Source of the DNA: Acidovorax sp. CCYZU-2555 | GTDB lineage: Bacteria; Pseudomonadota; Gammaproteobacteria; Burkholderiales; Burkholderiaceae_C | Assembly (NCBI RefSeq): GCF_018413525.1 | Contig: NZ_JAHCDD010000003.1 | Coordinates: 62,001 to 126,000 of the forward strand | Direction of reading: 5' to 3' | Length of the DNA stretch: 64,000 nucleotides | Shown here: piece by piece, positions 1-64,000 of the stretch | Layout of the letters: each line of letters begins with the position of its first letter | How positions within the stretch are numbered: the stretch's first letter is position 1 | Notes under the pieces: model-generated | Databases searched by the model: none | Told to the model about the DNA's origin: nothing | What the model saw: the letters and a program-made list of their open reading frames with translations, nothing else | Translations under genes and position numbers: made by a program

Positions 1-58
1 GGTCTGACGGAACAAAGGGCGCTGTTTGCTTTTCTCAGTGGTTTTAGTTAGTTCGATT

Positions 59-199
59 AATTGGTTGGACCAATAAACCAGAAAACACAACCACCCTCGT
101 AAGATGTGCGATCTTTGAGGTTTTTGCCGCATTTATTCATAGGGAAAACACCTAACTGGAGCCTCATCGAGCCATTTTCTTTAATTGGTACGACCAATT
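59..199. promoter_or_regulatory. Twin GntR/FadR-type operators (TGGTnnnACCA)
   Basis: Two near-identical dyads lie in the gene-free first 357 bases: ATTGGTTGGACCAAT ending at 74, and AATTGGTACGACCAATT at 183-199. Both contain TGGT-N3-ACCA, the half-site arrangement known for FadR-subfamily GntR repressors. The second lies about 160 bases upstream of the cupin gene at 358. The controlled gene could equally be one running leftward out of the window. Beyond the two dyads I see no coding sequence or hairpin in 1-357. Confidence 0.5.
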
Positions 200-357
200 C
201 AAAAAGGCTTTCGTTTGACCTCACACCAATCGGCCGCGCTCCGTAGGCACCCAGCGCCAAGCCGAGTCCGCCCCGATCTACACTTTGCGAAACGTCCATC
301 CGCGGCCAGATTCCAGCACCCGCAGCTCCGCATGGACCCCATAGACCAGGACCCCTC

Positions 358-687
358 ATGAAAATGGAAAACATCCCCTTCGGCACCACCAACTGGGCCG
401 AAGTCCCCCGCACCGAGCACTCGGCCGAAGCGGGTCAGGCGTTCTGGCAGACGCAGAACTTTGGCGGCATCCGGGTGCGCATGGTCGAGTACACGGCGGG
501 CTATGTGTCGGACCACTGGTGCACCAAGGGCCATGTGCTGCTGTGCCTGGAAGGCGAGATGGAGACCGAGCTCGAAGACGGCCGCAAGTTCACGCTGAAG
601 GCCGGCATGAGCTACCAGGTGGCCGACAACGCCGAGCCGCACCGTTCGCGCTCGGTGGGCGGGGCCAAGTTGTTCATCGTCGATTGA
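358..687 (+). CDS. Small DHCW-motif-type cupin protein
   Basis: A 109-residue single-domain cupin. Residues about 50-57 read DHWCTKGH, close to the DHCW motif used to name a family of small cupins. The segment GKxxLxLEGEMxxELEDGR with a final PHRSRS strand fits one beta-barrel. No signal peptide is seen, so it should be cytoplasmic. Substrate and reaction are unknown for the family; such proteins may be metal-binding sugar- or acid-binding folds. It is a single gene, convergent with the DUF4153 gene downstream. The ATG at 358 directly follows an AGGACCC stretch that may serve as a weak ribosome-binding site. Two GntR-type dyads lie upstream and may regulate it. Confidence 0.75.
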   Translation: MKMENIPFGTTNWAEVPRTEHSAEAGQAFWQTQNFGGIRVRMVEYTAGYVSDHWCTKGHVLLCLEGEMETELEDGRKFTLKAGMSYQVADNAEPHRSRSVGGAKLFIVD

Positions 688-727
688 ACCGGGCGCGCAT
701 GCCTGCGCGCCTGATGCTTAGCCTGAT

Positions 728-2554
728 TCAGTCGGGCAGCTGCAGCCGCCCCGAGAACGGCGGCGAATTGCCCTGCGCATTTTGATGAGGCAGTTGCCAG
801 TCGGGCCAGCGCGGGCGTTCGGTGGTGATTCGGCCTTCACGCAACAGATCGCCTGTCAGGCGGTTTTCCTCGGCGGTGAAAGTATTTTTCCAGACTACGG
901 TGCCCTGGTCCTGCCATTGGCCCTGCGCATCGCGCGCGCTGAGGCGGCAGCGGCGGTTGCCGCGGTCTTCGAGACTGCACAGCAGGTGATCGGTCTGCTG
1001 GTCCTGGTCCCAGTCGCCAGACAGCAGCACGCAGTCGGCGCCGGACAACAGACATCCCAGGGCCCAGGGTTCTTCCTGCGTCTGCAGTTGCCACCAGTCC
1101 CACCAATCCGGCTGCGGTCGCGCCATGCCCGCGGGGGTCTTGATGCGCTGCTGGGCCGCGGCCAGGTCGAAATTCTCACGGGGTTCCGAGGCTGTGGAGG
1201 GACGCGTGCGCGTGGAAGCGCGCGCCACCTCGAGCCGCTGGCGTGCCTCGCCAGCCTGGAAGCCGGGGTCGCTGGCCAGCGCGTCAAGCGCGGCAAGGCC
1301 GTAGGGGCCGTGGCCCCACTTCAGATCGGTCAGGCGCTCCAGGCTGGCCTGCGACGGGTCGGCACGCAGGCGCTCGCGTTGGCTGCCGGCGCTGATGCGC
1401 TGGCCGTCGAGCAAAGGCGTCTGCAGCGCCAGCAGCAAGGCCAGCACCAGCAGCGACAGCGCCTGGTTGACGGGCGCGAGCCACTGCAGCCAGGGGCGCG
1501 CAGCGCCCTGGCGCACGCTGTGCACGGCGGCGCAGGCATAGCCCAGCGCATAGAGCCACAGCACGCCCGCGGCAGCCGCGGCCCAGACGCGCTCCAGCGT
1601 CCAGCCGTACTGCCGCACGCGCAGGCCTATGGCCACGCAGGCCAGGGTGGCGAGCACGGGCATGGCGATCAGGCTGGCATCGACCAGCCAGCGCAGCACG
1701 CGTGGATACGGCGCCCGGGCTGCCGCGCCGTCCTGGTAGACCGCATTCACGACCCAGGTCTGCAAGATCAGTACGCCCATCAGCAGTGCGGCGGCAAAGC
1801 GCGTAGCCCACAGGCCTTCGACGCCCGTGAACACCAGCGCCAGAACGAAGAACACCAGCACCCAGGCCAGCAGCGGCAGCAGCAGGCGCCCCAGCGCGAG
1901 CAGCGTCTGGCGCATCACCTGTATGGGCCGCTGCTGCGTGCGCGCCAGCCACAGGCCCAGGCCCGAAAGAAGGCCGGTCACCACGAACACGAACCACTGC
2001 GCGGAGAACAGCGTCACAAAGAAATCGACCTTGACCAGCGCGAACAAGCCGGCCCAGAGCCACAGCACGCCCCACACCAGCTGCACGCACAGCGCGGCCA
2101 GCGCCAGCACCAGCGCGTTGTTCCAGGCCTGCACGAACAGCGCGGCATAGGGCACGCGCCAGCGGCCATGGGCCATGAAGGCCTGGAACCAGGGCAAGGC
2201 GACGAACCACCACAGCGACAGGGCGACGCACAGACAGACGAAGACGCGGCTGTCTTGCTCGGGCGCATGGCGCAGGCCCCAGATCGTCCAGCCCGCCATC
2301 ACACCCACCACCGCGGCCATCACGGCGCCGCCGGCCCATAGCCGCGCGTCACGCCAGCGCGTGACCGTCATCGCCATGAACAGCGGCGGCAGCAGGATCA
2401 GCAGCAGCGCCAGGGCCTGCCAGTCCTTGTCCAGCCCCGAATGCACCAGAGCCAGCGCCAGCAGGCCTTGCAGCAGGCCCATGCAAAGCAATCCATTGCG
2501 CACCGCCGTCAGCGGTCTGTCCGGAGAAGCCAGGGGGAGCGAGGAAGTAGACAT
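728..2554 (-). CDS. DUF4153-type integral membrane protein
   Basis: 608 residues. About the first 390 form some ten to twelve hydrophobic segments starting near residue 20 (GLLCMGLLQGLLALAL). The last 200 residues are hydrophilic, rich in Trp, Gln and Arg, and probably face one side of the membrane as a soluble domain (WWDWWQLQTQEEPW around 500). Length and topology match the DUF4153 family, whose role is unknown; some members lie near transport or envelope genes. The gene stands alone and is convergent with the cupin gene (40 bases between stops). Long antisense open frames across it reflect GC-rich codon structure, not a second gene. Confidence 0.7.
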   Translation of the reverse strand: MSTSSLPLASPDRPLTAVRNGLLCMGLLQGLLALALVHSGLDKDWQALALLLILLPPLFMAMTVTRWRDARLWAGGAVMAAVVGVMAGWTIWGLRHAPEQDSRVFVCLCVALSLWWFVALPWFQAFMAHGRWRVPYAALFVQAWNNALVLALAALCVQLVWGVLWLWAGLFALVKVDFFVTLFSAQWFVFVVTGLLSGLGLWLARTQQRPIQVMRQTLLALGRLLLPLLAWVLVFFVLALVFTGVEGLWATRFAAALLMGVLILQTWVVNAVYQDGAAARAPYPRVLRWLVDASLIAMPVLATLACVAIGLRVRQYGWTLERVWAAAAAGVLWLYALGYACAAVHSVRQGAARPWLQWLAPVNQALSLLVLALLLALQTPLLDGQRISAGSQRERLRADPSQASLERLTDLKWGHGPYGLAALDALASDPGFQAGEARQRLEVARASTRTRPSTASEPRENFDLAAAQQRIKTPAGMARPQPDWWDWWQLQTQEEPWALGCLLSGADCVLLSGDWDQDQQTDHLLCSLEDRGNRRCRLSARDAQGQWQDQGTVVWKNTFTAEENRLTGDLLREGRITTERPRWPDWQLPHQNAQGNSPPFSGRLQLPD

Positions 2555-2617
2555 GGCGCGCAGTTTAGCGGCAGGCCATGTCGTCGGGCCCCGGCTGGCG
2601 CCAGGGCCTCGGCGCGA

Positions 2618-3478
2618 TCAGGCCAGCGCCGTATGCGCCTCGAAGTACGCGGCCATGGTCTTGAGCAGACCCGTGATGTCGTTGCGCACCACGTCGAAGT
2701 TGGCGTTGCGTTCGCGCGAGTCTTCGTCCATGTAGATGGGGCGGCGGATCTCGATCTGCATGCTGTGGCGCTGCAGCGCGGGCTGGCCGATCTTGGCGAT
2801 CAGCTGCACGCCCTTGTAGGGATCGTTGCGCGCCACGGTGTAGCCGCAGCCGCGCAGGTATTCCTCGACCAGCGCGACGAATGCGGGCTCGCAGGTCGTA
2901 CCGTCGCGGTCGCCGAGAACGAAGTCGGCCAGCGGCTTGTCGCTCTTGATCTGCAGGCGCTCGTAGGCGTTGTTGGGCATCGAGTGCAGGTTCAGATGCC
3001 ACACCGCGCCAAAGCGCTCATGGGTGCTGGCAACAGCCGCGGCCAGGGCCGCGTGATAGGGCTGGTAGCAGCGCGCGATGCGCTGCTGCACTTCGGCCAC
3101 CGTCAGCAGGCGGTCGTAGATGGGCGTGTTCTTGACGGTGCGCCACATCAGGCCCGAGCCCAGGCGCGTCTTCTCGCTGGGGTTCAAGGGCGTGGGCCAG
3201 GCAGCGTCCAGCAGCGTCGGGTCTATGTCGTCGAGCGTGCGGTTCAGATCGAGATAGCTGCGCGGGAACAGCGCCTCGACCAGGGTCGCGCCCAGCTTGG
3301 GAGCTTCGCCCCAGAGCGCTTCGACATGGGTGTCTTCGGCGGCGCGCAGCAGCGCGCGCGGCACGGCGTGGCCGAAGTCTTCGGGGTATAGAACGCCGCT
3401 GTGCGGCGAGTCGCAGACCAGCGGAATGGCCGCGCCTTCGGGCGCGTGCTGCAGGAACATGGGAGAGCTGTCTTGCAT
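2618..3478 (-). CDS. N-formylglutamate amidohydrolase family protein
   Basis: 286 residues of the N-formylglutamate amidohydrolase (FGase, PF05013) fold. It carries the family signatures CDSPHSG near the N-terminus, DLNRTLDDID around residue 75 and HLNLHSMP mid-protein. The known reaction is hydrolysis of N-formyl-L-glutamate to glutamate and formate in histidine degradation, but no hut genes are nearby. Because it sits 2 bases behind a Bug solute-binding gene and both lie under a divergent LysR regulator, I infer that it hydrolyses some other N-formyl or amide compound taken up or sensed by that system. The ATG at 3478 is chosen because the frame upstream only overlaps the Bug gene. Confidence 0.8.
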   Translation of the reverse strand: MQDSSPMFLQHAPEGAAIPLVCDSPHSGVLYPEDFGHAVPRALLRAAEDTHVEALWGEAPKLGATLVEALFPRSYLDLNRTLDDIDPTLLDAAWPTPLNPSEKTRLGSGLMWRTVKNTPIYDRLLTVAEVQQRIARCYQPYHAALAAAVASTHERFGAVWHLNLHSMPNNAYERLQIKSDKPLADFVLGDRDGTTCEPAFVALVEEYLRGCGYTVARNDPYKGVQLIAKIGQPALQRHSMQIEIRRPIYMDEDSRERNANFDVVRNDITGLLKTMAAYFEAHTALA

Positions 3479-3480
3479 TC

Positions 3481-4473
3481 TTACTCCACCGAAATCTTCG
3501 CCACCTTGGCGACGTTCTTGTAGCGCTGCACGGCCTGTTCGATCTGTGTCTTGAACTGCGCCGAAGTGCCGGGAATCAGCGTGGCGCCGGCCTCTTCCAT
3601 CTTGTTGATGAAGTCGGGTTCCTTCATCGCCGTGTGGATCGCCTGGTTGAGCTTCTTGATGATGGCCGGTGGCGTGCCCGCGGGAGCGACGACACCGAAC
3701 CAGCCGCCATTGCCCATCTGCGGAAAGCCCAGCTCGCCATAGGTGGGCACGTCGGGCAGCGCAGGCGAGCGCTTGTCCGAAAGCACGGCCAGCGCATGCA
3801 GGCGGCCGGCCTTGATGTGCGGCAGCGCCGAAGGCAGGTTGTCGGTGATCGCATCGACCTGGCCCGCGATCGCGTCGTTGAGCGCCATGCCCGAGCCCTT
3901 GTAGGGCACGTGCAGCAGCTTGATCTTGGCCATGCTCGAGAAGTACTCGACATTGGAGTGGCCCAGCGATCCTGTGCCCGGCGAGGCAAAGGTGATCTTG
4001 CCCGGCTCGCTCTTGGCGAGCGCGAGGAAGTCGGCCATGTTCTTGGCCGGGAACTTGCCTGTGACGGCCAGCACGCTGGGCACCGTCGCCACATTGCTCA
4101 CGGGAACGAAGTCCTTGATCGGGTCGTACTTGAGGCGGCTGCCGTAGGCCGCGACGTTGGAGCCATGCGTGCTCATGGTGGCCATGCCCAGCGTATAGCC
4201 GTCGGGTTTCGATTTGGCGACCATGTCCATGCCCAGCGAGCCGCCCGCGCCCGCGCGGTTCTCGATGACGATCGCCTGGCCCAGCACGCGCGCCGCGTAT
4301 TCGCCGATCAGGCGCGCCGCCAGATCGGTCGAGCCGCTGGCCGCGAACGGCACGATGAGCTTGATGGGCCGATCGGGATACTCGGCGTGGGCAGCGCCCG
4401 CGCCCAGGGTGGCGAAAGCGACAAGCGTCAGGGCGACGCAGCGGCGGGTGGGGAGGAAGGTGGGCGTGGTCAT
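3481..4473 (-). CDS. Bug/TctC-family periplasmic solute-binding protein
   Basis: 330 residues with a Sec signal peptide (MTTPTFLPTRRC, hydrophobic core, cleavage after AHA) and the Bug-family opening EYPDRPIKLIVPFAASGSTD. The motifs GTGSLGHSNVEYFSS and HVPYKGSG mid-protein line the ligand pocket in this family, which binds carboxylates. No TctA/TctB membrane subunits are nearby, so it is an orphan binding protein. Earlier in-frame starts exist, but the ATG at 4473 gives the cleanest signal peptide. It is the first gene of a two-gene operon with the FGase-like gene, divergent from the LysR gene at 4587. Confidence 0.88.
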   Translation of the reverse strand: MTTPTFLPTRRCVALTLVAFATLGAGAAHAEYPDRPIKLIVPFAASGSTDLAARLIGEYAARVLGQAIVIENRAGAGGSLGMDMVAKSKPDGYTLGMATMSTHGSNVAAYGSRLKYDPIKDFVPVSNVATVPSVLAVTGKFPAKNMADFLALAKSEPGKITFASPGTGSLGHSNVEYFSSMAKIKLLHVPYKGSGMALNDAIAGQVDAITDNLPSALPHIKAGRLHALAVLSDKRSPALPDVPTYGELGFPQMGNGGWFGVVAPAGTPPAIIKKLNQAIHTAMKEPDFINKMEEAGATLIPGTSAQFKTQIEQAVQRYKNVAKVAKISVE

Positions 4474-4540
4474 GGTTGGCAAGTGTGCGACGGGAGCCAC
4501 GCGCTGCAAAACGACAAATTGGCAATGAGCATGACTGTTG

Positions 4541-4564
4541 TGCATACTCGCAAGCACTCATGCA
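4541..4564. promoter_or_regulatory. Inverted repeat in LysR/Bug divergent promoter
   Basis: TGCAT at 4541-4545 and ATGCA at 4560-4564 flank a 14-base spacer in the 113-base gap between the divergent Bug and LysR genes. Position and arrangement suit a LysR-type recognition site. It is short and unproven. Confidence 0.3.
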
Positions 4565-4586
4565 CCACCGTTGACGCCACTGCCCC

Positions 4587-5546
4587 ATGCGAATGCACTC
4601 GCCCTCGATGTCCGAACTCCATGCCTTCGCCACGGCCGTGAGGCTGGGAAGCTTTTCCCGCGCCGCGGCCGAACTCTGCGTGACCCAGAGCGCCGTGAGC
4701 CGGGCCGTCGCGCGGCTGGAGCTGCACTACGGCATGCCGCTGATCAAGCGCAACGCGCATGCGCTGTCGCTCACGCCCGTGGGGCGCGAACTGCTCGATG
4801 CGGTGCGCGAACCGCTGGCCGCTATCGAGGACGTGAGCGCGCGGCTGCGCGTGGCCCCCGCCGACCGCCCGCTGCATCTGGCGGTGGTGCCCACTTTTGC
4901 CAGCGTGTGGCTGATACCGCGGCTGCGCGGCTTCCAGGACCTGCACCCCGGCATCAAGCTCAACTTCGTGCCCTACAGCAAAGGCGAAGACTTCTCGGGC
5001 ACGGTGCCCGACGCGGCCGTGCTCACCGGCCTGGGTCCCGAGGAATGGCCGCAGTGCAGCGCCGACTACGTGATAGGCCGCGAGATGGTGCCCATCTGCC
5101 ACCCCGAGCGCCTTCGGCAGCGGCTGGCGCAAGGCCTGTGGCGGCGCCCGGCCGATCTCGCGTCCGAGCCCTTGCTGTATCACACGACCGCGCCCGGCAA
5201 CTGGACGCAATGGCTGCGCGCCGCGCATGCGGGCCGCTGCGCGCCCAATCTCACGACGGCGTTCGATCAGGTGTCGATGCTGATCCAGGCCGTGATCGCC
5301 GATATGGGCATTGCGCTGGTGCAGCGCTGCCTGGTGAAGGACGCGCTGCAATCGGGTGCCGTGGTGGTGCCGTTCGATCTGCCGATCGCGCTGCAGCGCG
5401 GCTATTTCCTCTGCACGCCGCAAGACCGCCGGCCGCGGCCGGGGTTTGCGGAGTTTCGGCGCTGGTTGCTCGACGCAGCCGCGGCAGACATCCAGTCAAT
5501 GGGCATCGCGGGCGCGGCTTCCAACGGCCAAGGCCTCAGCCCATGA
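4587..5546 (+). CDS. LysR-family transcriptional regulator
   Basis: 319 residues. The N-terminal winged HTH is typical (ELHAFATAVRLGSFSRAA, then VTQSAVSRAVARLE at about 35-48), followed by a periplasmic-binding-like effector domain from about residue 95 (DRPLHLAVVPTFASVWLIP). This last feature and the overall layout resemble the GcvA-like branch of LysR proteins. It is divergent from the Bug/FGase operon and is probably its regulator as well as its own. Starts at 4593 and 4608 are also possible; none has a strong Shine-Dalgarno sequence. Confidence 0.88.
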   Translation: MRMHSPSMSELHAFATAVRLGSFSRAAAELCVTQSAVSRAVARLELHYGMPLIKRNAHALSLTPVGRELLDAVREPLAAIEDVSARLRVAPADRPLHLAVVPTFASVWLIPRLRGFQDLHPGIKLNFVPYSKGEDFSGTVPDAAVLTGLGPEEWPQCSADYVIGREMVPICHPERLRQRLAQGLWRRPADLASEPLLYHTTAPGNWTQWLRAAHAGRCAPNLTTAFDQVSMLIQAVIADMGIALVQRCLVKDALQSGAVVVPFDLPIALQRGYFLCTPQDRRPRPGFAEFRRWLLDAAAADIQSMGIAGAASNGQGLSP

Positions 5547-5699
5547 GCCAGGCATCGGGCGGCGGGCTTTCGGCGAGCCGCAGCACATGGATCAGCGCTT
5601 CCCGCATCAGGCAATGCGTCCGAGGCGGCTGCGCCGCGCAGGATGGCATCGAGCTCCCCCTCCAGCAGCTGCGCCCAGGTGTGCGGCACCTGGCCTGGA

Positions 5700-6317
5700 T
5701 CAGGCGAAGTCAAGTACCTGCTCCAGCGGCCGGCGTGGCTTCTGGGGCCAGTTCTGCGGCAATGCCGTGCCCACCGCGACCAGCAGCGCCGGCACTTCGT
5801 TGGGAGCGAGCGCGAATTCGCGCGCCACGGCTTCGGCGTCGAAACCTATCATCGGCGCCGAACCCCAGCCCATGGCCTGGGCGGCGTGCATCAGCGTGCT
5901 CGCGCCGAAAGTTGCCGTACGCACGGCTTCGTCGCGCTGCCGCTGGGGCTGCTCGAAATACAGCGACTTCGCCGCGCCTTCCCACCCCGGCACCATGGCT
6001 TCGGGCATGAAACCAGCGTCCACCGACGGTGCGAGTCGGTCGGGTAGCACACTGTGGTCGGCGAGCAGGCCGCAGACAATGAACGTCACGGCGGCATCGG
6101 TGACCTTGGCCTGGTCCCAGGCGACCTTGCGCAGGCGTTGCTTGGCTTCGGGCGTGCGCACCGCGATGAAGCGCCAGTTCTGCAGATTGAACGAAGTCGG
6201 AGCCTTGGTCGCGAGACGGATCAGGTCCTGGATCTGCGCGTCGCTGATCACTTGCGCGGCATCGAACAGGTTGGTGGTGCGACGCGCTTCGATCGCGCCG
6301 AGAACGGGATGTGACAT
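5700..6317 (-). CDS. Nitroreductase-family flavoprotein
   Basis: 205 residues. The N-terminal ARRTTNLFD segment plus ATKAPTSFNLQNWRF matches the FMN- and NAD(P)H-binding region of the nitroreductase superfamily, and GWGSAPMIGFD late in the protein is also typical. Such enzymes reduce nitro compounds, quinones or enones; the substrate here is unknown. The ATG at 6317 has GAAAGAA 6-12 bases upstream and is preferred to a TTG four codons earlier. Upstream and divergent lies a fragment of a LysR gene, which suggests that the original regulator has been lost. Confidence 0.82.
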   Translation of the reverse strand: MSHPVLGAIEARRTTNLFDAAQVISDAQIQDLIRLATKAPTSFNLQNWRFIAVRTPEAKQRLRKVAWDQAKVTDAAVTFIVCGLLADHSVLPDRLAPSVDAGFMPEAMVPGWEGAAKSLYFEQPQRQRDEAVRTATFGASTLMHAAQAMGWGSAPMIGFDAEAVAREFALAPNEVPALLVAVGTALPQNWPQKPRRPLEQVLDFA

Positions 6318-6464
6318 GGGTTCTTTCAAGGAAAAATTCGGGCGCGGGGACGGGTCAGCCGCAGCCGGTACTTTGATTCATTTGTCCGCAATTGATAACC
6401 CGGACAAAATGAAAATGACTTTTCGACAATCTCGAAAAATAAACGGCGCCGTTTCCAGCCCTGT

Positions 6465-6600
6465 CACCCCAACATCCGCATCAGCCTGCTGCTCTCCGAC
6501 TGCAATCTCGAACTGCTCAATGAACAGATCGATCTGGCGCCGCGCCACGGGCCATTGCCCGAATCCAGCATGCGCAAACTGGCAGCGAGCGCGTCCAATC
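6465..6600 (+). pseudogene. Remnant of a LysR effector-binding domain
   Basis: Read from 6465 in frame the sequence gives HPNIRISLLLSDCNLELL, then NEQIDLAPRHGPLPESSM. This closely follows the conserved LysR stretch 'P-x-V-x-L-x-L-S-D-x-x-x-D-L-x-x-E-x-x-D-L-A-x-R-x-G-P-L-P-D-S-S'. There is no HTH region before it and no continuation after it; a dispersed repeat begins at 6637. It lies divergent from the nitroreductase gene, where a LysR regulator would be expected. The rest of 6318-6918 holds this repeat and an AT-rich promoter-like stretch before 6919. Confidence 0.6.
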
Positions 6601-6636
6601 CGTTCCGGCGGCCCGTCCTAGTGCCCTGAGCGCAGG

Positions 6637-6684
6637 CCGTTCATCCTTCGACGCGGCCGGCGAGGCAGGCTCAGGACGAACGGG
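6637..6684. repeat. Dispersed REP-like palindrome, copy 1
   Basis: Starts CCGTTCATCCTTCGAC and ends CAGGCTCAGGACGAACGG, with a 13-base GC-rich insertion in the middle. The same palindromic unit recurs in this window at about 21.9-22.5 kb, 41.4 kb and 61.1 kb, always between genes. It follows the LysR remnant directly, so the decay and the repeat may be linked. Confidence 0.7.
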
Positions 6685-6918
6685 GGTGAGGCCCGCTGTT
6701 TCTTGCTCGCGCCTGACAAACCCCACCCCAAAGAGCCGCTGCGCCATTCCCATCAGAACCTCCAAAAACCGCATATCCATCCAATAAAAACAACAGCTTG
6801 CCTTTGCCGAACCAAGGCGACCCCAGCAAAAACCAGATATCCAATTCTTCTTTTCTTAGTTCCTTGCAAGCCCATGTCTTCTTAACCTTCGTCAACCACT
6901 GCATGAAGGATTGACGCC

Positions 6919-8427
6919 ATGACGAGAAGACTTTCGAGCAAGGAATCATCGCGCTCCGCCGCCGTCAAATCGCGGCTTGATTTCCCGGTGATAGACACCG
7001 ATGTGCATGTCAACGACTACACGCCCGCGCTGGAAGATTACGTGCAGCACTACGGCGGCAGCGCGCTGGTCGATGCGCTGCGCAAGTCGCTGGGCGGGCG
7101 CTTTGCCACGCGGTCGGCGGGCGGCAAGGACTGGTACCAGCAGACCCCCGAAGAACGCCAGCACCACCGCACGCTGCGTGCCCCGTGGTGGGCGCGCGTG
7201 ACGCGCAATACGCTCGATCTCGCCACATACACGCTGCCCGATCTGCTGGCCGAGCGCCTCGAAGAACAGGGCGCCGATTACTCGGTGCTGTTTCCCAACG
7301 ACGTGCTCGCGCCGGCCGCGGCTTCGGACGAGTTTCGCCAGCCGCTGCACCGCGCGATCAATCACTTTCATGCCGACCAGTACCGCAAGCACGCGCACCG
7401 GCTCACGCCCGTCGCGGGCATTCCGCTGAACACGCCGCAGGAAGGTATCGAGGAACTCGAATTCGCAGTCAAGACGCTGGGCCTCAAGGTCATCAACATC
7501 GCGGGCGGCGTGCGCCGGCCCATTCCCGCGATCGCCGCCAAGTACCCCAAGGCCGAGCACCCCGACGTGGCGCGGCATGCGAGCTACACCGACTTCTACG
7601 GCATCGACAGCCCGCACGACTACGACCCGTTCTGGGCCAAGGTGGTGGAGCTGGGCGTGCCCGTCACCACGCATTACGGCAGCCAGGGCTGGACCGGCCG
7701 CCAGTCGATCAGCAACTACATGTTCAATCACATCGGCCACTTCGCCGATGGCTCGCAGGCGTTCGCGAAAGCGCTGTTCTTCGGCGGCGTGACGCGGCGC
7801 TTTCCGGGCCTGCGCGTGGCGCTGCTCGAAGGCGGCGCCGACTGGGGCTCGCATGTCTACACGCACCTGGTCGACCGCTTCGAGAAGCGCAATCGCCAGG
7901 CTGTGCAGAACTACAACCCGGCCCATGCCGACATCGAACTGCTGGCCGGGCTGTTCGAGCAATACGGCGCCGAACTCACCAAGGGCAAGCCGGTGAACAA
8001 GGAAACGCTGCTGCGCGACAGCCTGGGCATCTCGGCGCTGCCGCACAGCCGCGAGCCCGAAGGCGACGAGCTCGATGACTTCCTCGCCGCGGGCATAGAA
8101 AGCGCCGAAGACATTCGCGAGCGCTGGGTCAAGCCCTTCTACTTTGGCGCCGAAGCCGACGACCGCACGGTGGCCGCGGCGTTCAACACCACAGTGAACC
8201 CGCTGGGCACCAAGATCAATGCGATCTGGTCTTCGGACATAGGCCACTGGGACGTTCCCGACCTGACCGAGCCGCTGGCCGAAAGCTGGGATCTGGTGGA
8301 GCAAGGCGTGATCAGCGCCGACGACTTCCGCGCGCTGGTGTTCGAGAACCCGTACCGGTTCTACACCGAGGCCAACCCCAACTTCTTCGCCGGCACCGAC
8401 ATCGCCGACAAGCTCGCCAAGCGCTGA
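6919..8427 (+). CDS. Amidohydrolase-2 family metal hydrolase
   Basis: 502 residues. The start FPVIDTDVHVNDY carries the D-x-D-x-H metal motif typical of the amidohydrolase-2 family, with later HYGSQGW and a C-terminal SSDIGHWDVPD contributing further metal ligands. Members hydrolyse or decarboxylate cyclic or aromatic carboxylates; the substrate here is unknown. It is the first gene of a same-strand run of seven genes (to 13810) containing an SsuABC-like transporter, an FMN monooxygenase and a molbindin, so I infer a step in breakdown of an organosulfur or related compound. AT-rich DNA at 6780-6880 probably contains the operon promoter. Confidence 0.8.
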   Translation: MTRRLSSKESSRSAAVKSRLDFPVIDTDVHVNDYTPALEDYVQHYGGSALVDALRKSLGGRFATRSAGGKDWYQQTPEERQHHRTLRAPWWARVTRNTLDLATYTLPDLLAERLEEQGADYSVLFPNDVLAPAAASDEFRQPLHRAINHFHADQYRKHAHRLTPVAGIPLNTPQEGIEELEFAVKTLGLKVINIAGGVRRPIPAIAAKYPKAEHPDVARHASYTDFYGIDSPHDYDPFWAKVVELGVPVTTHYGSQGWTGRQSISNYMFNHIGHFADGSQAFAKALFFGGVTRRFPGLRVALLEGGADWGSHVYTHLVDRFEKRNRQAVQNYNPAHADIELLAGLFEQYGAELTKGKPVNKETLLRDSLGISALPHSREPEGDELDDFLAAGIESAEDIRERWVKPFYFGAEADDRTVAAAFNTTVNPLGTKINAIWSSDIGHWDVPDLTEPLAESWDLVEQGVISADDFRALVFENPYRFYTEANPNFFAGTDIADKLAKR

Positions 8428-8503
8428 GCAGCGCCCCTTCTTCTTCGCTTTTTTCTGGCGCCACGCGTGGCGCCCGGCACTTCTTTTGTCCAAAGGAATC
8501 GAG

Positions 8504-9601
8504 ATGACCTACGCCTTCACCTTCAGCCGACGCGCCACCTTGCTGGCCCTGGGCCTGTTCTTCGGCGCCACGGCCCAGGCCGCACCGCCGCAGACGATTC
8601 GCATCGGCGTGGCCACCGCGGGCGGCGGCGAGCCCGTGACCTGGGGCGGATCGCCGGGCGGCGTGCTGCGCGCCAATCAGGCGCTCGAAGAGGCGTTCAA
8701 GGCCGACGGCATCACCGTCGAATGGCTGTTCTTCAAGGGCGCGGGGCCGGCCGTGAACGAAGCGCTGTCGAACAAGCAGATCGACTTCGCCTACCAGGGC
8801 GATCTGCCCTCTATCGTGGGCCGCGCCAACGGTCTCAAGACCAAGCTGCTGCTGGCCAGCGGCGCGCGCAACAACCTCTATGTGGTGACGCCGCCGCAGT
8901 CCGACATCAAGGGCCTGCAGGATCTCAAGGGCCGCAAGGTCTCGCTGTTCCGCGGCACCAACGGGCATCTGGTGGCGATCAATGCGCTGGAGGGCGTGGG
9001 CCTGGCCGAGCGCGATCTGAAGGCTGTCAACCTCGACACCGGCAGCGCGCAGGCGGCGCTGGTGTCCAGCGGCGTCGATGCGGCGTTCGGCGGCTATGAA
9101 TGGTTCAAGGTGCGCGACAGCGGCCTGGCCAAGGTGATCTATTCGACCCAGGGCAAGGACCCGGCGCTCACGCGCCAGGCCTCGCTGCTGGTGCGCGAGG
9201 ACTTCGAGAAGGAGCATCCGGCCCAGGTGCAGAAGGTGGTCGATCAGTTCGTGCGCGCCGCGAACTGGTCTTCCGACGAGAAGAACCGCGCCGAACTGTT
9301 CGAGATCTGGGCGCGCAGCGGCACGCCCAAGGCCTCGTGGGAAGCCGAATTCGACAAGCAGGAACTGGCGCTGCGCAATTCGCCGCTGCTCGATGAATTC
9401 ATCGTCGGCCGCTACAAGGCCGTGGCCAGCGACGCGCTCAAGCTCAAGCTGATACGCCGCGCGATCACCGTCGACGGCTGGTTCGAACCGCGCTATCTGC
9501 AGACCGCGCTCAAGCAGCAAGGCCTTGAAAAGCGCTGGCAGACATTCGACGCCAAGGGCGTGGCCAAAGCGGCCGCAGGCACTCCGGTAGCGCAGCGCTG
9601 A
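8504..9601 (+). CDS. SsuA-like ABC transporter substrate-binding protein
   Basis: 365 residues with a Sec signal peptide (FSRRATLLALGLFF, cleavage after AQA). The body follows the sulfonate/nitrate/taurine binding-protein pattern: RIGVATAGGGEPVTWGG, VEWLFFKGAGPAVNEAL, QIDFAYQGDLPS and LKGRKVSLFRGTNGH. It is somewhat longer than typical SsuA because of an extended C-terminal alpha-helical part. The ATG at 8504 follows AAAGGAATCGAG, a good ribosome-binding site. It delivers substrate to the two permeases encoded just downstream. Aliphatic or aromatic sulfonates are the likely ligands by family and by the monooxygenase neighbour. Confidence 0.85.
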   Translation: MTYAFTFSRRATLLALGLFFGATAQAAPPQTIRIGVATAGGGEPVTWGGSPGGVLRANQALEEAFKADGITVEWLFFKGAGPAVNEALSNKQIDFAYQGDLPSIVGRANGLKTKLLLASGARNNLYVVTPPQSDIKGLQDLKGRKVSLFRGTNGHLVAINALEGVGLAERDLKAVNLDTGSAQAALVSSGVDAAFGGYEWFKVRDSGLAKVIYSTQGKDPALTRQASLLVREDFEKEHPAQVQKVVDQFVRAANWSSDEKNRAELFEIWARSGTPKASWEAEFDKQELALRNSPLLDEFIVGRYKAVASDALKLKLIRRAITVDGWFEPRYLQTALKQQGLEKRWQTFDAKGVAKAAAGTPVAQR

Positions 9602-9606
9602 TCAGC

Positions 9607-10446
9607 ATGGCAAATACCCTCTCCTATCCCGTGCCGGCAACCGCCGTGACCGGGCGCCAGCGCCTGCAAGGCGTGGTGCGCAGCGCCGAACCTTTCCTGC
9701 TGCCCATCGCGCTGTTCGCGCTGTGGGCCGTGGGCGCGGCCCAGGGCTGGATCTCGCCGCAGGTACTGCCCTCGCCGCAGTTTGTCTGGGAGACCCTGAG
9801 CGAACTCGCTACCAGCGGCGACCTGTGGCTGCATGCCCAGGCCAGCATGCAGCGCGTGCTCGTGGGCTTTGTCGTCGGCAGCGCGCTGGGTCTGCTGCTG
9901 GGCGCGGCCATGGGGCTGTCGAAGACCGTCGAGGCCTATCTGCTGCCCACGTTCAATGCGCTGGTGCAGATTCCGGTGCTGGGCTGGCTGCCGTTCGTGC
10001 TGCTGCTGGTGGGCATAGGCGAGCCGCTCAAGTACATCCTGATCGCCAAGGCCGCGCTGGTGCCGGTGACGCTGGCCACGCTGCAGGGCTTTCGCCAGAC
10101 GCCGGCGACGCTGCTGGAAGTCGGCAATGTCTACGGCTACTCGCGGCGCCAGCAGGTGCTGGAGATCGTCGTGCCCACGGCCATGCCCACGCTGTTCACC
10201 GGCCTGCGCCTGGGCTTCACCAAGGCCTGGCTGTCGCTGGTGGTGGTGGAGCTGGTCGCATCCAGCGAAGGCCTGGGCTATCTGATCGTCTACGGGCGCC
10301 AGCTGTTCCAGCTCGATCTGGTGATGGCGGCCGTGATCATCGTCGGCGCGCTGGGCTATGCCATCGACCGCCTCCTCGACTACGCCGAAGCGCGCGTCGC
10401 CGCGCGCCATGGCGCACGTCCCATCAACGAAAGAGGCCTGCTGTGA
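9607..10446 (+). CDS. SsuC/TauC-like ABC permease, first subunit
   Basis: 279 residues with about six membrane segments and the binding-protein-dependent permease loop (LLEVGNVYGYSRRQQVLE at about 168-185) that contacts the ATPase. It starts 5 bases after the binding-protein stop and its own stop overlaps the start of the next permease by a GTGA junction. Two different permease genes follow each other here, which suggests a heterodimeric channel where the classical sulfonate transporter uses one permease twice. Confidence 0.85.
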   Translation: MANTLSYPVPATAVTGRQRLQGVVRSAEPFLLPIALFALWAVGAAQGWISPQVLPSPQFVWETLSELATSGDLWLHAQASMQRVLVGFVVGSALGLLLGAAMGLSKTVEAYLLPTFNALVQIPVLGWLPFVLLLVGIGEPLKYILIAKAALVPVTLATLQGFRQTPATLLEVGNVYGYSRRQQVLEIVVPTAMPTLFTGLRLGFTKAWLSLVVVELVASSEGLGYLIVYGRQLFQLDLVMAAVIIVGALGYAIDRLLDYAEARVAARHGARPINERGLL

Positions 10447-11267
10447 GCACCACCACGATCTCCCCCCTGCCCGCCGCGCGCGTGGATGCATCCGCCAGCC
10501 GGCGCCGCGACAAGGCCTCCTTGGGGCGCTGGCGCGGCCTGGTCGTGCCCTTCGTGGCCATCGTTGTGTGGGCCCTGGTGTCCAAGCTCGATCTGGTGAA
10601 TTCGGCGCTGCTGGTGTCGCCCGCCAAGGTGCTCGACACCGGCTGGGAGCTGGTCAGCAGCGGCCTGCTGTGGCTCAACCTGCGCGCCAGCCTGGCGCGC
10701 GAGCTGACCGGCTTCGTGATCGGCACCAGCAGCGGCCTGGTGTTGGGCGGGCTGCTGGGCCTGTGGCCGCGCTTCAACCGCATCGTCGGCCCGAGCTTCA
10801 ACACGTTCAAGCAGATCTCGCTGTTCGCCTGGATTCCGCTGATCTCGGTCTGGTTCGGCCTGGGCGATGTCGCCAAGGTGGTGTTCCTGTCGCTGGCCGC
10901 GTTGGTGCCCGTGGTGGTCAACACCGCCGACGGCATTCGCGGCACGCCGGCCACGCTGCTCGAAGTCGCGCGCGTCTATGGCTATAGCCGCGCGCAGACC
11001 ATCTGGCATGTGGTGCTGCCGTCGGCGGCGCCGGCCATCTTCACGGGCGTCTATCTGGCGCTGGTCTATTCGTGGCTGGCCACCATTGGCGCCGAATACC
11101 TGCTGGTTTCGGGCCGCGGCGTGGGCAATCTGCTGATCGAAGGCAGCGAGCATTTCCGCATGGACCTGGTGCTGTTCGGCATGGTCACCATCGGCGTCGT
11201 CGGCTGGCTCATGAACGCCAGCGCGCGCACGCTGGAGCGCGCACTGGCACGGCGGCTGGGCCGCTGA
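10443..11267 (+). CDS. SsuC-like ABC permease, second subunit
   Basis: 274 residues from a GTG start that overlaps the preceding stop (GTGA), a sign of translational coupling. The first 30 residues are Arg- and Ala-rich and cytoplasmic. About six membrane helices follow, with the coupling loop LLEVARVYGYSRAQTIWH in the middle. It is clearly homologous to the preceding permease but not a recent copy. The pair probably forms one channel energised by the ATPase at 11301. Confidence 0.83.
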   Translation: MSTTTISPLPAARVDASASRRRDKASLGRWRGLVVPFVAIVVWALVSKLDLVNSALLVSPAKVLDTGWELVSSGLLWLNLRASLARELTGFVIGTSSGLVLGGLLGLWPRFNRIVGPSFNTFKQISLFAWIPLISVWFGLGDVAKVVFLSLAALVPVVVNTADGIRGTPATLLEVARVYGYSRAQTIWHVVLPSAAPAIFTGVYLALVYSWLATIGAEYLLVSGRGVGNLLIEGSEHFRMDLVLFGMVTIGVVGWLMNASARTLERALARRLGR

Positions 11268-11300
11268 AATCCCCCCTCTTCCTTTCGAAGGCACACACCC

Positions 11301-12161
<861 letters not shown>

Positions 12162-12186
12162 ACTTCACTTCCACTGAAAACCTCAA

Positions 12187-13557
12187 GTGACCACAAAAAA
12201 GCAGATCAAGCTCGGGGCATTTCTGATGCAGACCGGCCACCACATCGCTGCCTGGCGCCACCCCGATGCGCAGGAAGATGCGGGCATCAATTTCCGCCAC
12301 TACGTGCAGCTGGCGCAGAAGGCCGAGGCCGCGAAGTTCGATGCGGTGTTTCTCGCCGACAGCGTGGCCGTGCGCTCCGAGAACATCGATGCGCTGACGC
12401 GCACCGCGCGCAGCGAGCATTTCGAGCCGCTGACCCTGCTGTCGGCGCTGGCCGCCGTGACCGATCGCATAGGCCTGATCGCGACCGCCTCGACCAGCTA
12501 CCACGAGCCCTACAACCTGGCGCGCAAGTTCGCTTCGCTGGACCAGATTTCGGGCGGGCGCGCGGGCTGGAATCTCGTGACTTCAGCGACCAATGCCGAG
12601 GCGCAGAATTTCAACCGCAGCGCCCAGTTCGCCCACGCCGACCGCTACCAGCGCGCGGCCGAATTCCACGATGTAGTCACCGGCCTGTGGGACAGCTGGG
12701 AAGACGACGCCTTCGTGCGCGACAAGCACAGCGGCACCTACTTCGACGCCGACAAGCTGCACCCGCTGCATCACAAGGGAGCGCACTTCCAGGTGCGCGG
12801 CCCGCTCAATGTCGCGCGCTCGCCGCAAGGCCGGCCCGTGGTGGTGCAGGCCGGTGCTTCCGACGACGGGCGCGAACTCGCGGCGCGCACGGCCGAAGTC
12901 ATCTTCGTCGCCCACCAGACCTTTGCCGAGGCGCAAAGCTTCTACGCCGACATCAAGGAGCGCGTGCAGCACCACGGCCGCCATCCCGATGACGTGAAGA
13001 TCATGCCCGGCATCTTTCCCATCGTCGGGCGCACGCAGGAGGAGGCCGAGGCGAAGTTCGAGCAGCTGCAGTCGCTGATCGACCCCGTGGTGGGCGTGTC
13101 GCTGCTCGCAGGGCTTTCGGGCGGCCTGGACCTGTCGGCCTACCCCGTCGACGGCCCGTTGCCCGGGCTGCCGCCCACCGAAGGCCCGCAAAGCCGCCAG
13201 CGTCTGCTGATCGACCTGGCGCGCCGCGACGGCCTGACGATTCGCCAGCTGTACCTGAAGATCGCGGGCGCGCGCGGCCACCAGCAGGTCGTGGGCACGC
13301 CCCAATCGATCGCCGATCAGCTGCAGCAATGGTTCGAGGAAGGCGGTGCCGACGGCTTCAACATCATGAGCCCCTGGCTGCCCGGCGGCCTCGACGATTT
13401 CATCGAACTGGTGCTGCCCGAACTGCGCCGGCGCGGCCTGTTTCGCACCGATTACGAGGGCCGCACCTTGCGCGAACACCTGGGCCTGGCGCGCCCCCGG
13501 CATCCGGCCGCATTGGCACGTGCGCACGCCCTGTCCGAGCAGGCCGTTGCCGCCTGA
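12187..13557 (+). CDS. NtaA/SnaA/DszA-type FMN-dependent monooxygenase
   Basis: 456 residues of the bacterial luciferase-like superfamily. KLGAFLMQTGHHIAAWRH at the start, FDAVFLADSVAVR, TASTSYHEPYNLARKFASLDQIS and SGGRAGWNLVTS are characteristic of the NtaA/SnaA/DszA group, which oxidises sulfones, nitrilotriacetate and similar compounds with FMNH2 and O2. The usual two-component partner, a flavin reductase, is not in the window. Translation starts at a GTG (12187) preceded by CTCAAGTG only, so initiation may be weak. With SsuABC-like transport and a molbindin, desulfurisation of an imported organosulfur compound is the most likely job. Confidence 0.85.
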   Translation: MTTKKQIKLGAFLMQTGHHIAAWRHPDAQEDAGINFRHYVQLAQKAEAAKFDAVFLADSVAVRSENIDALTRTARSEHFEPLTLLSALAAVTDRIGLIATASTSYHEPYNLARKFASLDQISGGRAGWNLVTSATNAEAQNFNRSAQFAHADRYQRAAEFHDVVTGLWDSWEDDAFVRDKHSGTYFDADKLHPLHHKGAHFQVRGPLNVARSPQGRPVVVQAGASDDGRELAARTAEVIFVAHQTFAEAQSFYADIKERVQHHGRHPDDVKIMPGIFPIVGRTQEEAEAKFEQLQSLIDPVVGVSLLAGLSGGLDLSAYPVDGPLPGLPPTEGPQSRQRLLIDLARRDGLTIRQLYLKIAGARGHQQVVGTPQSIADQLQQWFEEGGADGFNIMSPWLPGGLDDFIELVLPELRRRGLFRTDYEGRTLREHLGLARPRHPAALARAHALSEQAVAA

Positions 13558-13594
13558 CACCTCGCTTCCTCCCACCCTCAACTGCATTCACATC

Positions 13595-13810
13595 ATGACC
13601 ATTCAAGCCATCAACGTTCGCAATCAGTTCAAGGGCAAAGTGCGCGAGATCATCCGCGGCGATGTCGTCTCCGAAGTCGACGTGCAGACGCCCTGGGGCG
13701 TCGTCACTTCGGTGATCACCACGCGCTCGGTCGATGACCTCAAGCTGGTCATAGGCTCGGAAGTCGTGGCCCTCGTCAAGTCCACCGAAGTGTCCATCGC
13801 CAAGCTATGA
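13595..13810 (+). CDS. Molbindin (TOBE domain), SsuF-like
   Basis: 71 residues forming one TOBE/Mop domain: AINVRNQFKGKVREIIRG, DVVSEVDVQTPWG, LKLVIGSEVVALVKSTEVSI. Such small proteins bind molybdate or related oxyanions as oligomers. In pseudomonads the last gene of the sulfonate operon, ssuF, encodes the same kind of protein, and this gene holds the same last position after transporter and monooxygenase genes. Its exact role in sulfur nutrition is unsettled. It ends 6 bases before the convergent Bug gene, with no clear terminator between. Confidence 0.82.
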   Translation: MTIQAINVRNQFKGKVREIIRGDVVSEVDVQTPWGVVTSVITTRSVDDLKLVIGSEVVALVKSTEVSIAKL

Positions 13811-13816
13811 CGGCGC

Positions 13817-14785
13817 TCATTCCGCCTTGGCGCCCGCGGCCTTGATCACCGGATCCCAGCGCTGGATTTCGGCCGCGGTGTGCTGGCGCAAGGCTTCGGG
13901 TTTGAGGCGCTCGCCCTGCGGAATCACCACGCCCATGTCGGTGAAGCGTTTGACCAGCGCCGGCTCGCCAAACGCCACGCGCGCGGCCTTGTTCAGGCGC
14001 TCGATCACCGCCGCGGGCGTGCCCTTGGGCGCATACAGCCCATGCCAGACCGCGAGCTCGAACCCCGACATGCCGGCTTCGGAGAACGTGGGCACATCGG
14101 GCATGGTGCCCAGGCGCTCCTTGGTCGCCATCGCATAGGCCTTGAGCATGCCGGCCTGGATGTGCGGGCCGGTCGCCACGGGCTGATCGCAAGTCACGTC
14201 CACATTGCCCGCAATCAGATCCTGCAGCGCGGGGCCGGTGCCGCGGTACGGCACCATGGTCACGGTCGTGCCCAGCGTCTGGTTGATCAGCATCGCGCAC
14301 AAATGGGACGTGGCGCCGATGCCCGCATGGGCGAACTTCACCGTGCCGGGCTCGGCTTTCATCTGCTTGATCAGATCGCCCAGCGTGGCCGGCGCAAAGC
14401 GCTTGTTGCGCACCAGGATCATGGGCACATCGCCCGCGAGCGCCACCGGCTCCAGATCCTTCTTCACATCGAAACTCAGCTTGCTGTAGAGCGCGGGCGC
14501 GGTGGCAATGCCCATGTTGTGCAGCAGCAGCGTATGGCCGTCGTTCTGGGCGCGCGCCACGCGTGCCGTGCCTATCGTGCCGCCCGCGCCACCGGCGTTC
14601 TCGACGATCACCTGCTGGCCCAGATCGCGCGTCAGCGCCTCGGCCAGCACCCGCGCCAGCACATCGGTGGAGCCGCCCGCGGCATAGGGCACGACGATGG
14701 TCACGGGCTTGGTCGGGAACGCCAGCGCGGCCATGGAGCCCGCGGCCAAGGCCACGGCGAGAACGGTCTGGGTGAAAGAACGCAT
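13817..14785 (-). CDS. Bug/TctC-family periplasmic solute-binding protein
   Basis: 322 residues: signal peptide (SFTQTVLAVALAAG, cleavage after ALA), then FPTKPVTIVVPYAAGGSTDVL, GGAGGTIGTARVARA and MVPYRGTGPALQDL, all Bug-family marks. It probably binds a carboxylate in the periplasm; no TctAB partner is seen. It is the last gene of a minus-strand group with the dehydrogenase at 14975 and the CMD-like gene at 15843. A 189-base gap with several GC-rich hairpins separates it from the dehydrogenase gene, so it may also have its own promoter. Confidence 0.88.
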   Translation of the reverse strand: MRSFTQTVLAVALAAGSMAALAFPTKPVTIVVPYAAGGSTDVLARVLAEALTRDLGQQVIVENAGGAGGTIGTARVARAQNDGHTLLLHNMGIATAPALYSKLSFDVKKDLEPVALAGDVPMILVRNKRFAPATLGDLIKQMKAEPGTVKFAHAGIGATSHLCAMLINQTLGTTVTMVPYRGTGPALQDLIAGNVDVTCDQPVATGPHIQAGMLKAYAMATKERLGTMPDVPTFSEAGMSGFELAVWHGLYAPKGTPAAVIERLNKAARVAFGEPALVKRFTDMGVVIPQGERLKPEALRQHTAAEIQRWDPVIKAAGAKAE

Positions 14786-14974
14786 GATGAATGTCTCCTG
14801 GTTATCGGTATGTGAATCGCATCCGTGCGGGCGTCACCGGTTCGAGGGCGCCCAAGGCGGGCAAGGCTGCACCCCGACCCTTGCCGCACGGGCAGGGAAG
14901 CAGTTTGCAAACGCATGCAGGTGTCGCCTGCGGGGCGGCGCCGGCGCGGCCCCGCACGGCGGCTTTGCGCGGGC

Positions 14975-15832
14975 CTAGGCGCGGCCGACGAACTTGTAGA
15001 GTTCGGTGTGGTCTGCCGCGGGGCCCAGCGCCTGGGAGGCGTCGGCCGTCATGGCGTGGACTTTTTGCGCAAGGGCCATGGGCAGGTTCACCGAAGTGCC
15101 CAGCGCGGCCGCGATGCCCACGTCCTTGGCCTGCAAGGCCAGGGAGAAGCCCGAGTTGAACGCGCCGTTCAGCATGAACTGGTGGGCCTTGTTCTCGGTG
15201 GTGTTGTTCTTGCCCGTGGAGGCATTGATCACATCGACGATGGTGGCCGCATCGATGCCGAACGCCGCGCCCACATGCACGGCTTCGGCCGTGGCCAGCA
15301 GCGCTGCCGCCGACACATAGTTGTTCAGCGCCTTGAGCGCATGTCCCGCGCCCACCGGGCCGACATGAGAGATCGCCTTGCCCAGCACTTCGAGCAAAGG
15401 CTTTTGCTGCGCAAACACCTGCTCGTCACCGCCGACCATGATCGCCAGCGTGCCGGCAACGGCCTTCTTGACGCCGCCCGACACCGGCGCGTCGATCAGC
15501 GCCACACCCTGCTGCTGCAGCCGTGCGGCCAGCGCGCGCGTGCGGTTGGGGTCGGCCGAACTCATCTCGATCATGCAGGCGCCGGGCCGCAGCCGCAGGC
15601 CCTGCACCACGGCATCGACGATGTCCGAGTTCGGCAGCATGGTGATGACGGCGTCGCAGTCGGCGAAGTCCTGGCCACTGGTTGCGACTTGCGTTGAATC
15701 GTGCTCCGCGGCAAAGCCTGTCGCCGCCTCGCGGTTGACGTCCTGGACCACCAGGCTGTGCCCGGCAGCGTGCAGCAGATGCGCCATGGGGCGGCCCATC
15801 ATTCCCAAACCGATAAATCCAATGCGGCTCAT
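14975..15832 (-). CDS. 3-hydroxyisobutyrate-dehydrogenase-like NAD(P) oxidoreductase
   Basis: 285 residues of the beta-hydroxyacid dehydrogenase family: N-terminal GFIGLGMMGRPMA (dinucleotide site), DAPVSGGVKKAVAGTLAIMVGG (substrate loop) and NYVSAAALLATAEAV with the family region around the catalytic Lys position (HALKALNNYVS). It would oxidise a hydroxy-acid or reduce a semialdehyde such as tartronate semialdehyde. It starts 10 bases below the CMD-like gene and shares its GntR-controlled promoter. The ATG at 15832 is chosen because AGGAG lies just upstream and the longer frame lacks family sequence. Confidence 0.85.
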   Translation of the reverse strand: MSRIGFIGLGMMGRPMAHLLHAAGHSLVVQDVNREAATGFAAEHDSTQVATSGQDFADCDAVITMLPNSDIVDAVVQGLRLRPGACMIEMSSADPNRTRALAARLQQQGVALIDAPVSGGVKKAVAGTLAIMVGGDEQVFAQQKPLLEVLGKAISHVGPVGAGHALKALNNYVSAAALLATAEAVHVGAAFGIDAATIVDVINASTGKNNTTENKAHQFMLNGAFNSGFSLALQAKDVGIAAALGTSVNLPMALAQKVHAMTADASQALGPAADHTELYKFVGRA

Positions 15833-15842
15833 GTGATTCTCC

Positions 15843-16241
15843 TCAGAGGTCCATCTCTTTGAACACTTCCGATGCCACACGGAAGGAGTCGATCGCCGCG
15901 GGCACGCCGCAGTAGATCGCGGCCTGCAGGAACACTTCCTTGATCTCTTCCTTGGTCAGGCCGTTGTTGATCGCGCCGCGCACATGCAGCTTGAGTTCGT
16001 GCGGGCGGTTCAGCGCGGTGATCATCGCCAGGTTCAGGAAAGAGCGGGTCTTGCGCTCCAGGCCGGGACGGTTCCAGACATCGCCCCAGCAGTACTGCGT
16101 GACCAGTTCCTGCATGTCGATGTTGAAGTCGGTCGCGTTCTTGATCGACGCGTCGACGTATTCAGCGCCCAGCACTTCGCGGCGGGTGGACAGGCCCTGA
16201 TCGAACAAGGCTTGGTTCTTGGGGGCGTAGGCACGGGTCAT
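15843..16241 (-). CDS. Carboxymuconolactone decarboxylase family protein
   Basis: 132 residues, the size of PcaC-type enzymes. FNIDMQELVTQYCWGDVWNR, LNLAMITALNRPHELKLHV and FLQAAIYCGVPAAIDSFR are typical of this all-helical family. PcaC decarboxylates gamma-carboxymuconolactone in protocatechuate breakdown, but no other pca genes are present, so the true substrate may be a related lactone or acid. First gene of the minus-strand operon continuing to 14975 and perhaps 13817. A strong GntR-type operator lies 54 bases upstream of its start. Confidence 0.85.
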   Translation of the reverse strand: MTRAYAPKNQALFDQGLSTRREVLGAEYVDASIKNATDFNIDMQELVTQYCWGDVWNRPGLERKTRSFLNLAMITALNRPHELKLHVRGAINNGLTKEEIKEVFLQAAIYCGVPAAIDSFRVASEVFKEMDL

Positions 16242-16294
16242 GAAAGCTCCTTGGTAGTGGCAGACCGCGAAAAGCGGTCAATGGTGCTTATTAT

Positions 16295-16368
16295 TCAGAT
16301 TGTCAGACAATCTGACATCATGAAAACGCGCATTGCGGCGCCTCAGGTTTTTGTGTATGACAATCTGA
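16295..16368. promoter_or_regulatory. GntR-type operator, full site plus half site
   Basis: TCAGATTGTC at 16295-16304 and GACAATCTGA at 16306-16315 are exact inverted repeats around a single central A. The half site GACAATCTGA recurs at 16359-16368. Both lie in the 155-base gap between the divergent CMD-like operon and the GntR gene. The core TTGTCAGACAA is typical of FadR-subfamily GntR binding sites, so autoregulation and control of the operon are likely. Confidence 0.65.
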
Positions 16369-16396
16369 TTGCATGAGAACCAAGTAGGATGCTTGT

Positions 16397-17068
16397 ATGA
16401 ACCAGATGCTGCGTGTCCCCCGCGAAGACACTTCGTTGCGCCAACGAACGACCAATGCCCTGCGCACCGCCATCCTCGACGGCGTTCTTGCCGCAGGCCA
16501 GAAACTCTCCGAGCGCGAGCTGTGCGAAAGCCTCGACGTCAGCCGCTCCTGCCTGCGCGAGTCGCTGCAGCACCTGCAGGCCGAAGGCCTGATCACCATC
16601 ATTCCGCACAAGGGGCCCGAAGTCACCAGCATTTCGGAACAGGAAGTGCGCGACATCTACGAAGTCCGCACCAGCCTCGAAAGCCTCGCGGGCAAAGGCT
16701 TTGCGCTGCACGCCACGGCGGCCCAGCGCGCCGCGCTGCGCGCCAAGCTCGAGGAACTGGGCCATGTGGACCAGGAGAGCGACAAGGCCGCGCTGCTGAC
16801 GCTGAAGAACCAGTTCTACGACATCCTCGTCGAAGGCTGCGGCAACCTGGTCGCGGGCCAGATGCTCAAGCAACTCAACAACCGCGTCACCGTGCTGCGC
16901 CGCATTTCCATGTCGCAACCCGGGCGCATGCCGCAGACGCTGGCCGAACTCGACGCCATCGTCACGGCGATAGAAAAAGGCGACGCCCAGACCGCGGCAG
17001 CGCTGTGCGGCGCGCATGTGCAGAAAGCCGGCGAGAGCGTGCTGCGCAGCATGGCCAAAGCCTCCTGA
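16397..17068 (+). CDS. GntR-family regulator with FCD domain
   Basis: 223 residues. The winged HTH occupies about residues 12-75 (ERELCESLDVSRSCLRESLQ), and the FCD ligand-binding domain follows (DIYEVRTSLESLAGKGFA, FYDILVEGCGNLVAGQML, AELDAIVTAIEKGDAQTA). It is divergent from the CMD-like/dehydrogenase/Bug operon and has a 21-base dyad in the shared promoter region. By family it should repress the operon until a carboxylate intermediate binds. Confidence 0.88.
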   Translation: MNQMLRVPREDTSLRQRTTNALRTAILDGVLAAGQKLSERELCESLDVSRSCLRESLQHLQAEGLITIIPHKGPEVTSISEQEVRDIYEVRTSLESLAGKGFALHATAAQRAALRAKLEELGHVDQESDKAALLTLKNQFYDILVEGCGNLVAGQMLKQLNNRVTVLRRISMSQPGRMPQTLAELDAIVTAIEKGDAQTAAALCGAHVQKAGESVLRSMAKAS

Positions 17069-17072
17069 GGCG

Positions 17073-17972
17073 CTAGGCCGGCTTTCGGTAGCGCAGGGCG
17101 TCGACGACCAGCGCCAGGGCCGGCGCGATCTGCCGGCGGTTGGCGTAGTAGAGGTGGTAACCGGGGAAAGTGGGCCACCAGTCTTCGAGCACCGGCACCA
17201 ACCGGCCCGCGGCGATGTGCGGCGCCATGATGTCCAGCGGCACATACGCCAAGCCCATGCCGTCGAGCGCGGCCTGCAGCATCAGATAGGTGTTGTTGAA
17301 CGTCGCCTGGCCCGGCACGCGCACGTTGAGGGCCTGGCCCTTCTTCTCGAAATCCCAGGCATAGAGACCGCCATGTGTGGGCAGCCGCAGATTGATGCAG
17401 CGATGCTGCATCAGATCCTGCGGCGTCTTCGGCACGCGCCGGCCCGCAAGATACTCCGGCGCGGCCGCGACCGCCATGCGCAGCGCGGGCGCGATGGGCA
17501 CGGCGATCATGTCCTTGTCCACGCGATTGCCGGTGCGCACGCCGGCATCGAAGCGCTGGGCCGCGATGTCGGTCATCGCGTAGTCGACGCTGAGTTCTAT
17601 CTGCACGTCGGGGTACTGCTGCATCAGCGGCAGCAGCCGGGGCCACAGCGCGGTGCTGATCGCATGGTCGTGCGCGGTGATGCGCACCGTGCCCGCGGGC
17701 TGGTCGCGCAGCGCGCTCAGCGACCCCAATTCAAGATCGATTTCCTGCAGGCGCGGCGCCACGGTGGCCAGCAGGCGCGCGCCGGCTTCGGTCGTCGAGA
17801 CGCTGCGCGTGGTGCGCGTCAGCAGCCGCAGTCCCAGCCGTTCCTCCAGCGCTCGCATGGCATGGCTCAGCGCCGAGCGCGACATGCCCAGTTGCGCCGC
17901 GGCGCGGGTAAAGCTGCGTTCGCGCGCGACGGTCACGAAGGCCTGCAGATCGTTCAGATTGGGCTTTTGCAT
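17073..17972 (-). CDS. LysR-family transcriptional regulator
   Basis: 299 residues. HTH segment LQAFVTVARERSFTRAAAQLG then MSRSALSHAMRALEERLG (about 9-46), with effector domain from about residue 90. RFDAGVRTGNRVDKDMIAVPI and INLRLPTHGGLYAWDFEKKG in the second half are typical of the LysR subgroup that often regulates oxidoreductases or cupins nearby. It is divergent from the cupin/CMD pair at 18075-19296 across a 102-base gap and is probably their regulator. It ends 4 bases from the convergent GntR stop. Confidence 0.88.
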   Translation of the reverse strand: MQKPNLNDLQAFVTVARERSFTRAAAQLGMSRSALSHAMRALEERLGLRLLTRTTRSVSTTEAGARLLATVAPRLQEIDLELGSLSALRDQPAGTVRITAHDHAISTALWPRLLPLMQQYPDVQIELSVDYAMTDIAAQRFDAGVRTGNRVDKDMIAVPIAPALRMAVAAAPEYLAGRRVPKTPQDLMQHRCINLRLPTHGGLYAWDFEKKGQALNVRVPGQATFNNTYLMLQAALDGMGLAYVPLDIMAPHIAAGRLVPVLEDWWPTFPGYHLYYANRRQIAPALALVVDALRYRKPA

Positions 17973-18074
17973 TGGTGAATTCTATGCACCAGCGTGTGCC
18001 GATCTTTCGGTCTTCTCAACCAATGCGGCAGGCCATAAAGTGACTTCGGTCATCAACTCCGGAATGCAAAGCCC

Positions 18075-18545
18075 ATGCAACCCTTTCTGAAAAGCGCGCT
18101 GTGCGCGGCCGCGCTGCATGCGTCCACGGCGGGTGCCGCGCCCCAGGAAATCACGCCTGCGGGCAGCCAGCCCGCGACCACGGGATCGGCCGAATACTTC
18201 ACCGGCCAGGTCCAGGTGGAACCGGTCTGGCCCGCGAACGGCGAGATCAATGCCTCGGGCGGACGCGTCACCTTCTCGCCCGGTGCGCGCTCGGCCTGGC
18301 ATACCCATCCGCGCGGCCAGCGGCTGCTGGTGACTGCGGGCGTGGGCCTGACCCAGGAATGGGGCCGGCCGGTGCAGGAAATTCGCGCCGGCGACGTGGT
18401 CTGGTGCCCGCCGGGCGTCAAGCACTGGCATGGTGCCTCGGCCCATAGCGCAATGACCCACCTGGCCGTGACCGGAACCACGGCACAGGGCCAGAACGTT
18501 CAATGGCTGGAGAAAGTCACCGATGCGCAATACCAAGGCAAGTAG
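18075..18545 (+). CDS. Exported single-domain cupin protein
   Basis: 156 residues with a short Sec-type signal peptide (MQPFLKSALCAAALHASTAGAA). The cupin barrel carries the metal-binding pattern in RSAWHTHPRGQRLLV and the second His in PPGVKHWHGA. Such manganese-type cupins occur beside carboxymuconolactone-decarboxylase-like genes, and some have hydroxynitrile lyase activity in vitro, but the natural reaction is unknown. Its last 23 bases overlap the CMD-like gene in another frame, showing tight coupling. It is divergent from a LysR gene. Confidence 0.8.
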   Translation: MQPFLKSALCAAALHASTAGAAPQEITPAGSQPATTGSAEYFTGQVQVEPVWPANGEINASGGRVTFSPGARSAWHTHPRGQRLLVTAGVGLTQEWGRPVQEIRAGDVVWCPPGVKHWHGASAHSAMTHLAVTGTTAQGQNVQWLEKVTDAQYQGK

Positions 18546-19296
18546 GACGCTGGGCCAGGCCCTTCTCGCGGTGTCCATCGCCTGGATGGCGGCCACCGTA
18601 CACGCACAGGAGACCCGCACCATGCAGCCCGCCAGCACCCCGCAGGCCCAGTCCGGCACATTGACTGCGCGCCAGCAGGCCATCGTGCCTATCGCAGCAT
18701 TCGCCGCCGCCGGCGATATCGACCAGCTCAAGCCCGCGCTGGAGCAAGGCCTCGCCGCAGGCCTGAGCGTCAACGAAGCCAAGGAGGTGCTGGTGCAGCT
18801 CTACGCCTATGCGGGATTTCCGCGCAGCCTCAACGCGCTGGGCGCGCTGATGCAGGTGCTGCAGGCGCGCCAGCAGCGCGGCATCACCGATGCCCTGGGC
18901 AACCTACCCAGCCGCGCCGCGCCCAGGGGCGAGGCCTTGCTCGCCGCGGGCAGCGCCAATCAAACGAAGCTGTCGGGCGGCCCGGTCAAAGGCGCCTTGT
19001 TCGACTTCGCGCCGGCGATCGACGAGTATCTGAAGACCCACCTGTTCGGCGATATCTTCGAGCGCGACAACCTCGACTGGCAAAGCCGCGAACTGGCCAC
19101 GGTAGGCATGCTGTCGGCGCTGGCCGGCGCCGAGTCGCAGCTGCAATCGCATATGCGCATCAGCATGAACGTGGGCCTCACCGAAGCGCAGCTGCGGCAG
19201 GTCGCCGCGGTGCTGCAGGAGCGCGGCGCCGGCATCAATGCCCAGCGCGCGCGCGACGCCTTGGGCCGGCATCTGGCGACGCAGCAGCGCCCATGA
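18523..19296 (+). CDS. Exported carboxymuconolactone-decarboxylase-like protein
   Basis: 257 residues. An N-terminal signal peptide (TLGQALLAVSIAWMAATVHAQ) is followed by two repeats of the CMD/AhpD-like helical fold: one at about 40-110 (RQQAIVPIAAFAAAGDIDQL, NEAKEVLVQLYAYAGFPRSL) and one at about 165-250 (SRELATVGMLSALAGAESQL). No CxxC pair of the AhpD type is seen, so a peroxidase role is unlikely. Overlapping the cupin gene, it probably works with it in the periplasm. Confidence 0.78.
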   Translation: MRNTKASRTLGQALLAVSIAWMAATVHAQETRTMQPASTPQAQSGTLTARQQAIVPIAAFAAAGDIDQLKPALEQGLAAGLSVNEAKEVLVQLYAYAGFPRSLNALGALMQVLQARQQRGITDALGNLPSRAAPRGEALLAAGSANQTKLSGGPVKGALFDFAPAIDEYLKTHLFGDIFERDNLDWQSRELATVGMLSALAGAESQLQSHMRISMNVGLTEAQLRQVAAVLQERGAGINAQRARDALGRHLATQQRP

Positions 19297-19379
19297 CAGC
19301 GCGGCCGCGTGGGCTGCCCGCGTGACGCCGACATCCGTGTGCCAATGACTTGGCACACAAACTGCTTTATCTCAGCATC

Positions 19380-19389
19380 TTGTATACAT
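19380..19389. promoter_or_regulatory. Putative GntR operator before allophanate hydrolase
   Basis: TTGTATACAT lies 14 bases upstream of the allophanate hydrolase start. A similar decamer, TTGTACACAA, lies upstream of the ABC transporter gene at 26023. Sharing of this motif fits common control by the GntR protein encoded at 21226. The element is short, so the assignment is an inference. Confidence 0.4.
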
Positions 19390-19402
19390 CAGGGTATTCA
19401 TC

Positions 19403-21193
19403 ATGCTGATCGGCACACTCGAAGATTGGAAGAACGCATACGCCCAGGGCGCCACACCTGCCGACCTGCTGGAGCAGCAACGGCAGGCATGCGATGCCGG
19501 CGATACGGCCTGGATAAGCATTGCCGACAGCGCGCAACTGCAGGCGCAGATCGCGGCGCTCGCGGCGCTGGAGCAGTCCGTGGGACGCGACCAGCTGCCG
19601 CTGTATGGCGTGCCCTTCGCGGTCAAGGACAACATCGACGTCGCGGGCTTTCGCACCACCGCGGCCTGCGAGGAATTCGCCTATGTCGCGCAACACGACG
19701 CGTTTGTCATTCAACGCCTGAAAAATGCGGGCGCCATCGTTCTGGGCAAGACCAATCTGGACCAGTTCGCCACCGGCCTGGTCGGCACGCGCTCGCCTTA
19801 TGGCGTGGTGCCGAACACGTTTGACGCGCGCCTGATCAGCGGCGGTTCGAGCTCGGGTTCGGCCTCGGTCGTGGCGCGCGGTCTGGTGCCGTTTGCGCTG
19901 TCGACCGACACCGCGGGCTCGGGCCGCGTTCCCGCGGGCTTCAACCAGATCGTGGGGCTCAAACCCACGCCTGGTGCAGTCAGCGGCACCGGTTTGGTGC
20001 CTGCCTGCCGCACGCTGGACTGCATTGGCGTGCTGGCCTGCACCGTTGCGGACAGCGCCAGCGTCATGGCGCTGATGGAAGGCCTCGATGCGCAAGATGC
20101 CTACTCGCGCCCGCGCCCCATGGCGCCCGCGCACAAGCCGCTGGCGCAGCTGCGCGTGGCCACGCCCGCGGGCCGCAAGCTCTCGGCCGATTACGAAGCC
20201 GCATTCAGCGATTTCACGGCGAAGTTGCAGGCCCAGACCGCGCAGCTGCAGGACATTTCGTTCGACACGCTGTTCGACGTCGCCGAGCTGCTTTACCAGG
20301 GCCCCTGGGTCGCGGAACGCGTGGTCGGCGCGCGCAGCATCTACGAACAGCAGCCGGAAGAAATGCTGGCCGTGGTGCGCAGCGTGCTCGATGTCGCCCA
20401 GCGCTTTTCCGCGGCCGATACGTTTGCGGCCCAGTACCAGTTGCAGGCGCTCAAGCAGCAGGCCGACAAGATCTGGCAACAGTGGGATGTGCTGTGCGTT
20501 CCCACCGCGCCGCGCCACCCAAGCATCGATGAAGTGCAGGCCGACCCCATCGCCGTCAACTCGGAAATGGGCGTCTATACCAACTTCGTGAACCTGCTGG
20601 GCTGGTCGGCGATCGCGCTTCCCGCAAGCCGTCTGCCGGGCGGCCTGCCGTTCGGCATCACGCTGATCGCCCCGGGCTGGCGCGAGCCCGATCTGGTGCG
20701 CTGGGCCGCGCAACTCGAGCAGCAGGCGGGCCTGCCCGCGGGCGTCACGGGCCTGCGCGCGCGCGCCGCGACAGCACCCAGCACATGGACCGTGGCTGCA
20801 CATGGCGACATGGTCAAGGTGGCCGTGGTCGGCGCGCATCTGCGCGGCATGCCGCTCAACCACGAGCTGCAATCCTGCGGCGCGCGCTTCGTCGAAGCCA
20901 CGCACACCAGCGCCAGCTACCGCCTCTATGCGCTGCAAGGCACGGTGCCGCCCAAGCCCGGGCTGTCGCGCACGGAGGATGGTTCGGCGATCGCCGTCGA
21001 AGTCTGGGAAATGCCGATCGCGCACTTCGGGCGCTTTGTCGCGGGCGTGCCGGGGCCGCTGGGAATCGGCACGGTCACGCTGGCCAGCGGCGAGACCTGC
21101 AAGGGCTTCATCTGCGAAGCCCATGCACTGGCCCAGGCCACGGACATCACGGCGTTCGGCGGCTGGCGCGCGTATTGCAACAGCCTGCGCTAG
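19403..21193 (+). CDS. atzF: Allophanate hydrolase
   Basis: 596 residues, full length for AtzF-type enzymes, which split allophanate (urea-1-carboxylate) into ammonia and CO2. The amidase domain shows the Ser-cisSer-Lys triad: Lys75 in PFAVKDNID, Ser149 in SGGSSSGS and Ser173 in DTAGSGR. The spacings 75/149/173 equal those of the known AtzF triad. The C-terminal AtzF-specific domain starts near residue 470 (VAVVGAHLRGMPLNHEL) and ends GFICEAHAL. Neither urea carboxylase nor biuret hydrolase is encoded beside it, so the allophanate source is not shown. A GntR gene follows 32 bases later. Confidence 0.93.
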   Translation: MLIGTLEDWKNAYAQGATPADLLEQQRQACDAGDTAWISIADSAQLQAQIAALAALEQSVGRDQLPLYGVPFAVKDNIDVAGFRTTAACEEFAYVAQHDAFVIQRLKNAGAIVLGKTNLDQFATGLVGTRSPYGVVPNTFDARLISGGSSSGSASVVARGLVPFALSTDTAGSGRVPAGFNQIVGLKPTPGAVSGTGLVPACRTLDCIGVLACTVADSASVMALMEGLDAQDAYSRPRPMAPAHKPLAQLRVATPAGRKLSADYEAAFSDFTAKLQAQTAQLQDISFDTLFDVAELLYQGPWVAERVVGARSIYEQQPEEMLAVVRSVLDVAQRFSAADTFAAQYQLQALKQQADKIWQQWDVLCVPTAPRHPSIDEVQADPIAVNSEMGVYTNFVNLLGWSAIALPASRLPGGLPFGITLIAPGWREPDLVRWAAQLEQQAGLPAGVTGLRARAATAPSTWTVAAHGDMVKVAVVGAHLRGMPLNHELQSCGARFVEATHTSASYRLYALQGTVPPKPGLSRTEDGSAIAVEVWEMPIAHFGRFVAGVPGPLGIGTVTLASGETCKGFICEAHALAQATDITAFGGWRAYCNSLR

Positions 21194-21225
21194 ACCGTTC
21201 CATTACAAGAAACCAGGAGACCATC

Positions 21226-21903
21226 GTGGCCCAAACCAGTCTTGCCGCATCGGCATACACGCAGCTCAAGCAGGCGCTAGACAACTTTCACTTCGTTCCG
21301 GGCGACCGCTTCAGTGAAAACGAAGTCAGCGCGCTGCTGGGCATGAGCCGCACGCCGATACGCGAGGCGCTGGTGCGGCTGCAGCGCGAAGGCTATATCT
21401 CGGTCATGCCCAAGCTCGGCTGGCTGGTCAACAGCATCGACTTCCATGTGTTCGAGCAGCTCTACGACGTGCGTTCGGTGCTCGAATGCGCGGCCATAGA
21501 CCTGCTGGGCCAGGCGCCCGATCTCGCGCAAAGGCTCGCGCCCCTGTGCGCGCTGTGGTGCGTGGATCCGTCGCAGCGCCTGGACGCCTGCGCCGAAGTC
21601 TCGCAGATGGACGAAGCGTTTCACATGGCACTGGTGCATGCCAGCGGCAACCTCGAAATGGCGCGCATCCACTGCGACCTGACCGAGCGCATACGCGTTG
21701 TGCGGCGCCTCGAATTCACGCGCAACTACCGCATCGAAGCGGCCTACAACGAGCATGTGCAGATCCTGCAGACGCTGCTGGAACGCGATACCGCCACGAC
21801 CAAGGCACTGCTGCAAAAGCACATCGCCGTGAGCCGTGACGAAGTGAAGAAGATCACGCTGCATACGCTGCAGGCGGCGAGGCAGGAGCGGGTCGCGGCT
21901 TGA
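21226..21903 (+). CDS. GntR-family regulator with FCD domain
   Basis: 225 residues from a GTG start preceded by the strong ribosome-binding site ACCAGGAGA. HTH: FSENEVSALLGMSRTPIREA at about 26-45. FCD domain: LYDVRSVLECAAIDLLG, then VSQMDEAFHMALVHASGNLE with the metal/ligand-binding Asp and His. It is co-transcribed with allophanate hydrolase and probably controls that gene and the nitrogen-compound ABC transporter at 23334-26023, given similar decamers before both. Confidence 0.85.
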   Translation: MAQTSLAASAYTQLKQALDNFHFVPGDRFSENEVSALLGMSRTPIREALVRLQREGYISVMPKLGWLVNSIDFHVFEQLYDVRSVLECAAIDLLGQAPDLAQRLAPLCALWCVDPSQRLDACAEVSQMDEAFHMALVHASGNLEMARIHCDLTERIRVVRRLEFTRNYRIEAAYNEHVQILQTLLERDTATTKALLQKHIAVSRDEVKKITLHTLQAARQERVAA

Positions 21904-21917
21904 CGCGTTATTTGCTT

Positions 21918-22510
21918 GAGTGCAGGCCGCTCATGGTTCGACGCGCCCGGCGAGGCAGGCTCTCAGTAAGCAGCTTTTTCATCAATTAAATCGAGTGATT
22001 AGAAAGCACTCGATTTGTCCAAACAGCGACGGGCGCTTCCAAACCGTTCGTGGTGAGCCTGTCGAACCATGAACGCTCCGTCCTCATGCCTTGAGTGCAG
22101 GCCGTTCATCCTTCGACAGGCTCTCAAGAAACAGCTTTTTTTGTCAAATAAATCAATGACTTAGAAGGTGGTCGATTTGGGCAAACAGTGGCAAAACAGT
22201 GACCCGTTCGTGGTGAGCCTCCCTGGCCGGGCGCGTCGCACCATGAACGGCCGTCCTCATGACTTGAGAGCAGGCCGTTCATCCTTCGACAGGCTCAGGA
22301 CGAACGGATTTTTAACGCCCGCTGTTTCTTTTGAACGCCTTGCGAGAGCTCGGCTCGCTTACCCCGCTCAGGACGAACGGGGCATGAGGTCCGCTGTGCC
22401 TTGCGAGACCTCGGCTCGCTTTACTCGCCCACACAAACGGTTTCCCCCGTTCGTGGCGGGCTTGCCTAGGCGGCCCCGTCGAACCATGAACGGCCTGCCC
22501 TCCAGTAAAT
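21918..22510. repeat. Degenerate array of REP-like palindromes
   Basis: This 620-base gap between the GntR gene and the alpha/beta hydrolase is almost filled by repeats. REP-like units (CCGTTC...GAACGG in both orientations) lie at about 21927-21961, 22043-22076, 22101-22121, 22204-22250, 22275-22307 and 22447-22493. Two longer blocks (about 21966-22045 and 22127-22210) each contain CAGCTTTTT, AAATMR, TCGATTTG and CAAACAG in the same order, so a unit of roughly 160-170 bases was duplicated and has diverged. CCTTGCGAGA..CTCGGCTCGCTT also occurs twice (22338, 22399). No gene is seen. Confidence 0.75.
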
Positions 22511-22524
22511 CCCAGCACAGGCTT

Positions 22525-23334
22525 TCAAATAAAAGCAACCAACCGCTGCAACAACACCCCATCCGGCGCAGCCAGCGCATTCAAAATGCTGAAATGGTCG
22601 CCCCCATCCACCGCCAGCAGCCCGCCTTCGCAGCCCTGGCGCAGCAGCGACAAGGCCAGGCTCTGCGCCTGCAGCTGCGGCAGTTCGGCCGTGCCGAATG
22701 CGGTGATGAACGGCTTGTCGACCAGCGGCAAATACAGCGGGCTCAGCGTTCGCACTTCTGTTGAGGTGAGCTGCAAGGCCGTGTTGAGATAGGTGTGCTG
22801 CAGCGGCGCGAGATCGTAGATGCCGCTGATGCCCAGGCCCGCGCGCACGCCTTCGCAGGCCAGGCCCAGCGCCGTCAGATGACCGCCGGCCGACCAGCCG
22901 CACAGCAGCAGCTCGCCGCTGCGGCCCTGTGCCAGCGCATGCGCGCGCACGGCCGCAATGCCTTGCCGCACTTGCGCGACGATCTGCGTGAGGCTGGCCT
23001 GCGGTGCCAGCGTATAGCCCAGCAGCGCGGCGTTCAGGCCCAGCGCCAGCGCGCCTTCGGCGACAAAGCGAAAGCTGTTCTTGTGGCGCATCTGCCAGTA
23101 GCCGCCGTGAATGAACAGCAGCGTGGGCGCGTCCGCGCGGCCCGGGAAGAAGTCGAAGACCTGGCGCTCGGCCTGGCCGTAGCGCTGGTCGATCTGGCCT
23201 TCGGCGCGGGCCAGCAGCGCGTCGCTGCGCGCATCGAAGCTGGCGAGCTGCGCCGCGCTGTCGCGCACCGCGGCCGTGTTGTCATAGGCTGCGTCGCGCA
23301 GCGCCTGGGGCAGGGCCTGCAGGCTGTCCAGCAT
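22525..23334 (-). CDS. Alpha/beta hydrolase, kynurenine-formamidase-like esterase
   Basis: 269 residues. The oxyanion motif HGGYW is at 76-80, nucleophile Ser148 in GWSAGG, and the C-terminal GGDHFSIL probably carries the catalytic His. HGGYW plus an early R-Y-G pattern is typical of the arylformamidase/esterase group. The start ATG overlaps the stop of the ABC ATPase gene (ATGA), so it is the last gene of the transporter operon and probably hydrolyses the imported ester, amide or carbamate. A GTG one codon earlier is possible. Confidence 0.83.
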   Translation of the reverse strand: MLDSLQALPQALRDAAYDNTAAVRDSAAQLASFDARSDALLARAEGQIDQRYGQAERQVFDFFPGRADAPTLLFIHGGYWQMRHKNSFRFVAEGALALGLNAALLGYTLAPQASLTQIVAQVRQGIAAVRAHALAQGRSGELLLCGWSAGGHLTALGLACEGVRAGLGISGIYDLAPLQHTYLNTALQLTSTEVRTLSPLYLPLVDKPFITAFGTAELPQLQAQSLALSLLRQGCEGGLLAVDGGDHFSILNALAAPDGVLLQRLVAFI

Positions 23335-24131
23335 CACGCGGCCTTGGGCAGCGACACATGGCTGCTGAGCATTTCCGTCAGCTCGCGGCGCACCAGATTG
23401 AACTCCGGGTCCGTGATGCAGCGCGGGCGCTCGAGCGGAATCCGGTAGTCGCGTTCGACACGGCCCGGCCCCGCGGTCATGACCACCACGCGGTCGGCGA
23501 GCAGCACGGCTTCCTCGACCGCATGGGTCACGAAAATCACCGTCAGTTTGGTCTTGGCCCAGATGTCGAGCAGCTCCTGCTGCAGCACTTCGCGCGTCAG
23601 CGCATCGAGCGCGCCGAACGGCTCGTCCATCAGCAGCACTTCACAGTCATTGGCCAGCGCGCGCGCGATCGATACGCGCTGCTTCATGCCGCCCGACAGC
23701 TGATTGGGGAAATGGTCGGCGAACTTGCCCAGGCCCACCATGTTCACGAAGCGGTCCGAAATCTCCTTGAGCCGCGCCGCGGGCAGGCCGCGCTGCTTGG
23801 GGCCGAAAGCGATGTTCTCGCGCACCGTGAGCCAGGGGAACAGGCCGTAGTCCTGGAACACCATGCCGCGCTCGGGTCCGGGCTCCTGGATGGGCGCGTG
23901 GTACATGCGCGCCGAGCCCGTCGACACCGGCTCGAAGCCGCCCATGATGCGCAGCAGCGTCGACTTGCCGCAGCCCGAGGCGCCGATCAGGCAGACGAAT
24001 TCGCCTTTCTGAATCTGCAGGTTGACGTCCTTGAGCGCATGGATGGGACGGCCGTTGAGATTGAAGACCTTGCTGACGTTCGCGATGTCGAGAATGGGCG
24101 TCGGCTTGCGGTTGGCGATGGAATCAGACAT
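23334..24131 (-). CDS. Nitrate/taurine-type ABC transporter ATP-binding protein
   Basis: 265 residues. Walker A GASGCGKS, Q-loop VFQDYGLFPW, signature LSGGMKQRVSIARA, Walker B VLLMDEPFGALDA and H-switch FVTHAVEEAV, in the order and spacing of TauB/SsuB/NrtD proteins. It overlaps the permease gene by 8 bases and the hydrolase by 4, so the four genes 26023-22525 form one operon. It energises uptake of a small nitrogen- or sulfur-containing compound. Confidence 0.88.
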   Translation of the reverse strand: MSDSIANRKPTPILDIANVSKVFNLNGRPIHALKDVNLQIQKGEFVCLIGASGCGKSTLLRIMGGFEPVSTGSARMYHAPIQEPGPERGMVFQDYGLFPWLTVRENIAFGPKQRGLPAARLKEISDRFVNMVGLGKFADHFPNQLSGGMKQRVSIARALANDCEVLLMDEPFGALDALTREVLQQELLDIWAKTKLTVIFVTHAVEEAVLLADRVVVMTAGPGRVERDYRIPLERPRCITDPEFNLVRRELTEMLSSHVSLPKAA

Positions 24132-25041
24132 TGTGTTGCGGGCTCCACTTGAGCAGACGGTTGTTGAGTGCGACGAGCAGGCGGTCGGTGACGAAACCGG
24201 TGAAGCCGATGACGACCATTCCCGATATCACCACGTCGGTGCGCGACAGCATGCGGCCGTCCATGATGGCCGCGCCCAGGCCTTCGGGCACGCCGGTCAT
24301 CTCGCCCACGACGATCAGGAACCAGGCGATGCCGTGGCCCAGTCGCAGGCCGTTGAAGATCGACGGCAGCGCCGCGGGCAGCACCACCTGGCGGAACATC
24401 GATGCGCCCGTGCAGCCCAGCATCGCCGCAGCTTCGAACAGCCGCACCTCGACCGACTTCACGCCGAACGTGGTGTTGATCACGATGGGAAAGAACGCGC
24501 CCAGGAACACCAGGAAGATCGCGGCGTTCGGGCCCACGCCGAAGAAGATCATCGACAGCGGCAGCCAGGCCGTGACCGGCACGGGACGCAGCATCTGCAG
24601 CGTGGGATCGACCACGCGGCGAATCGTCGCGTTCTTGCCTATCACCAGGCCCAGCGGAATGCCGATCAGCGCGGCCAGCGCGAACGCGCCGTAGACGCGC
24701 GCCATCGACTGCAGCCAGTGCGTGCCCAGGGTCTCGCTGAACGCGTCGTCGTAGATGCCGCCAAACGCAAAATCCCACAGCATCAGCGCCACTTCCTTTG
24801 GCGGCGGCACCAGCATCGTTCCAGACCAGCGAATCGCCAGGTCCCAGGCGAGCAACAGGCCCAGCGGCAGCAGCGCCGGCACCACCCACTTCACCAGCCA
24901 CAGGTGCAGCGCGCCGGGCTGGGGCGGCATCACGAACTCGTCAGGAAGGCTTTGCGCCGGCGCCGCCGACTGCGCGGGCGTGGCCTGCGCCACGGGTGCA
25001 GCCGCGGCACGCACGCTGGGTTCAAGAGTGGAAGTGGTCAT
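24124..25041 (-). CDS. Nitrate/taurine-type ABC transporter permease
   Basis: 305 residues. A hydrophilic N-terminal stretch of about 45 residues is followed by about six membrane helices (VKWVVPALLPLGLLLAWD first) and the coupling loop EAAAMLGCTGASMFRQ. Only one permease gene is present, so a homodimer is expected, in contrast to the paired permeases at 9607-11267. Lies between the binding-protein and ATPase genes. Confidence 0.87.
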   Translation of the reverse strand: MTTSTLEPSVRAAAAPVAQATPAQSAAPAQSLPDEFVMPPQPGALHLWLVKWVVPALLPLGLLLAWDLAIRWSGTMLVPPPKEVALMLWDFAFGGIYDDAFSETLGTHWLQSMARVYGAFALAALIGIPLGLVIGKNATIRRVVDPTLQMLRPVPVTAWLPLSMIFFGVGPNAAIFLVFLGAFFPIVINTTFGVKSVEVRLFEAAAMLGCTGASMFRQVVLPAALPSIFNGLRLGHGIAWFLIVVGEMTGVPEGLGAAIMDGRMLSRTDVVISGMVVIGFTGFVTDRLLVALNNRLLKWSPQHNV

Positions 25042-25081
25042 GGCGGATCTTTCCGGAACAGGCAGCAGGGCGGGCGAGCGA

Positions 25082-26023
25082 TCAGGACTGGGGGTTGAGG
25101 CCGGTCACGATGAAGCGGCTGTAGTCGGGCAGCTTGCGGATCTGCTTGCGCTCGAGCATCAGCGAGCCGTAGTACTTGCTGCGTTGTATCCAGTCGGCGT
25201 CGATCTTCCAGGTCAGCTTGACGTTGTCCGCGGCCAGGTTGGCGACATCGGCCGGCAGGCCCAGCTTGGCGCTGGCCATCTCGATCAGCGCGGGGCGGTT
25301 GGCCATCGCGTACTCCGATGCCTTGCGGTGGATTTCGAGGAACACCTTGGCGAGTTCGGCGTTGTCCTTGACGGTGTCGGCATGCGTGGTCATCACCATG
25401 TTGACCGCGCCGGTAGGGGTGCTGTACGGATACTCGAGCACCTTGCCCACGCCCTTGATGACGCTGATCGACGGGCCGGGCTCGGCACCCACATAGGCGT
25501 CGATATCGCCGCGCTCCAGCGCTCCGGCCATCTCGCTGAACGACACGCGCACCGACTTCACGTCCTTGATGGTCATGCCTTCGGCCTTGAGGCGGTCGAG
25601 GAACACGGCCTCCTGCGTGGAGCCCGGCAGAATGCCCACGCGCTTGTCCTTGAGCGCCTTGAACGTGGCCACGCCGCCGTCCTTGCGCACCACGATGGCG
25701 ATGCCGCCATTGCACTGCGGCGCGATGATCACCACGGGCTCGCCCGCGGCCGCACCCAGCGTCGCGGCGGCCAGGCCGTAGGTACCGAAGTCGACCGACT
25801 TGGTGACCACCGCGTTCTTGCCGTCGGTAGGCGTCTCGAAAGGAATCACTTCGATCTTGTAGCCGGCCGGCGTGAACTTGTCATAGAAGTACGGCGTGAT
25901 GCCATGGATCAGCTTCAGCGTGCCGACCTTGATGACCTTGTCCGCGGCATGCGCGGGCGCCACCATGGACGCGGCCAGTGCCGAAGAAGTCAGAGTTGCA
26001 AGCAAGAGTCGACGTGAAAACAT
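25082..26023 (-). CDS. ABC transporter substrate-binding protein (NrtA/TauA-like)
   Basis: 313 residues with a Sec signal peptide (RRLLLATLTSSALAAS, cleavage after AHA). KVIKVGTLKLIHGITPYFYDKF, VDFGTYGLAAATLGAAAGEP and ALKDKRVGILPGSTQEAVFL follow the nitrate/sulfonate/taurine binding-protein pattern. First gene of the transporter/hydrolase operon. The ligand is unknown; allophanate hydrolase and a GntR regulator on the far side of the repeat array hint at a urea-, biuret- or carbamate-like compound. Confidence 0.86.
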   Translation of the reverse strand: MFSRRLLLATLTSSALAASMVAPAHAADKVIKVGTLKLIHGITPYFYDKFTPAGYKIEVIPFETPTDGKNAVVTKSVDFGTYGLAAATLGAAAGEPVVIIAPQCNGGIAIVVRKDGGVATFKALKDKRVGILPGSTQEAVFLDRLKAEGMTIKDVKSVRVSFSEMAGALERGDIDAYVGAEPGPSISVIKGVGKVLEYPYSTPTGAVNMVMTTHADTVKDNAELAKVFLEIHRKASEYAMANRPALIEMASAKLGLPADVANLAADNVKLTWKIDADWIQRSKYYGSLMLERKQIRKLPDYSRFIVTGLNPQS

Positions 26024-26080
26024 AGCAGTTCCTTCGTGAATGAGGCCTTGGCGAAAATCGATCTGCGCTTGAATACTCTC

Positions 26081-26090
26081 TTGTACACAA
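26081..26090. promoter_or_regulatory. Putative GntR operator before ABC transporter operon
   Basis: TTGTACACAA, a near-palindrome, lies 58 bases upstream of the binding-protein start. It shares TTGTA-N-ACA with the decamer before allophanate hydrolase (19380). A common GntR regulator for both operons is inferred. Confidence 0.4.
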
Positions 26091-26264
26091 GGCAGTCAAA
26101 GCCATTCAAGCAAACTGCGTGCCAGCTGTTTCTGGCACATTTTCCGGCGCTTTTCCCTCAGTGCCGCCGCCTTGGGCACCGCGGCAAGGCAAAGCGCACC
26201 ATTTGCGATCAGCCTGCACGCTGATGAGGCAAGCGCGTGCCGGTGCGCCGACCAGAAATGCAAA

Positions 26265-26286
26265 ACGCCGGCCTGCAGGCCGGCGT
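26265..26286 (-). terminator. Perfect GC-rich hairpin after the hybrid kinase gene
   Basis: A perfect 22-base palindrome (arms ACGCCGGCCTG/CAGGCCGGCGT) followed, on the minus strand, by TTTGC. It lies 33 bases after the stop of the sensor gene at 26320, so it probably ends that transcript. The run of U is short, which makes it a modest intrinsic terminator. Confidence 0.6.
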
Positions 26287-26319
26287 CTGGCGGTGCAGGG
26301 CTTGCCTGCGGCGCCGGGG

Positions 26320-29300
26320 CTAGTTTTGGAGCTGCGGCGAAGCCAACAGCCTCTGCATATGCCCGACATTCAGCGGCTTGACCACGTGCAGGTCAAACCC
26401 TGACTCTTTTGCAGCCGTGACGTCGCTGGGTTGGCCATAGCCCGTCACCGCGACCAGAAACAAGCCCTCGGTCTTGGCTTTGCGCAGCTTTCTCGCCAGC
26501 GCATAGCCGGTCATCGTCGGAAGCCCGATGTCGAGCAATGCCACGTCAGGATCGAAGGTGCGGGCCACTTCCAGTCCTGCGTAGCCGTCGTAGGCCAGCG
26601 CCACCTCGTGCCCCCACATGCGCAGCAGCTCCGCAATGCCGTTGGCGGCGTCGACGTTGTCATCCACCACCAGCACGCGACGCGCCTTGAACGCCACGTT
26701 CGGCCCATTGCCCGGCTCCACCACTTCAGCCGGCGGCACTCTTTGCATCAACGGCAGCCGCACGGTGAATCGGCTGCCGCGCTGATGACCCGCGCTGACA
26801 GCGGCCACGCCGCCGCCATGGGCCTCGACAATCTGCTTGACCAGCGTCAAGCCTATGCCCAGTCCGCCCTCGGCCCGGGAACGCGTGGTCTCCGATTGCA
26901 GGAACAAATCGAAGATGTGCGGCAGGATGTCGGGCGCAATGCCTGAGCCGTCGTCCACCACGGTCACCACCGCCTCGCTGGCGGCCACTTCCAGGCGCAA
27001 CTCCACGTGGCCACCGCGGTCCGTGTACTTGCCGGCATTGTTCAGCAGATTGCCGAACACCTGCTCCAGACGGGTTGCGTCCCCCTCGATGATGAACTCG
27101 CTTTCAGGCAAGACGGTGACCAGTTGATGGCCGCGCTCCTCCATGAAAGGCATGTGGGCCAGCGCCACGTTCTTCAGCAGCTCGACCAGGGCGACAGGCT
27201 TGCGGCTCAACGACAGCTTGCCCCGCGTGATGCGCGAGATGTCCATGAGGTCATCGATCAGCCGTGTCATTGTGGTTACCTGACGATCGATCATCTGCAG
27301 CGAGGGACGCATGCTCTCGTCCTTGAGCTTCAGGCCCAGCACCTGGACGGAAGTACGGATAGGCGCGAGGGGATTGCGCAGCTCGTGTGCCAGCACGGCG
27401 ATGAACTCATCCTTTCGATGGTCGTCGGCGCGTGCCGCCACCAGCCGGTCTTCCGCGGCGGTCGCATCCTCGAACGCCAGCAGCAGACGCGCCGACCGGT
27501 TGTCCATGGCAGGAACCTTGCGCGCATGCAGCAGCATGGACCGGTTCCCTATGCCCGGGAATTCGTGGTGCACGCGGTAGTTGTTGATCGGGCTGCTGGT
27601 GGTCAGCACCTGATCCAGCAGCATCCGCAGCTCAGGGATATTCCACTGCCCGTCGCCCAGCTCGAACAGCTGGCGGTTGAGCGTCATTCCCGGGTTCGTG
27701 AGGAAGCTGTCGTAGAACGCGTGGTTGGCCCGGTGAATGCACAGCGCCTGGTCCAGGACCAGCAGCGGATGGGCCATGGTATCGATCAGGGATTCGGCGT
27801 AGTTGGCGTGGAACTCGGCATCCTTGCGCGCGCGCAGCAACTCATTGTTCGTCACCTGCAGTTCACGGCTGCGGCTGAGCATTTCCTCGTTGGCGGTCTT
27901 CAATTCCTCATTGCTGGCTTGAAGCTCCTCGCGCGCCGTGACCAGTTCCTCGTTGCCGCTCAGAAATTCCTCGTTGGCCGATTGCAGCTCTTCCTGCGCG
28001 GAACGCGATTCTTCCAGCGCGGCTTCATAGGCCTCGTTGGTGGCGTGCAGATAGTCACGCAGGCTCTCCAGCTCCTCTTCCAGCTGGCGTATGCGCGCGT
28101 CCTTCTCGGACACTGGAATGTCAGGCCGGGCTTCGGGCTTTTGCACCCGGCTGTTGGCGTCGAACAGGATCAGGCAGAAGCTGGTCTTGGTCGCCGGCTC
28201 GCGCAGCGGGATGACCTCGACCGTGCCTTCGCGCTGTCCGGTCGGCGTGTCGACGCGCAGATCGTTCTTGAACACCGACGATCCCGATTGCTGCGCCTGC
28301 TTGATCACCGGCACCAGCTGCAACAGGATGCCCGGATGCGCAACGCGATGCAGGTTCAGGCTGGCGGTGCCGCTGGCATGCTCCAGATAAGGGCTGGTCT
28401 GGCCGCGGAACTGCACGATGTTGAGCCGGTCGTCGACCAGGATGCTGGCAGGAGCGAAGCGTGACAGCAGCAGCCCGTCGGCCTTGCGCTGGACCTGGCT
28501 GTCGTCGACGAAGCTCGGCTGGACCATCTCGGCCGGCGTCGCCGACTTCTTGCCCGGATGGGCCACCAGCACCGCCTCGATCGAACCGCGCGCCGGCATG
28601 GCGCGTCGATAGACCATGCGGTGGCTGGAGTCCGTGCGCTTGAAGAACTGGCTTTCCTCGTCCGCGTTCTCGGCCGGGCCGAGGATCAGGAAACCCTCGG
28701 GCTTGAGCGCGTAATGGAAATGGCGCAGCACCCGGCGCTGCAGCCCGGTGTCAAGATAGATCAGCAGGTTGCAGCAGCTGATCAGATCCATGCGCGAGAA
28801 CGGTGGATCGCGCGCCACGTTCTGGCGGGCGAACACGCACAGCTCGCGGATATGTTTCGCCACACGGTAGCGGCGGTTCTCGTGCACGAAAAAGCGCTGC
28901 AGCCGCGCCGCCGAAACCCGCTCGGCGATGCTTTCCGGGAAAGAGCCTTGGCGCGCCTGCTCGATAGCCGCCTCGTTGAGATCGGTGCCGAAAATCTGGA
29001 TGGTGATGTCCTGCGCACGTTCGCCCAGGAACTCCATCAGGCAGATCGCCAGCGAATAGACCTCTTCACCGGTGGCGCAGGCCGGCACCCAGATACGCAG
29101 CGGATCGGAATGGCTGCGGCCGCGCACCAGCGCGGGCAGGATGCTCTGCTTGAGCGCCGTGTAGATGGCCTCCTCGCGGAAAAATGAAGTCACGCGGATG
29201 AGGAAGTCGTCATACAGCGCGGCCAGCTCCACCGGGTTGTCCTGCAGCAACTCGAGGTAGGAAGACATCTGCGTCTCGCTCACCAGGGCCATGCGGCGTT

Positions 29301-30045
29301 GCAGGCGGCGTTGCAGCGTATTCGGCTTGTATTGGGTGAAATCCGCCTGGTAGACGTTGTTGAGCAACTCGAAGATCTTTTCCAGCGCGGCCTCCGGCGC
29401 CACGCTTTCCAATGCCTTGTCGTCCTCGTCGTCGCGGAAGTAAGGGTGGCGCGCAATCTTGCCCAGCTCAGCGGCCATGTCGCTCGGGTGCAGCATGCGG
29501 TCGATACACCCCGTCTGTATCGCGGACTTGGGCATGCCGTCAAAGGCGGCGGAGCCAGGCTCCTGGGCCAGGGTGACCCCTGCGGCGGCCTTGATCTCCT
29601 TGACTCCTTCGGTGCCGTCGCTGCCGGTGCCGGACAGCACGATGCCTATGGCCTTGCCCGGGCGTTGCTGCGCAAGGGAGGCGAACAAGGCATCCACCGG
29701 CAGATGCCGCACGCCCGCATGGGAGCGCGCGGTCAGCTTGATCCGGTTGCCCACAACCGTCATGACGGTGTCGGGCGGAATCACATAGGCATTGTCCGGC
29801 TCGATCACCTGCTCGTGACCGACGCGCACGGGGACGGTGGTGCGCTTGGCAAGCACCTCGGCAAGGTGGCTCTCATGCCGAGGGTCCATGTGCGAGACGA
29901 TGAGGTAGGCCAGGCCAAGATCGGGCGTCAGCGCCTCGAACAGCTGGTTCATGGCTTCAAGGCCGCCGGCAGAAGCGCCGATGCCGACCAGCGGAACCAG
30001 CCGGTTGCGCGCGTCGGGGCTTTCCTCCGGATCAGTATTCGTCAT
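26320..30045 (-). CDS. CheB-CheR-PAS-histidine kinase-receiver hybrid protein
   Basis: 1241 residues, cytoplasmic, no membrane segments. Domains in order: CheB methylesterase (about 17-200; GASAGG with Ser25, SHMDPRHESH with His52, LSGTGSDG with Asp143); CheR N-domain and SAM-binding domain (215-480; PACATGEEVYSLA); a degraded PAS-like region (530-635); a long coiled coil rich in NEEL repeats (650-745); PAS (750-865); HisKA with His887 in LAHELRNPL; HATPase with N-box (1002-1007), DDGSGI and GLGIGL; receiver with Asp1172 in LLDIGLP. The ATG at 30045 follows GGGGGATATGCA, a strong ribosome-binding site. No chemoreceptor, cheA or cheW gene is near, and the output target is unknown. Confidence 0.92.
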   Translation of the reverse strand: MTNTDPEESPDARNRLVPLVGIGASAGGLEAMNQLFEALTPDLGLAYLIVSHMDPRHESHLAEVLAKRTTVPVRVGHEQVIEPDNAYVIPPDTVMTVVGNRIKLTARSHAGVRHLPVDALFASLAQQRPGKAIGIVLSGTGSDGTEGVKEIKAAAGVTLAQEPGSAAFDGMPKSAIQTGCIDRMLHPSDMAAELGKIARHPYFRDDEDDKALESVAPEAALEKIFELLNNVYQADFTQYKPNTLQRRLQRRMALVSETQMSSYLELLQDNPVELAALYDDFLIRVTSFFREEAIYTALKQSILPALVRGRSHSDPLRIWVPACATGEEVYSLAICLMEFLGERAQDITIQIFGTDLNEAAIEQARQGSFPESIAERVSAARLQRFFVHENRRYRVAKHIRELCVFARQNVARDPPFSRMDLISCCNLLIYLDTGLQRRVLRHFHYALKPEGFLILGPAENADEESQFFKRTDSSHRMVYRRAMPARGSIEAVLVAHPGKKSATPAEMVQPSFVDDSQVQRKADGLLLSRFAPASILVDDRLNIVQFRGQTSPYLEHASGTASLNLHRVAHPGILLQLVPVIKQAQQSGSSVFKNDLRVDTPTGQREGTVEVIPLREPATKTSFCLILFDANSRVQKPEARPDIPVSEKDARIRQLEEELESLRDYLHATNEAYEAALEESRSAQEELQSANEEFLSGNEELVTAREELQASNEELKTANEEMLSRSRELQVTNNELLRARKDAEFHANYAESLIDTMAHPLLVLDQALCIHRANHAFYDSFLTNPGMTLNRQLFELGDGQWNIPELRMLLDQVLTTSSPINNYRVHHEFPGIGNRSMLLHARKVPAMDNRSARLLLAFEDATAAEDRLVAARADDHRKDEFIAVLAHELRNPLAPIRTSVQVLGLKLKDESMRPSLQMIDRQVTTMTRLIDDLMDISRITRGKLSLSRKPVALVELLKNVALAHMPFMEERGHQLVTVLPESEFIIEGDATRLEQVFGNLLNNAGKYTDRGGHVELRLEVAASEAVVTVVDDGSGIAPDILPHIFDLFLQSETTRSRAEGGLGIGLTLVKQIVEAHGGGVAAVSAGHQRGSRFTVRLPLMQRVPPAEVVEPGNGPNVAFKARRVLVVDDNVDAANGIAELLRMWGHEVALAYDGYAGLEVARTFDPDVALLDIGLPTMTGYALARKLRKAKTEGLFLVAVTGYGQPSDVTAAKESGFDLHVVKPLNVGHMQRLLASPQLQN

Positions 30046-30282
30046 TGCATATCCCCCGGATGTAATGCACGTCATTAGCCATTAGGTGGTCCTTCGACAC
30101 CATGCAGATCGTTCGAAGTCACGCCAATGCGAGTGACTGGTGGACAGACCGCGCGAGCGGTGCTTGGAAATAAATGTTAACTTAGGACCAATCACCCCTG
30201 CCGCCGGGCTGCCGCTGAGCGCCGACACTCCCTCTGATCGGCTTGCGGCACCGCCCCTGACCCTGGCCGCATAGAGTCGCTC

Positions 30283-31452
30283 TCAACCGACTGGCGGCAC
30301 CAGCACCACGCCTTCCATCAGGCGGCGCGCCGAACGGCTCAGGCTCACCTGGCTGATGACCCAGCCGCGTTCCGGCTGGTGCTCGGCCTTCGCGCCCACG
30401 GCGAGCACGCCCGAAGTGTGGCCCATGCGCACGTCCCGGCCCGCAGCGCCGGGGCGCAGCGCCTGGGCGACGATGCTGCCGTCGACGGCCGCGGCCGCGC
30501 CCACGGCGACCGCGCCCGTGCCGGTGATCGCGTGGTGCAGCTTGCCCATGGAGACAATGCGCACCAGCAGATCAAGCGCCTGCGCGGGCACGGCCTTGCC
30601 GCTGGACGCGACATAGTCGGCGGGCGGCGCGACCCACGCCAGCTTGGGCGTTCCCGGGCGCGAGGCCGTGGCCTGGGCCGCCGAAGTCGCCAGGCCCATG
30701 GCCACCGCGCCCGCGGCGCGCACCGCCTCGATGCGCGCCAGCAGCGCCGCATCGCCATTGACGTCGGGCTGCAACTCCTTGCCCGTGAGCCCCAGGTCGC
30801 CGGCGCGCAGGAAGATCGTCGGATTGCCGGCGTTGATATAGGTGACATCGAACGTGCCCACGCCTTCAACGGCCAGCACATCGGCGACGCGGCCCGTGGG
30901 CAGCAGCGACTCCTCGGCGCTGGAACCATCGCCGCCGGGCGCGAGAAATTCGAGACGCACCTGGGCCGCGGGAAACGCCACGCCGTCGAGCACGAAGTCG
31001 CCCAGCTCCTGCACCGATCCGCCCGCCATGGGCACATGGGCGACGATGACCTTGCCGATGTTGGCCTGCCAGATGCGCACCACGGCCATGCCATCGGCCG
31101 GTGCATCGACCAGGCCGCGCGCGATCGCGAACGGGCCCACGGCCGTGGTCAGGTTGCCGCAGTTGCCGGTCCAGTCGATGCGCGGCTGCTCGATATCGAC
31201 CTGGCCGAACAGGTAGTCGACATCGCAGTCGGCGCGCGCGCTGCGCGACACCAGCACCACCTTGCTGGTGCTCGACGTCGCCGCGCCCATGCCGTCGGTC
31301 TGCTTGCCGTAGGGGTCGGGGCTGCCGATCACGCGCAGCAGCAGCGCATCGCGCCGCGCGGGGTCGGCGGGCACATCGGCGGTCTCGAAAAAGACGCCCT
31401 TGCTGCTGCCGCCGCGCATAAAGGTGGCGCGCACCTCGATTTGTTTTTGCAT
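30283..31452 (-). CDS. PrpF-family isomerase
   Basis: 389 residues of the PrpF/diaminopimelate-epimerase-like fold: ATFMRGGSSKGVFF at the start, GMGAATSSTSKVV, DWTGNCGNLTTAVGPFAI and ATSAAQATASRPGTPKL. Known members are the 2-methylaconitate isomerase linked to AcnD, 4-oxalomesaconate tautomerase, and methylitaconate isomerase, all moving a double bond in a small di- or tricarboxylate. Because the neighbours are a lyase of the isocitrate-lyase family and a Bug protein rather than prpC/acnD, a methylitaconate- or oxalomesaconate-like substrate is my inference. Last gene of the operon starting at 34403. Confidence 0.85.
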   Translation of the reverse strand: MQKQIEVRATFMRGGSSKGVFFETADVPADPARRDALLLRVIGSPDPYGKQTDGMGAATSSTSKVVLVSRSARADCDVDYLFGQVDIEQPRIDWTGNCGNLTTAVGPFAIARGLVDAPADGMAVVRIWQANIGKVIVAHVPMAGGSVQELGDFVLDGVAFPAAQVRLEFLAPGGDGSSAEESLLPTGRVADVLAVEGVGTFDVTYINAGNPTIFLRAGDLGLTGKELQPDVNGDAALLARIEAVRAAGAVAMGLATSAAQATASRPGTPKLAWVAPPADYVASSGKAVPAQALDLLVRIVSMGKLHHAITGTGAVAVGAAAAVDGSIVAQALRPGAAGRDVRMGHTSGVLAVGAKAEHQPERGWVISQVSLSRSARRLMEGVVLVPPVG

Positions 31453-31467
31453 TCCGTGACTCCTGGT

Positions 31468-32352
31468 TCAGCCCTTCGCGGCCTGCACAGCGTAGCGCGC
31501 ATCGAGCGCGTCGAACGCGGTCTTCTGCACCAGTGCCTGGCGCTCGGCGAACGTCGCCACAAGATCGGGGTCTTCGGGCAGTTCGCCGCGGCGCTGCAGC
31601 TCGGCCAGCGCATTGGTCATGCCGCGCACCGCGCCCTGCAAGGCCGCATTCGCGTAGAGCACCATGCCGAAGCCCATCTCGGCGAATTCCGCGGCCGGCA
31701 AGGCCGGCGTCTTGCCGCCTATCACCACGTTGACGATCTGCGGGCAAGGCAGGTCGCTGGCGATGCGGCGCAGCTCGTCCACGCTGGTCGGTGCTTCGAC
31801 GAAAGTCACGTCGGCGCCGGCTTCGGCGAAGGCGCGCGCGCGGTCGAGCGCAGCGTCGAGGCCATGGATGGCGCGCGCGTCGGTGCGCGCAATGATCAGG
31901 AAGTCACCGGACACGCGCGCATCGACCGCGGCCTTGATCTTGCTGACCATCTCGGCCTGGTTGATCACCGCCTTGCCCGCGAAGTGGCCGCATTTCTTGG
32001 GCATCACCTGGTCTTCGATCTGGATGGCGTTCGCACCCGCGCGCTCGAGCGTGCGCACCGTGTGGCGCACGTTGAGCGCATTTCCGAAGCCGGTGTCGGC
32101 ATCGACGATCAGCGGCAGCGCCACGGCGTCGCGAATGGCCGCGGTATGGCTGGCGATGTCATTGAGGCTCACGAAGCCCAGGTCGGGCATGCCGTAGAAG
32201 TTGTTGGTCAGGCCCGCGCCGCTGAGATACACGGCTTCGAAGCCCATGGTTTCGATCACGCGCGCGGCCAGCGCATTGCCCGCGCCCGGCACCAGCAGGC
32301 CGCGGCGTTCGTTGAGAAAGGTGCGCAGCAAAGTGCCGGGATGGGTGCTCAT
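31468..32352 (-). CDS. Isocitrate lyase/PEP mutase family lyase
   Basis: 294 residues. Family marks are LVPGAGNALAARVIE, GLPxxxD-type VDADTGFGNALNV, IQIEDQVMPKKCGHFAGK (the KKCGH loop carrying the catalytic Cys of methylisocitrate/dimethylmalate lyases), and FLIIARTDARA. The KKCGH cysteine makes a C-C lyase likely and a phosphonomutase unlikely. Products would be pyruvate plus a dicarboxylate or similar pair. It lies 15 bases upstream of the PrpF-like gene, so isomerisation and cleavage are probably steps of one pathway. Confidence 0.86.
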   Translation of the reverse strand: MSTHPGTLLRTFLNERRGLLVPGAGNALAARVIETMGFEAVYLSGAGLTNNFYGMPDLGFVSLNDIASHTAAIRDAVALPLIVDADTGFGNALNVRHTVRTLERAGANAIQIEDQVMPKKCGHFAGKAVINQAEMVSKIKAAVDARVSGDFLIIARTDARAIHGLDAALDRARAFAEAGADVTFVEAPTSVDELRRIASDLPCPQIVNVVIGGKTPALPAAEFAEMGFGMVLYANAALQGAVRGMTNALAELQRRGELPEDPDLVATFAERQALVQKTAFDALDARYAVQAAKG

Positions 32353-32397
32353 GGTGTGTCCTGAAAAAACGCAGAAAGATAATTTTGAAAAGTCGGT

Positions 32398-33429
32398 CTA
32401 GCGGTGGCGCTCATCGATCCACACCACGCTCTTGCCCAGCTGCTCGCGCGCTTCTATGCGCGCATGCACCAGGTGCACGTCGTCGAGCGTGCAGGGCGCG
32501 GCCATGTCGATCGACAGCGCGCCCGCGGCAATCGCCGAGAACACCGCGTCGGCGCGGCGCTGGATGGTCGCGGCATCCGTCATGTGATCGGCCAGGCGCG
32601 GGCGCGTGAGCAGCAGCGAGCCGGCCTCGCCGAGTTCGATCGGATCGAGATCGACCACCGAGCCCGACACATTGCCATAGTTGACGATCAGCCCGCGCGT
32701 GCGCGCCGCGCGAAAGCTGTCGCGCAGCGTGGCCGCTCCCAGCGAATCGAACACCACGTCAACGCCCTGCCCGCCCGTCGCGCGGCGCACCGCGTCGGCG
32801 AAGCCGCCGTTGTCATAGGCCATGGTCTGGTCGGCGCCGCGCTGCGCGGCCACGGCGCGCTTGTGCGGCGTGCTGGCCGTGGCGAACACCGTCGCGCCCA
32901 GGCGCTTGGCCATCTGGATCAGCAGTTGCCCAATGCTGCCCGAGCCCGCATGCACCAGGCAGCTCTGGCCTGGCGCGAGCCGCGCGACATCGTCGACGAG
33001 GTAATGCGCGGTGCTGCCCTGGAACATCGCCGCGGCCGCCATGTCGAAGCCGATCGCATCGGGAATGCGCGCCGCCTGGAAGGCCGGCACGCAGGCGTAC
33101 TGCGCGTAGCTGCCCCAGGCAATGCACCAGGCCACGCGATCGCCCACGGCCAGGTGCGTCACGCCCTCGCCCAGCGCCAGCACCACGCCCGCGCCTTCCA
33201 TGCCCAGCGTGCAGGGCACGCGCGGCGGATAGGTGCGCGACTGCCGGTATTTGCCCTGGCGCGTGTGGATGTCCATGAAGTTGACACCCGCGCACACGAC
33301 CTGCACCAGCACCTGGCCTGGCAGCGGCGCGGGCACGGGCACATCGCTGCGCAGCTGCACGACTTCGGGGCCGCCGTAGCGCTCGATGGTGATGGCGCGC
33401 ATCACGCGTGGCACGGCCTGGGCGTTCAT
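32398..33429 (-). CDS. NADPH:quinone-oxidoreductase-type medium-chain reductase
   Basis: 343 residues of the zinc-independent MDR family: MRAITIERYGGPEVVQL, NFMDIHTRQGKYR, VLVHAGSGSIGQLLIQMAK (HAGxGGVG-type NADPH site) and GGQGVDVVFDSLGAATLRDS. No structural-zinc cysteines are seen. It would reduce an enone or quinone with NADPH. Its ATG overlaps the stop of the Bug gene (ATGA), so it is translated together with it. A reductive step on an unsaturated acid fits the neighbouring isomerase and lyase. Confidence 0.85.
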   Translation of the reverse strand: MNAQAVPRVMRAITIERYGGPEVVQLRSDVPVPAPLPGQVLVQVVCAGVNFMDIHTRQGKYRQSRTYPPRVPCTLGMEGAGVVLALGEGVTHLAVGDRVAWCIAWGSYAQYACVPAFQAARIPDAIGFDMAAAAMFQGSTAHYLVDDVARLAPGQSCLVHAGSGSIGQLLIQMAKRLGATVFATASTPHKRAVAAQRGADQTMAYDNGGFADAVRRATGGQGVDVVFDSLGAATLRDSFRAARTRGLIVNYGNVSGSVVDLDPIELGEAGSLLLTRPRLADHMTDAATIQRRADAVFSAIAAGALSIDMAAPCTLDDVHLVHARIEAREQLGKSVVWIDERHR

Positions 33430-34403
33430 TGCACGACGATCTTGTTGTGGCGCACCACTTCGGCCCACTTGGCGGTTTCGCTGCGCACCAGCGCTTCGAA
33501 CTGCTGGGCCGTGCCGCCGCCGATCTCATTGCCCTGGCTCAGCATCTGCGCCTTGATCGTAGGATCGGCCAGCGCCTTGTTCACCACGGCATTGAGCTGG
33601 CGCACGATGCCTGCGGGCATGCCGGCCGGGCCGATCAGGCCTTGCCAGTTTTCCATCACGAAGCCCGGCACGCCCGACTCGGCCATGGTCGGCACGTCGG
33701 GCATCATCGGCGAGCGATTGCTGCTGGTGATCGCCAGCGCGCGCATCTTGCCGGCCTTGACCGAAGGCACGGCCGAGTACATGGGCTCGAACATGAAATC
33801 GAGCTGGCCGCCGAGCAGATCGACCACCGCCGCCGCACCGCCCTTGTAGGGAATGTGGGTCATCTCGGTATCGGTCATCGACTTGAACAGCTCGCCCGAC
33901 AGGTGGTGCGCGCCGCCGGGGCCGCTGGAGCCGAACGACAGGCCGCCGGGCTTGGTCTTGGTCGCGGCAATCACGTCGGCCACCGAACGCAGCGGCGAAT
34001 CGGTCTTGACCACCAGCATCAGCGGGCCGCGCTCGAGCAGCGCGATCATCGTCAGCTCCTTGAGCGGATCGAACGTCGACTTCTTGTACAGCGACGAGTT
34101 CACCGCCATCGGCGCCATGTTGCCAATGCCCAGCGTGTAGCCGTCGGGCCTGGAACGCGCGATCGCCTGCGTGCCGATGTTGCCGCCCGCACCCGGGCGG
34201 TTCTCGACGATCACCGACTGGCCCATTTCAGCGCTCATGAACTTGCCGATCTGGCGCGCGCGCTGATCGGCGCTGCCGCCCGCGGTGAACGCCACGACGA
34301 TGGTGATGGGCTTGCTGGGGAATGTCTCCTGCGCCTGGGCCGTGCTCCACAGGCCCTGCGCTGCAGTCAGGGCCCCGGCCTGTATCAAGGTTCTACGTTT
34401 CAT
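33426..34403 (-). CDS. Bug/TctC-family periplasmic solute-binding protein
   Basis: 325 residues from ATG 34403. Signal peptide KRRTLIQAGALTAAQG with cleavage after AQA, then ETFPSKPITIVVAFTAGGSAD, GAGGNIGTQAIARSRPDGYTLG and HIPYKGGAAAVVDLLGG, all family marks. It is the first gene of the operon to 30283. A sigma-54 promoter 40-55 bases upstream would give a leader of about 30 bases; a start at 34418 would leave only some 15 bases, hence the choice of 34403. No TctAB genes are near. Confidence 0.87.
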   Translation of the reverse strand: MKRRTLIQAGALTAAQGLWSTAQAQETFPSKPITIVVAFTAGGSADQRARQIGKFMSAEMGQSVIVENRPGAGGNIGTQAIARSRPDGYTLGIGNMAPMAVNSSLYKKSTFDPLKELTMIALLERGPLMLVVKTDSPLRSVADVIAATKTKPGGLSFGSSGPGGAHHLSGELFKSMTDTEMTHIPYKGGAAAVVDLLGGQLDFMFEPMYSAVPSVKAGKMRALAITSSNRSPMMPDVPTMAESGVPGFVMENWQGLIGPAGMPAGIVRQLNAVVNKALADPTIKAQMLSQGNEIGGGTAQQFEALVRSETAKWAEVVRHNKIVVQ

Positions 34404-34443
34404 GGTTTTTGTACTCATTGTGAAAGGCAACGCCCTGCTGATT

Positions 34444-34458
34444 GCAAACGCCATGCCA
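34444..34458 (-). promoter_or_regulatory. Sigma-54 promoter (-24/-12)
   Basis: On the minus strand the sequence is TGGCAT-GGCGT-TTGC, against the consensus TGGCAC-N5-TTGC, with exact spacing and both essential GG and GC pairs. Transcription would start near 34432 and serve the Bug gene at 34403 and the operon behind it. A sigma-54 activator gene is divergent at 34578, which supports the call. Confidence 0.75.
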
Positions 34459-34540
34459 ACCCTTGACACCGCGACAAGCGATTGATTTCATTGGCTTTTT
34501 TCATTCAATCAAAAATACGTTCGCGCTTTCATTGCAAGAT

Positions 34541-34559
34541 TGAAACACGGCATGTTTCA
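34541..34559. promoter_or_regulatory. Palindrome, likely activator binding site
   Basis: TGAAACACGGCATGTTTCA has perfect 7-base arms around CGGCA. It lies about 85-110 bases upstream of the sigma-54 promoter, the usual distance for an enhancer-type site, and 18 bases before the PrpR-like start. It probably binds that regulator and may also allow autorepression. Confidence 0.55.
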
Positions 34560-34577
34560 GTATTGCTACCATCGCCC

Positions 34578-36530
34578 ATGCCCAACCTGTTCCATGCCGT
34601 CCCGACCCGCTCCGACCTGCCCTGCGTGCTGGTCGTCAGCGCCTACGAACTCGCCGACGTCGCGCTGTCGGTCGCGCCGCAATTCCAGGGCCGGGCGCAG
34701 ATCCGCATCGAACGCGGCAACCTGGACCGCGGCGTCGAACTGGTGAAAAAAGCGATCGCCCAGGACGGCGTCGAAGTGGTCGTCAGCGCGGGCTCCAACG
34801 CCAGCTATCTGCGCAGCCGCATCGACGCGCCGCTGGTCACGGTGCGCGTCGGCGGCTTCGACATCATGGCCGCGCTGGCCACGGCGCGCGCCGCGCAGGG
34901 CGATATCGCGCTGGTGTTCTTTCGCGAGATTCCTGATGATGTCGCGCGCTTTCTGCGCAACTACGATCTGCCCGTGCAACTGCACGCCTACGAGTCCGAA
35001 GCCCATGCGCATGCGCTGGTCGAGCAGCTCGCGGCCAGCGGCGTCACCGCCATCGTGGGGCCGGGCGTGGCGGTGCGCGCAGCCCACCAGCGCGGCCTGC
35101 GCGGCGTGCTGCTGTACTCGCGCGATTCGATTGCGGCGGCCATCGAAGATGCGATTCAACTGGTGATCTCCCGGCGCGCCGAACGCTCCGAGCGCGAGCG
35201 CCTGGCCGCTGTTCTGCGCCACCTCGACAGCGGCGTGGTCGCCACCGATGCCCAGGGCCTTATCCTCGCCGCCAACCCCGCGGCCGACGCGCTGACCGGC
35301 GTGGCGCTGACGTCCGCCGTGGGCCAGCCGCTGCAGCAGTGGCTGGCCGCGCTCGATCCCCTGGCCGTGCAGGGCAGCGACGATGCGGCGCGCGTGGCAC
35401 GCGTGCAGGAATGGGCGCAGCGCAAGGTGCTGGTGCACGGCCAGCCCATCATGGAAAGCGGCCGGCCCAACGGCGCGGTGTTCACGCTCGAACGCTCGAG
35501 CACGGTGGAGCAGGCGTTTCGCAAGCTGCGCGCGCATGAGCGCGAACGCAGCCGGCCCGCGCGCTACACGCTCGCGCATGTGGTGCAGGCCTCGGCGCAG
35601 ATGCAGGCCGTGGTGCGCCGCTGCGAGACCGTGGCCGCGCTGACCGAAGCGCCGGTGCTGATCACGGGCGCGACGGGCGTGGGCAAGGAGCTGATCGCCC
35701 AGGGCATACACAGCGCGAGCCGGCGCCGCGGCCAGCGTTTCGTCGCGGTGAACTGCGGCGCGCTGACCGAAAGCCTGCTCGAAAGTGAGCTGTTCGGTTA
35801 TGAAGACGGCGCCTTCACCGGCGCGCGCCGCGAAGGCAAGGCCGGCCTGTTCGAAGCCGCGCACCGCGGCACGGTGTTTCTCGACGAGATCGGCGAGCTG
35901 CCGTTCGCGCTGCAGACACGGCTTTTGCGCGTGCTGCAGGAGCGCGAAGTCACGCGCGTGGGCGCGAATGCGCCCGTGGCCATAGACATCCGGGTTCTCG
36001 CCGCGACCCACCGCGATCTCGCGGCCATGGTGCGCACCGGCCGCTTTCGCGAAGACCTGTACTTTCGCATTGCGGTGCTGCGCATCGACCTCGCCCCGCT
36101 GGCCGAGCGTCCCGAAGACCTGCAAGTGCTGGCCGACATGATGGTGCAGACCGCGATGCGCGAGATCGGCCTCGCACAGTCGATGGCGCCGGTGCTGCGC
36201 CTGCTGCCGGCCGTGGTCGCGCGCCACCGCTGGCCCGGCAATGCGCGCGAACTGCACAACTTCGCGCAGCGCGTGGCCGTGCGCTGCGTGGAGCTGGCGA
36301 GCACGCCCGACCTGGCCGATCTGATGGCGCTGATCGATCTGCCCGCAGCGCCAGAGGCAGCGCAACCGGCCGCCGACGCCTCGCTGGCAACAGAGCGTAC
36401 ACACCATGAATTGCGTCATATCCAGCAGGTGCTCGCAGACTGCGACGGCGACCAGAACGCGGCGGCGAAGGCGCTGGGAATCAGCCGTACGACGCTCTGG
36501 CGCCGCCTGAAGGGCAGCGCGCGGGGCTAG
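34578..36530 (+). CDS. PrpR-type sigma-54-dependent transcriptional activator
   Basis: 650 residues. An N-terminal PrpR_N sensor domain (about 15-190; [28 protein letters not shown]) is followed by a PAS domain (205-310), an AAA+ sigma-54-interaction domain (333-565; Walker A GATGVGKE at 364-371, GAFTGA at 411-416, [10 protein letters not shown]) and a C-terminal Fis-type HTH ([20 protein letters not shown]). PrpR responds to 2-methylcitrate in propionate catabolism. Here the divergent operon lacks prpC and prpD, so the inducer may be another tricarboxylate or branched acid. The ATG at 34578 is chosen because the longer frame runs through the operator. Confidence 0.92.
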
Positions 36531-36990
36531 GCGCCCAGCCGCCGGCAACACTACTCCTGCTGCACTCCTCGCGCTCGGGGTCTTCTATAACACCCAAGAC
36601 TCGACTCGGGTTTCGTCGGGCGTCGGGAACACCTGGGCGAAAACCACTAGCATTCGCGCTTGTTCATATTCCCCATTCAGAAAATGCCGGCCCCTGGCAT
36701 TGCGTTTTCTGCTGACGATCATCTGCCTTCATAGCCGTGCAATCCATGCGCTCGCGCATGGATTCCCACGTGGAATTTTTCCATTCCCTTGCGGAATTTG
36801 CGAAGAATTCGCTACCTCCCCCCTTTCCACTCATCCGCGAAAGTCAGCTCGCGCTGATTAATCGTTCGCTTTTTGCATTGCAAAAGCAATATCCAATTTT
36901 CAGAAACAGAAAACAAAACCGATTATCTCGACTGCGTTCCCTGCTCATCAAAAACAACCGCGCTCAAAGCGCGAAAACATATAACACGCG
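36531..36990. other. Gene-free stretch before the molybdenum hydroxylase operon
   Basis: 460 bases that grow AT-rich towards the right end. A short open frame (36737-36994) lacks a ribosome-binding site and any recognisable protein. I see no strong terminator after the activator gene. The AT-rich part at about 36830-36980 presumably holds the promoter of the hydroxylase operon. Confidence 0.4.
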
Positions 36991-37635
36991 ATGAAATTCA
37001 AACTCAATGGCAATACGGTGGATGCAGACAAGGCATCTGCCGATACCCCCTTGCTGTATGTCCTGCGCAATGACATGCAGCTCAACGGTCCCAAATACGG
37101 CTGCGGCCTGGGCCAATGCGGCGCCTGCGCCGTGCTGATCGACGGCAAGGTGGCGCGCTCGTGCTCCGTGCCGCTGTCCGTGGTCAACGGCAAGGAAGTG
37201 ACCACACTCGAAGGCCTGTCGCCCGAAGCCACGCGCCAGGCGCAGGCCCAGGTCGCGCTGGACCCGCTGTTCAAGGACCTGGGCGACAGCTCGCTGCAGC
37301 CCCAGGCCGCGGCCGCCACGCAGGCCGTGCTGCTGCACCCGGTGCAACAGGCGTTCATCGACACCCAGGCCGCGCAATGCGGCTACTGCGTCAACGGAAT
37401 GATCATGGCCCTGGTGGCCCTGTTCGACAAACGCCCGCAGGCCAGCGATGAAGAAATCAAGAAGCAGCTCGCCCACCACCTGTGCCGCTGCGGCACCCAC
37501 CTCGAGATCCTCGACGCCGCGGCGCGCGCGCGCGATCTGATCGCCCAAGGCCGCCATGTGCACAGCGCCGTGGCGGTCGTTCAAGGCGCCTGCGCAACGC
37601 ATGGCCAGGCCGCATGTTCCAAGGAGCTGGTGTGA
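36991..37635 (+). CDS. [2Fe-2S] subunit of a molybdenum hydroxylase
   Basis: 214 residues of the xanthine-dehydrogenase-family small subunit. The plant-type cluster is held by Cys38, 43, 46 and 58 (GCGLGQCGAC...SC), and the second cluster by Cys130, 133, 165 and 167 (CGYC...CRC). Compared with isoquinoline-1-oxidoreductase-type small subunits it carries an insertion of about 30 residues between the two cluster domains and a C-terminal tail of about 30 residues with two extra Cys. It passes electrons from the molybdenum centre towards the cytochrome c encoded downstream. Its stop overlaps the start of the large subunit. Confidence 0.9.
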   Translation: MKFKLNGNTVDADKASADTPLLYVLRNDMQLNGPKYGCGLGQCGACAVLIDGKVARSCSVPLSVVNGKEVTTLEGLSPEATRQAQAQVALDPLFKDLGDSSLQPQAAAATQAVLLHPVQQAFIDTQAAQCGYCVNGMIMALVALFDKRPQASDEEIKKQLAHHLCRCGTHLEILDAAARARDLIAQGRHVHSAVAVVQGACATHGQAACSKELV

Positions 37636-39953
37636 TGTTCGGATTCAAGACTACTTCGCGCGACGACCAGCCCGGCACGCTGCAGCTGACGCGCCGCCAA
37701 TTGCTCAAGACCGGCGGCCTGATCATGGTCAGCGCCGCGGCCACCGGCCCGCTGGCCATTCTCGCGGGCACGGGCCCGCTGCTGCACCCGCCGACACCCG
37801 CGCAAGGCCCGTTTCCCGTGCCCGCGGGCACGCTGGTCGACAGCTTCATCGCCATCAGCGCCAATGGCGACGTGATCGGCTTCAACGGCCACGTGGACCT
37901 GGGCACGGGCGTGCGCACGGCCATAGGCCAGCTCGTGGCCGACGAGATCGAGACCGATATCGCGCGCGTGCGCATCATCCTGGGCCACACCACGCGCACG
38001 CCCGACCTGGGCCCGACGATCGCCAGCGACACCATCCAGAACACGTCTACGCCCATGCGCCAGGCCGCGCGCCAGGTGCGCCAGCTGCTGATCAACCTGG
38101 CCGCGCAACGCTGGTCGGTGCCCGCGGCCCAGCTGCGCACCGAGAACGGTTTCGTCATCGGCGCGGGCAAGCGCCTGTCGTACGGCGAACTCGCCGCGGG
38201 CCAGGACCTGCACATCGATCTCGACCAGCACATGCCGCTGCGCTCGAGCAAGGAACACAAGTACATCGGCCAGTCGGTGCCGCGCGTGGACATTCCGAAC
38301 AAGGTACTGGGCGCGCTGACCTATGTGCACGACGTGCGCCTGCCCGGCATGCTGCACGGCCGCGTCGTGCGCCCGCCCTACACCGGCGCGGACCACACGG
38401 CGCCGCTGGGCGACAGCCTGATCTCCGTGGACCACGACTCCATCAAGCACCTGCCCGGCATCGTCAAGGTCGTGGTGCAAGGTGACTTCGTCGGCATCGT
38501 CGCCGAGCGCGAGGAGCAGGCCATCGCCGCCATGCACCAGCTCAAGGTGCAATGGAAGGAATGGGCAGGCCTGCCCGACCTGAGTCTCGAAGGCCTGCGC
38601 GCCACGCTCAACCAGCTCGAGAAGGCGCCGCGCATGCTGCGCGAGGATGACAACTTCAAGGACGCGATCCAGAAGGTCACGCAGCCGCTGGAGCGCGAAT
38701 ACGTCTGGCCGTACCACATGCATGCCTCGATCGGTCCGTCCTGCGCGGTCGCGCAGTTCGCCGACGGCAAGGCCGAAGTCTGGTCGGGAACGCAGAACCC
38801 GCACGACCTGCGCAAGGACCTGGGAAAGCTCATAGACCTGCACGCCGACTACGTCAACGTGCACCGCCTCGAAGCCTCGGGCTGCTACGGCCGCAACTGC
38901 GCCGACGACGTCGCCGCCGACGCGCTGCTGCTGGCGCGCGCCGTGGGCAAGCCGGTGCGCGTGCAGCTGATGCGCGAACAGGAATCGGGCTGGGAGCCCA
39001 AGGGCACGGGCCAGCTGATCAAGCTGCGCGGCGGCCTCGACGACGCCGGCAATGTCGTCGCCTACGAGCTGCAGACCAGCTACCCGTCGAACCTCTCGCC
39101 CACGCTCGCGCTGGTGCTGACCGGCAAGGTCAAGAACGAGAAGAAGGTGCTGCAGATGGGCGACCGCACGTCGATCCCGCTGTACGACTACCCGTCGGTG
39201 CGCGCGGTGTCGCTGGACGCCGCGCCCATGGTGCGCGCGTCGTGGATGCGCGGTGTTTCGGCCCTGCCCAACGTGCTCGCGCACGAATGCTGGATAGACG
39301 AAGCCGCCTATCTGGCCAAGGCCGACCCGATTGCCTACCGCCTGCGCTACATGTTGGACGAGCGCGCGGTCGGCGTGATGAAGGCCGCGCACCGCCTGAG
39401 CCAATGGCAGGACGGCGTCGCGTTCCGCGCGCCCACCGCGGCCGATCAGAAGATCGCCAAGGGCCGGGGCTTCGCCTACGCGCGCTACTTCCACAGCAAG
39501 TTCCCGGGCTTCGGCGCGGCCTGGGCCGCCTGGGTCTGCGATGTCTCGGTCAACCGCGAGACCGGCGAAGTCAAGGTCGACAAGGTGTTCTGCACGCACG
39601 ACTGCGGCGCCATGGTCAACCCGGCCGGCGTGCGCCACCAGGTGCACGGCAACATCATCCAGTCGACCAGCCGTGCGCTCAAGGAATTCGTGACCTTCGA
39701 CGCCAGCGGCACCACGTCGCTCGACTGGGGGGGCTACCCGCTGCTGCGTTTCGACGAACTGCCGCAAGTCGAGATCGAACTGCTCGAGCTGCCGCATGAA
39801 GCGCCCATGGGCGCGGGCGAGTCGGCCTCGGTGCCCAGCGCGGCCGCGATCGCCAACGCCATCTTCGATGCCACCGGTGTGCGCCTCACGGAAGTGCCGT
39901 TCACGCCCAGCCGTGTGCTGGCCGCGCTGCGCCAGGCGCAAGCTCGCAAATAA
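37635..39953 (+). CDS. Tat-exported molybdopterin-binding large subunit
   Basis: 772 residues. LTRRQLLK near residue 20 followed by a hydrophobic stretch is a twin-arginine signal, so the enzyme works in the periplasm. GHVDLGTGVRTAIGQLVADE, the long aldehyde-oxidase-type cofactor domain, and the C-terminal MGAGESASVPSAAAIANA with the catalytic Glu are typical of the IorB/AldH group. Such enzymes hydroxylate N-heterocycles or oxidise aldehydes with water as oxygen donor. The substrate cannot be named. The start overlaps the small-subunit stop (TGATG). Confidence 0.9.
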   Translation: MFGFKTTSRDDQPGTLQLTRRQLLKTGGLIMVSAAATGPLAILAGTGPLLHPPTPAQGPFPVPAGTLVDSFIAISANGDVIGFNGHVDLGTGVRTAIGQLVADEIETDIARVRIILGHTTRTPDLGPTIASDTIQNTSTPMRQAARQVRQLLINLAAQRWSVPAAQLRTENGFVIGAGKRLSYGELAAGQDLHIDLDQHMPLRSSKEHKYIGQSVPRVDIPNKVLGALTYVHDVRLPGMLHGRVVRPPYTGADHTAPLGDSLISVDHDSIKHLPGIVKVVVQGDFVGIVAEREEQAIAAMHQLKVQWKEWAGLPDLSLEGLRATLNQLEKAPRMLREDDNFKDAIQKVTQPLEREYVWPYHMHASIGPSCAVAQFADGKAEVWSGTQNPHDLRKDLGKLIDLHADYVNVHRLEASGCYGRNCADDVAADALLLARAVGKPVRVQLMREQESGWEPKGTGQLIKLRGGLDDAGNVVAYELQTSYPSNLSPTLALVLTGKVKNEKKVLQMGDRTSIPLYDYPSVRAVSLDAAPMVRASWMRGVSALPNVLAHECWIDEAAYLAKADPIAYRLRYMLDERAVGVMKAAHRLSQWQDGVAFRAPTAADQKIAKGRGFAYARYFHSKFPGFGAAWAAWVCDVSVNRETGEVKVDKVFCTHDCGAMVNPAGVRHQVHGNIIQSTSRALKEFVTFDASGTTSLDWGGYPLLRFDELPQVEIELLELPHEAPMGAGESASVPSAAAIANAIFDATGVRLTEVPFTPSRVLAALRQAQARK

Positions 39954-39968
39954 CCCCCGGACAGCCAC

Positions 39969-41288
39969 ATGAAAACCATCAAGAAAATCACCCTGGGGGG
40001 CCTGGGCCTGGTCGCCGTTGCCGGCGCCGCATTCCTCGCCGTGACCCATCATGGCGAAATCGCGCCCCAGCAAGGCATTGCCGTGCAGGACTTCTCGGCC
40101 CAGCAGATCGCCAACGGCAAGACGCTGGTCGCGATGGGCGACTGCGCCGTGTGCCACACCGCCAAGAATGGCGCCGAAAACGCGGGCGGCTTCCCCATGC
40201 CCAGCCCGTTCGGCACCATCTACTCGACCAACATCACGCCCGACCCCGAAACCGGTATCGGCCGCTGGTCGTATGAGGCATTCGAGCGCGCGATGCGCCA
40301 CGGCATAGACCGCGAAGGCCGGCACCTCTACCCCGCGTTTCCGTACACCGCGTTCACGCGCGTGACGGACGACGACATGCATGACATCTATGCCTACCTG
40401 ATGACGCAGCCCGCGGTCAAAAGCGATGGTCCGAAGACGGCGCTGGGCTTTCCGTTCAACATCCGGCGCGGCATTGCCGCCTGGAACTGGCTCAATCTGA
40501 CTCCCGGCCCCGTGGCCGACGTCGCGAGCCAGACGCCCGAATGGAACCGCGGTGCCTACATCGCCGAAGGCCTGGGCCACTGCAGCGCCTGCCACTCGCC
40601 GCGCGATGCGTTCTCGGGCGAAAAGAAAGGCATCTTCCATCTGGCCGGCGGTTCCGCCGAAGGCTGGGACGCGCCCGCGCTGACCACGGCCACGGCCGCG
40701 CCCGTGCCATGGACGTCCGATGACCTGCTGCAATACTTCCGCACCGGCGCCTCGCAGCGCCACGGCGTGGCCGCAGGCCCCATGGCCCCCGTCGCCCATG
40801 GCCTGGCCCAGCTCGACGACAAGGACCTGCAGGCGCTGACCACGTACATCCTGTCGTACAAGAAGGCCGACGCCCAGCCCGTCGACGCCCAGGCGCTGGT
40901 GCGCAAGGCCGAGACCGCGCAAGCCGTTCCCGCCGATGCCCAGGGCCTGCGCCTGTACCAGGGCGCGTGCATGAGCTGCCACAGCAGCGATCCGCAAGGC
41001 CAGCTCGCCGAATCCACGTTCGGCAGCCGTCCCCAGCTCGCGCTCAACACCAACATGCATGCGCAGTCGCCCAACAACGCCGTGCGTGCCGTTCTCGAAG
41101 GAATACAGGCACCCGCGCACGCGGAACTGGGCACCATGCCGTCGTTCCGCTACGCACTCAGCGATGCGCAGATCGCCGTGCTGCTCAACACCATGCGCGC
41201 CCAGTACGGCCTGCAGGAGTGGCCCGACCTGAAGCAAACCGTGGCCAAGGTGCGCGCCGAGACCGATCCGGCCAAGGCCCACCACTGA
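39969..41288 (+). CDS. Tri-heme cytochrome c subunit
   Basis: 439 residues. An N-terminal signal/anchor helix (KKITLGGLGLVAVAGAAFLAV) and three heme-binding motifs are present: CAVCH at 59-63, CSACH at 205-209 and CMSCH at 334-338. Three cytochrome c domains in one chain match the cytochrome subunit of alcohol or aldehyde dehydrogenases in acetic acid bacteria and of some nicotinate or isoquinoline hydroxylases. It takes electrons from the [2Fe-2S] subunit to the respiratory chain. It lies 15 bases behind the large-subunit gene. Confidence 0.92.
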   Translation: MKTIKKITLGGLGLVAVAGAAFLAVTHHGEIAPQQGIAVQDFSAQQIANGKTLVAMGDCAVCHTAKNGAENAGGFPMPSPFGTIYSTNITPDPETGIGRWSYEAFERAMRHGIDREGRHLYPAFPYTAFTRVTDDDMHDIYAYLMTQPAVKSDGPKTALGFPFNIRRGIAAWNWLNLTPGPVADVASQTPEWNRGAYIAEGLGHCSACHSPRDAFSGEKKGIFHLAGGSAEGWDAPALTTATAAPVPWTSDDLLQYFRTGASQRHGVAAGPMAPVAHGLAQLDDKDLQALTTYILSYKKADAQPVDAQALVRKAETAQAVPADAQGLRLYQGACMSCHSSDPQGQLAESTFGSRPQLALNTNMHAQSPNNAVRAVLEGIQAPAHAELGTMPSFRYALSDAQIAVLLNTMRAQYGLQEWPDLKQTVAKVRAETDPAKAHH

Positions 41289-41388
41289 GGGTTTAACGGA
41301 CCGCCGCGCAGCGTGTGCGCGGTGGTCCATCTAAACTTTGCGAAAACAAAGACGTTCTTCCAAGCCTCTCCAACCATGACGAGCGCAA

Positions 41389-41428
41389 ACCGTTCGCCCT
41401 GAGCCGGCCGCGCCAAAGGATGAACGGC
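41389..41428. repeat. Dispersed REP-like palindrome, intergenic copy
   Basis: CCGTTCGCCCTGAGCC...AAGGATGAACGGCC lies between the cytochrome and XdhC genes. It matches the palindromic unit seen at 6.6, 22 and 61 kb. It could form a hairpin in the operon transcript. Confidence 0.65.
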
Positions 41429-41453
41429 CCCCTCCAGCCAAAGCCCCGCCCCC

Positions 41454-42428
41454 ATGAACCACATCGACATCACCGTCCTGCAACAACTGCACCGCTGGCG
41501 TGCCCAGGGCCTGCACGCCGTGCTGGCCACGGTCGTGCGCACCTGGGGCTCGTCGCCCCGGCCCGTGGGCGCCATGATGGCGCTGTGCGAAAACGGCCAG
41601 ACCGTGGGCTCGGTCTCCGGCGGCTGCATCGAGGACGACCTGCTGCAGCGCTACACGCGCCTGGGCGAACAGATGGACCACGCGCGCGGCTGGGCCCAGC
41701 CGCCGCGCCATGTGACCTACGGTGTCACGGCCGACGAAGCCCATCGCTTCGGCCTGCCCTGCGGCGGCACGCTCGAACTGGTGCTCGAATTCGATCCCGA
41801 TGCGCAAGGTCTGCAGCAACTGACGGAACAGCTGCTGTCCGGCGCGCTCGTGCGCCGCAGCCTGGACCTCGCGACCGGCGAAGCCACGCTAAGCCAGACC
41901 GATGCGCCCCAGGCGCTGGCCATCGACGCCCAGACCCTGCACAACGTGCTGGGCCCCGGTTACCGCATGCTGCTCATCGGTGCCGGCACGCTGACCGAAT
42001 ACCTCGCGACCATGGCCATCTTCAACGGCTTCGTCGTCACCATCTGCGACCCGCGCCAGGAATACATGGCCTCGCTGCAGATCCAGGGCGTGCAGCGCAG
42101 CACGCTGATGCCCGATGACGCCGTTACCGCCTTCCGGCCCGATCTGCGCAGCTGCGTGATCGCGCTCAGCCACGACCCCAAGCTCGACGATATGGCCTTG
42201 CTCGAAGCCATGCAGAGCCCGGCGTTCTATGTGGGCGCTATCGGTTCGCGCCGCAATGCGCAAAGCCGACGCGAGCGCATGCAGGAGCATTTCGATGTCG
42301 CACCCGACACGCTTGCGCGCCTGCACTCGCCCGCCGGACTATCGATAGGCAGCAAGACGCCCGCCGAGATTGCCGTGAGCATCATGGCCCAGGTCATCGC
42401 GCACAAGAACGGCAATCTGATCGCCTGA
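41454..42428 (+). CDS. XdhC/CoxI-family molybdenum cofactor maturation protein
   Basis: 324 residues. The N-terminal domain shows GLHAVLATVVRTWGSSPRPVGAMM and SVSGGCIEDDLL; the C-terminal Rossmann-like domain shows LLIGAGTLTEYLA and FYVGAIGSRRNAQSRRERM. XdhC proteins bind and help sulfurate the molybdenum cofactor and insert it into hydroxylases of this family. Its place as last gene of the operon shows that it serves the enzyme encoded at 36991-39953. A 165-base gap with a REP-like element precedes it. Confidence 0.88.
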   Translation: MNHIDITVLQQLHRWRAQGLHAVLATVVRTWGSSPRPVGAMMALCENGQTVGSVSGGCIEDDLLQRYTRLGEQMDHARGWAQPPRHVTYGVTADEAHRFGLPCGGTLELVLEFDPDAQGLQQLTEQLLSGALVRRSLDLATGEATLSQTDAPQALAIDAQTLHNVLGPGYRMLLIGAGTLTEYLATMAIFNGFVVTICDPRQEYMASLQIQGVQRSTLMPDDAVTAFRPDLRSCVIALSHDPKLDDMALLEAMQSPAFYVGAIGSRRNAQSRRERMQEHFDVAPDTLARLHSPAGLSIGSKTPAEIAVSIMAQVIAHKNGNLIA

Positions 42429-42449
42429 ACGGCGCCGCGCGCTGCGGCT

Positions 42450-43706
42450 TCAGGCGGCAGCGACGGCCGCCTTTTCGGCGGTCTTCGTGCCTTCTGCCGC
42501 GCCGCTGACGTCGGGCCCGCAGACCCGATTGCGGCCTGCCTCCTTGGCGCGGTAGAGCTGGGCATCGGCTTGCAGGAACAGGCTGTCGGTGGTGGTCGCG
42601 GGCTCGGCCTGGGCAATGCCTATGCTGGCCGTGAGGCAAGAAGCCGTGGGCGAGTACTCATGCAGGATATGCAACCCCTGCAACTGCGCCAGCAGATGCT
42701 GCATGCGCCGCGTCAGCGCCGGCGCTTCGTCGGCATAGCTCAGCAGACCGAATTCCTCGCCGCCCAGGCGTATCGCCAGATCCATGGGACGGGCCGCATA
42801 GTGCCCGAGGACCAGCGCCACCTGCTGCAAGGCACGGTCACCCGCCTTGTGCCCGTAATGGTCGTTGTAGAGCTTGAAATGGTCGAGATCGAGTATCGCC
42901 AGCATCAACGTCTTGCCGTCGCGCTGCGCCTGCGCCAGGCAGACGTCGAAGTGACGCTGGAAACTGCGGCGATTCGCCAGGCCCGTGAGAGGGTCGTGGG
43001 CGGCCTCCCAGTCCAGCAGGCGCCGCAGCAGAAACTGCTCGCGCGCGCCGCGCTCGCGCAGATAGCTGCCGAACGCCATCATGGCCATGCACACCATCAA
43101 CAGGCTCGCGGTCTCGCGAAAATCCATCCAGTGCGCAAGCGGCAGCATCTTCCACGCGGCGAACCAGTAGGCGCCGAGCAGCACGGCAGAGACAGGCAAC
43201 GCCTGTCTGAGTGTGACGCCGCAGGGAAACAGCACCGTCATCAAAATCAGGATGGACGCGGCCATGCCATCGCTTATGTTCAGACGGTTGTAAACATAGG
43301 CGCACACGAAAGTGCAGACGCAATACACCGCAATGGTCGCCAGGCCCGCCGTCCCCATCCAGACGCTTTGGCGCAGACGCGGCAGATTGATCAGCAGTGC
43401 GCCCAGCGCCAGCAGATTCACCAGCCGCGCGGGAATGATGATTTGCAGATAGCGTGCCTCGTTCGCCGTGCCCTCTATGTGCTGCACATAGCGCAGCACA
43501 TCCCAGCCGACCACCCCCAGCCATAGGGCGAGACCGATCCAGGCGCAGGCCACGAAGTTCACCGATTGGGTTTCGCGCAGGAAACCCATGAACTCGCGCT
43601 CGATGTCCGGCGCAAAGCGCAGCCAGCGGTAACGGCTTTGCAGTTCATGCCGATAAAGGTATGAAGCGTTATCCATCGCGGACGGAGTGAGAGGCGACGT
43701 GGGCAT
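42450..43706 (-). CDS. Membrane-bound GGDEF diguanylate cyclase
   Basis: 418 residues. About six hydrophobic segments lie between residues 50 and 215, followed by a GGDEF domain. The active site reads RLGGEEFGLL, and RPMD five residues before it is an intact RxxD inhibitory site, so the enzyme should make cyclic-di-GMP from GTP with product feedback. AGRNRV late in the protein completes the domain. No EAL domain is present. A start at 43676 (MDNASYL) is possible. It is convergent with xdhC and has an AT-rich 1-kb gene-free region upstream. Confidence 0.9.
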   Translation of the reverse strand: MPTSPLTPSAMDNASYLYRHELQSRYRWLRFAPDIEREFMGFLRETQSVNFVACAWIGLALWLGVVGWDVLRYVQHIEGTANEARYLQIIIPARLVNLLALGALLINLPRLRQSVWMGTAGLATIAVYCVCTFVCAYVYNRLNISDGMAASILILMTVLFPCGVTLRQALPVSAVLLGAYWFAAWKMLPLAHWMDFRETASLLMVCMAMMAFGSYLRERGAREQFLLRRLLDWEAAHDPLTGLANRRSFQRHFDVCLAQAQRDGKTLMLAILDLDHFKLYNDHYGHKAGDRALQQVALVLGHYAARPMDLAIRLGGEEFGLLSYADEAPALTRRMQHLLAQLQGLHILHEYSPTASCLTASIGIAQAEPATTTDSLFLQADAQLYRAKEAGRNRVCGPDVSGAAEGTKTAEKAAVAAA

Positions 43707-44056
43707 ATGGAAGCTTAAGCCTGTTCACACTGTTTTGTTGGCGTTGCGCGCACCGGCACGTTTGCCGTACCAGGACCTCGGTTTGCGCCATGTGCAGGGA
43801 CCGCATCTGGAAATCCTTCGGCAAGCAAAACAAGCGGCCAGGTTCGACAAACACATTGTTGCACTCTCTGTGCTGCGCCACACCGGCGTTTTGGTCCACC
43901 CCCTGGCCCTTTCGTGTCGGGTAGCCGACGGGTGAAGAGAAAAAGAAGATAAGAAAAATTACAAACCGTGTTCAAGCGACTTCCCGCAGCTTGTACATCG
44001 CCACGGCTGGAATTTCCATGAAAAACAGAGATTGGCCATGGCAAGGATGAATTTAC

Positions 44057-44075
44057 AGCTATCTTATTGATAGCT
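44057..44075. repeat. Short inverted repeat AGCTATC-N5-GATAGCT
   Basis: Perfect 7-base arms around TTATT in the 1016-base gap between the GGDEF gene (43706) and dinG (44723). GATAGCT-containing short repeats are frequent between genes in Comamonadaceae. The remainder of 43707-44270 shows no gene; small open frames there lack ribosome-binding sites and recognisable products. Confidence 0.4.
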
Positions 44076-44279
44076 AAAAATGAAATCTATCGAGGGAAAA
44101 CCCGGTTTTGTTCCCCAATCCTTCGCCGAATCAGCGGTTTTTCGCCTATTTTTTAAGCAAAAAAGGCGGTCGCCAGGATTTCAGCCGACAAGTGCTCCGC
44201 GTGCGGGCCAAAGCGTTCACAAATCACCACCATGTCATATCACTATGCACAGCGCAGCCGCGGAATGTGCAGGCGGCTC

Positions 44280-44522
44280 TGTGGATAAATTGCGGGCGAT
44301 GCCTTTCCTGCTTTCCGGTGTTTCCTGCGAACTTTCTGGACAACCTGTGCACAGCCATCACAAGCCATTGACTTGAAATGCATTTTTCATGCAATCTTCC
44401 AACAATCCGCACACCTATCCCCAGGGATACACACAACGTATGCACTCGGGTTCCTGCAAAAAATGCTGTGGATAAGTTGAATCCAGCAGAAGCCGTCAAA
44501 TACTTATCCGCGCTTATCCACA
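44280..44522. other. DnaA-box cluster A, left of dinG
   Basis: Three perfect DnaA boxes: TGTGGATAA at 44280-44288 and 44467-44475, and TTATCCACA at 44514-44522, with a weaker TTATCCGCG at 44504-44512 between the last two. By base composition a perfect 9-mer should occur less than once in the whole window. Together with cluster B (47837-48777) it flanks dinG-phnA. It may be part of a bipartite origin, a DnaA-titrating site, or a DnaA-controlled promoter. Confidence 0.6.
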
Positions 44523-44584
44523 GAATCCTCAGTCCTGCGAAAATAGACAGTCGGTGCGCCCAAGACCGACCCGAATGCGTATGC

Positions 44585-44660
44585 AGTACATGTTGTATGT
44601 ACTCAAAAGCACCGTATGTAGTGTAAAAAACATAAGATTTAACATCTTATTCACTACATA
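44585..44660. promoter_or_regulatory. Nested inverted repeats upstream of dinG
   Basis: AGTACAT (44585-44591) pairs with ATGTACT (44597-44603) across 5 bases. Right after it, TATGTAGTG (44615-44623) pairs with CACTACATA (44652-44660), enclosing a second pair ATAAGAT (44632-44638)/ATCTTAT (44644-44650). The half-site ATGTA(C/G)T thus appears four times in 76 bases. The block ends 62 bases before dinG. It may be an operator or a structured leader. It does not match the CTGT-N8-ACAG LexA pattern. Confidence 0.55.
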
Positions 44661-44722
44661 TCTGTGTTTTATTTCTTATTTATTACGACTGGTGCTCGAA
44701 AGACCTGTCCATTTCGCTCTCA

Positions 44723-46885
44723 ATGTCCCAGCAAAAGTGGGCCCAGTTGGGCCTTGAATCGTTCGATGATGTCGTCGCGTCCATCCCCGGGTTCCGCGGC
44801 CGCGATGGCCAACGGCGCATGGCGGCCCAAGTAGCCACTACGTTCAGTACCGCCCAGCTCGGAAAAGTCGATGACGACGCACCCGCGCCAGAACGCTCCA
44901 TTGCGGTCGTGCAAGCCGGAACGGGGGTTGGAAAATCGCTGGCCTACAGCGTTCCCGCGATCACGCTCGCGCTGGCCCGCGGCACGCGGGTGCTGATATC
45001 GACGGCGACCGTCGCGCTGCAGGAGCAGCTGGTGAACAAGGATTTGCCGGCCCTCGCCGCCCAACTCGAGCAGCCTTTCAAATTCGCGCTCGCCAAGGGG
45101 CGCGGGCGTTTTGTCTGCAAGCTCAAGCTCGAACGCCTCGCGGGCACGGGCGAATCGCACGACGAAGCCGACGACCTGTTTGCCGAAGAGGAAGCCGCGA
45201 CCCGGGCGCGCCCGGCACAGGAACTCGAGGCACGCATGCAGTTCTATGCCAGCATGGCCGACGCCATGGCCACGGGCGTCTGGGACGGCGACCGCGACTC
45301 GCTGGCGACGCCGCCCGAACCCGAAGCCTGGAGCCCGGTGGCCGCCGAATCGAGTTCCTGCACCGGCAAACATTGCCCGGCCTTCGAGGGCTGCACTTAT
45401 TACGAACGCCGCAAATCGATGGTGGCGGCCCAGGTGATCGTGGCCAACCATGATTTGCTGCTGTCCTCGCTGGGCGCACGCCTGCTGCCCGACCTGGACA
45501 ACTGCCTGCTGGTGCTCGACGAGGCCCACCACTTGCCAGCGACCGCACTGTCCCAGTTCGCCTGCGCGCTGGATTTGAGCCGTCTGGGCTGGATCGACAA
45601 ATTGGCGAGCCGGGCGCTGCGCGTGGGCACCATGCTCGAAGTCGAGGAAGTGGCCGACGTGCCCACGCACTCGAGCCAGCTGCGCCAGACCCTGCAGGAC
45701 CTGGCCCGGCTGGTCATGGACTTCTATGGCGACGAACTCAAGTCACAGAAAGACAAATGGGGCCCGGCGCGCGTGCGCGCGACGCGCGGAATACTGCCCG
45801 AGGCATTGCTGGAACCACTGGCCCAGGCATCGCACCATGCCAATGGCTTTCTCGATGCGCTGCGCGCGATTTCCAAGGCGCTGCGCCTGGAAATTCGCGA
45901 CAAACCCGAAGAAGCCCGCAGGTTATCCACAATGTATGCACAAGTCGGCGCGCTTGCGCCCCGGCTTGAATCGGTCTATGACACGGCCCAACTTTTGCTG
46001 CAGCAACCTGCGGAAAATGATGACAGTAAGTACGTCCCCAACGCGAAATGGTTCACGTTGGAGACAGATGGCGAATTCATCGTCGTCAAGGCCCATGCCA
46101 GCCCGCTGTTGCCAGGAGCGACCTTGCGCCGCCACCTGTGGTCCCAAGTGCGCGGCGCGGTGTTGACTTCGGCCACATTAACAAGCTGTGGACAATTTGA
46201 CTTCTTCCTGCATGAATCGGGCCTGCATGGCGATGCGGCCGTGACCACGCTTGAAGTGCCCAGTCCGTTCGACTACGCGTCCCAAGGCATTTTCGTCGCC
46301 GCTGAAACCCATGCCGATCCACGCCAGGCCAGCGCCTTCACCATCGAGATGGTCGATGCACTGCTGCACGACCTGGCACGCGTCGAATCGGGTGCGCTGG
46401 TGCTGTTCACGTCACGCGAGCAGATGCGCCAGGCGGTCGATGCCCTCTCGACCGCCATGCGCGCCAATGTACTGGTGCAGACCGCCATGCCGCGGGCCCA
46501 GTTGCTGACCCTGCACCGCGAGCGTGTGGCAGACGGCCAGCCGTCGATCATCTTCGGCATGCAGTCGTTCGGCGAGGGGCTGGATCTGCCGGGCGCGCTG
46601 TGCGAGTCGCTGTTCATCACCAAGCTGCCGTTTGCGCCGCCCGACGATCCAGTGGGAGAAGCCCGCGCCGAGTGGCTGCGCAGCGCCGGCAGGGACCCCT
46701 TCAGCGAGTTGGTGGTGCCGGCCACGGCCATCCGTTTGGCGCAGTGGGTGGGACGCGCCATCCGCACCGAGGAAGATCGTGCGTTTGTCTATTGCTACGA
46801 CAAGCGCCTGGTGCGCACCAATTACGGTCAGCGGCTGCTCAACGGCCTGCCGCCCTTTGCGCTCGAAAAGCGCGCTCCCAGATAA
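44723..46885 (+). CDS. dinG: ATP-dependent DNA helicase DinG
   Basis: 720 residues of the XPD/DinG family of 5'-3' helicases with an iron-sulfur cluster. Walker A AGTGVGKS is at 65-72. The cluster is held by Cys132, 213, 218 and 224 (CTGKHCPAFEGC). The DEAH box is at 266-269 (LDEAHH), and C-terminal motifs QSFGEGLDLPG and QWVGRAIRTEED complete the helicase core. DinG unwinds forked DNA and R-loops and aids replication through transcribed genes. The gene lies between two DnaA-box clusters and itself contains a perfect DnaA box (45923-45931), read as RRLSTM. phnA follows 55 bases downstream. Confidence 0.93.
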   Translation: MSQQKWAQLGLESFDDVVASIPGFRGRDGQRRMAAQVATTFSTAQLGKVDDDAPAPERSIAVVQAGTGVGKSLAYSVPAITLALARGTRVLISTATVALQEQLVNKDLPALAAQLEQPFKFALAKGRGRFVCKLKLERLAGTGESHDEADDLFAEEEAATRARPAQELEARMQFYASMADAMATGVWDGDRDSLATPPEPEAWSPVAAESSSCTGKHCPAFEGCTYYERRKSMVAAQVIVANHDLLLSSLGARLLPDLDNCLLVLDEAHHLPATALSQFACALDLSRLGWIDKLASRALRVGTMLEVEEVADVPTHSSQLRQTLQDLARLVMDFYGDELKSQKDKWGPARVRATRGILPEALLEPLAQASHHANGFLDALRAISKALRLEIRDKPEEARRLSTMYAQVGALAPRLESVYDTAQLLLQQPAENDDSKYVPNAKWFTLETDGEFIVVKAHASPLLPGATLRRHLWSQVRGAVLTSATLTSCGQFDFFLHESGLHGDAAVTTLEVPSPFDYASQGIFVAAETHADPRQASAFTIEMVDALLHDLARVESGALVLFTSREQMRQAVDALSTAMRANVLVQTAMPRAQLLTLHRERVADGQPSIIFGMQSFGEGLDLPGALCESLFITKLPFAPPDDPVGEARAEWLRSAGRDPFSELVVPATAIRLAQWVGRAIRTEEDRAFVYCYDKRLVRTNYGQRLLNGLPPFALEKRAPR

Positions 46886-46940
46886 AAAAACAGGGTCCAT
46901 CGGCCCTGACATCGTTTTCATTGACAGAGAGAGTATTCAC

Positions 46941-47297
46941 ATGCCTGAACATGTACCAGCCTGCCCCCAATGCGGGCTTGAGAACACCTATCCCGATGGC
47001 GCAAGCTACCTGTGCCCCGACTGTGCCTTTGAATGGCCGCAAAACAGCGCTGAAGCGCCCGAAGACAGCGAAGCGGGTGACGGCAGCATCCGTGATGCCA
47101 ACGGCACGCTGCTGGCCGATGGCGACGCGGTGCTGCTGATCAAGGACCTCAAGGTCAAGGGCTCGTCGACCGTGATCAAGAAAGGCACGAAGGTCAAGAG
47201 CATTCGCCTGGTCCATGGCAACGGCGATCACGACGTGGACTGCAAGACCGAGCAAGGCAGTTTCATGCTCAAGTCGGTATTTCTGAAAAAAGCCTGA
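46941..47297 (+). CDS. phnA: PhnA-family zinc-ribbon protein
   Basis: 118 residues. An N-terminal zinc ribbon with CPQCGLENTY and CPDC, about 18 residues apart, is followed by the PhnA beta domain (IRDANGTLLADGDAVLLIKDLKVKG, GTKVKSIRLVHGNGDHDVDCK). Despite the historic name, alkylphosphonate use is not established for this family and the role is unknown. GAGAGAGT before ATG 46941 supplies a ribosome-binding site. It probably shares the dinG transcript; three hairpins follow its stop. Confidence 0.9.
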   Translation: MPEHVPACPQCGLENTYPDGASYLCPDCAFEWPQNSAEAPEDSEAGDGSIRDANGTLLADGDAVLLIKDLKVKGSSTVIKKGTKVKSIRLVHGNGDHDVDCKTEQGSFMLKSVFLKKA

Positions 47298-47309
47298 GCT
47301 TTCTGGCGC

Positions 47310-47400
47310 CCGGCATGCGCATGCCGGTTGAGCAACGCTCCCCGGTATTTTCCAAAACGCCCTGCGCAGGGCGTACACAAACCGTCCGGGCCCACGGTTT
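47310..47400 (+). terminator. Three consecutive hairpins after phnA
   Basis: A perfect 18-base palindrome CCGGCATGCGCATGCCGG (47310-47327), a perfect 14-base palindrome GCCCTGCGCAGGGC (47359-47372), and AAACCGT/ACGGTTT arms (47379-47385, 47394-47400) followed by GTTGATTT. They probably end the dinG-phnA transcript. None has a long T-run, so Rho help or RNA-end protection is possible. From 47401 to about 47800 I see no gene or other structure. Confidence 0.5.
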
Positions 47401-48069
47401 GTTGATTTCTCTTCCCCCGCCATCGCCATGATGGCTTGGCACCTGCCAACGCGATTCTGGATGGTTACCTGGCCCTGATGCTGCGCATCGCGATGCAGCC
47501 CCGCCTGAGGCTCACCAGCGTCGTCCGTTCGCACCACCTGCCCCACACCCCCAACCTTGCTCCAAAGGCCTTCTGAGGCCGTCTAGACGTTTGCCCAGAC
47601 TCGCCGGCTCATGCCGCCATGGGCCGGGGATTGCAAAGCCTGATCACGCCCCCCGCGCTAAGTGTCGGAGCACATGCAGCACCGGGTTTGCAGGCAGCGA
47701 ATCTGCACAAAAAACGCGATGTAACCGAGTTACACGACTGGCACCATCCACCAAGCTATGTTGAAAATATTTGAACACCTAATAAAAACAACGACTTAGC
47801 CGCGGAGCCCTGCAGCGCCGCACATCTTTCCACAGATGTTGATAACAACTTGTGGATAACCAGCGGTTTCAGTGCCTCGGACCGTGAGTTGTCCCCATTT
47901 CTTGCGGTTTTCCACTGAAAGCCGCAATTTTTTCGTCGGATTGCTTCCGTGAGGTCTGAACTTTGCGCTTTTTCCGCTTGTGACGCAAGACGGATTTCTC
48001 TGGATGCGGTGTTTTCCAGGCTTGTCCCGGAAGCTCTCCTAGTTGTTCATTTATTTCACTATAAGAAAT

Positions 48070-48107
48070 TAGTCGTAGTAGTAGATGCGGCCAACTTCTG
48101 TGGATAA
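48070..48107 (+). other. DnaA-trio-like module 1 with DnaA box
   Basis: TAGTCGTAGTAGTAG at 48070-48084, a 14-base partly GC-rich spacer, then TGTGGATAA at 48099-48107. Read towards the AT-rich side this is a run of TAG triplets next to a DnaA box, as in the DnaA-trio unwinding system described for bacterial origins. Confidence 0.55.
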
Positions 48108-48498
48108 CTTTACTTTCCTGAAGAAAATCAAAGACTTCCGTTTTTCAAAAGCCTGTGTGTGACGCCCTCTTCTTGATGTACTGCAAAAGTGGATAACTTT
48201 TCAAAAACTGAACTTCCTGTTGATAACTTATAGGTTGATATTTAGATATCCACAGAGTCTGGCAGCGTTGTTTTTTCCACAGATTTAGCCTGTTATTCCT
48301 CTTGAATAAACAATAGTTTGCTATTTATTTAGGAGTGGATAACTTTTTTTTTGGCTGCTTTCCATCGTTGTTTTGTTGCTGTGTCTATTTTTTGAGGTGT
48401 GCTGCTGTGCTATTTGCGAAAGACGGCTGTTTGTGGACTTCATGGAAGCTGCCCAAAATTTGTGCGCTGTTGTTGTTCCTAATATTTCTATTTATAGA

Positions 48499-48536
48499 TA
48501 GTCGTAGTAGTAGAGCAGGCAGTTTATTGTGGATAA
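48499..48536 (+). other. DnaA-trio-like module 2 with DnaA box
   Basis: The same 15 bases TAGTCGTAGTAGTAG (48499-48513), again 14 bases before a perfect TGTGGATAA (48528-48536), in the same orientation as module 1 and 429 bases from it. The spacers differ in sequence but not in length, which suggests selection for spacing. Confidence 0.55.
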
Positions 48537-48705
48537 CTTGATATTTTTCATATAAAACAACATCTTACGTTGATTGAAAGTATGTGTCTGGATGGCATGT
48601 ACTGCTGCACCGCGTTTGGGTATAACTTTTGATTGATCAGTATGCTTGTGGATAACATTGGAGATGTCAGAAAATTTTCCTCAGGTTTATCCACAGGCTC
48701 TGAAG

Positions 48706-48734
48706 ACGAAAAAAAACCGCCCTGACGGGCGGTT
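48706..48734 (-). terminator. Intrinsic terminator of pagL
   Basis: Arms AACCGCCC (48715-48722) and GGGCGGTT (48727-48734) around TGAC. On the minus strand the stem is followed by a run of T. It lies 54 bases after the pagL stop and prevents pagL transcription from entering the DnaA-box region. Confidence 0.85.
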
Positions 48735-48787
48735 GGTGGTCGGAGTTTTGCGCTTTGGGGGCCGACTCTGTGGATAACTGTTCCGGT

Positions 48788-49363
48788 TCAGAACCGGTGG
48801 GCGTAGCGCACTTGCAGGAAGTTCTCGCCCGGATTCGGGCGTTTCAGGCCGGCATTCGAAAAATGTTCAAGGCGCAGCATGACTTCGTGTTCACGCCGCG
48901 CGCCGAAATTGGCGCCTACGGCCAGGTGCGTGGCGAAGTTGTAGCGCGTGCTGAACTGTTTGTCTTTGGATTGGTAGTACGCGGAGGACCATGCGAGACC
49001 GGTGCCGGCCTGGGCGAACCACGCCGATTGACCTTGGTCGCCGCGCCAGCGAAAGCTGGGAATCACGCCGAGTACATAAGAGCGCTGGCGCTCGTCCCTG
49101 AGCGTATGGCTTGACCAGTGGCTGGCAAACAGATCCCAGTGGCCCGTGACCTGGCCTGAGCCCAGCGCGTAGGTCCATTTCCGCCAGGGCAGGGTGACGC
49201 CTATATTGGCGGCATACGCATCATTCGCCGCCACGGCTGCCTGAACGTACCAGGTGGGAGAGTGGTCGTTGAAAACGGGCTGGGACTGCGCGCCCCAGCT
49301 GGCCAAAAGCATGGCCGTACCACTTGTCCATGATGCTGCAAGACGAGACATTTTCAACTGCAT
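48788..49363 (-). CDS. pagL: Lipid A 3-O-deacylase PagL
   Basis: 191 residues with an N-terminal signal peptide (MSRLAASWTSGTAMLLASWGAQSQ), then an eight-strand outer-membrane barrel pattern. The catalytic motif LEHFSNAG carries the His-Ser pair and PNPGENFLQVRY the Glu of the PagL triad; the chain ends in Phe as outer-membrane proteins do. It removes the 3-O acyl chain of lipid A. The ATG at 49363 has GGAG upstream and is preferred to a TTG nine bases earlier. The gene is single, with its own terminator. Confidence 0.9.
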   Translation of the reverse strand: MQLKMSRLAASWTSGTAMLLASWGAQSQPVFNDHSPTWYVQAAVAANDAYAANIGVTLPWRKWTYALGSGQVTGHWDLFASHWSSHTLRDERQRSYVLGVIPSFRWRGDQGQSAWFAQAGTGLAWSSAYYQSKDKQFSTRYNFATHLAVGANFGARREHEVMLRLEHFSNAGLKRPNPGENFLQVRYAHRF

Positions 49364-49518
49364 TGTTAACAACTCCAGTGGACTGAATAAATTACGCTTT
49401 TAAACAAGTGTATGGAGGATGAAAACATGTTTTTGACAGTAAATGTCGCGTCATGTTTTTGCCCCTAAGACGCTATAGGGGCATGTGACAGGCAGACCAC
49501 GATCATTTGTCGGCCATG

Positions 49519-49543
49519 AAAAAAGCAGGCCGAGGCCTGCTTT
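49519..49543 (-). terminator. Intrinsic terminator of the Spy-like gene
   Basis: Arms AAAGCAGGCC and GGCCTGCTTT around a 2-base loop (49522-49543), followed on the minus strand by further T residues. It lies 38 bases after the stop at 49581. Confidence 0.88.
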
Positions 49544-49580
49544 GCGGGGGCTTGAAAGCCTTGAGGGCTTGCAGGCGTCT

Positions 49581-50144
49581 TTACTTGGCTGTGGCGGCCG
49601 GCGCTGGACCCTTGCCATGGCCTGGAGCATGGTGTTCGCCATGGTGGCCATGGCGCTTTCCGTGGTGCATTCCATGGCGCAGGGTCTCGGCGTCAAAAGT
49701 CTTCTGCTGCGCGGGTGTCAACGTGGCATAAAAAGTCTTGGTCGCCTGTGCCCGGCGGTCGGCGTTGGCGTTGCGTTCGGCACGCTGCTGCTGCATATGG
49801 TCGATGCGCTGCGGTGTGGTCAGCTTTGCAAAGCTTTCACGGTCCATGCGCTTGCCGCGGGGCGCAGGCTTGACGGCCTCGCGGTAGGTGTTCCAGCCGG
49901 CTTGCTGGGCGTCCGTCAGTTGCAGCGCTGCCTGGAATTTCTGTGCCTTTTCGGCCATGCGCTTTTCATGGGCTGCACGGTCACGCGGATGGTGGCCGGG
50001 GCCTCGGGCGCCGGGTTCGGCGGCAGCGCTGGTGGCCGCTGCGGGAGCGGCAGCGGGTGTCTGGGCCCATGTAGGCATGGCCAGCGCGGCGAAGATGGTG
50101 GCAGCGGCGGCGGTGGCAGTCAGAGTGCGTTGGAAAATAGCCAT
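49581..50144 (-). CDS. Spy/CpxP-like LTxxQ periplasmic protein
   Basis: 187 residues. Signal peptide (FQRTLTATAAAATIFAALAMPTWAQ), an Ala/Pro-rich linker, then a helical region with the two LTxxQ motifs of the Spy/CpxP family: LTDAQQAGW and LTPAQQKTF. The C-terminus is very rich in His and Gly (HGMHHGKRHGHHGEHH), which suggests metal binding. Family members act as ATP-independent periplasmic chaperones or stress-sensor modulators. The 313 bases upstream to rdgC carry the two divergent promoters; no other feature is seen there. Confidence 0.82.
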   Translation of the reverse strand: MAIFQRTLTATAAAATIFAALAMPTWAQTPAAAPAAATSAAAEPGARGPGHHPRDRAAHEKRMAEKAQKFQAALQLTDAQQAGWNTYREAVKPAPRGKRMDRESFAKLTTPQRIDHMQQQRAERNANADRRAQATKTFYATLTPAQQKTFDAETLRHGMHHGKRHGHHGEHHAPGHGKGPAPAATAK

Positions 50145-50457
50145 GGAGCAGGTCCTTTCTTGGGATGGATGAACACGCTGTGGCAGGGAAAACTGCAGCG
50201 CTGGATGTCAGTTTGCGACGCGCATGTAACGCTCGCGTGTGGGCTGCGTGATGCTGTGTAAAGTAGTGACAAGTTGCGGCGCAGCTGGAAACGCTTTTTT
50301 ACAGGCGCAATGGCTTTGAAGCCTTGTATGGTTTGCGCCTAGCGCTTTTCGATTTCAAATCAACCAGGGTGATGATGGTCATCACCGGGCGCAGAGGTTG
50401 CACGCGCGGGCGCAGGCCGGCGGCAAGAATCCTCTGCTGCATGAACAAAGGTAGTGG

Positions 50458-51498
50458 ATGTTCAAGAACATGATCGTGTACCGCATTGCCGAGCAATGGC
50501 AGGGTACTTTGGAGCAGGTGGAGGAAGCGCTGGCGCGCACGCCGTTCACCGAGTGTGGCGCGACGCAGGAGCGTTCCGCGGGCTGGGTGCAGCCGCGCGG
50601 CGAGGGCGAAGGCCTGTTCGCCGAGTCGGTCGGCGGCCAGTGGATACTGCGCTTCATGAGCGAAAGCAAGATGCTGCCGGCCAGCGTGCTCAATCGCAAG
50701 GTGCAGGAAAAGGCCGATGCCATTGAGCGCAATTCGGGCCGCAAGCCCGGCAAGAAGGAAAAGCAGGAGCTCAAGGACGAAGCCAAGCTCGACCTGCTGC
50801 CCATGGCTTTCACCAAGCAGGGCGGCATGTGGATCTGGATCGACTCCGCGGCGCGCTTTCTGGTGCTCGACACGGGCAGCCAGACGCGCGCCGATGAGGT
50901 TGTGACGCTGCTGGTCGACGGACTGCCGGGCTTTGCCGTGGCACTGCTCGACACGCAGACCGCGGCCCAGGCCGCGATGGCGCACTGGCTCTCGAGCCAG
51001 GAGCCGCCCGTGGGCTTCACCATCGACCAGGAGTGCGAACTCAAGAGCGCAGACGAAGCCAAGTCGGTGGTGCGCTATGCGCGCCATCCGCTAGACATCG
51101 ACGAAGTCAAGGCGCATATCGAAGCCGGCAAGCTGCCGACCAAGCTCGCGCTGACCTGGGACGACCGGGTTTCGCTGCTGCTGACCGAAGGCCTGCAGGT
51201 CAAGAAGATCACCTTCCTGGAAACCGTTTTCGACGGCCAGTCCAAGGATGACGGCGGTTTCGACGCCGATGTGGCGATTGCCACGGGCGAGCTGAGCAAG
51301 CTGCTGCCCGATCTGATCGAGGCCCTGGGTGGGGAAGGGCGCACGGCGCTGGGCGAAGGCCTGCCAGCGGCGCTGCAGCAGCCAGCACCCGCCGAAGTAC
51401 TGGGCGTGCGCATGGCCGCAGCCAAGGGCAAGGCCATGGCCGTGACGGGGCCCAAGGAAGCGCCCGAGGACTCGGATCCGGAATCGGCGCCGTTCTGA
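50458..51498 (+). CDS. rdgC: Recombination-associated protein RdgC
   Basis: 346 residues. MFKNMIVYRI at the start, ILRFMSESKMLPASVLNRKVQEK, AFTKQGGMWIWID, QECELKS and LALTWDDRVSLLLTEGLQVKKITFLE are signatures of RdgC. RdgC forms rings on double-stranded DNA and restrains RecA-mediated recombination and replication-fork processing. The C-terminal tail of about 45 residues is longer and more acidic than in E. coli. AAAGGTAG precedes the ATG. It stands alone with a strong terminator behind it. Confidence 0.93.
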   Translation: MFKNMIVYRIAEQWQGTLEQVEEALARTPFTECGATQERSAGWVQPRGEGEGLFAESVGGQWILRFMSESKMLPASVLNRKVQEKADAIERNSGRKPGKKEKQELKDEAKLDLLPMAFTKQGGMWIWIDSAARFLVLDTGSQTRADEVVTLLVDGLPGFAVALLDTQTAAQAAMAHWLSSQEPPVGFTIDQECELKSADEAKSVVRYARHPLDIDEVKAHIEAGKLPTKLALTWDDRVSLLLTEGLQVKKITFLETVFDGQSKDDGGFDADVAIATGELSKLLPDLIEALGGEGRTALGEGLPAALQQPAPAEVLGVRMAAAKGKAMAVTGPKEAPEDSDPESAPF

Positions 51499-51514
51499 TC
51501 GATTCGCGCCATGC

Positions 51515-51543
51515 AAAAGAGCCGCTTTGTGCGGCTCTTTTTT
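51515..51543 (+). terminator. Intrinsic terminator of rdgC
   Basis: Stem AAAGAGCCGC/GCGGCTCTTT (51516-51540) with loop TTTGT, followed by further T. It lies 17 bases after the rdgC stop and just before the convergent thiolase stop at 51562, so it may act for both directions. Confidence 0.92.
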
Positions 51544-51561
51544 ATGGGGAGCGGAGCCTAT

Positions 51562-52749
51562 TTACACCCGCTCAAAAATCGCCGCGATCCCTTGCCCCCC
51601 GCCAATGCACATCGTCACCAGCGCATAGCGTCCGCCCGTGCGCTGCAGCTCGGCGATCGCCTTGGTGGTGATGATGGCGCCGGTCGCGCCCACGGGGTGG
51701 CCCAGCGAGATGCCCGAGCCGTTGGGGTTGACCTTGGCCGGGTCCAGGCCCAGTTCCTGGATCACGGCACAGGCCTGGGCGGCGAAGGCTTCGTTGGCTT
51801 CGATCACGTCCATGTCGCTGATCTTCAGGCCGGTGCGCGCCAGCACCTTCTGCGTCGCGGGCACGGGGCCAATGCCCATATAGGCGGGATCGACGCCCGC
51901 GTGTGCATAGCCCACGAGGCGCGCCAGCGGCTTGGCGTTGAGGCCGGCCAGGCGATCGCCCGCGACCAGCACCACGGCGGCCGCGCCATCGTTGAGGCCC
52001 GAGGCATTGCCGGCCGTGACGCTGCCGCCGTCTTTCTGGAACGCGGGCTTCATGCCGGCCAGCACGTCCAGCGTGGTCGCGGCGCGCACATGCTCGTCGG
52101 TGTCGAACAGCACCGTGCCCTTGCGCGTGGCGATTTCCACGGGCACGATCTGTTCCTTGAAGTAGCCGGCTTCGATCGCCGCGGCCGCGCGCTGCTGGCT
52201 CAGCAGCGCGAGCTGGTCCTGCTGCTCGCGGGAAATCTTGTAGCGCGCAGCGACGTTTTCCGCGGTGATGCCCATGTGCATTTTCTGCCATGGGTCGTGC
52301 AGGATGCCGAGCATGTAGTCGATGCTCTTGGCGTCGCCCATGCGCGCGCCCCAGCGCGCGGCGGTGTCGAAGTAGGGGCCGCGGCTCATCGATTCCGAGC
52401 CGCCGCCGACGGCGACATCGCAGTCGCCCAGCGCGATCGCCTGGGCCGCCGAAACGATGGCCTGCAGGCCCGAACCGCACAGGCGGTTGACGTTGAACGC
52501 GGGCGTTTCGATGGGGCAGCCCGCATCGATGGCCGCGACGCGGCTGAGATAAGCGTCCTTGGTATCGGTGGGAATCACATTGCCCATGACCACATGGCCG
52601 ATGGCCTGCGGGTCCAGGCCCGAGCGCGCGATCGCGGCCTTGACGGCCGTGGTGGCAAGCTGCGTGTTGGGGACGTCCTTCAAGCTGCCGCCAAAAGTGC
52701 CGATGGCGGTGCGTGCGCTGCTGACGACGAAGATTTCGCGAGTGGTCAT
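51562..52749 (-). CDS. Acetyl-CoA acyltransferase (thiolase)
   Basis: 395 residues, standard thiolase length. The nucleophile Cys91 is in NRLCGSGLQA, NEAFAAQ gives the Asn side of the site, His351 is in GHPVGATG, and the acid/base Cys381 is in CIGGGQG. It cleaves 3-ketoacyl-CoA or condenses acetyl-CoA. It is the last gene of an eight-gene operon with acyl-CoA ligase, crotonase and a branched-chain-type ABC transporter, so a degradative role is likely. A perfect DnaA box (52760-52768) lies in its leader immediately before the AGGAT ribosome-binding site. Confidence 0.93.
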   Translation of the reverse strand: MTTREIFVVSSARTAIGTFGGSLKDVPNTQLATTAVKAAIARSGLDPQAIGHVVMGNVIPTDTKDAYLSRVAAIDAGCPIETPAFNVNRLCGSGLQAIVSAAQAIALGDCDVAVGGGSESMSRGPYFDTAARWGARMGDAKSIDYMLGILHDPWQKMHMGITAENVAARYKISREQQDQLALLSQQRAAAAIEAGYFKEQIVPVEIATRKGTVLFDTDEHVRAATTLDVLAGMKPAFQKDGGSVTAGNASGLNDGAAAVVLVAGDRLAGLNAKPLARLVGYAHAGVDPAYMGIGPVPATQKVLARTGLKISDMDVIEANEAFAAQACAVIQELGLDPAKVNPNGSGISLGHPVGATGAIITTKAIAELQRTGGRYALVTMCIGGGQGIAAIFERV

Positions 52750-52776
52750 GGCCAGATCCTGTGGATAACTTTGCAG

Positions 52777-53567
52777 TCAACGGCCCGTGAAACGGGCGGG
52801 CTGCTTTTGAAAGAATGCATCAATTCCCGCGCGCAGATCGTCTGTCTGCGCGCAGGCCCGAAACGCCTGCCATTCTGCGTGAAGCTGGGCCTGAAGGCCT
52901 GTCTCCAGCGAGGCACGCATCAGCCGGCGCATATGTCCCAGCGCCTGGGTCGGGCCCTGGGCCAGGCGCGCGGCCAGGCGCTGGACTTCGCCTGATAGTT
53001 CCGTCGCCGGCAACACGCGGTTGATCAACCCCATCTGCAGCGCTTGGCCTGTGTCCAGCGATTCGCCCAGCATCGCGATTTCGAGCGCGCGGCGCAGGCC
53101 GACCCAGCGCGGCAAGGCCCAGGAAGCACCGACATCGCAGCTTGCGCCGAGGTTGATATACGCCAGGTTGAACTGCGCGCCTTCGGCGGCGAGAACGAAG
53201 TCGGCCTGCAGCATCAGGCTCAGGCCTGCGCCCGCGGCCGCACCCTGCACCTGGGCGATCACGGGGGCGTCGAGATTGGCGAGCAGCAGCAGCGCCTGGT
53301 TCAGCGGCTCGAGCAGCGCATCGACGCCGGCCAGCGGGTCGCGCTGCAGTGTGAGCAGATCGCCGCCCGCCATGAAGGCCCGGCCTTCGCCGCGCAGCAC
53401 CAGCGCGCGCACGCTGTCGTCGCGCGCGATGTCCTGCAGCGCTGCCAGCAGGGCCTGGGCCATGGCGACGTTGATCGCATTGAGCGCCTTGGGCCGGTTG
53501 AAGACCAGCGTGACCACGCCGTCGTCGCGTTCGATGCGCAGCGGGTCTTCGCAAGAAGAGGGGGAGT

Positions 53568-53571
<4 letters not shown>
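52777..53571 (-). CDS. Enoyl-CoA hydratase/isomerase (PaaG-like crotonase)
   Basis: 264 residues of the crotonase family: FNRPKALNAINVAMAQAL, then the oxyanion segments GEGRAFMAGGDL and QGAAAGAGLSLML. Where hydratases carry the first catalytic Glu the protein has neutral residues, and the second site is Asp146 in SCDVGASW. That pattern is nearer to isomerases such as PaaG than to true hydratases. It overlaps the ligase gene by 4 bases. It probably isomerises or hydrates the unsaturated acyl-CoA formed in this operon's pathway. Confidence 0.85.
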
Positions 53572-55388
<1,817 letters not shown>

Positions 55389-55400
55389 GTGGAACAATTC

Positions 55401-56219
<819 letters not shown>

Positions 56220-56235
56220 GCGCGGCTCCATGGTG

Positions 56236-57417
56236 TCAGAGCGCGATCCAGTCAGACGCCGGCACCATCTTCTGCTCCTTCATGTCGGCGCGGTAGACGC
56301 GGCCCACGGGAATGGAGTTGCCGCGGATGGTGATGGGCACGCCGATCAGGCCGCCGGTGTCGAAGTCCTTGAGGCTGTTGAGCGCGGCCTTGAGGTTGGG
56401 GCCGTTGAGCGGCTTGCCGGCGTCGAGGCAGCGCTTGGCCGATTCGACGAACAGCATGGCCGCGAGATAGCCCTGCATGTAGGCCGTGCTCTGGTATTCG
56501 GGGCGCAGCTTGCGGATCCTGTCGAGCGTGGGTGCGGGCGCGGAAGTGTCGTAGTAGTAGCGGTAGGGCATGACGCCCATGAAGCCGTCGCCGGCCGGGC
56601 CCATCTTCATGACCGTGGAGCTGTCCATGGTCCAGAACGTTCCCATCCACTTGCTGGTCATGCCCATCTGCTTGCCCTGGGTCACGAACTCGGGAATGGG
56701 CGCGAGGATGTAGCCGTGGAAGATGGTGTAGTCGGGCGCGGCGCGGCGCAGCTTGATGACTTCGGTCGACACGTCGACGCTGCCCGCGGGCGTCATCAGC
56801 TTCACGGGCACCGTGAGGCCCAGCTTCTTGGCCATGGCTTCGCTGGCCTCGATGGGGTCGCGGCCGAACTCGGAATCGGAGTAGACGAAGGCCACCTTGG
56901 CTCCGGGCTTTTCCTTGGCGATGTGCTTGAGCAGGATGCCGAACATCTCGGTGTAATCGGGGCCGACGAGGAACTGGTTCGGGTACTTTTTCGGGTCGTT
57001 GAGTTCGGTGGCGAACGAGGCGCCGGCCATCAGGATATTGCCGTTGCGGTCCAGCTCGGGGTTGATGGTTTTCGAGAAGCCCGTCGAGTCGCCGTAGTAG
57101 AGATTGATCTTGTTCTGGCTCGTGAGCTTCTTGTAGGCCGCGACCGAGACATCGACCTTGTAGCCCGTGTCCTCGGGCACGTAGCGCAGCTTGCGGCCCT
57201 TGATGCCGCCTGCGTCGTTGACCATCTTCACGTAGTCGCCAATGCCCAGGTTGATGCCCACGCCCGCGAAGGCAAACACGCCGGTCATGGGAATCGAGCC
57301 GCCGATGACGATGTCTTCGCCCCCGGTCTGGGCGTGCGCGGCCAGCGGCGCGGCGAGGCTGGCGCCGGCGGCCAGCAGCAGCGAGCGGCGGCGCTGGGAA
57401 GTCAGGTTCTGTTGCAT
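56236..57417 (-). CDS. livK: Branched-chain-type ABC transporter binding protein LivK
   Basis: 393 residues. Signal peptide with Arg-rich start (SQRRRSLLLAAGASLAAPLAAHAQ), then DIVIGGSIPMTGVFAFAGVGI, the ligand-contact start of type-I periplasmic binding proteins, and KVAFVYSDSEFGRDPIE. In transporters coupled to acyl-CoA ligase and beta-oxidation genes such proteins are thought to bind aromatic or fatty acids rather than leucine; that is an inference here. AGGAAC precedes ATG 57417; the longer frame upstream lacks family sequence. Confidence 0.86.
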   Translation of the reverse strand: MQQNLTSQRRRSLLLAAGASLAAPLAAHAQTGGEDIVIGGSIPMTGVFAFAGVGINLGIGDYVKMVNDAGGIKGRKLRYVPEDTGYKVDVSVAAYKKLTSQNKINLYYGDSTGFSKTINPELDRNGNILMAGASFATELNDPKKYPNQFLVGPDYTEMFGILLKHIAKEKPGAKVAFVYSDSEFGRDPIEASEAMAKKLGLTVPVKLMTPAGSVDVSTEVIKLRRAAPDYTIFHGYILAPIPEFVTQGKQMGMTSKWMGTFWTMDSSTVMKMGPAGDGFMGVMPYRYYYDTSAPAPTLDRIRKLRPEYQSTAYMQGYLAAMLFVESAKRCLDAGKPLNGPNLKAALNSLKDFDTGGLIGVPITIRGNSIPVGRVYRADMKEQKMVPASDWIAL

Positions 57418-57451
57418 GCGTTGTTCCTCGTCGATGACAGGGCGCTGCCGC

Positions 57452-58489
57452 TCAATTGCGGAAAGGCCACAGGTGGAAAAAGCGGCGAATGCGCCGCCAC
57501 ACTTCTGCGAGCCCCAGCGGCTCGAACACCAGAAAACCAATGATCAGCAGGCCGAAGATGATGGTGCGCACGGGCGACAGGAACACCGTGAGCTCGCTGC
57601 CGCCGGGCAGCAGATCGACCACCAGCTTGAGCAGCTCGGGCACCATGGTCATGAAGACCGCGCCGAGGATTGCGCCCAGGATGGAGCCCATGCCGCCGAC
57701 GATGATCGCGGCGAGAAAGAAGATCGACATCAGCAGCGGAAAGCTCTCGGGCGTGACCACGCGGAAGAAGTAGGCCCAGAGCCCGCCGGCCACGCCCGCG
57801 TAGAACGACGACAGGCCGAACGACAGCAGCTTGTAGCGCAGCAGCGGAATGCCCAGCACTTCGGCCGAGATGTCGCGGTCGCGGATGGCGATGAACGCCC
57901 GGCCAATGCGCGTGCGAAACAGATTGGCCGCGCCCAGCAGCATCAGCAGCGTGACCGGAACGATCACCCAGTAGAGCCGGAACGACGTCTCCAGCGGCAG
58001 GCCGAAGAACTTGGCCGGCGGCATGGAGATGCCCGTGGTGCCGCCCGTGAGCGCCAGATTGGCGAACAGGAAGTGGGCGATGAACGAGGCGGCAATCGTG
58101 GCGATCGCGAGGTACAGCCCCTTGACGCGCAGCGAGGGAATGCCGACCACGATGCCGCCGACCATGGCCACCAGGCCGCCCGCCAGCAGATTGAGCAGGA
58201 AGGGCGTTCCCAGCCGTGTCTCCAGGATGGCCACGGTGTAGGCTCCCAGGCCCATGAACGCGGCCTGGCCCAGGCTCACGAGGCCGGTGTAGCCCGTGAG
58301 GATGTTGAGGCCCGTGGCGCTGGCGACATTGATGCTCACCAGGCAGGCGAGGTACAGCCAGTAGTCGCTGGCCATGAAGGGAAAGACGCACAGCAGCGCG
58401 GCCGCGACGGCCAGCCAGATCTTCTGCGTGCGCGAGTCGAACAGCGCCGCGTCGGCGACGTAGCTTTGTTTGAGGGTGCCGATTCTCAT
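57452..58489 (-). CDS. livM: Branched-chain-type ABC transporter permease LivM
   Basis: 345 residues with about nine membrane segments. INVASATGLNILTGYTGLVSLGQAAFMGLGAYT and GRAFIAIRDRDISAEVLGI are characteristic of LivM (the latter is the ATPase-coupling loop). It pairs with LivH to form the channel. It starts 4 bases after livH. Confidence 0.88.
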   Translation of the reverse strand: MRIGTLKQSYVADAALFDSRTQKIWLAVAAALLCVFPFMASDYWLYLACLVSINVASATGLNILTGYTGLVSLGQAAFMGLGAYTVAILETRLGTPFLLNLLAGGLVAMVGGIVVGIPSLRVKGLYLAIATIAASFIAHFLFANLALTGGTTGISMPPAKFFGLPLETSFRLYWVIVPVTLLMLLGAANLFRTRIGRAFIAIRDRDISAEVLGIPLLRYKLLSFGLSSFYAGVAGGLWAYFFRVVTPESFPLLMSIFFLAAIIVGGMGSILGAILGAVFMTMVPELLKLVVDLLPGGSELTVFLSPVRTIIFGLLIIGFLVFEPLGLAEVWRRIRRFFHLWPFRN

Positions 58490-58493
58490 GGGT

Positions 58494-59372
58494 CTACAAC
58501 CTCTCGATTTCGCGCGTGCCGAACAGGCCGTAGGGGCGGATCATGAGCACGATCACCAGCATGATGAAAGTGCTCAGCAGCTTGTATTCGCCGCCGAGGA
58601 AGGCCCCGGCCAGCGCTTCGATCAGGCCGATGAACAGGCCGCCGATGAGCGCGCCCAGCACGCTGTCGAGCCCGCCGACGATCACCACCACCAGCACCGA
58701 CAGGCCGAAGATGCCCATCGATGAAGAGATGCCGCCGATGGAGCCGACGATGATTCCCGAGACCGCGGCAATCATGGCCGAGACCACCCAGGCCAGCGAG
58801 AACACGCGCGGCACGTTGATGCCCATGGAGTAGGCCGCGGCCTGGTCGGAGGCCGTGGCGCGCAGCGCCACGCCGCCGCGCCAGAAGCGGAATACCAGCA
58901 GCACCACGGCGATGAACACCACGGCGATCACCGCGCCCCAGAAGATCTTGGGCGCGAGAAACGCCTCGCCGATCATGATGGGCTGGGTGGGCATGAAGTC
59001 GGGCAGGCGGCGCTGGTCGGCGGTCCAGATCATCTCGACCAGGCCCACGAGCACCGAGGCCAGGCCCACGGTGACCATGAACACCGAGATCGGCGGCTCG
59101 CCCAGCAGCGGGCGGATGATGGTGCGCTCTATCACCGCGCCCAGCAGGCCGCAGCACAGCACGGCCGCGGGCACCGCGAGCCACAGCGGCAGCGCGAAAC
59201 TCGCCGAGAACGTGAAGAACAGGTAGGCGCCGACCATCAGGATTTCGCCTATGGCGATGTTCACCACGCGCGTGGCCTTGTAGACCATCACGAAGGCCAG
59301 CGCGGCGAGCGCGTAGAGCCCGCCGCCGGCCAGGCCCGTGAGGCTGATTTCAAACAGATAGGCCCAATCCAT
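58494..59372 (-). CDS. livH: Branched-chain-type ABC transporter permease LivH
   Basis: 292 residues with about eight membrane segments. SLTGLAGGGLYALAALAFVMVYKATRVVNIAIGEILM is the LivH N-terminal pattern, and GVALRATASDQAAAYSMGIN is the coupling loop. The ATG overlaps the livG stop (ATGA), so the two are translationally coupled. Confidence 0.88.
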   Translation of the reverse strand: MDWAYLFEISLTGLAGGGLYALAALAFVMVYKATRVVNIAIGEILMVGAYLFFTFSASFALPLWLAVPAAVLCCGLLGAVIERTIIRPLLGEPPISVFMVTVGLASVLVGLVEMIWTADQRRLPDFMPTQPIMIGEAFLAPKIFWGAVIAVVFIAVVLLVFRFWRGGVALRATASDQAAAYSMGINVPRVFSLAWVVSAMIAAVSGIIVGSIGGISSSMGIFGLSVLVVVIVGGLDSVLGALIGGLFIGLIEALAGAFLGGEYKLLSTFIMLVIVLMIRPYGLFGTREIERL

Positions 59373-60265
59373 CACGCGACTCCCACGCCGTCGGTTCCGA
59401 CGGCATTTGTTGCGACGCTGGCGGCCGTGTTGTGCAGGCCCGCATGCAGGCGCTGGCGCAGGTCGCCGACATCGCCCGAGCCCAGGTAGGCTCGAATCAC
59501 TTCGGGGTCGGCCTGGACTTCGGCCGGCGTGCCCTGGGCGATGACCTGGCCGAAGTTGAGCACCACGACATGGTCGGACAGGTCCATCACCATGCCCATG
59601 TCGTGTTCGACCATCAGCACCGTGACGCCCCATTCGGCGCGCACGTCGAGAATGAAGCGCGCCATGTCTTCGGTCTCCTCGCGGTTCATGCCGGCGACGG
59701 GTTCGTCGAGCATCAGCACCTTGGGCTGCATGGCCAGCGCACGCGCCATTTCCACGCGCTTTTGCAGACCGTAGGGCAGGGCGGAAACGGGGGCGTGGCG
59801 GATATGGTCGATCTCGAGGAAATCGATGATGCGTTCCTCGATGTCGGCGCGCAGCGCGGCTTCCTCGCGGCGCGCGCGGCCCAGGTAGAACAGCGCGTCG
59901 AGCACATTGGTCTTGAGGTGCGCGTGGCGGCCGAGCTTGATGTTGTCGAGCACGGTCATGCCGCGGAACAGCGCGATGTTCTGGAAGCTGCGACCCAGGC
60001 CCAGCTTGGCGCGCTGGGGCGCGTGCACCTGGCTGATGTCGTGGCCTTCGAACAGGATGCGGCCCTGGGCCGGGCGGTAGAAGCCCGAGATGGTGTTGAA
60101 CAGCGAAGTCTTGCCTGCGCCGTTGGGCCCTATCACCGCGGTGATGGAGCCGGGCTGGACGGCAAAGCCCACGCCGTTGAGCGCCTTGACGCCACCGAAC
60201 GCGAGCGTGATGCCGTCGACCTGCAGCAGGGGGGCAGCGGGGCTGCCTGGGGTGTGTGTCTCCAT
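59372..60265 (-). CDS. livG: Branched-chain-type ABC transporter ATPase LivG
   Basis: 297 residues. Walker A GPNGAGKT, LGRSFQNIALF (Q-loop), and Walker B KVLMLDEPVAGMN followed by MVEHDMGMVMDL are of the LivG class; the signature region reads SALPYGLQKRVEMARAL. First gene of the operon ending with thiolase at 51562. The promoter and a TetR-type operator lie between it and the divergent regulator gene. Confidence 0.88.
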   Translation of the reverse strand: METHTPGSPAAPLLQVDGITLAFGGVKALNGVGFAVQPGSITAVIGPNGAGKTSLFNTISGFYRPAQGRILFEGHDISQVHAPQRAKLGLGRSFQNIALFRGMTVLDNIKLGRHAHLKTNVLDALFYLGRARREEAALRADIEERIIDFLEIDHIRHAPVSALPYGLQKRVEMARALAMQPKVLMLDEPVAGMNREETEDMARFILDVRAEWGVTVLMVEHDMGMVMDLSDHVVVLNFGQVIAQGTPAEVQADPEVIRAYLGSGDVGDLRQRLHAGLHNTAASVATNAVGTDGVGVA

Positions 60266-60303
60266 CGGCCTTCTTCTGCGGGTTTGTGCGAACCGGAGGG
60301 GGG

Positions 60304-60335
60304 CTACTGGTGAGTAGACTTCTTACTCACGAGTA
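60304..60335. promoter_or_regulatory. TetR-type operator between livG and tetR
   Basis: GTGAGTA (60310-60316) pairs with TACTCAC (60324-60330) across 7 bases, and the same right arm also pairs with GAGTA (60331-60335). CTACT at 60304-60308 adds another copy of the half site. Overlapping dyads of this type fit a TetR repressor acting on both divergent genes. Confidence 0.65.
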
Positions 60336-60398
60336 GGATTCTGGTTGGCGACCTCGGGTCCCGACATTGGGACTTTCCCGCCACCCATGGAAACACTG

Positions 60399-61043
60399 AT
60401 GAACCCTTCCTTGCACTCCGAAGACGCCATTGATGAGGGGCTGTTGTGGCCGGCCACGCAGCACAGCGCGCAGCAGCGCGAGGCCAAGCGCCAGGCCGTG
60501 CTGTCGGCGGCGGCGCAGCTGTTCAACGAGCGCGGCTTCCATGCCACTTCGCTCGACGACATCGCCGCGCGGCTGGGCGTGAGCAAGCCCACGCTGTACT
60601 ACTACGTGAAGAACAAGGAAGAGATCCTGCTGGGCTGCGTGCGCCAGGGCCTGCAGCTGATGCTCGACGGAATCGAGGCTTCACGCCGCGACGGCGGCAC
60701 GGCGCTGGACCAGCTCACGGCCTGCATGCAGGTCTATGCGCGCATCGTCACGCAGGACTTCGGCATGTGCCTGATACGCGTGGGCGAGGAGCAGATCTCG
60801 GCGCCCAACCGCGCCGAACTGCGGCGTATCAAGGCCGAGATAGACCATGAATTCCGGCGCCTTGTGGCCCAGGGTGTGGAGGAGGGGAGCCTGGCGCCTT
60901 GCGATCCCAAGATGACCGCGTTTGTGATCGGCGGCGCGCTGAGCTGGATAGGGCGCTGGTATCAGCCGGGCGGGGAGTATTCGCCGCAGGAGGTGGCTGG
61001 GCATTGTCTGAAGACGCTGCTGGCGGGGGTGTTGCGGCGCTGA
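60399..61043 (+). CDS. TetR-family transcriptional regulator
   Basis: 214 residues. HTH: RGFHATSLDDIAARLGVSKPTLYYYVKNKEEIL (about 40-72), followed by a helical ligand-binding domain that lacks obvious relatives in the window. ATG 60399 has GGAAA 6-10 bases upstream and is preferred to 60387. It is divergent from the liv/ligase/crotonase/thiolase operon and, by analogy with FadR/PsrA-type TetR proteins, probably senses an acyl-CoA. Confidence 0.87.
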   Translation: MNPSLHSEDAIDEGLLWPATQHSAQQREAKRQAVLSAAAQLFNERGFHATSLDDIAARLGVSKPTLYYYVKNKEEILLGCVRQGLQLMLDGIEASRRDGGTALDQLTACMQVYARIVTQDFGMCLIRVGEEQISAPNRAELRRIKAEIDHEFRRLVAQGVEEGSLAPCDPKMTAFVIGGALSWIGRWYQPGGEYSPQEVAGHCLKTLLAGVLRR

Positions 61044-61055
61044 TTTGAAGGCAGG

Positions 61056-61126
61056 CCGTTCATGGTTCGACAAGCTCACCACGAACGGGTGCACCGTTCG
61101 CCCTGAGCCTGTCGAAGGGTGAACGG
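61056..61126. repeat. Two facing REP-like palindromes
   Basis: CCGTTCATGGTTCGACAAGC...GAACGGG (61056-61088) and CCGTTCGCCCTGAGCC...GTGAACGG (61094-61126) stand 5 bases apart between the convergent tetR and cueR genes, with a further fragment at 61148-61162. This is a typical place for REP elements, where they may act as terminators for both genes. Confidence 0.7.
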
Positions 61127-61150
61127 CCTGTCCTCAAAATGGGAGGCCGT

Positions 61151-61600
61151 TCAGGATGAACGCGCAGAAACCTCATCCGCCGCCGCCAGATCATCCAATA
61201 TCGGGCAGTCCGGCCTATCGTCCCCATGGCAGCACTGGACCAGCGTCTGCAGGCTGCGCTGCATGGCCTGCATCGCGGCGATGCGTTCGGCCAGGCTTTC
61301 GATATGCGCCTGGGCGATCTGCTTGACGCTGGCGCTGGTGCGCTCCTGGTCCTGCCACAGGCCCAGCAGCGTGGCGATTTCCTCGATCGAGAAACCCAGG
61401 TCGCGGCTGCGGCGGATGAAGCGCAGCGCGTGCACATCGGCGGCGCTGTATTGGCGGTAGCCGCTGTCGCTGCGCGCCACCGGCGCGAGCAGGCCGAGGC
61501 CTTCGTAATGGCGCAGCATGCGCGCCGACACGCCCGCGCGGCGCGCAGCCTCGCCTATTGCCACGGGCCATTGCGGTGTGGAAGACGGTGTGGGCGACAT
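61151..61600 (-). CDS. cueR: CueR-like MerR-family copper-responsive regulator
   Basis: 149 residues. MerR HTH: IGEAARRAGVSARMLRHYEGLGLL, then SGYRQYSAADVHALRFIRRSRDLGFSIEEIATLL, a dimerisation helix, and CCHGDDRPDC near the C-terminus, whose Cys residues probably bind metal. Genes around it (copZ, copA) make copper or silver the likely signal. ATG 61600 is chosen because the MerR domain starts soon after; a perfect DnaA-box sequence overlaps this start codon. Confidence 0.87.
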   Translation of the reverse strand: MSPTPSSTPQWPVAIGEAARRAGVSARMLRHYEGLGLLAPVARSDSGYRQYSAADVHALRFIRRSRDLGFSIEEIATLLGLWQDQERTSASVKQIAQAHIESLAERIAAMQAMQRSLQTLVQCCHGDDRPDCPILDDLAAADEVSARSS

Positions 61601-61672
61601 GTGGATAACTTTGGTGATGAGTTGTGAAATGCGTGTGAGCAAACGCGGCCGCGCCGCGTTTGCTCACTGCGT

Positions 61673-61867
61673 TCAGGCGACTTTGTAGCCTTCTTCCTGG
61701 ATCGCCGCCTGCAGCGCGGGGCGCTCGGCCGCGCTGTCGACTTCGACGCGATTTTGCGCGCGGTCTATGCGTACGCTGGCCGCGGGGTCGGTGCGCTGCA
61801 GCGCCTGGGTCACAGCTTTCTCGCAATGGCCGCAGGTCATTCCCTGGACTTCGAATACATGTTGCAT
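61673..61867 (-). CDS. copZ: Copper chaperone CopZ-like HMA protein
   Basis: 64 residues forming one heavy-metal-associated domain with the metal site GMTCGHC near residue 10. It would carry Cu(I) in the cytoplasm to CopA. Its leader has AGGAGAG directly after a perfect DnaA box (61881-61889). It lies upstream of cueR on the same strand (72 bases) and is divergent from copA. Confidence 0.9.
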   Translation of the reverse strand: MQHVFEVQGMTCGHCEKAVTQALQRTDPAASVRIDRAQNRVEVDSAAERPALQAAIQEEGYKVA

Positions 61868-61924
61868 GCTGGTTCTCTCCTGTGGATAACTTCTGGCGCC
61901 GGATGGGCCATGGATGCATGATGA

Positions 61925-61945
61925 ACCTTAACATCATGGCAAGGT
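61925..61945 (-). promoter_or_regulatory. CueR-type operator of the copZ promoter
   Basis: ACCTT (61925-61929) and AAGGT (61941-61945) form a 21-base dyad of the copper-MerR type. On the minus strand TTGACC lies at its upstream edge as the -35 element, with about 19 bases to a CATCAT -10 element, the long spacing used by MerR-activated promoters. Confidence 0.6.
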
Positions 61946-61985
61946 CAAGCGCCATAGTTATCCACAAGGTAATCCACATCTGGGC

Positions 61986-62016
61986 TTGACCTTGACATGG
62001 CGTCAAGGATTAACCT
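61986..62016 (+). promoter_or_regulatory. CueR-type promoter of copA
   Basis: -35 TTGACC at 61986-61991 and -10 TAACCT at 62011-62016 are 19 bases apart. The spacer contains the dyad CCTTGAC/GTCAAGG (61990-61996, 62002-62008). This is the standard architecture for activation by a copper-responsive MerR protein. A perfect DnaA box (61958-61966) lies between this and the copZ promoter. Confidence 0.65.
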
Positions 62017-62023
62017 TGGCTCC

Positions 62024-64000
62024 ATGAACACATCGTTGACTCCTTCTGCGGACCCCGCGCTCACCAGCGTGGACTTTGGCGTTTCGGGCATGACTTGCGC
62101 CAGCTGCGTGGGCCGGGTCGAGCGCGCCTTGCAGCGCGTGCCTGGCGTCACGCAAGCCTCGGTCAATCTGGCGACCGAAAGCGTGCGCGTGCAGGTGCAG
62201 GCCGCGGGCGAAGACGCCGAACAGGTGCAGGCGCGGCTGCGCCGCGCGGTGCGCGACGCGGGCTACGAGCCGCGCACGCTGTCGACCGAAGGCCCGCCGC
62301 AGGAAGTCTCGGCCTGGGCCGATTTCGGCCCCGTGGCCCTGGCCATCGCGCTGTCGCTGCCGCTGGTGCTGCCCATGATCGGCATGCTCTGGGGTTCGCA
62401 CTGGATGCTGCCGGCGTGGCTGCAGTTCGTGCTCGCGACGCCGGTGCAGTTCATTCTGGGCGCGCGCTTCTACAAGGCCGGCTGGCATGCGCTCAAGGCG
62501 GGCACGGGCAATATGGACCTGCTGGTCGCGCTGGGCACGTCGGCCGGCTGGGGCCTGTCGATGTGGCTGTGGATAACTGCGGCGCCCGGCGTTGCGCCGC
62601 ATCTGTACTTTGAAGCCTCTGCCGTGGTGATCACGCTGGTGATGCTGGGCAAGTGGCTCGAAGGCCGGGCCAAGCGCCAGACCACCGAAGCGATTCGCGC
62701 GCTCTATGCGCTGCGTCCCGACACCGCCCACCTGCTGGGCCGCGACGGTGAAGTCGATGTGCCCGTGGCCGAAGTCATGGTCGGCGACAGGATCGTCGTG
62801 CGGCCGGGCGAGCGCATTCCCGTCGACGGCGTGCTGCACGAAGGCCATACGCAGGTCGACGAATCGATGCTGACCGGCGAGCCGCTGCCTGTTTCACGTG
62901 AAACAGGCGATGCGCTGACCGGCGGTTCGATCAACGGCGAAGGGCGCATCGTGGTGCTGGTGCGCGCCGTGGGCAACGAGACCGTGCTGGCGCGCATCAT
63001 CCGGCTGGTCGAGGACGCGCAGGCCGGCAAGGCGCCCATTCAGCGCCTCGTGGACCAGGTGGCAGCGGTGTTCGTTCCCGTGGTGCTGGGCATCGCCCTG
63101 GCGACGCTCGTGGGCTGGCTGCTGGCCGGCGCGCCGGTCGAGGAGGCGCTGATCCACGCGGTCGCGGTGCTGGTCATCGCCTGCCCCTGCGCGCTGGGCC
63201 TGGCGACGCCCACGGCCATCATGGCCGGCACGGGCGTGGCCGCCAAGCAGGGCATTCTGATCAAGGATGCACAGACACTCGAACTGGCGCACCGCATCGA
63301 TACCGTGGCCTTCGACAAGACCGGCACGCTGACCCAGGGCCGGCCGCAGCTGACGCAGTTCCTGGTCGCGCCCGATGCCGACGAGAACGGCGTGCTGGCG
63401 CAGGTGGCCAGCGTGCAAAGCGGCAGCGAACACCCGCTGGCGCGCGCCGTGCTGCAGGCCGCCCAGGAGCGGCAGCTGAATGTCGACGCGCCCGAAGCCG
63501 TGCGCGCCGTGCCCGGGCGCGGCACCGAAGGCCGGGCCCAGGGCCGTGAATTGCTGATCGGCAGCCTGCGCTGGATGCGCGAGCTGGCCGTTCCCGGCCT
63601 GGACGAAGCGTTCTGGGCCCAGGCGGCGGCGCAATGGCAGCAGGGCGGGGCGACGGTCTCGGCCGTTGCCGAACGCGGCGCGGGCGGCCTGCGGCTGCGG
63701 GCCTTGCTGGGCTTTGGCGACGAGCCCAAGCCTGGCGCCGCCCAGGCGCTGGCCGAGCTGCGCGCGCGCGGCCTGCGCACGGTCATGGTCTCTGGCGACA
63801 ACCAGGGCGCGGCGAACGCGATGGCGCGCCGGCTGGGCCTGGACCCTGACAAGGGCGAAGTGTTGGCCGAAGTGCTGCCGGCCGACAAGGCCGCGCAGAT
63901 CGCGCGCCTGCGCGCCGACGGCGCAGGCGGCCACACCGTGGCGATGGTCGGCGACGGCGTCAACGATGCGCCCGCGCTGGCCGCTGCCGATGTGGGCATG
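62024..64000 (+). CDS. copA: Copper-translocating P1B-type ATPase, truncated by window end
   Basis: The first 659 codons are present; the gene continues past the window. One N-terminal HMA domain with GMTCASC, membrane segments from about residue 100, the actuator TGEP at about 285, the metal channel motif CPC (IACPCALG), the phosphorylation site DKTGT, the nucleotide-site SEHPLA and the hinge GDGVNDAP are all seen. It exports Cu(I) or Ag(I) from the cytoplasm. A perfect parS 16-mer (62890-62905) is embedded right after the TGEP codons without disturbing the frame (PVSRETGD). Confidence 0.93.
62890..62905. other. Perfect parS centromere site
   Basis: TGTTTCACGTGAAACA matches the ParB-binding consensus at all 16 positions. 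It lies inside copA. Chromosomal parS sites are usually clustered near the replication origin, and DnaA-box cluster B lies 14 kb to the left. Confidence 0.85.

Follow-up and report, generated by a model that had tools for sequence, protein, structure and literature searches.

A candidate chromosomal origin of a Comamonas species located away from dnaA and comprising two tandem DnaA-trio cores

To our knowledge, bacterial chromosomes are taken to start replication from one origin with one DNA-opening element. The oriC of E. coli is displaced from dnaA by 44 kb. In the basal unwinding system (BUS) of B. subtilis and other bacteria, a DnaA box and a spacer are combined with repeated 3′-GAT-5′ trios (PMC8287927). 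The bipartite origins of B. subtilis and H. pylori comprise two groups of boxes that are separated by dnaA, one of which has the DUE (PMC8235120). The putative double origins of DoriC are single-genome predictions that lie 150–882 kb apart or are tied to a duplicated dnaA region; the cases named in the accessible part of that article include Ralstonia pickettii and no Comamonadaceae (Gao 2015; PMC4403523). In chromosome 1 of Cupriavidus metallidurans CH34, which belongs to the same order as the genome studied here, the skew transition is located ~90 kb from dnaA, and three perfect DnaA boxes are present in 213 nt (PMC2864759); thus, an origin unlinked to dnaA has already been published for this order. 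For chromosome 1 of Burkholderia cenocepacia, the precise position of the origin is called uncertain (PMC4948915), and trios are labelled in predicted origins by Ori-Finder 2022 (PMC10225481). Among the papers listed by searches of the openly licensed PMC literature, none was seen to describe a trio-box core that is duplicated and conserved, or an oriC of Comamonas; a DoriC prediction may exist.

The window, i.e., the whole stretch of DNA analysed here, is 64,000 nucleotides long (C75:62,001-126,000) and belongs to a 143,750-bp contig (C75) of a 5.76-Mb draft genome in 151 contigs. The genus of this genome was taken as Comamonas by inference, and the 53 genomes referred to below as Comamonas genomes include its relatives. 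An intergenic cluster of DnaA boxes in the window (47,837–48,777, no strand assigned) would be, with a probability of roughly 0.93, the chromosomal oriC of a Comamonas species, built, as its sequence indicates, from two tandem complete cores. It contains six perfect boxes (TTATCCACA/TGTGGATAA; 47,851, 48,099, 48,528, 48,647, 48,687, and 48,769) and six boxes with one mismatch (47,837, 48,188, 48,218, 48,246, 48,273, and 48,334), and its GC content is 41.6% over 941 bp, compared with 65.3% in the whole window. The initial annotation, which had described six perfect and at least six one-mismatch boxes in 0.94 kb of AT-rich, gene-free DNA, proved exact by the box scan, the ORF list, and shuffling: in 2000 dinucleotide-preserving shuffles of the 941 bp, perfect boxes averaged 0.009 and one-mismatch boxes 0.227 per shuffle, and none of the 2000 reached a total of 12. 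The whole genome (5.76 Mb) has 34 perfect boxes, 20 of which are located on the 144-kb contig C75, and 16 matches to a reversed control pattern. The other 5.62 Mb hold 14 perfect boxes, i.e., ~one per 400 kb; the frequency of one per well over 500 kb that had been expected was of the right order of magnitude and slightly too rare. Dense DnaA boxes in AT-rich intergenic DNA, as in a DnaA-dependent oriC, were therefore found.

Within the cluster, core 1 (48,058–48,228, + strand; 102.7 bits with the core profile R1) and core 2 (48,485–48,656, + strand; 100.1 bits) are arranged head to tail with a box-to-box distance of 429 bp, and no ORF of at least 100 aa is present between them. The DnaA-trios and the duplicated core are additions to the picture given by the initial annotation. 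The unwinding element of core 1 (48,076–48,107, +) consists of the DnaA-trios TAGTAGTAG (48,076–48,084), a 14-nt spacer, and the box TGTGGATAA (48,099–48,107); in the unwinding element of core 2 (48,505–48,536, +), TAGTAGTAG (48,505–48,513) is likewise separated by 14 nt from TGTGGATAA (48,528–48,536). The cluster thereby holds two TAGTAGTAG-14-TGTGGATAA modules that conform to the sequence rule for a BUS, namely three or more trios (N-A-N) no farther than 16 bp from a DnaA box. At +27 from the box, each core has an IHF-like site, AATCAAAGACTTC in core 1 (48,126–48,138, +) and AAACAACATCTTA in core 2 (48,555–48,567, +), with one mismatch to WATCAANNNNTTR, the sequence that we assumed as the IHF consensus for the scan. 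An IHF-like site within one mismatch is present at +27 in 29 of 31 copies of core 2 (21 exact) and in 16 of 31 copies of core 1, and a scan of the 31 core 1 copies found no offset with an exact match in four or more genomes. At +119, core 1 has the one-mismatch box TGTTGATAA in the direction of its first box (48,218–48,226, +), and core 2 has a perfect box, TGTGGATAA (48,647–48,655, +). An inverted box follows at +147 from the first box in core 1 (ATATCCACA, one mismatch; 48,246–48,254) and at +159 in core 2 (TTATCCACA, perfect; 48,687–48,695).

From the published basal unwinding system, we infer that binding, unwinding, and helicase loading take place at the cores. Most likely, ATP-DnaA would fill the DnaA boxes of each core, be handed from the trio-proximal, high-affinity box to single-stranded DNA at the trios, and open the AT-rich DNA that adjoins the trios to the left of each core, allowing DnaB to be loaded. 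Of the two cores, core 1 probably serves as the principal site of opening and core 2 probably as an auxiliary site of DnaA assembly and opening, although this assignment of roles is a guess.

To the left of the cluster lie a gene for a DinG-like helicase with Helicase_C_2 and DEAD_2 domains (44,723–46,885, +), which we presume to be dinG and which served as the query for finding relatives, and phnA/yjdM (46,941–47,297, +), which ends left of the cluster. The right neighbour is pagL (48,788–49,372, −), and rdgC (50,458–51,498, +) adjoins the origin in several relatives too. The flanking dinG, phnA, and pagL point towards the cluster and oppose the direction of the fork, which speaks against the oriC reading. 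Hairpins resembling intrinsic terminators, called by a consensus scan only, are located on the phnA side (47,902–47,927, +) and on the pagL side (48,715–48,734, −); by the same kind of scan, positions 47,200–49,500 contain seven terminator-like sites, compared with a shuffle mean of 3.3. No RNA element or tRNA was detected at the cluster at the thresholds used.

Perfect boxes are also present elsewhere on the contig. Three are located within 243 bp immediately upstream of dinG (44,280–44,522), and one to three occur within 800 bp before dinG at 26 of 29 loci (L058-L086), with three in G030; these boxes possibly belong to a promoter under DnaA control or to an accessory element of the origin. 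Four more (61,600–62,576) lie near an exact parS site at 62,890, and three boxes are found at the corresponding place in G030. Contig C75 represents 2.5% of the genome but carries 20 of its 34 perfect boxes, many of which are single and several of which are common to G030, and the entire origin zone is rich in DnaA boxes.

As the initial annotation had stated, dnaA, dnaN, and gyrB lie outside the window. They were located on the same contig (C75:44.1–49.5 kb), where dnaA ends at C75:45,531, 64 kb to the left of the start of the cluster at C75:109,837, and thus the candidate sits away from dnaA. A sign change of the GC skew at about 48 kb of the window, which had been proposed as a check, was indeed observed on contig C75 of this draft genome, to which our own skew analysis extends: the minimum of the cumulative skew is at 47,934 (C75:109,934), inside the cluster interval and not at dnaA. 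According to rough gene calls (96 genes on C75), the third-position skew rises by ~0.08 from the left to the right of the cluster, from −0.104 to −0.019 for genes on the + strand and from +0.032 to +0.115 for genes on the − strand; because the rise is seen for both strands, it is not an artefact of gene orientation. A break fit that controls for gene strand points to 104–112 kb of C75, with the best position at 106–107 kb and the cluster at 110 kb, and a break at dnaA had no effect in this strand-corrected fit on C75 (residual 323.2, compared with 323.3 without a break). As 22 of 1000 permutations of the gene order matched the best break of the fit, the skew support from C75 alone is moderate.

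The skew minima of relatives make the origin reading stronger than C75 alone does. Six Comamonas relatives were analysed, with one to three contigs each and dnaA 37–270 kb from the cluster. In four of the six, the minimum is located within 350 bp of the start of core 1 (G019: minimum 53,164, core 1 start 53,180, dnaA at 1; G023: minimum 43,674, core 1 start 43,707, dnaA at 1; G032: minimum 36,665, core 1 start 36,848, dnaA at 5; G014: minimum 555,758, core 1 at 555,413, dnaA at 824 kb), each minimum being that of the origin-zone stretch examined rather than of the whole chromosome, i.e., from dnaA rightwards only in G019, G023, and G032, and 60 kb around the cluster, excluding the organism's own dnaA, in G014. 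In the stretches examined of the other two, the minimum is 9.6 kb off in G018 (509,411 vs. the cluster at 499,817; dnaA at 686 kb) and 40 kb off in G030 (4,134,642 vs. 4,094,804). Between dinG and the next block common with the window genome, G030 has a 39-kb, partly low-GC insertion; this insertion (G030:C1:4098–4137 kb, GC down to 43%) adjoins the origin and coincides with the shifted local minimum. Samples taken round the 5.2-Mb chromosome of G018 change from negative to positive skew at ~0.5 Mb and from positive to negative at 3.1–3.3 Mb, the samples at 640 kb (−0.0001) and at 4.7 Mb (+0.005) being exceptions. In G023, all seven samples at 0.3–2.1 Mb are positive and 10 of the 13 at 2.4–6.0 Mb are negative, the positive exceptions being located at 3.0, 4.2, and 5.7 Mb. 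The switch of strand skew that characterizes oriC is hence seen, within 350 bp of the start of core 1, in C75 and in four of the six relatives.

Other markers of an origin zone are found near the cluster, with parS at 7–28 kb, mnmG at 25 kb, and dnaA at 64 kb. The genome contains five parS-like sites (three exact and two with one mismatch), all of which are located at C75:117.4–138.2 kb, to the right of the cluster, and a reversed parS control pattern gave no match in the genome within one mismatch. The genes mnmG and rsmG and a ParA-family gene, the last called by a similarity below the NCBIfam cut-off, are located at C75:135.5–139.8 kb, 25–29 kb to the right of the cluster, which is thus flanked on either side by one half of a classical origin neighbourhood that has been dispersed. 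The earlier proposal of an oriC away from dnaA is supported by the skew minimum at 47,934, by parS and mnmG-rsmG-parA nearby, and by the lack of a skew effect at dnaA; an origin of the canonical, dnaA-linked kind was not found directly beside dnaA, where the core profile has no match.

Many boxes in a gene-free stretch would also be expected of a DnaA-titration or -reactivation locus (datA- or DARS-like), the real origin being at dnaA 64 kb away, and the isolated boxes near dnaA (C75:44056, 46822, and 47113) and elsewhere on the contig (20 of the 34) are in keeping with such a locus. However, the skew switches at the cluster and not at dnaA, and it tracks the cluster in four of the six relatives; both genome-wide matches to the core profile lie in the cluster and none at dnaA, and trios placed a constant 14 nt away from a box would be unexpected in titration loci. 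A titration locus with the origin at dnaA is thus very improbable; the skew tests and the lack of a core match at dnaA led us to reject it as the principal reading. The position and the predicted trios argue against a datA/DARS-type function as the sole role of the cluster.

The distribution of the core was surveyed with a profile of 44 cores (30 rows from 16 Comamonas genomes and 14 rows from other genera). The strict pattern TAGTARTARN{13,16}TGTKGATAA was detected in 45 of the 53 Comamonas genomes and in 52 of the 399 genomes of the family, whereas the reversed control has no match in the tables; of 250 genomes examined in the order, six have the pattern (four in the own family), and the control has one match. 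Since the pattern undercounts in the family, the profile was used instead. The profile was trained on the cores of the window and its relatives, and those matches therefore arise by construction; an HMM of the 14 non-Comamonas rows provides an independent check and finds both core 1 (E 6e-27) and core 2 (E 7e-22) of the window. With the full profile, the window genome has exactly two matches, both in the cluster, at E ≤ 1e-4 as well as at E ≤ 0.01; the 14-row HMM gives a weak match near dnaA (C75:46,809–46,851, E 0.0096). At E ≤ 0.01, two or more matches are present in 51 of the 53 Comamonas genomes, 16 of which supplied training rows (49 with two; G014 and G048 with three, the third weak), the exceptions being G011 with one match and G047, an 85% complete genome, with none. 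In the family, at E ≤ 1e-4, at least 378 of 399 genomes contain the core and at least 120 have two or three matches (two in at least 107, three in at least 13), these counts being lower bounds from six candidates scored per genome. In the order, to which Ralstonia pickettii presumably belongs as well, 85 of 250 genomes have a match (78 outside the family; none stronger than E 3e-13). The annotated oriC of E. coli K-12 is matched weakly by the full profile, over the R1 box and in the same orientation (20.7 bits, E 3e-5), and the 14-row HMM gives no match to it.

An AT-rich island in a GC-rich contig might be regarded as the origin of an integrated plasmid or phage, yet the core is present in at least 378 of the 399 family genomes, the neighbours dinG, phnA, pagL, rdgC, and thiolase are chromosomal and syntenic in relatives, and no replication-initiator gene was seen among the neighbouring ORFs (six neighbours scanned against Pfam). 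The chance of such an origin is negligible, and this reading was rejected on the basis of the chromosomal neighbours and synteny.

In the 19 Comamonas genomes in which both were located, the core is 16–270 kb from dnaA (with the G030 contig treated as a circle), and sequence records of this group that have dnaA as their starting point therefore do not start at the origin. In the survey of the order, a match in G109 (1534–1671) is located just after dnaA (16–1419), and in G075 the match is 412 kb from dnaA. Among the matches listed, 38 same-contig pairs lie 266 bp to 20.7 kb apart; the two matches listed for G140 are on different contigs, and a third match in G056 widens the span of that genome to 29 kb. 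Some origins are split, with two complete cores, each with trios, 11.5 kb (G070), 13.2 kb (G330), and 3.2 kb (G382) apart. In these three genomes, rdgC and an LTXXQ gene, and in G330 pagL too, are located between the cores; in the window genome, rdgC, the LTXXQ gene, and pagL lie to the right of the cores. The local skew minimum of the three is 0.2–0.9 kb upstream of the upstream core, in stretches of 7–17 kb that cover ~2 kb leftwards. In G342, G409, and G467 (one genus), two cores in opposite orientation are 10–21 kb apart. In family f8, which is not the window's family, a pair of core matches 391 bp apart is present in G078, and pairs ~0.5–0.9 kb apart are present in G502, G621, G651, and G680; these matches suggest that G078 and other family f8 genomes have twin cores too.

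The neighbours of the cores vary among relatives. At L107-L122 (G018:C1:496–500 kb), the pagL-LTXXQ-rdgC block is on the opposite side of the cores compared with the window, and the cores and their neighbours seem to be inverted relative to each other in this lineage. The idea of dinG as a fixed neighbour of the origin was rejected for two reasons. In G018, a distance of 111 kb separates dinG from the cluster, next to which pagL, the LTXXQ gene, and rdgC have remained. At eight loci (L040-L043, L047, L048, L053, and L054), no box within one mismatch was found in the 5 kb after dinG. The record at L044 (NZ_CACSJA010000021.1), named Pantoea sp. 18069, contains a DinG 98% identical to that of the window and a twin-core origin, and thus looks like a misnamed or contaminated Comamonas-type genome.

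With a rule of one mismatch per box, 30 of 40 Comamonas origin regions carry two modules; G004, G032, and G044 have a second trio run with a weaker box. The box-to-box distances in the 30 regions are 428 bp (10 regions), 429 bp (7), 430, 426, 437, and 417 bp (2 each), and 419, 424, 439, 392, and 368 bp (once each). Helical phasing between the cores was considered and rejected, as distances of 368–439 bp in these 30 regions show no strict 10.5-bp phase by eye. When the two cores were compared in register in 31 genomes, one of which is outside the genus, their identity was 43–66% in nine of ten 20-bp steps (−40 to +159) and 34% in the step at +100, with out-of-register means of 25–29%; eight of the ten steps beat the best shifted control, and those at +100 and +140 failed to do so. 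Among the 30 Comamonas twins, the box at +119 is present in 27 copies of core 1 and 27 copies of core 2, and the inverted box in 27 copies of core 1 at +147 and 27 copies of core 2 at +159. Judged by these similarities, the two cores are paralogues. A tree built from 62 cores places all 30 Comamonas copies of core 2 together in a single clade that includes no copy of core 1 (support 0.83), and the core 2 of G055, from outside the genus, falls outside this clade; this topology implies that the duplication is older than the radiation of the Comamonas sampled.

Of the Comamonas genomes that have at least two matches (51 in all), 43 show matches to both cores over their full length, including the trio part. 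In the other eight (G007, G008, G014, G018, G020, G031, G038, and G048), the second core is matched only from model position 35–41, the trio part being gone and the boxes kept (sequences of four inspected), which implies that the opening function of core 2 can be lost. The DnaA proteins of G008, G014, G018, and G031, encoded in longer frames (540–573 aa), align with the DnaA of the window genome only from residue 115–140, and these are exactly the 4 of the 19 searched Comamonas genomes whose second core lacks trios; the four probably form one clade and perhaps reflect one event.

These losses are what would be expected if the locus were one oriC in which core 1 alone works and core 2 is a relic or a non-opening platform for DnaA loading, comparable to the DUE-free subregion of a bipartite origin. 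The skew minimum near the upstream core in G070, G330, and G382 points weakly in the same direction, given that ~2 kb to the left were covered. A relic would be expected to decay, however, whereas both cores are of full length in 43 of 51 genomes, the boxes lie 428 or 429 bp apart in 17 of the 30 regions measured, and other genera keep trios in both copies despite a separation of 3–13 kb; a single working core is a serious possibility that falls a little short of even odds. It is rather doubtful that two separate initiation-competent cores constitute a conserved natural double origin in Comamonas and many relatives. If they did, each core would be able to unwind DNA and to load a helicase of its own, e.g., one for each fork, from sites ~428 bp apart in Comamonas and 3–21 kb apart, some in opposite orientation, in sister genera.

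For the preferred reading of one chromosomal oriC with two tandem cores, it is of interest that the whole core, i.e., trios, box, bend site, and further boxes, is duplicated and that, according to the tree, both copies have been kept since before the sampled Comamonas diversified. Natural variants in which the trios of the second copy have been lost or the copies lie kilobases apart represent ready-made natural experiments, which bear on the purpose of an opening element, on one versus two helicase-loading sites, and on an origin's departure from dnaA.

Among the known systems, the oriC of E. coli (mioC-mnmG, L227) shares with the window origin its displacement from dnaA and the orientation of its R1 box, TGTGGATAA, relative to the AT-rich side. 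In addition, GATCAACAACCTG, which we take to be the IHF site of E. coli oriC, has its start 27 nt from R1, the distance that also separates the IHF-like site from the box in the window cores, although GATCAACAACCTG has more than one mismatch to the consensus used here. The E. coli oriC differs in having one core, no TAGTAGTAG run, and other boxes at other distances. In the accessible part of the report on the C. metallidurans CH34 origin, neither trios nor a duplicated core are described (PMC2864759). The order and orientation of trios and box in the window modules are as in the BUS, and the spacer of 14 nt in both modules is longer than the peak of 10–13 bp and within the limit of 16 given in that paper, the available sections of which do not describe two modules per origin, as opposed to the two complete modules of the window origin (PMC8287927). 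Two groups of DnaA boxes per origin region are common to the bipartite origins and the window (PMC8235120); in the window, by contrast, both cores have trios and are similar over ~195 bp, with no dnaA between them, and the arrangement is not that of a bipartite origin. With the double origins of DoriC, as presented in the part of the article available, the window has in common more than one predicted origin element per chromosome (PMC4403523).
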